Shown: one piece after another, positions 1-32,918 of the stretch
Layout of the letters: each line of letters starts with the position of its first letter
Numbering within the stretch: position 1 is the first letter of the stretch
Source of the DNA: a virus
Virus record (IMG/VR): IMGVR_UViG_3300019758_000019
Location: 1 to 32,918 of that record
Reading direction: 5' to 3' (one strand)
Length of the DNA: 32,918 nucleotides
The notes under the pieces: generated by a model
Database searches by the model: none
What the model was told of the DNA's origin: nothing
What the model saw: only the letters and a program-made list of their open reading frames with translations
Made by a program: the position numbers and the translations under genes

Positions 1-1153
1 TAGACCTATATTGATAACAGATTCTTTAGATTTTGTAATCGATGCGATTGCAAACAGAATGACTTGGAGGTCTTTAGATGAATCATTCAACTTAGTAGTT
101 GGAAGTTACTTAGGTTCTTCACAAACTTACACAGCACCAACAGAAGCAGTGTACGTTCAATGCTATTATATGAATGAGGGAACCGGAATAACAACCAACA
201 ACCAAATAGAAGAAGGCTCAACACCAACCACCTACGAACCATACAACGGTTACACCTATGATGCCCTAGGCACTTTACCTGTACCACAGGGTACACTAAT
301 GTCAGCTAACGCACAAGGCAAGCTTTCAACCTATGCCAATGGTGTGCTATCTACGCCCGATTCAACAGGTAGTGTTAAGATTAAGAATAGGGTTGTTGAT
401 GGGGTTGTGGATAATTTATTCGGAATTGCAGGGTGCGAAGTTGAAATTGTAAACATTGGTGGTTTTGATTACTATAAGATGTTTAATGCTAACAACTCGC
501 AATTAGATAGTGTTCCTATGGCTACAACTGTAGAATTCAAAGAACTCACACAATACACGTTTAAAATAGAAGGATACGAAAACCTTGATACAAACAATCT
601 AAGGTTGCAAGTGTATTACACCGATGCTACTGCAGTGCCTATGTTCTCTTTTACAGAAATAGAAAGTGTACAATATTTCACGTCTGATATAACAAAAACA
701 ATACAAAGTATAGGTTATAGATATTCTTCTCCGACAAACGCCGAGACTTACATCAAGAAATCGACATTCAAATGTTACGAAGGTGCAACCTACCCAAGTC
801 CCGAACCAACATCGGGCTCTTTAGAAGATGGTAACTCTATCATAAGAGAACACTTATACTATGATGCATCATATGAACCTAGTTTCTTCTATACTCTAGG
901 TGTACCGAATGTTATTCCTTATGATACTATGCCTAATATAGTTAGCAATCAAATATATGTAAGTGAGGATAAACAAAAGATATTAACATTTGAAGCACCA
1001 TTAACAGGTGATTGTGACCATAAGGCAAGAAGGTTTGTTGATATTAACGAACAATACTTTGTGCAAACTTCTGAAGGTAGTGGAGAATATGAAGAATTTT
1101 TAGTAGATGGTCAATCATTATGGGTGTTGAAGGAGGGGACAAATGTACAATAG
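1..1153 (+). CDS. Fibre or head-fibre protein, C-terminal part (cut by left edge)
   Basis: The frame is open to the left edge (first full codon at base 2) and there is no start with a ribosome-binding site at the edge, so the 5' end is missing. About 384 residues remain. They contain the sequence IEEGSTPTTYEPYNGYTYD, a kind of segment common in phage fibre and minor structural proteins that carry beta-sandwich carbohydrate-binding modules, followed by a second beta-rich module and a C-terminal domain ending at a TAG. The next gene starts 11 bases before this stop, so the two are translationally coupled. The same module occurs at the right edge. Its place between capsid and connector genes suggests a head fibre or decoration, not a tail fibre. 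This is inferred from position and composition. Confidence 0.7.
   Translation, partial: RPILITDSLDFVIDAIANRMTWRSLDESFNLVVGSYLGSSQTYTAPTEAVYVQCYYMNEGTGITTNNQIEEGSTPTTYEPYNGYTYDALGTLPVPQGTLMSANAQGKLSTYANGVLSTPDSTGSVKIKNRVVDGVVDNLFGIAGCEVEIVNIGGFDYYKMFNANNSQLDSVPMATTVEFKELTQYTFKIEGYENLDTNNLRLQVYYTDATAVPMFSFTEIESVQYFTSDITKTIQSIGYRYSSPTNAETYIKKSTFKCYEGATYPSPEPTSGSLEDGNSIIREHLYYDASYEPSFFYTLGVPNVIPYDTMPNIVSNQIYVSEDKQKILTFEAPLTGDCDHKARRFVDINEQYFVQTSEGSGEYEEFLVDGQSLWVLKEGTNVQ
203..313 (+). repeat. Left copy of 111-bp fibre-module repeat
   Basis: This segment aligns without gaps to 32808-32918 (offset 32605) with four mismatches (218, 219, 220, 230). Bases 231-313 are identical to 32836-32918. Both copies are read in the same frame and encode the YEPYNGYTYDALG and PVPQGTLMSANA stretches. 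Sequence upstream of base 203 is clearly different, so this is not a simple terminal overlap of the window. Confidence 0.95.
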
Positions 1154-1610
1154 TAATTTAACTGGTCTTTTCATAGATCAACAACTAACAGATAAATATA
1201 TTACACCTGAAGGTGGTATTGCTGTAAAAATGATTAACGATACAGGCGCACCAAGTATAAAAGGTACGCTTGTCAACTGTTCTTCATCTGTAGATAATGG
1301 GGTAACTATTGAAACAGTGGAATTTGATACCATAGGCGTCATATATGAAGATGGCGTTGCTGATGGCCAAGAAGTATGGGTAGTAGTATCAGGTAAAGCA
1401 GAAGTATTACTTGCAGATGGTACTGCATCAACTAGGGGTTATTGGGTATATGCTGATGCTGTAGATGGTAGAGCAAATGCATCACTACAATTACCACCAG
1501 GAGGTACTATACAAGCATTAGAAAACCACTTTAAAGAAATAGGCCACTGCTTAGAAACTAAAACAAGTGGCACAGATGTGTTAGCATTAATAGCTATACA
1601 CTTTAACTAG
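1143..1610 (+). CDS. Capsid decoration-like protein
   Basis: A 155-residue protein with a strong ribosome-binding site (AGGAGG) before ATG 1143, overlapping the end of the fibre gene by 11 bases. The body is beta-rich: ITPEGGIAVKMIN, DTIGVIYEDGVADGQEVWVV, then VSGKAEVLLADGTA. This 'property value plus shut-off flag' pattern resembles phage head decoration proteins of the DUF2190 and lambda gpD-like type. It begins MYNSNLTG, a sequence nearly repeated at the start of the next protein, which may be a shared docking peptide. The family match is from pattern memory, so the precise fold is uncertain; a role on the virion surface is the most likely reading. Confidence 0.6.
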   Translation: MYNSNLTGLFIDQQLTDKYITPEGGIAVKMINDTGAPSIKGTLVNCSSSVDNGVTIETVEFDTIGVIYEDGVADGQEVWVVVSGKAEVLLADGTASTRGYWVYADAVDGRANASLQLPPGGTIQALENHFKEIGHCLETKTSGTDVLALIAIHFN

Positions 1611-1619
1611 GAGGGTGGC

Positions 1620-2078
1620 ATGTATAATAGTAATCGAACAGGCAGAAATATGGATAATAGAACAAGGTCAACTCTAATATTATCACAACCGGAACCCATA
1701 ATAGGTGATAATACATGGAGAAGCCCAGGGGTGTATGTAGTGGAATTAGACCCTAAACTAACTGAAAATATTGACTATACAAGTGGGTCTGCTGTATACA
1801 CAGGTTTAGACACCATACAAATAGAAATAGTATCTACAGTATCTACAAAAGCTACTAACGCAAATACTACTGTACTAATGACAACTGGTATTGAAGGTGT
1901 AGAAGATACAACACAAGAAATAAAGCATACCTTAACCAGTGGTAATGAAGATAAAGAACTTACACATCAAGGCGTACACGAATGGAAAACAGGTGAAACA
2001 TTAGATTTCTTTATAAAAGCCGATTCAAATATTACTATTGAAAAAGCTGTATGGAAAATAAAAAGGTATGACGTATAG
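1620..2078 (+). CDS. Hypothetical virion protein sharing N-terminal motif with its neighbour
   Basis: A 152-residue protein, 9 bases after the previous gene, with AGGAGGGTGGC before ATG 1620. It begins MYNSNRTG, matching the neighbour's MYNSNLTG, then diverges completely. The rest is predicted beta-rich with many Thr residues (TNANTTVLMTTG) and ends in an alternating hydrophobic strand (ITIEKAVWKIKRYDV), as in Ig-like or jelly-roll fibre heads. No family is recognised. The shared first eight residues and the position in a decoration cassette suggest that both bind the same site on the capsid. Confidence 0.6.
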   Translation: MYNSNRTGRNMDNRTRSTLILSQPEPIIGDNTWRSPGVYVVELDPKLTENIDYTSGSAVYTGLDTIQIEIVSTVSTKATNANTTVLMTTGIEGVEDTTQEIKHTLTSGNEDKELTHQGVHEWKTGETLDFFIKADSNITIEKAVWKIKRYDV

Positions 2079-2087
2079 GAGGCTATA

Positions 2088-2375
2088 ATGAATAAAGCAA
2101 ATGAAATAAACGGATTGTACTATAATCAAGCTGTATGCGTACCTATTGATTCAGAAGATGCAAAGTGTCATCCTGATTTAGGTGATGGTAGAAGGTCATA
2201 TAAAGACAATGATTACATGTTATTTAAACATGGTGAACAATGGTACTTTATACCCGAAGCCGATAAGCATGGTAACAACAGAACATTAGACAGATCATCA
2301 TACAAAAGGTTAGAAACTATATTCGGTGAAGATAATGTGATTCAAATTAAAGATTTACCGAAAACAGAAATTTAG
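2088..2375 (+). CDS. Hypothetical small protein, last gene before a terminator
   Basis: A 95-residue protein with GGAGG before ATG 2088. It is mixed in character, with Asp/Gly/Lys-rich loops (HPDLGDGRRSYKDND), aromatic strands (EQWYFIP) and a C-terminal basic-acidic segment. No family is recognised. It closes the decoration cassette: a terminator hairpin begins at its stop codon. It may be a further virion surface protein or a small assembly factor. Confidence 0.55.
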   Translation: MNKANEINGLYYNQAVCVPIDSEDAKCHPDLGDGRRSYKDNDYMLFKHGEQWYFIPEADKHGNNRTLDRSSYKRLETIFGEDNVIQIKDLPKTEI

Positions 2376-2394
2376 GGGGCTATTTGCCCCTTTT
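2375..2394 (+). terminator. Rho-independent terminator
   Basis: The stem GGGGC (2376-2380) pairs with GCCCC (2386-2390) around the loop TATTT, and is followed by TTTTCTTCTT. It directly follows the stop of the preceding gene. Confidence 0.8.
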
Positions 2395-2412
2395 CTTCTT
2401 ATTTGATATAAT
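2384..2412 (+). promoter_or_regulatory. Extended -10 promoter for the connector/tail operon
   Basis: TATAAT at 2407-2412 is preceded by TGA, giving an extended -10 (TGnTATAAT). Seventeen bases upstream is TTGCCC (2384-2389), a partial -35 that lies in the loop and right arm of the terminator. Transcription would start near 2419, just before the AAAGGAGG ribosome-binding site of the gene at 2432. Confidence 0.65.
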
Positions 2413-2431
2413 ACAAATGAAAGGAGGTCTT

Positions 2432-2872
2432 ATGTTAAGTTTAAAATTAGTTTTAGATACTTTAAGGAATAATTTTTCCGACAATAGAATTATACCTTTT
2501 CAGTGCTATAGTGATGCAGTAATTACAGATGGAAAGATAACAGCAAGCAATATAAATGAAGTTTTTCCTGTAAATTGCTATGTGAAAATTGAAGGAAGTG
2601 TCTTTAACAACAATTACTTCAAAATCACCGCTAATGGAACAGACTACATTGAAGCTGCTGAATTAGTTGCTGATCCAATCAACAAGATAACAGTTAAAGC
2701 ATGTTTTATCCCTGATGATGTTATTAATTTTGCATTAAATACAAACTTAGAAGATATTCCGACAAAGAAAAGTGAAAAAATAGGTAGTTATTCATATACA
2801 AACGACAGCACAGGCGTACAATCATTTATAAGAGATTCTTTAAACCCTTATTATCAGGGGGTGTTGATATGA
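2432..2872 (+). CDS. Head-tail connector (adaptor-like) protein
   Basis: A 146-residue protein. The start at ATG 2432 is chosen because AAAGGAGG lies 5 bases upstream; the longer open frame upstream overlaps the terminator and promoter. The N-terminus (LKLVLDTLRNNFSDNRIIPF) is helical and the middle is beta-rich. It is the first gene of the connector series and precedes the three minor-capsid families, which is where an adaptor or connector protein is expected in this type of phage. The family is inferred from position, not from clear motifs. Confidence 0.6.
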   Translation: MLSLKLVLDTLRNNFSDNRIIPFQCYSDAVITDGKITASNINEVFPVNCYVKIEGSVFNNNYFKITANGTDYIEAAELVADPINKITVKACFIPDDVINFALNTNLEDIPTKKSEKIGSYSYTNDSTGVQSFIRDSLNPYYQGVLI

Positions 2873-3201
2873 TAAGAATACCTAAAAGGTTGTTGATTCA
2901 CTCAGCTACTTTAAAAGTATATTCTAAAGATTGGACACAAGACAAAGAAACATCTGTTGATACTCTGTTAACCAATGTTAGATATGAAAGAGTAACAAAA
3001 CTTAATCAAACTAGCAAAACAAATAAAGATTTAGCTTTGAAAGCAACTTTATGGTATGACAGTTCTAACAGTTCCCCTAAAGGTGTAAATTTTGTTGAAG
3101 GTCAAATAATTGAGTTTGAGGGCGTTCCACATACAATAGAGGTTATAAATTATTATTATGATGATAAAGGCCTTGGTCATGAACAATTGGGGTTAGTGTA
3201 A
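2869..3201 (+). CDS. Minor capsid protein 1 family (head closure)
   Basis: A 110-residue protein overlapping the previous stop by four bases (ATGA). It begins RIPKRLLIHSATLKVYSKDW, typical of the Minor_capsid_1 family (PF10665). The C-terminal part (EGQIIEFEGVPHTIEVINYY) is the beta strand pattern seen in head-closure proteins. These proteins sit between the portal-adaptor and the tail terminator. Its place directly before the Minor_capsid_2 gene supports the call. Confidence 0.75.
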   Translation: MIRIPKRLLIHSATLKVYSKDWTQDKETSVDTLLTNVRYERVTKLNQTSKTNKDLALKATLWYDSSNSSPKGVNFVEGQIIEFEGVPHTIEVINYYYDDKGLGHEQLGLV

Positions 3202-3542
3202 TGCCTGTAACAGTAGAATTTAATAAGCAAGAAGTTAAAAAAAGGATATCTAAAGTTGTTGAAAAAGCACAGCCTAAACTTGCTAAATTAGCGCTTTCAG
3301 ATATTAACAAATATACAAAAGAAGATACAGGAAAATTAATAGCAGATGCACAAATAGACAGCGATTTTAATAATGGATTATTGATTTGGGATCAGGTCTA
3401 TGCAAGGTATCAATATTATTTACCAAACACATTAACAGTAATAAATCCGACAGCCAAGTTTATGTGGGCGCATTATGCAGACAAGAAACATGGTAAAGAG
3501 TGGAGGAAGTTCCTTCAAAAACAACTAGACAAGGGGGTGTAA
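3201..3542 (+). CDS. Minor capsid protein 2 family
   Basis: A 113-residue protein starting in the TAATG overlap with the previous gene. The pattern of a helical N-terminus, 'DTGKLIADAQ', 'YARYQYY' and 'PTAKFMWAHYA' matches the Minor_capsid_2 family (PF11114), which corresponds to HK97 gp10-like head-tail joining or tail-completion proteins. The order minor capsid 1-2-3 then major tail protein is conserved in many phages of Gram-positive hosts. Confidence 0.8.
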   Translation: MPVTVEFNKQEVKKRISKVVEKAQPKLAKLALSDINKYTKEDTGKLIADAQIDSDFNNGLLIWDQVYARYQYYLPNTLTVINPTAKFMWAHYADKKHGKEWRKFLQKQLDKGV

Positions 3543-3543
3543 C

Positions 3544-3924
3544 ATGTTAGATATTCTAACTTTGATAAAAGATACAATTGAAAACGGTGTTACATTAACC
3601 GAAAGCATAGAACTTGGGAAGCTAGGTACAGGTGAAAGTTTAGTTATGCAAGTTGCACCAAGTGGGACAGATGAAACTTTTCTTGATAAAAGCATATCTT
3701 ATGAATTAGATCTTTTATTTTTAAGAAAGTCAGAAGTTCAAACAACATGCATAAATGAATTAACGTCTATAGCTAACTTTTTAAGAAAATTAAAAACATA
3801 TCCTAATACACCTAATATAGAATGGGTTAATAGTTTCATAACTACTATGCCCAATTTTGTAGGACAAGAACAATCAGGAGAATGGATATATTCAATGGTA
3901 GTATCAAATAAATTAAGCTTATAG
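3544..3924 (+). CDS. Minor capsid protein 3 / tail terminator family
   Basis: A 126-residue protein following the previous stop by one base. It fits the Minor_capsid_3 family (PF12691), regarded as the tail terminator in related phages: an N-terminal helix (LDILTLIKDTIENG), a strand-turn-strand core, and a C-terminal strand with GEWIYSMVVSNKLSL. Its place immediately before the major tail protein fits capping of the tail tube. Confidence 0.7.
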   Translation: MLDILTLIKDTIENGVTLTESIELGKLGTGESLVMQVAPSGTDETFLDKSISYELDLLFLRKSEVQTTCINELTSIANFLRKLKTYPNTPNIEWVNSFITTMPNFVGQEQSGEWIYSMVVSNKLSL

Positions 3925-3935
3925 GAGGTTTAAAA

Positions 3936-4655
3936 ATGGATTATATGGCAGTATGGGGCGTTAACTTAGAAATGGATATTACACCAGGTGCGACACCTAC
4001 ATGGGTAGAAGTTGGCGCTGGATTCGACAATTTAACAGAAGCCTTAAATGAAGTAATTAACCAGTATCAATATCTAAACAAAAATGGTTTTGGTGAATCA
4101 GAAGTTACAGGTATGCAACCAATTTGGACACTAACAGGTGTTAGAAAAATGGCAGATGCAGCACAAAACTACATGTTTAGTAAGAAGTACAAGCTGTTAA
4201 ATGAAAGAAAAACAAACTTCAGAATTAATTATCTTGATGAAAATGATCAAATGATTAATGTATTATTTGAAAATGTCACAATTGCTAATATGCAAGAATT
4301 TGGTGGTGCTGCTACTGATGGCGCTGCAATCACAGTTGAAATTCATACAAGCGGTGAACCTGTAGTGACAGGAAATGAGCAAATTGAGTTATTATCTGTT
4401 GTTTCATTAGCTGGAACATCTGCTGGTGATACAGTTGTTTATGTTAACCCAACTATTGAAGGTGGAAACATTTACAAGATTCAAACATTATCAGAAGTAT
4501 CTATTCCTTCTTATGGCCAAGATATGACAGCATTAACAACCTGGAATGGTACAGATGAAATAACAGCAGCTACAGGTCAAGAGGTATTAGTTGTTGAATG
4601 TACAGCGGCATCATTAGCAAGAAAAGCTGGTAAAGCAACAGTAACAAGTGCTTAA
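3936..4655 (+). CDS. Major tail protein (tail tube)
   Basis: A 239-residue protein with AGGAGG before ATG 3936. The N-terminal ~145 residues look like a tube protein (WVEVGAGFDNLTEALNEV, GVRKMADAAQNYMF, then an acidic-aromatic strand region). The last ~90 residues, beginning near EQIELLSVVSLAG, are Thr/Val/Ala-rich and resemble an added Ig-like domain displayed on the tube surface. It lies between the tail terminator and the assembly chaperones, the standard place for this gene. Confidence 0.8.
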   Translation: MDYMAVWGVNLEMDITPGATPTWVEVGAGFDNLTEALNEVINQYQYLNKNGFGESEVTGMQPIWTLTGVRKMADAAQNYMFSKKYKLLNERKTNFRINYLDENDQMINVLFENVTIANMQEFGGAATDGAAITVEIHTSGEPVVTGNEQIELLSVVSLAGTSAGDTVVYVNPTIEGGNIYKIQTLSEVSIPSYGQDMTALTTWNGTDEITAATGQEVLVVECTAASLARKAGKATVTSA

Positions 4656-4690
4656 GTAAAAAACAAACTGTATAGAGAGAGTGAGGAACT

Positions 4691-5056
4691 ATGTATAAAA
4701 TAAGCAAGCCTGTTAAAATGGTTGAAAAAATAGAATTAGAAGATGGTGTGGTATTAGACGTAACTGTTAATGTTGGAAAAATAGCTGATAATTTCAATAG
4801 GATTTACAATGCTGTTCTAACCCAACAAAAACAAAAATCTGACAAACTAGGATCTAGTGTAATAGAAATGTTAGAACTTGTGTTAGGTGATAGCAACACA
4901 AAAACATTATTAGAATATTATGATGGTGATTGGTTGGAATTGATGTTAATAATTGTACCATTTATAGAATTAAAGTTTTTACCATTGGTAAAAGAGCATC
5001 AAAAGAAAAAACGTGAAGATGCCAAAATGATTTATAAGGCTTCTAAAAATGCTTAA
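4691..5056 (+). CDS. Tail assembly chaperone-like protein
   Basis: A 121-residue mostly helical protein with GTGAGGAA before ATG 4691. It follows the major tail protein and precedes the Gp15-family protein, which is the first position of the chaperone pair that coats the tape measure protein in siphophages. It contains a hydrophobic helix (WLELMLIIVPFIELKFLPLV) and a basic C-terminus. Its end overlaps the next start by eight bases in the +1 frame. I see no canonical -1 slippery heptamer at the overlap. Confidence 0.65.
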   Translation: MYKISKPVKMVEKIELEDGVVLDVTVNVGKIADNFNRIYNAVLTQQKQKSDKLGSSVIEMLELVLGDSNTKTLLEYYDGDWLELMLIIVPFIELKFLPLVKEHQKKKREDAKMIYKASKNA

Positions 5057-5630
5057 TTCTAAACTTGATAACTATGTAGAATATAAAGGGGGTAGGGTTA
5101 AATTGACCCTACCCTTTAACAATGTATTAAACTTTTACAACTTACAAGAAGATGAAAGATTTAATGATGAAGAAAAGATAAATCTTGGATTCGGATTGTT
5201 AACAAGTACAAGTAAAAAATATTCCTATGAAGAAAAAATTGAAATAATAAAAGAAATATTTGATCAACATATTAATTTAATCAAATTAAAAGGCAATAAA
5301 ACAAATGTTAAATCTTTTGATTTTAACCAGGATTCGGGTTATATATATGCATCTTTTATGGACCAGTACAACATTGATTTAAATGATTGTATAGATTCTT
5401 TAGATTGGAGAAAGTTTTTGTGGTTGTTTCATGGATTATCTGAAAAAACGATCATTAAAAAGATAATGAGTATAAGAACAAAGCCAATACCTAAAAGAAC
5501 TAAAAATAATCATGATGAAATAACAAACATTATGGAACTAAAAATGATGTATGCATTAGATACAACAACAGAAGAAAAAGAAAAAAGTTTTGCTGATTCC
5601 CTTAAACAATTGGCAAAAAGATATGTATAA
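5049..5630 (+). CDS. Phage Gp15-family tail assembly protein
   Basis: A 193-residue protein that fits the bacteriophage Gp15 family (PF06854): INLGFGLLTS, FDFNQDSGYIYASFMDQYNI, then LDWRKFLWLFHGLSE and a basic stretch (RTKPIPKRTK). Proteins of this family sit directly upstream of the tape measure gene and are thought to act as tail assembly chaperones. ATG 5049 has no strong ribosome-binding site, so translation probably depends on coupling with the upstream gene, whose stop is five bases further on. Confidence 0.8.
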   Translation: MLNSKLDNYVEYKGGRVKLTLPFNNVLNFYNLQEDERFNDEEKINLGFGLLTSTSKKYSYEEKIEIIKEIFDQHINLIKLKGNKTNVKSFDFNQDSGYIYASFMDQYNIDLNDCIDSLDWRKFLWLFHGLSEKTIIKKIMSIRTKPIPKRTKNNHDEITNIMELKMMYALDTTTEEKEKSFADSLKQLAKRYV

Positions 5631-5644
5631 AGAAAGGGGTAATC

Positions 5645-7886
5645 ATGGCAGATGGAAAAGTCACCTATGAAGTCAGGGCGGACGATTCAAAACTTTCATC
5701 CGATTTGGATAGTGCCAATAATAAGGTAAAAGGTTCATCTAGTAAATTCGCTGGTGCTGCTAAAACTGCAGCTGTAGGAATTACAGGAACACTTGTTGCC
5801 ACTGGTGTAGCTGCTGTCAAGTTTGGTACAGACTTTGAAACATCTATGACAAAAGCTTCAACACTCATGGAAGGCACAAATGTTGACATGGATGCTTTAG
5901 AAAAAAACATGTTAGCCTTATCAGATGCAACAGGCGTAGCAGCGACAGAATTAGGTGAAGGGCTTTATACAGCCTTAAGTGCTGGTGTTCCTGTTACTGA
6001 GGATATGGGCGAAGCTATGAAGTTTATGGAATCATCTACTAAACTTGCTAAAGCTGGATTCACCGATATTGACACAGCAATTAGTGCAACAGCTAAAACA
6101 TTAAATGCTTATGGCCTTGATGTTTCAGAAGCTGAAAGAATACAAGATTTGCTTGTACAAACACAAAATTTGGGTGAAATGTAACGCCCCTTATAAAAGA
6201 AATTTTATAAGCAAACTCCTTTAACTCAGGGAAAACTAAACTATCAAATGATAGCATGTCAATCCTGATCCAAGGGCATTAGGGATAATGTCAAGGTGCA
6301 ACGACTAGGCGAAGTAATCTAGAACAGATGAAACGCCCACGAATGGGGAGAACCTAAACAAGTAATGTTGTAGGTTGTGATATAGTCTGAACTTATTGGA
6401 AACTCTAAGAAGTATAGGATAAAGAGCCTTTACGATAACATAATTGATTACAACAGTAGACGAATTGGGAAGTGTTTTAGCTAATGTAACACCAACAGCC
6501 GCAGCAATGGGCGTATCATTTGAAGAAGTTTCAACAGCATTAGCGAACATGACCGCGCAAGGTACAGCAACAGGACAAGCAACAACACAATTAAATGGCC
6601 TGTTAGCAGAATTAGGAAAAGAAGGAACTAAAGCTTCAACAGCTTTATCAGAATCATTAGAAGGTACTGAACACGCTGGGAAGACATTCCAGGATTTAGT
6701 TGCAGAAGGCGTGCCATTAAATGAAATACTTGATATGTTAGGTAAACACGCTGAAGAAACTGGCGTAGGTATGCTTGATATGTTTGGTTCAATCGAAGCT
6801 GGTAAAGCAGCTTTAGCATTATCGGGAAAAAACTCTGAGAAGTACGCGCAAACATTGGACAAAATGAAAAATTCATCAGGATCTGTTGATAAAGCTTTCA
6901 AAACAGTTAGCAATACAACAAAAGAAAAGATGGATAAAATGATGAACCAATTAAAAAATACAATGATTAAATTATTTGATGTAGTCGAGCCAATTATAAC
7001 TATGGCGTTACCTATATTAATGGATCTATTCACGCAATTAGCTCCAGTTATACAACAGGTGTTTGAAAAGATTTCGCCACTAATAGAAAGAGCTTTACCA
7101 TTGTTTATGGGTTTAATAGAGTCGCTGCTGCCACCTTTGTTGATGTTGTTCGATGCCTTACTGCCTATAGTTGATATATTGATAGCTATATTAGAACCTG
7201 TTTTACAATTAGCCACCGCTATATTAGGGCCACTTATTGAAGCAATATCATTATTAATAAAATTGGCTTTGAAGCCTGTTATGCTGCAACTTAATATGTT
7301 TAAAAATGTATTTGGTTCAGTGTTAAATGGTATACAAGAACACGCAACAAGGATAATTGGAAACATAGTTAATATTTTTAAAAGTTTAATAGACTTTATA
7401 AAGAATGTTTTCACTGGAAATTGGAAGGGTGCATGGGGTAATATAAAAGATATATTCGCTAGTATATGGGATAGTCTAAAAGCTTCAGCAATATTTCCAC
7501 TTAACGCAATAATAAGTGCTGTTAATGGCGTGTTAAAAGGCCTTAACGGAATAAAAATTCCTGATTGGGTACCAGGTGTTGGCGGTAAAGGTTTTTCTAT
7601 AAAAACAATACCAAAAATTAAACTTGCTAAAGGCGGACTTGCATTTGGTGAAACTGATGCAACTGTAGGAGATAACCCAAATGCAAGACACGACCCTGAA
7701 GTTATTGCACCTTTAAGTAAATTGAAATCGGAACTTGGTTTAGATGGTTCAAATGTAAACAATAACAGCATGAATAACCAAAACATTGTATTCAACATCA
7801 CAGGAAATACCATAAGCGATGAAATGGATATTAACAATATTGGTGATATGCTTACAAGAAAGCTGCAGAATGAAGGTGTTCTATGA
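5645..7886 (+). CDS. Tape measure protein, split by a group I intron (exons 5645-6175 and 6447-7886)
   Basis: Joining the two exons gives a 656-residue protein. Exon 1 ends exactly at a codon boundary (TTG GGT) and exon 2 starts ATT ACA ACA, restoring the conserved block QNLG-ITTVDELGSVLANVTP of the phage minor tail / tape measure family (PF10145). Without splicing the frame ends two codons after the 5' splice site, at TAA 6182-6184. A long hydrophobic segment lies at about residues 350-455, and a Gly/Lys-rich C-terminal region ends in LARKLQNEG-like helices. At about 1.5 angstrom per residue the length suggests a tail near 100 nm (inference). The start at ATG 5645 has AAAGGGG upstream. Confidence 0.9.
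6176..6446 (+). ncRNA. Group I self-splicing intron in the tape measure gene, no internal ORF
   Basis: Intron of 271 nt. The 5' exon ends TTGGGT, the same end as the phage T4 td exon. The last exon U (6175) can pair with G6186 and the exon GGG with CCC 6187-6189, forming P1. Other pairings seen: P2 TTATAAAA/TTTTATAA (6191-6198/6203-6210), P4 TCAGG/CCTGA (6226-6230/6264-6268), P5 CTATC/GATAG (6241-6245/6250-6254), a P6-type hairpin GGCATT/AATGTC, and P7 GACTA/TAGTC (6303-6307/6383-6387) within GTGCAACGACTA and GATATAGTCTGAAC, the group I core signatures. The intron ends at G6446. There is no room for a homing endonuclease gene. Confidence 0.93.
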
Positions 7887-9574
7887 TAGTTAAAATTAAT
7901 AATATTGATATAACTAAAAAAGTAATAGCACCATCATTTAAGCTTATTAAAAGTTCAAATTATCAGCAAGAATTAACCTTTAATATAAGGGATGATTCAG
8001 ATTTTAGATCAGGCATGGAAATTATAGTCCTTGAAGATGATGGGTTAACTGTCATCTTTGGCGGACTTATCCAAGAACCTAAAAGAAACATGGCAACTAG
8101 TACAACAATAGTGCAATCAATAAAATCTGCTGGTTATAGACAAGTTCTTTCAAGACGTTCTTTTGATGTTGTTGTAGATAATGAAAAAGCTGGTGTTGTT
8201 ATAGAAAAGTATTTTGATGCTTTCTTATCTGTTGATAGCCCTATTGGTGAAGGTTTTATAAAGGGAGATATTGAAGAAGGTATAAATATCCCTAAGAAAG
8301 ACGATGTTTTTAGTGCTATGGATCTATTTAATGACCTTGCAACAGCTTCAGGCTTGTCTTGGTGGATAACTGACACCAAAGTATTTAACTTTAAAGCTAA
8401 GCCAACATACACCGATATAACAAGAAAATTAACAGATGATACCGATGAAATAGAAAGTCCTGTTATTGAAACTTTTGTTTCTTTGAATTATCCTGAATAT
8501 AAGGAGGATTTATCTAAGTATAGAAATAAACAATTTGTAATAGGTGTTAATTATGCTGGTGATCCTATAATTGGACAAGCTCAAAACGATGCCGAGATTG
8601 CTAGAATGTCAAGCTATTATGGTTCGGGTGTGTATGGTAACATAATAAAAAACAAAAACATTAGAAATATAAACGATGCTAATAACGCTGCATTAGCTGA
8701 ATTAGCCGCATATAGCGACATACCAGCCACTTTAACATTTACTACTACTAATCAAATAGATGTTAATCAAAGGCTTATAGTAGACTTATCAAAGCATGGT
8801 ATAGTTAATGAATACTATACTGTTGATAAAATATCAACAACTTTTGACAGAAGTTCTGCAATGTTGGTGAGAAATGTCGTTCTTAAAAAACATTATGATG
8901 TAGCTAAAGCGGTTAGAACTTGGACACAAGATTTTGACAAAGGTTTAAGAAAAAGGCAAGCTTCAGGCGATAGTGATAAAACATTGATATTCAACTCAGT
9001 TAAAAATGATACCACTGTTGTTGTTGGTCCAAGTTTTACACCTTTACCTGGTATAGACGTTGAATTTATTGAAAGTACAAAAGTGGCTTTTGATGTTCAA
9101 ATTAATGCAACCGCTTCAGAATCAACAAACGTAACTATCCAAGCAAGGATAGGCGGAGTTTCAAAAATGTTAACATACAAGCATTATGTGGGCGCTTATC
9201 TTGATCAAATTGTTTTTAATGGTTTGTTTGATACAATCGCTTCAACTACTGCTGTTGTAGATTTTGCAATTAAATGTGACTCAGGTACATTAACAATAAA
9301 TCCTGATGATTATAGAGCAAGATTTACTATTGAAGGCGGAGGGGCAGAAGAAGCACCACCAGCACCAGTTATAAATGTAAGTGAAATTGTTACAAGCTTC
9401 TTATTAGATGATTCGCAAGAAATAACAGTTTCAAATGTAACTGATAGTTTGGCTTTAACAACTCAAACACCTACAAACAACAACTTTAACGAAACTGTAA
9501 ACACTATCACGCTAGACAGTAATCAAATAACAATAACTTCTGTAAGCGATAGTGTAACAACTACAATAACTTAG
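7883..9574 (+). CDS. Baseplate hub / tail-associated protein
   Basis: A 563-residue protein overlapping the tape measure stop by four bases (ATGA). The N-terminal ~380 residues look like the gp27/Tal-type hub: short N-terminal strands (MIVKINNIDITKKV), GGLIQEPKR, a middle domain with SGLSWWITDTKVFNF, and a YYTVDKISTTFDRSSA segment near the end of the hub core, which is common in these proteins. The C-terminal ~180 residues are Thr/Val-rich and beta-like, possibly an added carbohydrate-binding or Ig-like part. I see no separate distal tail protein between tape measure and hub, which is unusual for SPP1-like tails. Confidence 0.7.
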   Translation: MIVKINNIDITKKVIAPSFKLIKSSNYQQELTFNIRDDSDFRSGMEIIVLEDDGLTVIFGGLIQEPKRNMATSTTIVQSIKSAGYRQVLSRRSFDVVVDNEKAGVVIEKYFDAFLSVDSPIGEGFIKGDIEEGINIPKKDDVFSAMDLFNDLATASGLSWWITDTKVFNFKAKPTYTDITRKLTDDTDEIESPVIETFVSLNYPEYKEDLSKYRNKQFVIGVNYAGDPIIGQAQNDAEIARMSSYYGSGVYGNIIKNKNIRNINDANNAALAELAAYSDIPATLTFTTTNQIDVNQRLIVDLSKHGIVNEYYTVDKISTTFDRSSAMLVRNVVLKKHYDVAKAVRTWTQDFDKGLRKRQASGDSDKTLIFNSVKNDTTVVVGPSFTPLPGIDVEFIESTKVAFDVQINATASESTNVTIQARIGGVSKMLTYKHYVGAYLDQIVFNGLFDTIASTTAVVDFAIKCDSGTLTINPDDYRARFTIEGGGAEEAPPAPVINVSEIVTSFLLDDSQEITVSNVTDSLALTTQTPTNNNFNETVNTITLDSNQITITSVSDSVTTTIT

Positions 9575-9580
9575 GGGGTA

Positions 9581-10945
9581 ATGATGAAGGGTAAAACACT
9601 CATACAATTATTTAACGCTGAAACAGGCGAAGAAGAAGCAAGATTAGAAGATAACAACATAGTAACTGATTACATGAAAGATTTTTTAAATAAAAGGGTT
9701 AGCGCGTTTAATTCTAATTTAAATGCTGGGTTAGATGGAGATAACAATAATACACTTTATAGATTAAATGGAAAAATAGAAACATTTTTCAGAGGTTTGG
9801 TATTGTTTGGCGATACTTTAACCGCTGGTGTAGGCAATTACAACCTTGATTTTGTACCTGAAGTGATTGGGTATGCTGCTGGTGATTATTCGGGTGCTGA
9901 TTCTTACAGAGGTGACTATAACGCTGCAGAATCGGGGAAAGTAGGAAATGTATGGACACAAGTGTGGGATTTTGGAACAGATAAAGCAAACGGAATAATA
10001 AGAACAGCTTGCTTGACAGACGAAATAGGCGCAACAAGTGCATATGGCACAGAAGAAGGTTATCAAGACTTGTATGAATATCCTTTTAATACTCCATTCA
10101 CATCAGGTATTAGTTCGAGTTTGTCTGTTATTAAGCCAACCTCATTTAACCAATTTGTAAACACTATAATAGGAAAAATAACCACAGGTGGGAAAGATTA
10201 CTTGTATTATACAAATGCATCAACAGTATATAGATTTGAATTGGATTTAGATGGATATGAAATAACTCCTATAGATTATGAAGCTGAAGTAGCTGAAATA
10301 GTTGGATCAGTTCCGCTAACATCACCATACAATTATCAAAGTATGTTTTCTTATGCTGGTGTAATGTACATATTAGAATATAATTCTAGTACAGCGGATT
10401 GTTTGCTTTCTGTAGTTGACCCTGTAACACTTGCAAAAAGTGGTTCTGTATCTATAAATGTTACAAAATACCCTAATTTCTCTTATAATAAGTTTGCTTG
10501 CATTATAAATGGTGAACTTTGGATGCTTAGCCAAGCTGGAGACGCAGAACTTACTAGCTACAGCATAACAACAGGGTTAGAAACTGGATCTTTTGATATT
10601 TCTTATATGCCAACACATCCAAACAACTTAAATAAAGTGACAGATAAAATATTAATGGTAAGTGACAGAAGTTATTTAAGTGGCCAATACAATTGTAGGA
10701 CATATAAATTTGATGGTACGAGAATATCATTACCAACAAGAAATAAATACTATACAGCCCAAGCTAGGGACATTGTGGTGTATGATTATGATGATATATT
10801 GTCATTTGTTCAAACTTCAGAAAGCGGCGATTATATGAATATTGGTTTAAAATTAGGATTATTAACAACTATCAATGTGTTACCTTCACCAGTAACCAAA
10901 TTAAACACTCAGACAATGAAAGTAACCTATACATTGACTTACTAA
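9581..10945 (+). CDS. Tail tip / receptor-binding candidate protein
   Basis: A 454-residue protein with TTAGGGGG before tandem ATGs at 9581 and 9584. The N-terminus (KTLIQLFNAETGEEEARLED) is the kind of short adaptor found at the start of baseplate proteins. The remainder is Tyr/Ser/Thr-rich with repeated blade-like units such as DYLYYTNASTVYRFELD, GVMYILEYNSST and GELWMLSQAGD, which suggests a beta-propeller. It is the last structural gene before the lysis genes, the usual place of a receptor-binding protein. The function is inferred. Confidence 0.6.
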   Translation: MMKGKTLIQLFNAETGEEEARLEDNNIVTDYMKDFLNKRVSAFNSNLNAGLDGDNNNTLYRLNGKIETFFRGLVLFGDTLTAGVGNYNLDFVPEVIGYAAGDYSGADSYRGDYNAAESGKVGNVWTQVWDFGTDKANGIIRTACLTDEIGATSAYGTEEGYQDLYEYPFNTPFTSGISSSLSVIKPTSFNQFVNTIIGKITTGGKDYLYYTNASTVYRFELDLDGYEITPIDYEAEVAEIVGSVPLTSPYNYQSMFSYAGVMYILEYNSSTADCLLSVVDPVTLAKSGSVSINVTKYPNFSYNKFACIINGELWMLSQAGDAELTSYSITTGLETGSFDISYMPTHPNNLNKVTDKILMVSDRSYLSGQYNCRTYKFDGTRISLPTRNKYYTAQARDIVVYDYDDILSFVQTSESGDYMNIGLKLGLLTTINVLPSPVTKLNTQTMKVTYTLTY

Positions 10946-10946
10946 T

Positions 10947-10990
10947 TTGTAACAAAGCCCCTTTGGTGTTATCATAAACTAAAGGGGTGA
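10947..10990 (+). promoter_or_regulatory. Promoter nested in an RBS-hiding hairpin before the lysis genes
   Basis: CCCCTTT (10958-10964) pairs with AAAGGGG (10981-10987), which is the ribosome-binding site of the gene at 10995. Inside the loop is an extended -10, TGT-TATCAT (10967-10975), with TTGTAA 17 bases upstream (10947-10952). RNA read through from the tail genes would contain both arms and hide the site; RNA started at this promoter (near 10982) would lack the left arm and be open. Confidence 0.6.
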
Positions 10991-10994
10991 TATT

Positions 10995-11249
10995 TTGGGT
11001 GAAAACTTGGTAAAAGAGATAATTACAAGTTTAAAAGATGTAAACAAAAGATTAGTGGTTGTAATAGTTATTTTAGTTGCTTCTTTGCTGGCTACTAACG
11101 CCTATTGGATTTATGACTATACACAATGGGAATATGTAGAAGAAGAGTATATAGTCGAAACAGATGGAGATCAAAGCCCAGCTATAATAAACACAGGAGG
11201 GGGTGAGGTAGATGTCAAAGGCGAGATATATCAAGAGGACAAAGAGTAG
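10995..11249 (+). CDS. Small single-span membrane protein of the lysis region
   Basis: An 84-residue protein starting at TTG 10995 behind AAAGGGGTG. Residues ~18-42 form one strong membrane segment (RLVVVIVILVASLLATNAYWIY), preceded by a helical, charged N-terminus (LVKEIITSLKDVNKR) and followed by an acidic tail (EYVEEEYIVETDGD) ending in a Gly-rich stretch. Similar small proteins are frequent next to holin and endolysin genes of Gram-positive phages. It may be a holin, holin accessory or membrane-anchored protein; the exact role is unknown. Confidence 0.65.
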   Translation: MGENLVKEIITSLKDVNKRLVVVIVILVASLLATNAYWIYDYTQWEYVEEEYIVETDGDQSPAIINTGGGEVDVKGEIYQEDKE

Positions 11250-11292
11250 AAAGAAAAAAGCTTCTAAAGGTACTAAAAGAAGAAGGAAATGA
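11212..11292 (+). CDS. 26-residue extremely basic peptide
   Basis: ATG 11212 follows AGGAGGGGGTGAGGTAG, one of the strongest ribosome-binding regions in the window. The peptide MSKARYIKRTKSRKK continues with KASKGTKRRRK: sixteen of 26 residues are Lys or Arg. The gene overlaps the last 38 bases of the upstream membrane protein in another frame and ends two bases before the next gene. The composition suggests binding to DNA, RNA or acidic surfaces, but no family is recognised. The strong site and tight packing argue that it is translated. Confidence 0.6.
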   Translation: MSKARYIKRTKSRKKKASKGTKRRRK

Positions 11293-11293
11293 T

Positions 11294-11494
11294 ATGTTTA
11301 GATTTGATTTTACAAAAAAAGAATACGATTGCCTTATAGAAAGGTGTTGTTTTACAGATGAAGAATTAAAAGTATTGGACATGAGAAGAAGGGGTAAAAG
11401 TATTTGTTATATGTCAATCAAGTTAAACTTATCAGAAAGGACCATAAAAAGGCGTATTAAATCAGCTTACAAGAAAATTCTTAAGGAAATGTAA
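11294..11494 (+). CDS. Small HTH protein (sigma region 4 / GerE-like)
   Basis: A 66-residue protein with GAAGGAAATGAT before ATG 11294. The part TDEELKVLDMRRRGKSICYM followed by SIKLNLSERTIKRRIKSAYK has the layout of a sigma-70 region 4 or LuxR/GerE helix-turn-helix: an 'xxEExVL..R..G.S' scaffold helix, then a recognition helix (SERTIKRRIKSA). There is no core-binding region 2, so it is not a complete sigma factor. Lying inside the lysis operon, it may tune late transcription. It is followed by a terminator. Confidence 0.7.
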   Translation: MFRFDFTKKEYDCLIERCCFTDEELKVLDMRRRGKSICYMSIKLNLSERTIKRRIKSAYKKILKEM

Positions 11495-11500
11495 AGGATT

Positions 11501-11530
11501 GTGTCACTTAGTTGGCACTTTCTTTTTTAC
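11501..11530 (+). terminator. Rho-independent terminator
   Basis: GTGTCA (11501-11506) pairs with TGGCAC (11513-11518) with one G-U pair, followed by TTTCTTTTTTAC. Confidence 0.75.
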
Positions 11531-11536
11531 TTTTTA

Positions 11537-11595
11537 TTGTATAATTAAAATATAATAAGGAAGATTTTGTATTTTTAAATCATATATGATAATAT
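11537..11595 (+). promoter_or_regulatory. Probable promoter region after terminator
   Basis: TTGTATAAT (11537-11545) follows the terminator T-tract, and a second candidate TTGTAT-N17-TAATAT occupies 11567-11595, ending about 20 bases before the next gene. Which one is used cannot be decided from sequence in this AT-rich stretch. Confidence 0.4.
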
Positions 11596-11615
11596 ATAGA
11601 AAGAAGGAATGTTAA

Positions 11616-11945
11616 ATGTTTAGTGAAGAGGTTAGATTAATGACTAATATAATATCAGGCATAATTATAGGCGTTTCAGGGCCACTTATTCTATCTTTGG
11701 TTATATTGATAGCGAAAAATATAAAAAGAGATAGAGGGGCGCACAATAGACTTACAGAAGGCCTGGTTGCATTGCAAAAAGACAGATTTGTTGAAATGTA
11801 TTATAAAGTTAGAGAGCAAAAAGGTGTTAGATTATATCAAAGGGATATTCTTGAGGATTTACACAAAAGTTACCACGATCTTGGCGGTAATAGTTATATA
11901 GATAAGATAATGGACGAAATAAGCCATATGCCAACATTAGATTAG
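11616..11945 (+). CDS. Conserved small phage membrane protein (lysis region)
   Basis: A 109-residue protein. Residues ~9-33 form a membrane segment (IISGIIIGVSGPLILSLVIL) followed by a basic stretch (AKNIKRDRGAHNR) that would lie in the cytoplasm. The C-terminal part has the pattern 'LVALQKDRFVEMYY', 'LYQRDILEDLHKSYHDLGG' and 'IDKIMDEISHMP', which closely follows a widespread class of short proteins found just upstream of holin/endolysin genes in phages of Gram-positive bacteria. A holin-accessory role is likely but not proved. The start at ATG 11616 has AGAAGGA upstream. Confidence 0.7.
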   Translation: MFSEEVRLMTNIISGIIIGVSGPLILSLVILIAKNIKRDRGAHNRLTEGLVALQKDRFVEMYYKVREQKGVRLYQRDILEDLHKSYHDLGGNSYIDKIMDEISHMPTLD

Positions 11946-11967
11946 CGATTTTGCTAGTCTTTTTTAT
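11940..11967 (+). terminator. Rho-independent terminator
   Basis: GATTAGC (11940-11946), the first bases of which overlap the preceding stop, pairs with GCTAGTC (11953-11959) with one G-U pair, followed by a T-tract. Confidence 0.75.
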
Positions 11968-11979
11968 TTGTGTTAATAT
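11951..11979 (+). promoter_or_regulatory. Extended -10 promoter for the endolysin gene
   Basis: TGT-TAATAT (11971-11979) is an extended -10. TTGCTA (11951-11956) lies exactly 17 bases upstream and overlaps the right side of the terminator hairpin. The start would fall just before AAAAAGGAGG of the endolysin gene. Confidence 0.6.
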
Positions 11980-12000
11980 ATATAAAAAGGAGGTAACAAT

Positions 12001-12561
12001 ATGGAAGTATTAAGAAACATACATGTAACAAGCCCATTTGGGCCAAGAAAGCACCCTATAACAAATAAGAAAGGTTTTCATAGTGGCGTAGATTTAAGGG
12101 CCAATTATGAAGATGCTTATGCAATTGCACCAGGTACAGTTTATAGAGTTGATGAATACTCTAAAGGGATAGGTAAATATCTAATCATTGATCATGGTAC
12201 TTTTTTAGCTGTGTATGGACATTTAAGTGAAGTGTGTGTAAGGGTAGGTGACAAAGTTGAAACTGGTGATGTGGTAGCTGTTACAGGCAACAGCGGTGCA
12301 TCTGATGGCGCACACCTTCACCTTGAGATAAGAACACCTTTACCATCTTATGAATGGAATAAGTTATTAAGTGGAATGTATGAAGGTGCTGTTGATCCGA
12401 TAGAATTTATGAGTAACTTAAAAAATGAACATTGGGCCGAAAAGCATTATAGAAGCTTAAATAAAAAAGGCATCAAAATACAAGAAAAACGTTTTGATGA
12501 TATGATTACAAGAGGTGAAGTGTTTGCAATAATAGACAGATTAACAGATAAGGAGGGTTAA
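12001..12561 (+). CDS. Endolysin, M23-family zinc metallopeptidase
   Basis: A 186-residue protein with AAGGAGG before ATG 12001. It has the M23 (lysostaphin-type) motifs: FHSGVDL with H27 and D31 as zinc ligands, VYGHLS with H74, and GAHLHLEI with H105 and H107. It would cut peptide cross-bridges of peptidoglycan. Residues ~140-186 (HWAEKHYRSLNKKGI then RFDDMITRGEVFAIIDRL) form a C-terminal domain of the kind seen at the ends of clostridial phage lysins, probably for cell-wall targeting. There is no signal peptide, so export needs a holin; a holin-like gene follows. Confidence 0.9.
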   Translation: MEVLRNIHVTSPFGPRKHPITNKKGFHSGVDLRANYEDAYAIAPGTVYRVDEYSKGIGKYLIIDHGTFLAVYGHLSEVCVRVGDKVETGDVVAVTGNSGASDGAHLHLEIRTPLPSYEWNKLLSGMYEGAVDPIEFMSNLKNEHWAEKHYRSLNKKGIKIQEKRFDDMITRGEVFAIIDRLTDKEG

Positions 12562-12564
12562 ATA

Positions 12565-12753
12565 ATGAAAATAATAGATAAAATTAAGTTTGAGCAGCTT
12601 TTAATTTTCTTCATTGTGATAGTTCTTACACTGGTAATGTATTTAAATATAGAAATGAAAGAATCGGCTAAGATTGCTTTACTTGCTATTACTAACTTAT
12701 TATCAGGTGTAGCCGGTTTCTTATGGGGCATAAAACAAGTTGATAAAAAATAG
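12565..12753 (+). CDS. Holin-like protein with two membrane segments
   Basis: A 62-residue protein three bases after the endolysin stop, with AAGGAGG inside the end of that gene. Two hydrophobic segments (LLIFFIVIVLTLVMYLNI at ~12-29 and IALLAITNLLSGVAGFLWGI at ~37-56) are separated by a short charged loop (EMKESAK) and flanked by basic ends, the typical small class II holin layout. The pairing with the endolysin supports the call. Confidence 0.75.
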   Translation: MKIIDKIKFEQLLIFFIVIVLTLVMYLNIEMKESAKIALLAITNLLSGVAGFLWGIKQVDKK

Positions 12754-12757
12754 AGAT

Positions 12758-12786
12758 TTGACATACCTGTGTATTTAAACTATAAT
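12758..12786 (+). promoter_or_regulatory. Consensus promoter of small RNA unit 1
   Basis: TTGACA (12758-12763), a 17-base spacer and TATAAT (12781-12786): a perfect sigma-A type promoter. No gene with a ribosome-binding site follows; a terminator lies only about 70 bases downstream. Confidence 0.8.
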
Positions 12787-12792
12787 TATTAT

Positions 12793-12884
12793 AATCTCTT
12801 TATGTAATTTTAGTTTCTTAAATCGTCTTATCTTTCGTCCTTAAATTTAGTTAAATGCTTATTCTTTTGAATAGGCATTTTTCT
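12793..12884 (+). ncRNA. Candidate small RNA 1 (about 90 nt)
   Basis: The RNA is defined by the perfect promoter at 12758-12786 and the strong terminator at 12853-12884. The body is U/C-rich and largely unstructured (for example CTTATCTTTCGTCC) and has no start codon with a ribosome-binding site. It could act by pairing with purine-rich ribosome-binding sites, but no target can be named from the sequence. Transcription has not been shown. Confidence 0.55.
12853..12884 (+). terminator. Strong Rho-independent terminator
   Basis: AAATGCTTATTC (12853-12864) pairs with GAATAGGCATTT (12869-12880) across the loop TTTT: twelve pairs with one G-U, followed by TTCT. Confidence 0.85.
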
Positions 12885-12885
12885 A

Positions 12886-12914
12886 TTTACACAAAAATAT
12901 TTATAATATATAAT
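12886..12914 (+). promoter_or_regulatory. Promoter of small RNA unit 2
   Basis: TTTACA (12886-12891), 17 bases, TATAAT (12909-12914). It starts two bases after the previous terminator. Confidence 0.7.
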
Positions 12915-12920
12915 TAATTA

Positions 12921-13043
12921 AGGTCTCTAGTTAAAGACAAAATAAAACTAAATATGTAGTGTTACAAGAAGAGGGTAATCGTGTTCTTAAGTTGGTCGCT
13001 TAAGAATTAAAAAGAAAGTGTGTCGAAAGCAGTTTCTTTTTTT
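12921..13043 (+). ncRNA. Candidate small RNA 2 with hairpins and a possible leader peptide
   Basis: The predicted transcript contains a small GTCT/AGAC hairpin near its 5' end, a perfect 8-bp hairpin TTCTTAAG/CTTAAGAA (12984-12991/12999-13006, loop TTGGTCG), and a terminator-like AAAGAAA/TTTCTTT stem ending in a T-tract (13011-13043). Within it AAGAGGG lies before GTG 12981, giving a nine-codon frame (VFLSWSLKN) that ends at TAA 13008-13010 and covers the hairpin. It may be a non-coding RNA or a leader-peptide transcript. Confidence 0.5.
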
Positions 13044-13053
13044 AGTTGATTCA

Positions 13054-13062
13054 TGTTATACT
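13054..13062 (+). promoter_or_regulatory. Extended -10 promoter of small RNA unit 3
   Basis: TGT-TATACT (13054-13062) lies 11 bases after the T-tract of the previous unit. No good -35 hexamer is visible at the normal distance. The start would be near 13069. Confidence 0.5.
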
Positions 13063-13068
13063 GTAAGT

Positions 13069-13164
13069 GTATTTTACTAGCGGATCATATTGTTTGGTTT
13101 GCGAAAAAATATACTCTATGCAGAAAGGTCCGCGTTGTCGAAATTCGCGGGCCTTCCGTTTTTT
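13069..13164 (+). ncRNA. Candidate small RNA 3 with two mutually exclusive folds
   Basis: GCGGATC (13080-13086) can pair with GGTCCGC (13127-13133), enclosing an inner ATATT/AATAT helix. The same GGTCCGC is also the left arm of a terminator hairpin, AAGGTCCGCG/CGCGGGCCTT (13125-13134/13146-13155). This is the layout of an attenuator or riboswitch expression platform, but a second terminator follows at once and no gene is controlled directly. It may be a small RNA with two possible 3' ends. It matches no RNA family I know. Confidence 0.5.
13125..13164 (+). terminator. GC-rich terminator (first of two)
   Basis: A ten-pair stem (one G-U) with an 11-base loop, followed after CCG by TTTTTT (13159-13164). 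It is strikingly GC-rich compared with its surroundings. Confidence 0.8.
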
Positions 13165-13190
13165 CAACTTCTATTGAGGTTGTTTTTTTT
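13165..13190 (+). terminator. Second tandem terminator
   Basis: CAACTTC (13165-13171) pairs with GAGGTTG (13176-13182), loop TATT, followed by eight T residues. It seals the late/early boundary. Confidence 0.85.
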
Positions 13191-13214
13191 ATTTGCATAA
13201 ATCATAAATAAGTG

Positions 13215-13243
13215 TTGACAAGTATATACTTTCGATATATTAT
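13215..13243 (+). promoter_or_regulatory. Early promoter with operator-like palindrome
   Basis: TTGACA (13215-13220), 17 bases, TATTAT (13238-13243). The spacer starts with the perfect palindrome AGTATATACT (13221-13230). The first gene downstream encodes a ribbon-helix-helix protein, a class that binds short palindromes, so autoregulation is plausible. Confidence 0.8.
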
Positions 13244-13268
13244 GTATATATAGAAAAGAGGTGAGTAT

Positions 13269-13430
13269 ATGAAAAATAAAGGGATTTTAGTTAAATTATC
13301 TGAAGAAGATAAAGCGTTTATTGAAAGAGCAGCAAGCACAGAAAATTTAGGTGTATCAACTTATTTAAGAAAATTAGCACTAGACGATGCTAAAGCTAAA
13401 GGATTTAAGAAAGTAGGCAAACATGTATAA
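13269..13430 (+). CDS. Ribbon-helix-helix DNA-binding protein (CopG/Arc-like)
   Basis: A 53-residue protein with AAAGAGGTGAG before ATG 13269. It has the ribbon-helix-helix layout: an N-terminal strand (KGILVKLSEEDKAFIERAA), then helix-turn-helix-like LGVSTYLRKLALDDAKAKG. Such proteins act as dimeric repressors or antitoxins. No toxin gene is next to it. It is the first gene of the early region, directly behind a promoter carrying a palindrome, and its end overlaps the next start by eight bases. Confidence 0.75.
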   Translation: MKNKGILVKLSEEDKAFIERAASTENLGVSTYLRKLALDDAKAKGFKKVGKHV

Positions 13431-13674
13431 TTTAAAATCAACTGTTATAAGAGTAATACCGAATGAAGATATTGACCCAGAAGTAATTGAAGAAGAAATC
13501 TTTGTAATGAGAAAAGGACCTTTTGATGATGGTTCGATACATATTACATTTGATGGTAAAGCGTATGAATTATTTGAAGGTGAATACACTACACTAGAAC
13601 AAGAAGAAGTAGCAGATATATTATTAAAGAAGCTTGATCGCATGGAAGATAATTTATTAAAATTAGGAATGTAA
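13423..13674 (+). CDS. Hypothetical acidic early protein
   Basis: An 83-residue acidic protein. ATG 13423 overlaps the end of the RHH gene, indicating coupling. It contains beta-type segments (STVIRVIPNEDIDPEV, GSIHITFDGKAYELF) and a C-terminal helix (EVADILLKKLDRMEDNLLKLG). No family is recognised. The tight link to the RHH gene could mean a partner protein, but it does not resemble known toxins. Confidence 0.6.
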   Translation: MYNLKSTVIRVIPNEDIDPEVIEEEIFVMRKGPFDDGSIHITFDGKAYELFEGEYTTLEQEEVADILLKKLDRMEDNLLKLGM

Positions 13675-13699
13675 ATTTAAAAAAACGGAGGGAAGAAAG

Positions 13700-15340
13700 A
13701 TGAAAATTAGTAAGATTAGAATTAAAGGTTACTTAGGGATTGACGAATTTGACTACACACCTGGAAACGTAAATGTTTTCAAAGGACCGAATGGCAGCGG
13801 AAAGACTTCAATTATTGAAGCCCTTGAAGCTACATTCAACAGCAAGCCAAAGAGAAGAACAGAGGTTATAAATCATTCTAAAGATGAAGCAACTTTATTT
13901 ATTGAAACAGATACAGGTATTGAGATTGATCGCAAGCTAAGAAAAAACAAAGCTGACTATTTAAAAGTGTCTAGTGATGATGTGAACATAAAGTCAACAG
14001 AAGGTCAATTAAAGTCTTTCTTCTCAGGTTCTATTTTTAGACCACTTGATTTTATTAACCTTGGTGCTAAAAAACAAACTGATGAAATATTAAGCACTAT
14101 AAACATACCTTTTTCACAAGAACAATTTACCGAATGGTTTGGAAGTGCTGGTGTATTAACAGGAATTAACACAGACAAACACATGTTGATGATTCTTAAA
14201 AACATTGAAGTCAACCATTTTAACACTAGACAAGATGTTAATAGAGAAATAACAACACTTGAACACCAGGCCAAAGGCATTGAAAAAGAATTACCTGATA
14301 ATTATAATGGTGATGATTGGGAAAATGTTGTACTTGGTGACTTGTTTAATGCTGTCTCAGAAGCTGAAAAGATTAATCAGTACATAAGTAATGGTAATGA
14401 AGCTAAAATCAACTATGAAGCTAAAATAAGCGCTATAAATAGCACGTATGAAAATGGTTGTAAGTCAATAGAATTAAAATACAAAGAATTAGAGACAGAT
14501 TGCAATGATATTATCAAGTTATCGAAAGATAAAATCAATGCAGCAACTGAACTTGTATTCAACTCACAAGGTGTAATAGATTCTAAAAACAGATCATTAG
14601 ATTTAGAACTTCAAGAAAAGATTAACTTATTGAAACAAGAATACTCAGATAAAAAAGAAGCTTTCAAAAATGAAATAATCAATTCTATTGATGAACAAAA
14701 AGATATCATTTCAATGCAAGAACAAAAAATATCAAATAAAAATGTCGAAAAAGATGGTCTTTTAGAAAAGAAAGAACTTGAATTAAAATCTATGAAGGAA
14801 TCGAAAGAAGCAGCAATCAAGAACCAAGAAGAATTAATGTGTAAATGGGATGTTTATTTAAAAGAAAATGAACCAGTTGACGTTGAACCATTAAAAGCAG
14901 CTGTTGAAGAAGCTGAATTTATGAGATCGCATCTAAGAGAGTGGGACCGCATAAAAGAAATCAGAAATGTTAAAATCGCTGAAAAATCAAGATATTCTTC
15001 AGAACTTACAAACATTATTGAAACAGCTAGATCATTACCAGCAACATTATTGAAACAATACAAATTACCAGTTGAAGGTATAACGATTGATTCAGATGGA
15101 TTGATTAGAATTAATGGTACATTGTTAGATGGTCTTTCAGATGGTGAAAAACTAGATACAGCTTTAAGAATTGCACATTACAAGATGGGTGAATTAAGGA
15201 TTATGTGTCTTGATAGATTTGAAGCTTTGGATCCTATGAATCAAAAGAAAGTTGTTAAATTCTGTGAGGATAATGACATTCAAGCTTTTATAACTATGCC
15301 AAGTGAAGGTGAAGGCGTTGACATTAGTAATCATATATAA
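13700..15340 (+). CDS. SMC/SbcC-like ATPase
   Basis: A 546-residue protein with CGGAGGGAAGAAAG before ATG 13700. It has an N-terminal ABC-type half with Walker A GPNGSGKTS (residues 29-37), a long coiled coil at about residues 215-425, and a C-terminal half with the signature-like LSDGEKLDTALRIA (~479) and a Walker B-like LRIMCLDRFEALD (~500). This is the SMC/RecF/SbcC/RecN plan (AAA_23-like) in compact form. No SbcD-type nuclease is adjacent, but exonuclease and annealing-protein genes follow, so a role in phage recombination, replication or end processing is likely. Confidence 0.85.
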   Translation: MKISKIRIKGYLGIDEFDYTPGNVNVFKGPNGSGKTSIIEALEATFNSKPKRRTEVINHSKDEATLFIETDTGIEIDRKLRKNKADYLKVSSDDVNIKSTEGQLKSFFSGSIFRPLDFINLGAKKQTDEILSTINIPFSQEQFTEWFGSAGVLTGINTDKHMLMILKNIEVNHFNTRQDVNREITTLEHQAKGIEKELPDNYNGDDWENVVLGDLFNAVSEAEKINQYISNGNEAKINYEAKISAINSTYENGCKSIELKYKELETDCNDIIKLSKDKINAATELVFNSQGVIDSKNRSLDLELQEKINLLKQEYSDKKEAFKNEIINSIDEQKDIISMQEQKISNKNVEKDGLLEKKELELKSMKESKEAAIKNQEELMCKWDVYLKENEPVDVEPLKAAVEEAEFMRSHLREWDRIKEIRNVKIAEKSRYSSELTNIIETARSLPATLLKQYKLPVEGITIDSDGLIRINGTLLDGLSDGEKLDTALRIAHYKMGELRIMCLDRFEALDPMNQKKVVKFCEDNDIQAFITMPSEGEGVDISNHI

Positions 15341-15343
15341 ATT

Positions 15344-15367
15344 AAAGGGCCTAAAGGTCCTTTTTTA
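15344..15367 (+). terminator. Rho-independent terminator
   Basis: AAAGGGCC (15344-15351) pairs with GGTCCTTT (15356-15363) with one G-U pair, followed by further T residues. Confidence 0.85.
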
Positions 15368-15374
15368 TTATAAA

Positions 15375-15418
15375 TATCTATATTTTTATTGACATTATCT
15401 ATATTTTAATATATATTA
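15375..15418 (+). promoter_or_regulatory. Early promoter with 12-bp direct repeats and palindrome
   Basis: TTGACA (15389-15394), 17 bases, TATATT (15412-15417). TATCTATATTTT occurs twice (15375-15386 and 15396-15407), exactly 21 bp or two helical turns apart, on both sides of the -35. The palindrome TAATATATATTA (15407-15418) covers the -10. An AbrB-like protein gene follows. Confidence 0.75.
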
Positions 15419-15437
15419 TTATTAGGAGGTGAAAGAA

Positions 15438-15593
15438 TTGAAGATTAAAAAATTAAGCAATTCAAGTGTAGGCGTTTCACTTAATCCAGCTTTTTTAAAA
15501 GTTGCTGGGTTAAAGCTTGGTGACAAAGTTGAAATTAACGCTGAAAAGGATATTATAACTATTAAAAAACATGTAGAAAGTGAAGAGGTGTAA
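15438..15593 (+). CDS. AbrB/MazE-like swapped-hairpin DNA-binding protein
   Basis: A 51-residue protein starting at TTG 15438 behind AGGAGGTG. The sequence KIKKLSNSSVGVSLNPAFLK followed by GLKLGDKVEIN and IITIKKH is the SpoVT/AbrB or MazE DNA-binding fold: a strand, an 'xLP.. / LNPAFLK' helix, 'L..GD.V.I', and a final strand. It lacks the toxin-binding tail of a full MazE, and no MazF gene is nearby. It is the first gene behind its own promoter, so it is probably a local repressor. Confidence 0.75.
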   Translation: MKIKKLSNSSVGVSLNPAFLKVAGLKLGDKVEINAEKDIITIKKHVESEEV

Positions 15594-15595
15594 TT

Positions 15596-16504
15596 ATGAG
15601 TAATTCAATGGATATTTTCAACAAGAACAACAATCAGCTTCAAGGCGCTAAAAGTGGTACTGAAATGATGATGAACAGACAAGCCCAAGAAGTACAAGCT
15701 GCAATGATAGTAGCTAAAAAATTCCCAAGGGATGAAAGTGAAGCTTACAACAGAATACTTATAGCTTGTCAAAGACAAACACTTGCTATTGATGCTTTGT
15801 ATTCTTATCCTAGAGGTGGTACAAAAGTAGAAGGACCTTCTATAAGAATGGCTGAAGTATTGGCGCAAAATTGGGGCAATATAGATTATGGTATTGTTGA
15901 GTTAGAACAAAAAAACGGAGAGTCGCAAGTTATGGCTTATGCATGGGATCTTGAAACAAACACTCGACAAACAAAAATATTTTCTGTACCTCACAAAAGA
16001 TTTACTAGAAACGGTTCTAAAAAACTAGAAGATCCAAGGGATATCTATGAAATGGTTGCTAATCAAGGTGCTAGAAGATTAAGAGCATGTATATTAGGTA
16101 TTATTCCAGGTGATGTTATTGATAAAGCTGTAGAACAGTGTAAAATGACCGTTAAAAACAACCTTGTTGCACCTTTGAAAGATTTAATAAGAGACATGTT
16201 AAAAATGTTTAAAGACAAGTTTAGTGTTAGTAAAGAGCATATAGAAGAATATTTTGGTTTTAAAGTTGAAGCTTTTACAGCTAATGAGTATAACAAACTT
16301 ATAAGTATTGGTAAAAGCATTCAAGATGGAATGTCTAGTCGTGAAGATTGGTTTAAAATCAAAAACGAAAGTTCTGTACCAAATACATTTAAAAAAGATG
16401 AAGTTAAAAAAGAAGTTGTTGAAACGCCACCAGCACCACAAGAATCACCAGTAGATGGTTTTAAACCTTTTGATGATGAAGATATTCCTGAAAACTTAAA
16501 ATAA
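15596..16504 (+). CDS. Conserved phage protein, candidate single-strand annealing protein
   Basis: A 302-residue protein whose central blocks (AMIVAKKFPRDESEAYNRIL, YPRGGTKVEGPSIRMAEVLA, DPRDIYEMVANQGARRLRAC, ILGIIPGDVIDKAVEQC) are strongly conserved in a phage family usually labelled hypothetical. It sits directly before a RecE-like exonuclease gene, the position of RecT/Red-beta/Erf-type annealing proteins, and has a low-complexity acidic C-terminus (PFDDEDIPENLK) as many single-strand DNA partners have. The annealing role is inferred from pairing and tail, not from a recognised fold. Confidence 0.65.
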   Translation: MSNSMDIFNKNNNQLQGAKSGTEMMMNRQAQEVQAAMIVAKKFPRDESEAYNRILIACQRQTLAIDALYSYPRGGTKVEGPSIRMAEVLAQNWGNIDYGIVELEQKNGESQVMAYAWDLETNTRQTKIFSVPHKRFTRNGSKKLEDPRDIYEMVANQGARRLRACILGIIPGDVIDKAVEQCKMTVKNNLVAPLKDLIRDMLKMFKDKFSVSKEHIEEYFGFKVEAFTANEYNKLISIGKSIQDGMSSREDWFKIKNESSVPNTFKKDEVKKEVVETPPAPQESPVDGFKPFDDEDIPENLK

Positions 16505-16521
16505 GATTGGAGAAAGATAAG

Positions 16522-17400
16522 ATGAACGAATTTAAACTAATAGAGCATAACTTAACAAACGATAACTATTTTAGTAAGGAGGCCGAAGCCAAGTTCTTTG
16601 GTTCTTCTTCAATAAAAGCTTATGACATGACCAATGAATCATTTGATATTTTTAATGGAACCATTGAAGGTGGATGTGAAGCACGTGAAATAGCTATTAA
16701 AAACGGTGAATGGGAGAAGCCTGAGAAAAAAGCTTTTCTTGTAGGAAATTATGTACACAGTGCGATGGATTCAAAAGAAGCTTTTCAAAAGTTTTGTGAC
16801 GATAACTATAGTTTTATATTCAAGAAAAATGGATCTCTTTATTCTGATTTTGAAAAAGCTGATAAAATGATTGAAAGACTTAAGAAGTCTGAAATTGTTA
16901 AAGATATGCAGAATTGTGATCACGAAGTTATAATGGTTGGTGAAATTGCTGGTGTTAAGATTAAAATAATGTGTGACCTGTTAAGCTTAGAACGTGGTTA
17001 CATTGCAGATTATAAAACCACTCAGAAAATAAATAAAGTTTCTTGGAAGAATGGGAAAAAAGTTTCTTTTATTGATATGTTTAATTATAAAGATCAAGTT
17101 GCAATTTATTCTGAGATAATAAGACAAAATACTGGTAGATGGTTAGACTTTTATTTTATCCCTGTATCTAAAGAAGATACACCTGACTTAAAAGTAATAT
17201 TTATGACTAATGGCAATGATGAAAACAGTTTTATCCATGAAAGACTTGAAAACATTGAATTAAAGTTACCTCACATGTATCTTGTTAAGACAGGACAAAT
17301 AAAACCAAAAAGATGTGAGTCGTGCGCTTACTGCAGAAGCACAGCTAAGATATTGAAACCTATATCTTTAGAAGAATTTGAAATGGAATTGGGATTATAA
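16522..17400 (+). CDS. RecE-like PD-(D/E)XK exonuclease (DUF3799 family)
   Basis: A 292-residue protein. ATG 16522 is chosen because GGAGAAAG lies 5 bases upstream. The motifs FLVGNYVHSAMDSKEAF (H79), KIKIMCDLL (D152) and YIADYKTT (D163, K165), then YKDQVAIYSEII, make up the PD-(D/E)XK core of the DUF3799 family (PF12684), related to exonuclease VIII (RecE). The C-terminal CESCAYC triplet and an upstream Cys (C52) could bind a metal or Fe-S cluster as in Cas4/AddB relatives. With the gene before it, it would make a two-component recombination system. Confidence 0.85.
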   Translation: MNEFKLIEHNLTNDNYFSKEAEAKFFGSSSIKAYDMTNESFDIFNGTIEGGCEAREIAIKNGEWEKPEKKAFLVGNYVHSAMDSKEAFQKFCDDNYSFIFKKNGSLYSDFEKADKMIERLKKSEIVKDMQNCDHEVIMVGEIAGVKIKIMCDLLSLERGYIADYKTTQKINKVSWKNGKKVSFIDMFNYKDQVAIYSEIIRQNTGRWLDFYFIPVSKEDTPDLKVIFMTNGNDENSFIHERLENIELKLPHMYLVKTGQIKPKRCESCAYCRSTAKILKPISLEEFEMELGL

Positions 17401-17416
17401 GAAAGGTAGGTGTGTA

Positions 17417-17815
17417 GTGGCAAATTACAACAATGAACCAATAAAAGAAATGTTACTTAAGTGTTGGGGTTTATTTACAGGGTGTTTTATTACAATGAGA
17501 AACGAGTTGATTTTACATCCCAAACATAATATTTATATGCGACTTGATGATTTAAACAATGAATTAGATTTTAAAGTTAGAGCAATCCAAAGCTTATCAA
17601 GGGATTGCTGCAAAGGTGGACTTTCTGAAATTCAAAGAAAAATGTTTAGGCATAATGTTAATAAAATGCTTGAAGTTGATTTTTCTCAAAATGAATGGTC
17701 AAATATTTACACTTACTGCAATGATACAGATTTTATAAAAAGATTTGTTAACAGTAGTTATAATCTTGAAGTGATTAAAGAAAAGGGGTGGTGTAATGGC
17801 AAAATGGAAATGTGA
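17417..17815 (+). CDS. Hypothetical protein
   Basis: A 132-residue protein. GTG 17417 has AAAGGTAGG upstream and is preferred over an upstream ATG (17378) inside the exonuclease gene. It is Cys- and aromatic-rich (CWGLFTGCFITM, SLSRDCCKGGL) and has a helical middle (SEIQRKMFRHNVNKMLEVDF). No family is recognised. It lies in the recombination operon and its end overlaps the next gene by 20 bases. Confidence 0.6.
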   Translation: MANYNNEPIKEMLLKCWGLFTGCFITMRNELILHPKHNIYMRLDDLNNELDFKVRAIQSLSRDCCKGGLSEIQRKMFRHNVNKMLEVDFSQNEWSNIYTYCNDTDFIKRFVNSSYNLEVIKEKGWCNGKMEM

Positions 17816-17963
17816 TACTTGCAAACATCAATTATTTATAAATGAAGAATATTTTATGGATTTAGTTTGTTCAGAAGGTCATTGGAATGGCGGAAAAGTT
17901 TCAGAAGAGTATAAAAATAATAATCCTGATCCTTGGGTTGATTGTGATAATTATGAAGAATAA
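17796..17963 (+). CDS. Small zinc-ribbon-like protein
   Basis: A 55-residue protein with AAAGGGGTGG before ATG 17796. It begins MAKWKCDTCKHQLF, a C-X2-C knuckle, and has further Cys/His residues at CSEGHW and WVDCDN, so a single zinc site is possible. It overlaps both neighbours in other frames, which is normal for this compact operon. Confidence 0.65.
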   Translation: MAKWKCDTCKHQLFINEEYFMDLVCSEGHWNGGKVSEEYKNNNPDPWVDCDNYEE

Positions 17964-18393
17964 AAATCAATGGAATGGATATTACACTGGCAAAGACCTT
18001 GAGGACAGAATGATTAAACAACTTTCTGCTGAAGGGTTTGAGCCTGTAAAGGATAAAACTTTATCAGATGGTAAACGTAGGGTTAAAGACATTAAAGCTG
18101 ATATACTCGTAAATACTGGCCATAAGCTTGAATGTAAAAGCACTACTGAGAAAACTAACCTTACTTTTGAAGTGTGCCACAGTGGTAAAAATGTTAATAT
18201 TAAATTCCACCAAATAGTGGCAGCTGATTATTTTGTATTTGAATTTAGGCCTAATCCGATATACATTGTTAAGAAAAGAGACTTCTTGTATTGGTGGGCC
18301 GATTTAAAGCGTTCTAAGCTATCTATAATGTGGAAAGATGTTGAAGAGATAGGTTTTAAGTTAGATACATTTGATTTTTTAAAGGAGGATTAA
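17953..18393 (+). CDS. PD-(D/E)XK nuclease, possible Holliday junction resolvase
   Basis: A 146-residue protein. ATG 17953 is preferred because the open frame further upstream only shadows the zinc-ribbon gene. After an N-terminal helix (DLEDRMIKQLSAEGFEPV) come IKADILV (acidic D) and HKLECKST (E-x-K), the spacing of a PD-(D/E)XK active site, and a later conserved-looking WWADLKRSK helix. Small nucleases of this kind in phage recombination operons often act as resolvases or ssDNA/branch nucleases. Substrate unknown. Confidence 0.65.
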   Translation: MKNKNQWNGYYTGKDLEDRMIKQLSAEGFEPVKDKTLSDGKRRVKDIKADILVNTGHKLECKSTTEKTNLTFEVCHSGKNVNIKFHQIVAADYFVFEFRPNPIYIVKKRDFLYWWADLKRSKLSIMWKDVEEIGFKLDTFDFLKED

Positions 18394-18396
18394 CAG

Positions 18397-19431
18397 ATGA
18401 GATATATAAAAGATTTACTTATAGAAAAAGTCGTATTGCATGTATTGGACAATTCAGCTGATGAACCAATATTCACACATAGACCTTTAACAATTGATGA
18501 AGATGTTGAAGCATTTGTAAGAAGGCATGTAATTAAAACATTGAACAATGACGAAACAACAAGTTGTAGGTTTTTAAGTGATAATGTGCCAGTTGCTAAA
18601 GAAGTTATAAATGTAATTAATAATCCTGATTGTTTCTTCAATAGTACATTTGAATTAACTAATATTATGTTTAAAACAATTAAACATACAGAGATACCTT
18701 CAGGTGATATGCTTTATGTTCAGTTTATAGCAGACGAGCAGCGTTGTTATGGCATATTAAAACTTGATTATCAAACTTCATTCACACATAATATCACTTT
18801 TTTAAATGAAGATCCTGTAATACATTTAATCACTCAAGAAATTGGATTACCTGGCACTGGCCAAGAATTAAAAAAATGTGTGTTCTTTACTAAAGCAGCT
18901 GAAGAACAAATTGAAATGTTAGTATTGGATAAAAAGCAAAAACTTGATGAGTCTGACATTGATTACTTTGTAGATAAATATTTACAAGCTGTTAAAATTT
19001 CTGATGATACAAGTTCAACAAGATTACTAAAGCCATCTATTGAAAGATGGACACAAAAACATATGTCAGATAATATTATTCAAGCTAATCAAGTTAGATC
19101 AGTAATAGAAGAAGCGCTTTTAACCGAAAGTGATATATCTTTAAATGATGTTTCTACTGTTATTTTTGGAACAGAAGAAGAAAAAGAAGCTAGAATGTTT
19201 TTCTTAGAAGATATGAAAGCGACAGGTTTAAATCCTGATAAAAATATTCAGTTAGATAAAAGTTATATCGAAAAGAAAATGAAAAAGAAAACTATAAAAA
19301 CTGATACTGGTATTCAAGTTACAGCTGAATATGACTTTTTCAAAGATAGTCAAAGATATACAGAAGTAAAAAATGGCGATGGTACCATTGATATGATCAT
19401 CAAAGGTGTTAGAAATACAACGGTTAAATAA
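18397..19431 (+). CDS. NdpA/YejK-family nucleoid-associated protein
   Basis: A 344-residue protein with AAAGGAGG before ATG 18397. It follows the 37-kDa nucleoid-associated protein family (PF04245): an N-terminal VLHVLDNSADEPIFTHRPL segment, FKTIKHTEIPSGDMLYVQF, RCYGILKLDYQTSFTH in the middle, and a C-terminal helical part with a basic stretch (KKMKKKTIKTDTGIQV). Bacterial members bind nucleoid DNA with unclear function. Here it closes the recombination operon before a terminator, so it may organise phage DNA, protect it, or act on host nucleoid or defence. Confidence 0.8.
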   Translation: MRYIKDLLIEKVVLHVLDNSADEPIFTHRPLTIDEDVEAFVRRHVIKTLNNDETTSCRFLSDNVPVAKEVINVINNPDCFFNSTFELTNIMFKTIKHTEIPSGDMLYVQFIADEQRCYGILKLDYQTSFTHNITFLNEDPVIHLITQEIGLPGTGQELKKCVFFTKAAEEQIEMLVLDKKQKLDESDIDYFVDKYLQAVKISDDTSSTRLLKPSIERWTQKHMSDNIIQANQVRSVIEEALLTESDISLNDVSTVIFGTEEEKEARMFFLEDMKATGLNPDKNIQLDKSYIEKKMKKKTIKTDTGIQVTAEYDFFKDSQRYTEVKNGDGTIDMIIKGVRNTTVK

Positions 19432-19450
19432 TCGAACAACCTATAAATAT

Positions 19451-19490
19451 AAAAGGAGTCCTTAAACAACATGAAGGGCTTCTTTTATTT
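19451..19490 (+). terminator. Long Rho-independent terminator
   Basis: AAAAGGAGTCCTT (19451-19463) pairs with AAGGGCTTCTTTT (19474-19486) with two G-U pairs, a ten-base loop and following T residues. Confidence 0.85.
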
Positions 19491-19505
19491 GTTTAAAAAT
19501 AATGC

Positions 19506-19541
19506 TTGACGTACATATATATGTGTAGTATTATGTACATA
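19506..19541 (+). promoter_or_regulatory. Early promoter with TGTACA-type operator palindromes
   Basis: TTGACG (19506-19511), 17 bases, TATTAT (19529-19534). The palindrome ACATATATATGT (19513-19524) fills the spacer and TATGTACATA (19532-19541) covers the -10/start region. TGTACA is the known core of YefM operators, and the gene downstream encodes a Phd/YefM-type protein, so autoregulation is likely. Confidence 0.8.
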
Positions 19542-19574
19542 AGGAAGTACACAACAATTATTAAGGAGGTTGAC

Positions 19575-19703
19575 ATGAAGTCAATGAGTTTAACGAATTT
19601 TAGGAAAGATATTTTTAAAGTAACTGAAAGTTTAAAGAATGGCGAAAAAATTTATTTAACATTAAAAGGTGAAGTTGTACTAGAAATTAAAAAGAAGGTG
19701 TAA
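19575..19703 (+). CDS. Phd/YefM-type DNA-binding mini-protein
   Basis: A 42-residue protein with AAGGAGG before ATG 19575. MSLTNFRKDIFKVTESLKNG followed by EKIYLTLKGEVVLEIKK matches the N-terminal DNA-binding half of Phd/YefM antitoxins (compare the usual 'S.sEFR.nl..ll..v..G'). It stops where the toxin-binding tail would begin, and no toxin gene is adjacent, so it is probably an operator-binding repressor derived from an antitoxin. Confidence 0.75.
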   Translation: MKSMSLTNFRKDIFKVTESLKNGEKIYLTLKGEVVLEIKKKV

Positions 19704-19705
19704 CA

Positions 19706-19834
19706 ATGAACATGCAAACTTATAAGTATGACAAGGTTACAGATATATTTGAAGGCAAAGCTGATCCAAAGCGTAAAAAGGTAATTAAGGAAAACTTAGA
19801 TAAATTTGATAAATTGACTAGGAGGAAGAAATGA
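19706..19834 (+). CDS. 42-residue basic hypothetical protein
   Basis: ATG 19706 follows AAGAAGGTG with good spacing and the gene ends in an ATGA overlap with the next one. The peptide is helical and basic (YKYDKVTDIFEGKADPKRKK, then VIKENLDKFDKL and TRRKK). It is the same length as the preceding mini-repressor but in another frame. No family is recognised. Confidence 0.55.
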   Translation: MNMQTYKYDKVTDIFEGKADPKRKKVIKENLDKFDKLTRRKK

Positions 19835-20334
19835 TTAAATGTGTAGTTTGGAATAAAAGCAAAAAAGAATTAATAGAAAAAAACGTTGAATTATTTACAG
19901 GTCTATATGAAAACGTAAATCACATTTACGAGGTTGAAGATGAGTGCGATGAATACTATTATATATTAACCGAAACACAAGGAATTATTGGTGTTGATAA
20001 AAAATGTTTTAAAGTATCTAATTATAAAAGAAATATAAACAAAGACCAGGTGAATGAAATAGATTTTGATTGGGAAAATTTTTTATATTCATACAATATT
20101 TTTAACGGTTTTCAATTAGAATACGGAGTCACAGATAGAGAAGTTTGCAGAGAAATAAATCATACAATATTGATAGAGTTTTTAGAAGATGAAAATGAGT
20201 TTTTAGATATACAAAAAAATAAAGAATGTACTTATTGTGTAAACTTAAAAACTTTAGGCTCGTTTTGTGGCGATGTGTTGATAGATGTGTTGTATGAAGC
20301 TTTTAAAAAAGTAATTTTAACTAAGGAGGACTAA
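19831..20334 (+). CDS. Hypothetical acidic protein
   Basis: A 167-residue protein with AGGAGG before ATG 19831. It is very acidic and aromatic (VEDECDEYYYILTETQG, IDFDWENFLYSYNIFNGF, LIEFLEDENEFLDI), with five Cys residues in the C-terminal half. No family is recognised. Acidic early proteins of this kind are sometimes DNA mimics or host-interaction factors, but there is no direct evidence here. Confidence 0.6.
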   Translation: MIKCVVWNKSKKELIEKNVELFTGLYENVNHIYEVEDECDEYYYILTETQGIIGVDKKCFKVSNYKRNINKDQVNEIDFDWENFLYSYNIFNGFQLEYGVTDREVCREINHTILIEFLEDENEFLDIQKNKECTYCVNLKTLGSFCGDVLIDVLYEAFKKVILTKED

Positions 20335-20439
20335 ATGAAGAAATGGCACAATAAACTAAGCAGAGGTGTAAGAGAATTTTTAGATATAACAGTTGTAGCA
20401 GTATTGATGATGTGTATAATATTAAAATATTGTTTATAA
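20335..20439 (+). CDS. 34-residue small membrane protein
   Basis: ATG 20335 directly follows the previous stop and has AAGGAGGAC upstream. After a basic N-terminus (KKWHNKLSRGVREF) comes one membrane segment (LDITVVAVLMMCIILKYCL). Too short for any family assignment. It precedes another protein with an N-terminal membrane anchor. Confidence 0.55.
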   Translation: MKKWHNKLSRGVREFLDITVVAVLMMCIILKYCL

Positions 20440-20449
20440 GGAGGTAATC

Positions 20450-20836
20450 ATGAAGAATATAATCGGTTTAATAGCTATATTTGGGCTTGTATGCGGTTTT
20501 ATATACATATGCATACTATTAAGCCATGTAACACCAAATAGTCAAGATATAGCATTGTTACAAGCAGATAACGAGCGATTAAAAATAGACATTAGAAACT
20601 TATCGACAGAATTGCAGCTAGTGAACAGAAAACAAAACAATTTTAGAACATATTATGAATCAGATAAAGTTAAACGCTTATCAGAAATAAAAGAACTGGA
20701 TTCAAGAATTAAATTTTTATCAAATGACATTTTGCAAGCTAAAATTAATTTTGATGATACAAGTCATGAGAAGTGTGAAGTATTAATATCTGAGCTTTGG
20801 ACCGAATTAGAACATATTAGAAAGATGGTGAAGTGA
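20450..20836 (+). CDS. Membrane-anchored coiled-coil protein
   Basis: A 128-residue protein with AAGGAGG before ATG 20450. Residues ~3-26 are a membrane segment (IIGLIAIFGLVCGFIYICIL); the rest is a coiled coil (ALLQADNERLKIDIRNLSTE and KRLSEIKELDSRIKFLSND). With few positive residues before the membrane segment, the coiled coil could face either side. It resembles anchors or spanin-like proteins only in outline. Function unknown. Confidence 0.6.
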   Translation: MKNIIGLIAIFGLVCGFIYICILLSHVTPNSQDIALLQADNERLKIDIRNLSTELQLVNRKQNNFRTYYESDKVKRLSEIKELDSRIKFLSNDILQAKINFDDTSHEKCEVLISELWTELEHIRKMVK

Positions 20837-21021
20837 TGCTAAAGTGCAAAACTTGTGGTAAATATATCTACAATCAACATGGAAATTCAAAGTATTGTGA
20901 GAGACACAGAAGAAAGGTCGATTACAAACACGCTGATTTAACTGTTAATGTATCGTTGAAAGTATTACAGGATCTTATAAAAGACTCAGAGGAATTAGAA
21001 AGGATTAAAAATGCTAAATAA
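20836..21021 (+). CDS. Small zinc-finger protein
   Basis: A 61-residue protein. ATG 20836 overlaps the preceding TGA (TGATG); a GTG three bases upstream is an alternative start. The motif LKCKTCGKYIYNQHGNSKYC with the following ERHRR is a C-X2-C...C-X2-H zinc knuckle of the kind found in many phage 'rRNA biogenesis/zinc-finger' proteins, followed by a C-terminal helix (LKVLQDLIKDSEELERI). Confidence 0.65.
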   Translation: MLKCKTCGKYIYNQHGNSKYCERHRRKVDYKHADLTVNVSLKVLQDLIKDSEELERIKNAK

Positions 21022-21289
21022 AGAAAAGGTTATATTTCAAGATGCACTTAGAACATGGGGAAAAACGTCACAAGTGTTTATGTCTATTGAAGAAATGGGC
21101 GAATTAATTCAAGCTTTATCAAAGAATTTTAGAGGTAAAGAAAACCTTGATAACATAGCTGAAGAAATTACAGATGTTGAAATCATGATTGATCAATTAA
21201 AATTAATATTTGACGTTGAAAAAAGATGTTCTGAAATAAGGGTTGAAAAGGTTGATGGATTAAAAAATAGATTGGAGGTTCTATCATGA
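21011..21289 (+). CDS. MazG-like nucleotide pyrophosphohydrolase
   Basis: A 92-residue protein whose start overlaps the previous gene. It carries the MazG/all-alpha NTP pyrophosphatase pattern EExxE (E27, E28, E31 in IEEMGELIQALSK) followed by ExxD (E52, D55 in AEEITDVEIMIDQL), which binds Mg2+ and hydrolyses nucleoside triphosphates or alarmones. Phage members are thought to adjust nucleotide pools or lower (p)ppGpp-type signals. About 90 residues is normal for the single-domain form. Confidence 0.8.
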   Translation: MLNKEKVIFQDALRTWGKTSQVFMSIEEMGELIQALSKNFRGKENLDNIAEEITDVEIMIDQLKLIFDVEKRCSEIRVEKVDGLKNRLEVLS

Positions 21290-21450
21290 AAAAAGGTAAG
21301 ACATACATAAGACTAGAAACAGGAAAAGAATACAAATTATATTACATCAAGCACCCTACATTAAGTTTTCCTGGTAGAATATCTTTAGTTGATGAAGATG
21401 GGAACAAGGTTCATGAGACAGTAAAGTCTTTTTTAGCTAAGTATGTGTAG
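21286..21450 (+). CDS. Small hypothetical protein
   Basis: A 54-residue protein starting in the ATGA overlap with the MazG-like gene, with TTGGAGG upstream. It is beta-rich (KTYIRLETGKEYKLYYIKHP, FPGRISLVDEDGN) and ends just before a terminator. No family is recognised. Confidence 0.6.
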   Translation: MKKGKTYIRLETGKEYKLYYIKHPTLSFPGRISLVDEDGNKVHETVKSFLAKYV

Positions 21451-21453
21451 ATT

Positions 21454-21476
21454 AGCAGCTTAATTGCTGCTTTTTA
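21454..21476 (+). terminator. Rho-independent terminator
   Basis: AGCAGC (21454-21459) pairs with GCTGCT (21466-21471), loop TTAATT, followed by TTTT. Confidence 0.85.
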
Positions 21477-21488
21477 TTTAGGAATAAG

Positions 21489-21517
21489 TTGACAAATGTT
21501 ACACTATGTTGTAATAT
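21489..21517 (+). promoter_or_regulatory. Promoter of the replication-initiator unit
   Basis: TTGACA (21489-21494), 17 bases, TAATAT (21512-21517); TATAAT at 21515-21520 overlaps it. The inverted repeat TTACA-N6-TGTAA (21499-21514) covers the spacer. The expected start near 21524 leaves almost only the AGGAGGTG ribosome-binding site as leader. Confidence 0.75.
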
Positions 21518-21536
21518 AATCGTAGGAGGTGATTTA

Positions 21537-21695
21537 GTGGATAAATTATATAATATAAGTCAAGCAGCTATGTTGTTGGGTGTGAGTAGACAAACTATTT
21601 ACAGATGGGAAAAAGACGAAAAATTTAAATTTGTAAAAGTTGGAGATTTTAAAAAAGTAAAAGAATCTGACATTAAAAAAATGAGAGGTGAGTAA
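21537..21695 (+). CDS. Excisionase-type helix-turn-helix protein
   Basis: A 52-residue protein. GTG 21537 is chosen because AGGAGGTG lies 5-6 bases upstream; a longer frame starts inside the promoter. YNISQAAMLLGVSRQTIYRW followed by KFVKVGDFKKVKESDIKK is the HTH_17/MerR-like pattern of excisionase-family proteins. As no integrase gene is present, it is more likely a local transcription or replication regulator. It ends in a TAATG overlap with the initiator gene. Confidence 0.8.
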   Translation: MDKLYNISQAAMLLGVSRQTIYRWEKDEKFKFVKVGDFKKVKESDIKKMRGE

Positions 21696-22591
21696 TGGCA
21701 AGACCTACTAAGAAAGGGCTTGAATATTTCCCTTTAGATTGTCAAATGAGTGATGAAGTCAATTTGATAATTGCTGATTTTGGTATTGAAGGTTATGGAG
21801 TTCTCATTTCTATGTTTCAATCAATTTATGGTAACAACGGTTATTATACTGAATGGACATCTAGAGAACAGAAACTTTTTAGTAGGAAGGTTGGCCTTGA
21901 TCAAGAACTTGTACTTAAAATAATCTCCGAGTGTGTTGAATGGGGAATATTCAATAAAAACAAATATGAAGAACATTGTATACTTACATCAAGAAGAATA
22001 CAAGACCACTATTCTACGTCAACATACAAAAGAACTAAGGTGGATATGATTGAAAAGTATCTTTTGATTAGTGTAAATGATAAGAAACACATCAACAACA
22101 TAGTTTCTGACGACGGAAACCCACCAACAAATGAAGTTTCAGATGGTGAAAGTACACAAAGTAAAGTACAGTACAGTAAAGTAAAGTATTTAAAAGATTA
22201 TGAGCAAGCTTTAAAACTAAATAAAGCATTTGATACTAAAAAACAAAATCTTTTAATTGATAATCACTTTGAATCTTGTTGGAAGTTATACCCTAATAAA
22301 AAAGGAAAGGATAAGATAACCCTTAATGATAAAAAAGAATTATTTAAATACACCAAGGACCAAATACAAACTTGTATCAACAACCTGGTAAAAGAATATC
22401 CTGATAAACAATACCAAATGCATGGAAGAAGATTTTTTAAAGGTGAGTTCAAAGATTATTTGAAATCAGATTATAAGCCTCCTATAACTGTAGTTAAAAA
22501 GAATGTATTTAACCAAGTAGACAACAGAAGCAAAGACAACGATTACATAATGAATAAACTAGCAGCGAAAGCAGCTAAAAACAACATGTAG
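21695..22591 (+). CDS. Replication initiator with Lin1244/DUF4373 N-terminal domain
   Basis: A 298-residue protein. The N-terminal ~120 residues (GLEYFPLDCQMSDEVNLIIA, FGIEGYGVLISMFQSIYG, VGLDQELVLKIISECVEWGI) match the Lin1244/Lin1753 domain (PF14297), a winged-helix type found in DnaD-like phage initiators. A polar linker (residues ~140-175) is followed by a C-terminal domain (FESCWKLYPNKKGKD, MHGRRFFKGEFKDYL) seen in phage replication proteins. No helicase or loader gene follows, so host DnaC/DnaB would be recruited. Short repeats lie in the linker-coding DNA. Confidence 0.8.
   Translation: MARPTKKGLEYFPLDCQMSDEVNLIIADFGIEGYGVLISMFQSIYGNNGYYTEWTSREQKLFSRKVGLDQELVLKIISECVEWGIFNKNKYEEHCILTSRRIQDHYSTSTYKRTKVDMIEKYLLISVNDKKHINNIVSDDGNPPTNEVSDGESTQSKVQYSKVKYLKDYEQALKLNKAFDTKKQNLLIDNHFESCWKLYPNKKGKDKITLNDKKELFKYTKDQIQTCINNLVKEYPDKQYQMHGRRFFKGEFKDYLKSDYKPPITVVKKNVFNQVDNRSKDNDYIMNKLAAKAAKNNM
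22149..22191 (+). repeat. Iteron-like AGTA repeats inside the initiator gene (candidate origin)
   Basis: Six close copies of (A)AGTA or AGTAC occur within about 40 bases, in AAAGTAC, AAAGTAAAGTAC, AGTACAG and TAAAGTAAAGTATT, in the DNA that codes for the linker between the two initiator domains. Many phage origins are repeat clusters within the initiator gene, as in lambda O. It may also be low-complexity coding for a Ser/Lys/Tyr-rich linker. Confidence 0.45.
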
Positions 22592-22607
22592 AAATGGAGA
22601 GAAGAAC

Positions 22608-22808
22608 ATGGACAATGAATATATAGTATGCGTACGCTCTGACTGCGAAGGTTTTAAAGTTGGTAATAAGTATTTACTAACAAAATTCGGATGTGTTGAT
22701 AGTTTAGAAAGTGTGTGGAGTGGATATTTGAACGGTCCTTATGATACGCATTTAGAAAATATAAATAATTGTTACGGATTTGTTAAATTTGAAAAGTTAC
22801 TTAACTAA
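22608..22808 (+). CDS. Small hypothetical protein
   Basis: A 66-residue acidic protein with TGGAGAGAAG before ATG 22608. It has beta-type segments (NEYIVCVRSDCEGFKVG, GNKYLLTKFG) and three Cys residues, and ends FVKFEKLLN. No family is recognised. It is the first of a run of small genes between the initiator and terminase genes. Confidence 0.6.
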   Translation: MDNEYIVCVRSDCEGFKVGNKYLLTKFGCVDSLESVWSGYLNGPYDTHLENINNCYGFVKFEKLLN

Positions 22809-22847
22809 CAGCATGAAGAAACAACAACTAGAGAAAGAAGGTAAATA

Positions 22848-23006
22848 ATGATTAAAAAAATTATACAATTCTTTAAACCTTGGAAAATGGTTGCTTTTAA
22901 GGATAAAAATAAAGCATATAGTTATTTGAGATATGTTGAAAGAAAAGGTTGTTCAGGATATGTAAAAAATTGTGATGAAAATTGGGTTGTAAGGTATAAG
23001 TTATAA
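22848..23006 (+). CDS. 52-residue basic hypothetical protein
   Basis: ATG 22848 follows AGAAGGTAAATA. The protein is basic with an N-terminal amphipathic segment (MIKKIIQFFKPWKMVAF) and aromatic core (YSYLRYVERKGCSGYV, NWVVRYKL). No family is recognised; the upstream half could associate with a membrane. Confidence 0.55.
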   Translation: MIKKIIQFFKPWKMVAFKDKNKAYSYLRYVERKGCSGYVKNCDENWVVRYKL

Positions 23007-23017
23007 AAGGGGTAAAC

Positions 23018-23332
23018 ATGATAATAATTAAGAGTCAAGACGGTAAACTTATTGAAAAAATTATTAGAATTAAAATAGCTAAAAATGATAGATACGAATT
23101 AAGAGGTTGGGGTGTTGATTCTTTGTGGAATGTAATGGGCGCTTACCCATCAGAAGAACGAGCAAAAGAAGTTATGGGTATGATAGAGGAACATATAAGG
23201 TCTTTGTATTCAGCGGATATGATAAAAAACATTTCTCAATTTGAAATGACTACAGAAAATTACAAAGAATTAGTAGAAGAAATTGCAAAACAGTTTGAGC
23301 CAGTGGCTATTTTTACAATGCCAAAAGAATAG
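23018..23332 (+). CDS. Conserved small phage protein
   Basis: A 104-residue protein with AAAAGGGGT before ATG 23018. The start MIIIKSQDGKLIEKI followed by YELRGWGVDSLWNVMGAYPS and ERAKEVMGMIEEHI is a layout seen in many small proteins of Gram-positive phages (a strand-rich part, 'lG.Y.seera..vl..i'). The C-terminus is helical. Function unknown. Confidence 0.65.
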   Translation: MIIIKSQDGKLIEKIIRIKIAKNDRYELRGWGVDSLWNVMGAYPSEERAKEVMGMIEEHIRSLYSADMIKNISQFEMTTENYKELVEEIAKQFEPVAIFTMPKE

Positions 23333-23339
23333 GCAACCT

Positions 23340-23576
23340 ATGATCACCTGGTTAAATGGTAAACCTGTTATGGCTAAAATGTCACATAACTTTGAATCAT
23401 TAGAAATGCAGCTAAGCAGGTTTAACCCAAAAACAAAGCAGCTTGAATTTATTGATAAACATGGGTTTAAATATTATACTAATGTTAAGAACGTTGAATT
23501 TATTGATATGCCTGAAGATAAAGTAGAGAAGATCAGCGATTTAATGATTTATAGTGATGGGGATTATTTTGAATAA
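23340..23576 (+). CDS. Small hypothetical protein
   Basis: A 78-residue protein; ATG 23340 has only a weak ribosome-binding site (AATAGG). A TTG at 23283 inside the previous gene is a less likely alternative. It is beta-rich (MITWLNGKPVMAKM, FKYYTNVKNVEFIDM) and acidic near its end (SDGDYFE). No family is recognised. Confidence 0.55.
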   Translation: MITWLNGKPVMAKMSHNFESLEMQLSRFNPKTKQLEFIDKHGFKYYTNVKNVEFIDMPEDKVEKISDLMIYSDGDYFE

Positions 23577-23596
23577 TAGAAGGAGAGGTAAAAGGA

Positions 23597-23770
23597 ATGA
23601 AAAATTATATGACAAGTAAATATGCTCAATTTGATTCAACTTATGGTCATTATGTAAATGTTGAAAAAGAAAATGAAATAGTTAGTGTTTATTTAAATGA
23701 AGCGGTAAAAGATTTTTTATTAGATGGTTGGAAATTATCAGAAGTAAAAGGAATGAATGACGAATATTAA
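23597..23770 (+). CDS. 57-residue hypothetical protein
   Basis: ATG 23597 follows GGAGAGGTAAAAGG. The protein (NYMTSKYAQFDSTYGHYVNV, then ENEIVSVYLNEAVKDFLLDG and WKLSEVKG) looks like a compact mixed fold with the 'fl.dGWkl.e' ending common in small phage proteins. No function is recognised. Confidence 0.6.
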   Translation: MKNYMTSKYAQFDSTYGHYVNVEKENEIVSVYLNEAVKDFLLDGWKLSEVKGMNDEY

Positions 23771-23800
23771 TCTAGGACAATGGCCTGTAGTGATATAGCC

Positions 23801-23823
23801 CCTCTATCCTTGTATAAGGGAGG
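23801..23823 (+). promoter_or_regulatory. Hairpin covering the next ribosome-binding site
   Basis: CCTC and CCTT (23801-23804 and 23808-23811, with a bulged TAT) pair with AAGG and GAGG (23816-23823) around the loop GTAT. The right arm is the AGGGAGGT ribosome-binding site of the gene at 23832, so translation could be held low until the hairpin is opened. Confidence 0.4.
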
Positions 23824-23831
23824 TAAGACAA

Positions 23832-24086
23832 ATGAAAAACTACGAATTATTAGAAATAGAATTACTTAAGATGTGGAAAGAAAGTTTGCAAATAGAAAAA
23901 GTGTTCAAGTATAAACATAGAATAATGATATGCGAAGATTATAGTAATGATAAAATATTCAACGACTTAACAAACGGATTAATATTTAAAGATATTGTTG
24001 ACCTTGCAGAAGTTGACATAAATGATGCTTCACCAGAAAAATATTCTGTCAGTATAGATTTATTACTTAAGTCCAGAGGGGTGTAA
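23832..24086 (+). CDS. Small hypothetical protein
   Basis: An 84-residue acidic protein with AAGGGAGGT before ATG 23832, the site lying in a hairpin. It has an N-terminal helix (NYELLEIELLKMWKESLQIE), a basic strand (KYKHRIMICEDYS) and an acidic helix (FKDIVDLAEVDINDA). No family is recognised. Confidence 0.55.
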   Translation: MKNYELLEIELLKMWKESLQIEKVFKYKHRIMICEDYSNDKIFNDLTNGLIFKDIVDLAEVDINDASPEKYSVSIDLLLKSRGV

Positions 24087-24088
24087 TT

Positions 24089-24274
24089 GTGTTTAAAATA
24101 AAATGTATGAAGTGTGGCAAAGAATCGGAATTAAAATACCTATATGACAAATCATGGGACAAAGAAGTATTGACTTGTATAGGTGATGTTAGATTAAAAA
24201 ACAACGAGTGGACTATTGATATAGTTTGTGATTGTGGTAATAAAATAAATAACGACTATGTATTTGAAGGGTAG
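24089..24274 (+). CDS. Zinc-ribbon-like small protein
   Basis: A 61-residue protein starting at GTG 24089 with AGAGGGGTG upstream. It has FKIKCMKCGKESELKY (C-X2-C) and IVCDCGNKI (C-X-C) with a further Cys (LTCIGD) between them, so one zinc site is likely. Such small zinc ribbons are frequent in phage early regions; the partner is unknown. Confidence 0.6.
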   Translation: MFKIKCMKCGKESELKYLYDKSWDKEVLTCIGDVRLKNNEWTIDIVCDCGNKINNDYVFEG

Positions 24275-24300
24275 GTAACATACACACTAAGGAGTAGACT

Positions 24301-24522
24301 ATGAATGAAAAAGTAATTATTTTAAAAAATGATAAAACAAATCGTGCAAAAAGCATTGAAGTTAATGGCATTGAACTTGAAAATGTCACGAATATCGAAA
24401 TGTGTTTTGTTGCTGGAGAAAAAACAGTAGTGGAAATAACGCAAATATTATATACGGACGATATAACGATAAAAAAAGAAAACGAGTCTAGCAATTTTAA
24501 ATCAGCAATTGAAAGGGAATAA
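24301..24522 (+). CDS. Small hypothetical protein
   Basis: A 73-residue protein with AAGGAG before ATG 24301. It is beta-rich (KVIILKNDKTNRAKSIEVNG, VVEITQILYTDDITI), with the pattern 'sieVnGieL.nVt.i', typical of short phage proteins with a single beta-sheet. No function is recognised. Confidence 0.55.
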   Translation: MNEKVIILKNDKTNRAKSIEVNGIELENVTNIEMCFVAGEKTVVEITQILYTDDITIKKENESSNFKSAIERE

Positions 24523-24523
24523 A

Positions 24524-24700
24524 ATGATTATACCTAAAAAATACACATACAACGAATTGAAAGAACATCTAGGAGAAGAAAATGCAAAAAAGATTTATGT
24601 GTTCTTTATGAATAATAGGCATAAAACAAAATACAAGATAGATAAAAAGTTTTCTGTAAGAAGAACAGCTGATGATAAGTTTACAATACACAGGAGGTGA
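24524..24700 (+). CDS. 58-residue basic hypothetical protein
   Basis: ATG 24524 directly follows the preceding stop and has AAAGGGAAT upstream. IPKKYTYNELKEHLGEENAK then KIYVFFMNNRHKTKYKIDKK: a short helix-strand protein with a strongly basic C-terminal half. It could bind nucleic acid; no family is recognised. Confidence 0.55.
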   Translation: MIIPKKYTYNELKEHLGEENAKKIYVFFMNNRHKTKYKIDKKFSVRRTADDKFTIHRR

Positions 24701-24704
24701 TCAA

Positions 24705-24887
24705 ATGAGTATTAGGGTTAGAAAAACTATTGTTGATAAAATTGACTTAAATGTTAAAAGAGCAGTTTCAAGATATGGAATAAAACCTAACCTGTTATCA
24801 TTAACTAATCAAGAGTATCAAGAACTTATGAAATACAAAGGTGAAATTAAATACTATCAAGGAATGAGAATCGAGGTCGAAAGATGA
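24705..24887 (+). CDS. 60-residue basic hypothetical protein
   Basis: ATG 24705 has AGGAGGTGATC upstream, a near-perfect ribosome-binding site, which decides this start over a frame opening further upstream. The protein (SIRVRKTIVDKIDLNVKRAV, YGIKPNLLSLTNQEYQEL) is basic and helical. No family is recognised. Confidence 0.6.
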   Translation: MSIRVRKTIVDKIDLNVKRAVSRYGIKPNLLSLTNQEYQELMKYKGEIKYYQGMRIEVER

Positions 24888-25132
24888 GAAGTCAAAGAAA
24901 ATTAGTAAGAAATCAAATGAGAAAAGCAGTTGGTAACAAAGGGTTAAAATTTCAATGGAGTAGGTTCCAACATGACAGAATTGAAAAGATCATTAAAAAC
25001 ATTACCAAAGAGTTAAATGTCAATAAAAGAAAAAAGGATTTTGCTGCGGTTGATAAATTAAATGTTTATTTGGATAAATTAAAGGAAAACCAAAAATTCT
25101 TATACAGAAGAAGTCAAGCGAGAGGATATTAA
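24884..25132 (+). CDS. Basic helical protein before the late operon
   Basis: An 82-residue protein starting in the ATGA overlap with the previous gene. It is highly basic and helical (MRSQRKLVRNQMRKAVGNKG, HDRIEKIIKNITKELNVNKR). It is the last gene before a terminator and the promoter of the packaging operon, the position where late-gene activators often lie, but it shows no clear ArpU or RinA signature. Confidence 0.6.
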   Translation: MRSQRKLVRNQMRKAVGNKGLKFQWSRFQHDRIEKIIKNITKELNVNKRKKDFAAVDKLNVYLDKLKENQKFLYRRSQARGY

Positions 25133-25136
25133 AATT

Positions 25137-25158
25137 AAGGGCTGTTTAGCCCTTTTTT
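25137..25158 (+). terminator. Rho-independent terminator
   Basis: AAGGGCT (25137-25143) pairs with AGCCCTT (25148-25154), loop GTTT, with continuing T residues to 25158. Confidence 0.85.
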
Positions 25159-25174
25159 ACATTAAAAAATAATA

Positions 25175-25183
25175 TGTTATAAT
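25175..25183 (+). promoter_or_regulatory. Extended -10 promoter of the packaging/head operon
   Basis: TGT-TATAAT (25175-25183) is a perfect extended -10. There is no good -35 hexamer 17 bases upstream, where the terminator T-tract lies. The start would be near 25190, just before AAAGGAG of the terminase small subunit gene. Confidence 0.7.
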
Positions 25184-25206
25184 GTATTTGAAAGGAGTTG
25201 ATTGTG

Positions 25207-25683
25207 ATGGGTATAAGATTAAGAGGAAGGCCAAGGAAATATGAAACAGCTGAGGAACTAAGAAAAAACATACAATACTATTTTGATAGTATTACAAAAG
25301 ATGTACTTATAACTGAAATGGTAGAAGATGGGAAAAATGAAAAAGGTAAAATTCAATATAAAGAAGTACCGAAGTTAAATAATGCTGGTGAACAAATAAT
25401 AGAAGTTACTTTCATTGAACAACCTGGTATTATTTCAATGTGTGTTTTTTTAGGAATAGAGCCTGATACTTTGAAGAATTACGAAAAGAATAATGAAGAT
25501 TTTTTAGGAACGATTAAAGAAGCAAGAAATATTATACTAAGTGCTAAGCTTAAAATGTTGCCATTGATGAAGAATCCTAGAGGTATGATGTTCGACCTTT
25601 CTGCTAATTATGGAATGAATGAAAAGCAAGAAGTTGAATATACAGATAAATCTACAATCGTTGTTGGTGATATAGATGAGTAA
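25207..25683 (+). CDS. terS: Terminase small subunit
   Basis: A 158-residue protein. ATG 25207 is chosen; GTG 25204 and TTG 25198 are in-frame alternatives close to AAAGGAG. RGRPRKYETAEELRKNIQYY then an HTH-like segment (GIISMCVFLGIEPDTLKNYE) and a C-terminal helical region (IILSAKLKMLPLMKNPRGMM) are typical of terminase small subunits of PBSX-like phages. It recognises the packaging site and feeds the large subunit, whose gene overlaps its end by eight bases. Confidence 0.85.
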   Translation: MGIRLRGRPRKYETAEELRKNIQYYFDSITKDVLITEMVEDGKNEKGKIQYKEVPKLNNAGEQIIEVTFIEQPGIISMCVFLGIEPDTLKNYEKNNEDFLGTIKEARNIILSAKLKMLPLMKNPRGMMFDLSANYGMNEKQEVEYTDKSTIVVGDIDE

Positions 25684-26989
25684 AACAATTGTCTTGAATA
25701 AAGATCAAGTCAATGAAAAGTTTTTACATCTTTATAAATCAAAGTACATACCGCCTAAATATTCTATCTATATGGGTGGTAGTGGTTCGGGCAAGAGTTT
25801 TAGTGTATTGGATTCATTAGTGTACAGGTGCATTAAATATGGGACGTTTGATATATTGATAATGAGAAAGGTCGCTTCAACATTACCGAATACAGTTATA
25901 GATCCTTTAGAAAAAATAATCACTAGAAGGTATAAACTAGAAAAAGGAATTGACTATCAACAAGATAAAGTCCATATGTCTTATACTTTTGCTTCAGGTT
26001 CTAGGATTAGGTTGTCAGGTTATGATGACCCTGAGAAGTTAAAAGGTATTGAAGGGGTAAATGTTGCAGTATTAGAGGAATTAACAGACTTTACAAAAGA
26101 TGACTTAGCAGACATAGAAGATAGACTAAGGTCTCCAATACCTAAAGGCCATCCTTGGGATGGAATAAAAATAATAGGTATGTTTAACCCTATTTATGAA
26201 ACACACTGGGTTAGAAGTCATTTCTTTGGACCTGGTAAAGATGCTTCAAATGAGATTTATCAATACTATAAAAACGAATTATTCGGTAATGATTTATTTA
26301 TATTAAAAACAACTTGGCGTGATAACAAATGGTATAACGGTAAATATAAAGACCCTGAAGTAAGAAAAAGAGAAAAGAAATTAAACCCTAGAAAATATGG
26401 TGTATATTGCAATGGTAACTTTGGTGTACTTGGTAAGTTAGTGTTTAATAATGTGAAGTACATAGATTTTACAAGGGAACAAGCATATGCATTAAGAAAA
26501 ACAGAACCAGCACATGGAATAGATTTTGGGTATAATGATCCTTCAACATTTGGTGAAGCTATACTTGATAAAAATGGTGACGTTTGGATAACTGGGGAAA
26601 TTGGCGGTGTTGAATTAAGAACAAGTCAATTTGCTGCAATGATTCAAGAATCCTATAGTAATTACAAGTATCTACTTATATGGGCCGATTCCTCTGCTAA
26701 GACAACGATAGAAGATATGAAAAATGACTATGGCTTCTATAACATAAAACCTTGTCAGAAGGGTCCAGGTTCAATATTAGCTGGTATAGAATGGCTGCAA
26801 GATAGAACGATATATGTAAATAGAAAATTAACACCTGGATTTGCTGGTGAGTTTGAATCATACGAATATGAAAAAGATAAAAAAACAGGCTTATATAAAC
26901 CTATGCCTAAAGATGAAAATAACCATTACATTGATAATCTTAGATATTTATGTGTTCAATGGCGTAAAGCTTCATGGGTATTTAGTTAA
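25676..26989 (+). CDS. terL: Terminase large subunit
   Basis: A 437-residue protein of the PBSX/SPP1 type (Terminase_3, PF04466). ATPase motifs: Walker A MGGSGSGKS (33-41) and Walker B VAVLEE (130-135) followed by a TDFT coupling segment. Nuclease motifs: HGIDFGYNDPS (~281), LIWADSSA (~336) and YIDNLRY (~419), whose Asp residues form the RNase H-like site. It powers DNA entry into the procapsid and cuts the concatemer. In this family headful packaging is common, which fits a circularly permuted genome. Confidence 0.93.
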   Translation: MSKTIVLNKDQVNEKFLHLYKSKYIPPKYSIYMGGSGSGKSFSVLDSLVYRCIKYGTFDILIMRKVASTLPNTVIDPLEKIITRRYKLEKGIDYQQDKVHMSYTFASGSRIRLSGYDDPEKLKGIEGVNVAVLEELTDFTKDDLADIEDRLRSPIPKGHPWDGIKIIGMFNPIYETHWVRSHFFGPGKDASNEIYQYYKNELFGNDLFILKTTWRDNKWYNGKYKDPEVRKREKKLNPRKYGVYCNGNFGVLGKLVFNNVKYIDFTREQAYALRKTEPAHGIDFGYNDPSTFGEAILDKNGDVWITGEIGGVELRTSQFAAMIQESYSNYKYLLIWADSSAKTTIEDMKNDYGFYNIKPCQKGPGSILAGIEWLQDRTIYVNRKLTPGFAGEFESYEYEKDKKTGLYKPMPKDENNHYIDNLRYLCVQWRKASWVFS

Positions 26990-27007
26990 CTAAAAGGAGG
27001 GTAACAA

Positions 27008-28384
27008 GTGGGAAAGACTAAGCAACAAATACAAAAAGAAATTGAATCAATAAAGTTACATATGCAGACATTTTCTGATGCTTGCGGTGTGGAAGATTCA
27101 ATAAAGTATTATTCAAACAATCACACCGCTATTAAAAGCAGAAAAATGCAATTTGTTCACGATGGAAAACTAATGGAAGATGTTTTTAAGTCTAACACTA
27201 GAATATCAAAGAATGATTACAGAACAATCGTTGATCAATTAACATCGTACTTACTTGGTAAAGAACCAACTGTAAAAGATGTTGAACCGAAAGTATTGGA
27301 AGAGTTTCCATTAAAAAAAGCGTGGGGAGTTGTAAAGACTGCTTTAAAACAATGTCAAATACAAAAGATTGCATGGATTCAGCCATATATAAACAAAGCT
27401 GGTAAAGTTGATTTTGCTATTAGAAAAAGATCCGATAACATAATCCCTGTTTATTCTTACGGTGCTGAAGAAGAACTTGTATCTATTATTCTTTATTATG
27501 ATGTTGATGTACTTGTTAAAGGTGAAGTTGAAACATTTACAAGATATGAATATTGGGACAGTGAAACTGTTACCTACTACAAGGGTGATGGTGATGAAAT
27601 TGAATTTTGGGAATGTGATGACGAAATAAAAGCCAATCCACAGCCACATGTTTATACAAGTGTTAGCTTTCCAAATGGAAAAACAGAAATTAAAACAAGT
27701 AACAAGTGGGGCAGAGTTCCATTTATATCATTAAGATTTAACGATGAAAACCAAACAGCACTAGAAATGATTGGCAAAGAAAAAATTGATGCCTTAGATT
27801 TTCTGTATTCTGATGGTTGTAATAACTTCTTAGATTTAGCAGATGTTATTTATATCTTAAGAGATTATATTGGTGATCCTGAAGAAGCATTATTTAATTT
27901 AAAAACTAAAAGGGGCGCTGCAGTAGGTGAAAAGGGTGATGTTTCTGCAATATCTAATGAGATACCAATGGAATCAAGAAAAACAATGATTAAACTAATG
28001 AAAGAAGCTATCTATGAAGATGGCCAGGGGTTAGACTTATCTAACTTAAAAGGCGGAACAATAACAAATGTATTGATTCAAGCAATGTTTGAAATGTTAA
28101 ATATGAAGGCTAATAACATAGCGCCTGACGTTGAAAGTGTTTATGACCAAATGATTTATTATGTTAAGCTAAAGCAAAATAAATTTAACCAAGATACACA
28201 AATGGAAGAAGTTGATATAACATTCAATAAATCAATCATTGTAAATGAAGTTGAGTATATCAATGCAAGTGCTAGTTCTGATGGTTCTGTATCAGACCAA
28301 ACAAGATGGAAGTATGACCCAAGAGTAACAGATCCAGTAAAAGAAGCGGAACTTGTGAAAGCTGAAGAAGTTGAAATAGATTAG
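27008..28384 (+). CDS. Portal protein (SPP1 gp6 family)
   Basis: A 458-residue protein starting at GTG 27008 with AAAGGAGGGT upstream. It fits the SPP1 gp6-like portal family (PF05133): an N-terminal region with YYSNNHTAIKSRKMQFV, RISKNDYRTIVDQLTSYLLG, a wing-type middle with repeated Tyr strands, GRVPFISLRFNDENQTALEM, and the helical DGQGLDLSNLKGGTITNVLI clip/stem region. It would form the dodecameric portal. Gene order terminase, portal, MuF supports the call. Confidence 0.9.
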   Translation: MGKTKQQIQKEIESIKLHMQTFSDACGVEDSIKYYSNNHTAIKSRKMQFVHDGKLMEDVFKSNTRISKNDYRTIVDQLTSYLLGKEPTVKDVEPKVLEEFPLKKAWGVVKTALKQCQIQKIAWIQPYINKAGKVDFAIRKRSDNIIPVYSYGAEEELVSIILYYDVDVLVKGEVETFTRYEYWDSETVTYYKGDGDEIEFWECDDEIKANPQPHVYTSVSFPNGKTEIKTSNKWGRVPFISLRFNDENQTALEMIGKEKIDALDFLYSDGCNNFLDLADVIYILRDYIGDPEEALFNLKTKRGAAVGEKGDVSAISNEIPMESRKTMIKLMKEAIYEDGQGLDLSNLKGGTITNVLIQAMFEMLNMKANNIAPDVESVYDQMIYYVKLKQNKFNQDTQMEEVDITFNKSIIVNEVEYINASASSDGSVSDQTRWKYDPRVTDPVKEAELVKAEEVEID

Positions 28385-28393
28385 GGGTAAATT

Positions 28394-29272
28394 ATGAGCC
28401 TTCAAAGCGAACAAAAAGTTTTTATAGACCAAGAACAAGAGTATATAAAAGATTCAGCAGAAGAAGTTGATGAAGAGTTTAATGAACTTGATGCAGCAAT
28501 AAACACTTTAGTAATTAATTATTTATTGAATTACAATGAAAAAGACAGTGTTAAAGTGAAAAGACGTAAATTAAACGCTCTGAAAAAAGCTGTAAAATTA
28601 TCAACTGGAAAAGTAGCTGATAAATCTGCTGACATAATACAAAAATATGGTTTTGCATCATACAACAATGGTTATTTAGGTAATGGTTATTCTTATTCAA
28701 AGATATCTGAAAGGTTTTTAAAATACAATAAGCCTTCTAAAAACAAGTTGAAGGTAACAATGTTTGACAAAATAAGGGGTAAAACCTATGTTGATCGTTT
28801 AAATTTTCATTCTAAAAACTTAGATAAGAAAGTTGCAAGCATAATTGTTAGTGGTGTAAGAAACAATCTTGATGAAAAAGTTATCGCAAAGCAAATTAAA
28901 AAAAGAATTGATGTTACTGAGTCAAGGGCTTTAACAATATCGAGAACAGAAATAGGGCGTATGGGTTCAGTAGCAAGGCAAGAATCATCTGTAGCAGCAA
29001 TAAAACAAGGCATGGTATTTAACAAGACATGGAAACATTTTTACTCACCAGGCGAACGTGAAGACCATATAAGAATGGATGGTGTCACTGTTAAGGATGG
29101 CGAATTGTTTAAATTACCAAGTGGTTATACTTGTGAATACCCAAGGTTAACAGGAAACCCAGGTGACGACATTAATTGTAAGTGTCAAGCTAGGGAGTAT
29201 TTTGTTGAATATAAAGGTAAACTTAAAAAAACAAAGATACCAAGCTATAAAACATGGGTTAATAAGCTTTAA
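28394..29272 (+). CDS. Phage minor head protein (MuF / SPP1 gp7 family)
   Basis: A 292-residue protein with TTAGGGGT before ATG 28394. The C-terminal part shows the MuF pattern (PF04233): ESRALTISRTEIGRMGSVAR, TWKHFYSPGEREDHIRMDG, and PGDDINCKCQAREYFVEY. The protein ends shortly after the MuF core, so it has no added toxin domain of the kind found in polymorphic MuF fusions. It binds the portal and enters the head in small copy number. Confidence 0.88.
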   Translation: MSLQSEQKVFIDQEQEYIKDSAEEVDEEFNELDAAINTLVINYLLNYNEKDSVKVKRRKLNALKKAVKLSTGKVADKSADIIQKYGFASYNNGYLGNGYSYSKISERFLKYNKPSKNKLKVTMFDKIRGKTYVDRLNFHSKNLDKKVASIIVSGVRNNLDEKVIAKQIKKRIDVTESRALTISRTEIGRMGSVARQESSVAAIKQGMVFNKTWKHFYSPGEREDHIRMDGVTVKDGELFKLPSGYTCEYPRLTGNPGDDINCKCQAREYFVEYKGKLKKTKIPSYKTWVNKL

Positions 29273-29294
29273 ATTTAGCCTGTAGCGTGTTTAT

Positions 29295-29323
29295 TTGACA
29301 TAGCTAACCTAATACTATAAAAT
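29295..29323 (+). promoter_or_regulatory. Promoter of the scaffold-capsid unit
   Basis: TTGACA (29295-29300), 17 bases, TAAAAT (29318-29323), in the 115-base gap before the scaffold gene. Extra transcription here fits the high demand for scaffold and capsid proteins. Confidence 0.6.
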
Positions 29324-29387
29324 TAAGTTATAAAACAATAGATGTGGCGTTGCACAGTAAAAAAACGAATATTGAAAGGGGATAAAC

Positions 29388-29996
29388 ATGAACTTAAAAG
29401 AATTACTAGGAGATTTGTACACTGAGGAAATTGAAGCAAAGTTAAAGGATAAAGTTGTCTTGAAGTCGGAACAAGATAACATGATTCCTAAAACTAGATT
29501 TGACCAAGTGAACAAAGACAAAAAAGAGTACAAAGAAAAGCTTGAAGAAGCAATGTCAAAACTTGAAGGGTTTGGAGATAGTGAAGCAACTATTGAAGAA
29601 CTTAAGGGTAAACTTGCTACAATGAAAGGGGAACACGAAGCTTTTATTGTTGGTATTGAGAAAGAAAAAGTTAATTCTAAAAAGAAAGATGCTTTAAAGT
29701 CTCACTTGAAAACAATGAACGTTTTGAATCCTGAGTTATTATTACAGTTTTATGATTTAGAAACACTTTCTTTTGATGGTGATTCGCTGATGGGCCATGT
29801 AGCTAAAACAGAACAACTTAAAGAAAAGTATAAAGATCAGTTTGGTGTAGAAACAACAAAATCACCTGACATTACTATGAAGTTTAAGAACAAACTGTTT
29901 AAAGATATGACACCTTCAGAAAAAATTGTATTCAAACAAGAAGATCCTTCAGCATATGAAAAAGCTAGAGGGGCATATAAATTAAATAGGAGGTAA
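29388..29996 (+). CDS. Scaffolding protein (phage minor structural GP20 family)
   Basis: A 202-residue helical, highly charged protein with GAAAGGGGAT before ATG 29388. NLKELLGDLYTEEIEAKLKD, MIPKTRFDQVNKDKKEYKEK and a coiled coil (LEEAMSKLEGFGD), then DITMKFKNKLFKDMTPSEKI, match the GP20 scaffold family (PF06810). It lies directly before the major capsid gene, which is the constant position for this function. Confidence 0.88.
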   Translation: MNLKELLGDLYTEEIEAKLKDKVVLKSEQDNMIPKTRFDQVNKDKKEYKEKLEEAMSKLEGFGDSEATIEELKGKLATMKGEHEAFIVGIEKEKVNSKKKDALKSHLKTMNVLNPELLLQFYDLETLSFDGDSLMGHVAKTEQLKEKYKDQFGVETTKSPDITMKFKNKLFKDMTPSEKIVFKQEDPSAYEKARGAYKLNRR

Positions 29997-30002
29997 CAAT
30001 TA

Positions 30003-30983
30003 ATGAAACAATTTGGTGGTATTTTATTTGACGAAGAAATCGTATTGGATTACATGTCAGAAAAGTCAACATATAAAGCAGCATTATTGGAATCGGGAAT
30101 TATTAGACAAGACCCTATTATCCAGGATCAAATGTCTACACAAGGTAACAAATTTACAGCGCCTTCATTTGCACCATTATCAGGAAGATCACAAAATCAT
30201 GATGGTAGTACAGATATTACACCTGGTTCAATTACTTCTAAGCAACAATCAGGTATTGTTGTTAGACGTGACAATGCTTGGACTTCTCTTGATTTAGAAG
30301 CTGAGTTAGCACAAGAAGATCCGCAAATGGCTATCGGTGATTATTTAGCTGATTACTGGAATGAAGAAGATGAACAAACATTATTCTTTGAATTAAAGGG
30401 TGCTTTTGCAGCTGCTAGCGCTTCAGTATTATTAGATGATATTTCTATTGCTGATGGTGATAATGCTACAGATGCAAACAAGTTAAATGCACAAACAATG
30501 ATCTCAAGCTTATTCGGTACTATGGGCGATGCTGCAGATAAAATTGTTGCTGTTGCTGTTCATACTGAGGTATACGCTTCATTAGTTGCACAAAACTTAA
30601 TTACATTTGTTCCTTTATCAGATCAAACTACTATGGTTCCTAAGTTCTTAGATAAATTTGTTTTCTATTCTGATAACTTTGAAAAGGTTGCTGGTGGTAC
30701 TTCAGGATTTGTTTATACTTCATACTTCTTTACAAGAGGTGCAATTGGTGCTGCTACTGGTAAAGTTAAGACACCTATCGAAGTAGAAAGAGAAGCATTG
30801 GTAAATGGTGGCCAAGATACATTAGTTTCAAGAACTGCTGTTGCTTTCCATCCTTATGGATTCTCATTTACTGCTGATATTGCAACATCACCAACTGATG
30901 CGCAATTATCAACTGGTACAAACTGGGCTTTAATTTACGACAAGAAAAATGTTGGAATTATGGCTGTTAAGACTAACGGTTAA
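30003..30983 (+). CDS. Major capsid protein
   Basis: A 326-residue protein with AGGAGG before ATG 30003. It begins with a region that could form the N-arm (EEIVLDYMSEKSTYKAALLE) and continues with TAPSFAPLSGRSQNHDGSTD, VRRDNAWTSLDLEAELAQED, and a C-terminal FHPYGFSFTADIATSPTDAQ segment, as in HK97-fold capsid proteins of SPP1-like phages. Codon use is enriched in GCT/GTT/GGT and the gene lies behind an extra promoter, which suits the most abundant virion protein. Confidence 0.88.
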   Translation: MKQFGGILFDEEIVLDYMSEKSTYKAALLESGIIRQDPIIQDQMSTQGNKFTAPSFAPLSGRSQNHDGSTDITPGSITSKQQSGIVVRRDNAWTSLDLEAELAQEDPQMAIGDYLADYWNEEDEQTLFFELKGAFAAASASVLLDDISIADGDNATDANKLNAQTMISSLFGTMGDAADKIVAVAVHTEVYASLVAQNLITFVPLSDQTTMVPKFLDKFVFYSDNFEKVAGGTSGFVYTSYFFTRGAIGAATGKVKTPIEVEREALVNGGQDTLVSRTAVAFHPYGFSFTADIATSPTDAQLSTGTNWALIYDKKNVGIMAVKTNG

Positions 30984-31429
30984 TGTTAATTGAAAAAGGT
31001 TTAAAGGCCTACATTTCTGATAAGGTAGAAGATGGAGTGGTTAAAAAAGCCACTCATTACATCTTTTTAAACGGTAGATGCACTAGAGTTGGTGAAAGTG
31101 TAGATATTAAAAAGCCTTATAAAACAATCAAGAAACATAATTTGATTGCAAGACATTCATTTATTGGTGAATATGAAGAACCTGAAGAAGTTGTTGTTGA
31201 AGATGAGACAGAAGAAGTTGTTGAGGTTGTGGAAAACGTCAATGAAGAAGAAACTGTTGAAGTTGAAACAGGTGATGAAGATGAAACAGAATCAGAAAAA
31301 TATTCTTTCATGGATCTAAAACAAATGAATGGCGCAGCACAAAAAGAAATATGCAAGAGTATGGGTTTAAAAGGTTATCACAACATGGTTGAAGATGACA
31401 GGATCCAGTTAATACTTGATAATCAATAA
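30983..31429 (+). CDS. Acidic capsid-linked protein with C-terminal HeH/SAP-like segment
   Basis: A 148-residue protein starting in the TAATG overlap with the capsid gene. The N-terminal ~70 residues are mixed (ATHYIFLNGRCTRVGESVDI), the middle ~45 residues are almost only Glu/Val/Asp/Thr (EEVVEVVENVNEEETVEVET), and the C-terminus (SFMDLKQMNGAAQKEICKSM then GLKGYHNMVEDDRIQLIL) resembles a helix-extension-helix/Rho-N type motif. The coupling to the capsid gene suggests a role in head assembly. Function unknown. Confidence 0.65.
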   Translation: MLIEKGLKAYISDKVEDGVVKKATHYIFLNGRCTRVGESVDIKKPYKTIKKHNLIARHSFIGEYEEPEEVVVEDETEEVVEVVENVNEEETVEVETGDEDETESEKYSFMDLKQMNGAAQKEICKSMGLKGYHNMVEDDRIQLILDNQ

Positions 31430-31435
31430 TTATTT

Positions 31436-31475
31436 AAAGCTAGGTAGGGGGCAATCCTTTTGCCTAGCTTTTTTC
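31436..31475 (+). terminator. Terminator after the capsid unit
   Basis: AAAGCTAGG (31436-31444) pairs with CCTAGCTTT (31463-31471), followed by more T residues. A short inner helix GGCA/TGCC can form too. Genes beyond it probably depend on read-through, as no clear promoter follows. Confidence 0.8.
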
Positions 31476-31495
31476 AATGAATAGGAGGATAACAA

Positions 31496-31702
31496 ATGAA
31501 TCAATCAACAGTGTTAAGAAAAGATGGTAGTTTTGATACGTTCACTACTGATGAAGGATTACCAAAAGCATTAGAACATAAGGCAATAGCATTAAACGTA
31601 AATACAAACGAATGGTATATATACCACCAAAGAAATTATAATCCAAAAGCAACAACAGGCACAACAGTTTACAATCCTGATAACTGGTTTTCATTAGCAT
31701 AA
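31496..31702 (+). CDS. Small hypothetical virion-region protein
   Basis: A 68-residue protein with AGGAGGATAAC before ATG 31496. It is beta-rich with many aromatics (LNVNTNEWYIYHQRNY, VYNPDNWFSLA), as in short carbohydrate-binding or adaptor modules. No family is recognised. It stands between the capsid terminator and the LamG-like fibre gene, so it may belong to the decoration cassette. Confidence 0.55.
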   Translation: MNQSTVLRKDGSFDTFTTDEGLPKALEHKAIALNVNTNEWYIYHQRNYNPKATTGTTVYNPDNWFSLA

Positions 31703-31715
31703 AAAGGGGGTTAAC

Positions 31716-32321
31716 ATGGGATTCAAAAACACAGGCTTTCCAATGCCTACCTTTAACCCTTTGGGTTTCAGAACAAGTGGAAGCCTATTAAAACAACTTG
31801 TCAAATGCGGACTAAAAGTATACAACACTCCCGAAGATGACAAGTTAAACAAGGGCGACAGAGAACCACAGTTAAGCCAAACTATAATAGGTGATGGTGC
31901 TACTTATTCCAATATTGGAATTATACCTAATAGCACTACAAAAATAAAAAAGTTAAGAGGTAATTTCACTACTCCAAATGGTAACTTTGAAATACCTATA
32001 GGCGCTAGAACTGTATCAAATAGATTTTTAATCGCAAGAGATAACCCACTAGGTAGAATAGTATTTGGGTACGGGGATGCACAAGTTACAACAAGTGTTA
32101 TAGCAGATTTACAAGTACACGAATATTCTACAGATGGTGCAAAATTGTATTATGATGGTAATGAAATAGCAGATTTAACAGGCGAAACAATAACAAGCAT
32201 AACAGACTATTTATTCTTAACTGCTTTAAATTTTGGTGGACCATCAAATATATCTAATTTCAATGTAATAGAATTAGAAATAGACCACAATGGCGAAACC
32301 TACACCCTAGACACCACATAA
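31716..32321 (+). CDS. LamG-like fibre/decoration protein, N-terminal part up to an in-frame TAA
   Basis: A 201-residue protein with AAAAGGGGGT before ATG 31716. After an N-terminal region (MGFKNTGFPMPTFNPLGFRT) comes a concanavalin/LamG-like beta-sandwich: GNFTTPNGNFEIPIGARTVS, RIVFGYGDAQ, AKLYYDGNEIADL, NFGGPSNISNFNVIELEID. The frame stops at TAA 32319-32321, yet remains open for 199 more codons to the window edge and continues into recognisable fibre sequence. Either the protein ends here, the stop is read through, or a CAA codon has mutated to TAA. Confidence 0.7.
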   Translation: MGFKNTGFPMPTFNPLGFRTSGSLLKQLVKCGLKVYNTPEDDKLNKGDREPQLSQTIIGDGATYSNIGIIPNSTTKIKKLRGNFTTPNGNFEIPIGARTVSNRFLIARDNPLGRIVFGYGDAQVTTSVIADLQVHEYSTDGAKLYYDGNEIADLTGETITSITDYLFLTALNFGGPSNISNFNVIELEIDHNGETYTLDTT

Positions 32322-32918
32322 AGAGACACCAACGGTGTATGGGTACTAAAAAAACCTAGTGGTAATATTCAAGTACAACAGTTCCTTTCACCACCAATAC
32401 CAACAGAAGATAACTTGCTAGTTGAAAGTGACTATGACAAGTATGGGGGTAGTGTTAGTAAGGCGTTGGGCAAGAACAAAATGGATTTATCAAAATTAGA
32501 AAATGGTCAAATAGATTCAGATGGCACTCCTAGCGGTAGTTCTACTAGGGTTAGAGATTCAGAGTTTATAATAATTGAAAATATAAATACACATAACTTT
32601 AAATCTTTTGTTCAAGTTGGCGGTAAAAATTTAAAATTGGTAGCAATGCACTATTACTTAAAAGACGAAACATTTATAAGTAGAGATATATTGCAATCGT
32701 CTGACACCAACTTCAATCCGCCACAATCAACATATTGGATAAAAGGCTCATATGCATACACTGATGATTCTGCTATAGATGTATCTGAATTAACATTAGC
32801 TGAATTACAAATAGAAGAAGGCATGACACCAACCGCCTACGAACCATACAACGGTTACACCTATGATGCCCTAGGCACTTTACCTGTACCACAGGGTACA
32901 CTAATGTCAGCTAACGCA
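32322..32918 (+). CDS. Fibre protein continuation behind the in-frame TAA (cut by right edge)
   Basis: These 199 codons lie in the same frame as the LamG-like gene and show no stop. There is no start codon with a ribosome-binding site near the beginning (the first ATG in frame, near 32480, has none), so independent translation is unlikely. The sequence starts RDTNGVWVLKKPSGNIQVQQ, contains a second beta module (NFKSFVQVGGKNLKLVAMHY), and ends in the IEEGMTPTAYEPYNGYTYD module also found near the left edge. Confidence 0.6.
32808..32918 (+). repeat. Right copy of 111-bp fibre-module repeat
   Basis: Aligned to 203-313 with four mismatches; the last 83 bases, up to the window end, are identical to 231-313. 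The identity may continue past the edge. Both copies code for the same fibre module in frame. Confidence 0.95.

Follow-up and report, generated by a model that had tools for sequence, protein, structure and literature searches.

A compact and probably self-splicing group I intron interrupts the tape measure gene of an IMG/VR phage

Introduction

Group I introns are already established in phage tape measure genes. In ICP1, a phage of Vibrio cholerae, the tape measure gene is described as frequently interrupted and carries three introns, with splicing documented by RNA-seq and RT-PCR (PMC10448857). For the Lactobacillus delbrueckii phage JCL1032, the title of Riipinen and Alatossava (2004) refers to two self-splicing introns located in late genes, and a passage of a paper citing that work calls JCL1032 the only Lactobacillus phage with proven group I introns at its date; the tape measure CDS of this phage (EU409559, ORF17) is annotated as two joined pieces. 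The minor tail gene of BAKA, one of the Cluster J mycobacteriophages, contains a 265 nt, endonuclease-free intron whose splicing was verified by RT-PCR (PMC3706429).

Here we examine a 32,918-base IMG/VR virus record, analysed at its full length (the window). The original prediction had called an ORF-less group I intron in its tape measure gene and considered this location less common, which undersells the known cases, namely JCL1032, the three introns of ICP1 and several of the IMG/VR loci described below. The window intron shares with that of JCL1032 the interrupted gene, a short length (322 nt in JCL1032, by our splice assignment), a match to the Rfam group I model RF00028 (59.4 bits in JCL1032), a conserved 3′ domain and an in-register P10, but the JCL1032 intron is inserted some 39 codons further downstream, at the position of window residue 216/217, and follows GGGAU with a GUCCC guide. 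The likeness to ICP1, taken from the published description rather than from sequences, consists in the presence of introns in the tape measure gene; ICP1 differs in having three of them, in its exchangeable HNH endonuclease genes and in its host. As in BAKA, the intron occupies a tail gene, lacks an endonuclease gene and has a U at the exon end and a G at the intron end, whereas the BAKA intron interrupts a minor tail gene and its host is actinobacterial. The best coverage in phage records came from the DNA helicase intron of Staphylococcus Silviavirus (e.g. PV017447), which matched 82% of a query made of the intron and short flanks at 68.9% identity and differs from the window intron in its host gene.

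Results

The window derives from a small phage, probably of a low-GC Gram-positive host, with its tail module at about 3-11 kb. Within this module, the plus-strand gene at 5645-7886 is frame-interrupted: reading from exon 1 reaches a stop at 6182-6184, and the ORF list gives the remainder as open from 6444. Left unspliced, the product would read ...QNLG-E-M-stop and end after 179 residues, two codons into the intron, as originally predicted. Both exons were recognised as ORFs and cover abutting parts of PF10145, with exon 1 (5645-6175, plus strand, 177 codons, ending TTGGGT at the top-ranked splice choice) matching profile positions 2-89 and exon 2 (6447-7886, plus strand, 479 codons and a stop) matching positions 91-186. 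Spliced, they form an ORF of 656 codons plus a stop, and the joined protein scores 112.2 bits against PF10145 (profile 2-186), versus 52.4 and 51.4 bits for the separate halves. The PF10145 core, the tail-gene setting and homology to the tape measure of Clostridioides phage CD1801 identify the product as a TP901-type tape measure protein (TP901 / PhageMin_Tail). Elsewhere in the record, a 111-base repeat is present at 203-313 and 32808-32918 with 96.4% identity; the end of the record lies within the second of these, so a repeated piece of tail-gene sequence is probably where the contig broke. The adjacent ORFs at 1143-1610 and 1620-2078 start near-identically (MYNSNLTG / MYNSNRTG) and are perhaps a small duplication.

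The covariance search that the original prediction had proposed as a check returned RF00028 at 6166-6409 with 69.1 bits (E 9.6e-16), exceeding the gathering score of 50 by 19 bits and spanning the full model (1-253); this is the sole Rfam RNA in the whole record. Together with frame restoration, the match delimits a 271 nt group I intron at 6176-6446 on the plus strand, without an ORF and with a terminal G6446. Splice sites were assigned by a scan that did not presuppose 6175|6447, in which each U close to the exon 1 boundary that could support a 4-bp P1 was tried with each G just downstream of the conserved UAACA, and the products were translated and scored with an HMM profile of 88 tape measure cores. 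The pair 6175|6447 came first at 443.4 bits, an absolute score flattered by the inclusion of the window's own spliced protein in the profile, and the runner-up (413.7 bits) fell 30 bits behind; both the homologues and PF10145 bear out the ranking. With 6176-6446 excised, QNLG continues into ITTV in the same reading frame, and the predicted junction and 656-residue product both stand. The exon end TTGGGT had also been read correctly, and we take its likeness to that of T4 td as an assumption.

The helices P1, P2, P4, P5, P6-like and P7 named at the outset are all present on the plus strand, and P3, P7.1/P7.2, P8, P9, P9.1 and P10 can be drawn in addition. P1 (6172-6189) pairs the exon end GGGU (6172-6175) with GCCC (6186-6189), placing a U6175·G6186 wobble at the 5′ splice site, and its loop contains the UAA (6182-6184) at which translation of the unspliced message would stop. 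P2 (6190-6211) is a 9-bp hairpin with a GAAA loop, and P3 (6216-6350) pairs core CUCC (6216-6219) with GGAG (6347-6350). The 6 bp of P4 (6226-6268; 6226-6231 with 6263-6268) enclose P5 and P5a (6241-6254), and P6a (6275-6292) is a 7-bp hairpin with a GGGA loop. The guanosine-binding helix P7 (6303-6387) is a 5-bp pseudoknot between GACUA (6303-6307) and UAGUC (6383-6387), strands that fall in the conserved GACUA and GAUAUAGUC blocks of the Rfam match. P7.1 and P7.2 (6308-6337; GGCG/CGCC and AUCU/AGAU), seen in the centroid fold, lie between P7 and P3 and place the intron in subgroup IA. Further downstream are the P8 hairpin (6352-6375; ACCUA/UAGGU, inner AACA/UGUU), P9 (6392-6409; GGAAAC loop, two non-standard pairs inside) and, outside the Rfam match, the P9.1 hairpin (6412-6433; GUAUAGG/CCUUUAC, one non-standard pair), which is followed by the conserved GAUAACA. 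In P10 (6180-6452), UGUAA (6180-6184) pairs in register with exon-2 UUACA (6448-6452), leaving position +1 unpaired; five of six in-register pairs form, with a chance expectation of about 3% (inferred from a pairing rate of 6/16), and we regard this register as corroborative, short of deciding.

Across 24 phage introns from different genes, P9.1 shows both-sided changes at 7 of 7 pairs, with 92.1% of cells paired; none of 500 shuffles reached the real value, and slid versions of the helix were also far below it. Folding of the whole strand compared with shuffled sequences gave a moderate z of -1.80 by a method blind to the P7 pseudoknot, and minimum-energy folding by itself is weak evidence. 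In all, the P3-P8 core, the P7 pseudoknot, the U·G pair in P1, the terminal G with P10 and the exact restoration of the gene are those of a group I intron. Such an element could belong to group I by descent and have lost its activity, leaving the phage with an N-terminal fragment cut short at 179 residues and perhaps with a C-terminal one initiated separately at TTG 6444, which the ORF list gives as a start; the three non-standard pairs in P9 and P9.1, which could reduce activity, are in keeping with this. We consider such a loss very improbable, because P1, P7, P10, the terminal G and the blocks of the catalytic core are all preserved, exon 2 is stop-free over 479 codons, and the break would hit an essential tail protein in its best-conserved motif.

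The original prediction had also suggested a search for the intron-free allele, and 86 of 86 homologous loci inspected are uninterrupted at the junction, mostly reading TQN[LK]G-[IK]TTV. Homologues in IMG/VR (the best 80 of 359 candidates) were retrieved by exon-2 peptides or profile only, a procedure without bias against introns. The closest tape measure homologue in phage records, that of CD1801, is likewise uninterrupted; it aligns to residues 24-354 (331 codons) in 993 bases with no net length change and reads AATAAAGGT-ATCACTACA at the insertion site. Of the 319 twelve-residue stretches in the 88-sequence alignment, the best conserved is TQNLGITTVDEL (TQNLG^ITTVDEL), and the claim that the intron sits in the most conserved block of the gene is literally correct. 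A search of IMG/VR with the full spliced protein confirmed no close relative, and of 16 IMG/VR pattern matches sought as other introns abutting the same exon-2 start, none had tape-measure core similarity. The window's insertion site was found occupied in none of the other loci searched.

Relatives of the intron were collected with a pattern from its 3′ domain, which is widespread and yielded 36 IMG/VR loci; their second exons, judged by inspection rather than family search, are varied (head or capsid-like, ribonucleotide-reductase-like, ATPase-like). At five of these loci (L092, L103, L110, L113 and L115) the intron interrupts the tape measure core as detected by HMM, and at L099, a less certain case, it lies upstream of a tape-measure reading frame and has a tape-measure-like exon start, giving about 6 of 36 loci of this intron subtype in a tape-measure-like gene. 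The L110 and L113 introns are about 1.38 kb long, with room for a possible endonuclease gene. An exact pattern of the intron 3′ core had no match in IMG/VR, and matches in plasmid records were weak, partial and confined to lactobacilli. In named phage records, the closest 3′ domain (3′ 88 nt, 92% identical) belongs to an intron in the portal gene of CD1801 (L003 2421-3094; MW512570.1), 674 nt long, whose removal joins NASG to VALKFFYRKL. Like the window intron, it follows GGGT and forms P1 with GCCC, whereas it occupies another gene, carries about 400 nt of additional sequence and has a P10 of its own, in which six of six loop positions pair with an exon 2 unlike that of the window. Rfam at E 0.01 missed this intron, perhaps because of the additional sequence, and its identification was based on sequence similarity and on the logic of the splice sites. 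Within the additional sequence, a reading frame of 34 residues matched no Pfam family. In the CD1801 record the portal pieces are annotated as separate genes and the intron is unannotated, with a 'hypothetical protein' whose annotated start coincides exactly with the splice site.

The distribution of these relatives bears on the suggestion, made in the original prediction, that late tail assembly could be controlled through the efficiency of splicing, an overreach that is unsupported here. A regulatory switch selected as such would suit a late structural host gene, and the UAA in the P1 loop would bring ribosomes on exon 1 near the splice site; ribosome-splice site coupling is known for td. 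This explanation is likewise very improbable, since the relatives inspected keep no intron at this site, relatives of the intron are scattered over many unrelated genes, and the anatomy is passenger-like and suggests no ligand or protein signal.

As predicted, the intron contains no homing endonuclease gene: there is no plus-strand ORF of at least 60 aa within 6176-6446, and the element does not carry the intron-encoded endonuclease gene by which mobile (homing) group I introns are recognised. Homing endonuclease families were also absent among the roughly 40 other ORFs scanned, with several tail and head-tail ORFs (2-1153, 2088-4797, 7883-10945 and 31496-32918) outside the scan. A 168-aa ORF at 17887-18393, flanked by exonuclease-like and NA37-like genes, matched neither Pfam nor PHROG; on visual inspection it is possibly a PD-(D/E)XK nuclease, which leaves room for a trans-acting endonuclease.

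Discussion

We are highly confident that a subgroup IA self-splicing group I intron interrupts the TP901-type tape measure gene of this phage. The original call is borne out by the covariance model, by a reading frame restored exactly, by homologues without an interruption, by P1 and P10 pairing in register and by the covariation of P9.1, and from the sequence, its structural elements, the frame and the empty sites of relatives we infer that the intron splices and that it does so autocatalytically. Guanosine attack followed by exon ligation is established group I chemistry. In the tail-gene transcript, the GGGU at the end of exon 1 would pair with the internal guide GCCC, and exogenous guanosine bound in P7 would attack after U6175; the freed exon 1 would then attack after G6446 while P10 holds exon 2, and the ligated message would encode the 656-residue protein. 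An assembly chimera or a non-intron insertion is hardly credible, because, although the element is known from a single record and pattern searches of IMG/VR found no second copy, its exon-specific P1 and in-register P10 suit both flanks and its removal is exact to the base.

The intron is most likely a selfish passenger that was horizontally acquired and is retained because imprecise loss would wreck an essential block of residues. Without an endonuclease gene, its present mobility would be limited to co-conversion with flanking DNA, to the action of a trans-supplied endonuclease or, in rare cases, to reverse splicing at a different GGGU.

Mapped on the window protein, the insertion sites lie after residue 177 (window), 185 (L110 and L113), 216 (JCL1032) and 219 (L103 and L092); at residue 219, L103 is in phase 0 and L092 in phase 1. 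The L115 contig ends just beyond its splice site and resembles L092, so its intron probably also lies at residue 219. All tape-measure introns mapped have GGGU paired with GCCC as P1, except that of JCL1032; the scan required a P1, but not the GGGU/GCCC sequence. With at least four positions within 43 codons, the TP901 tape measure core might be a recurrent landing zone for one GGGU-recognising group I subtype, a tentative reading that we hold to be rather unlikely. On this reading, the several neighbouring sites, together with the CD1801 portal site after GGGT, would suggest repeated, independent guide-directed entry (e.g. reverse splicing) as opposed to fixed-site homing. That distinct sites cluster in a single domain is the aspect worth following.

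For annotation, the locus at 5645-7886 is one where a standard gene caller would break an essential tail gene in two. The window intron provides a clean, compact, endonuclease-free case with a defined empty site, and the tape-measure loci together make it testable how endonuclease-free introns reach neighbouring sites in one gene.
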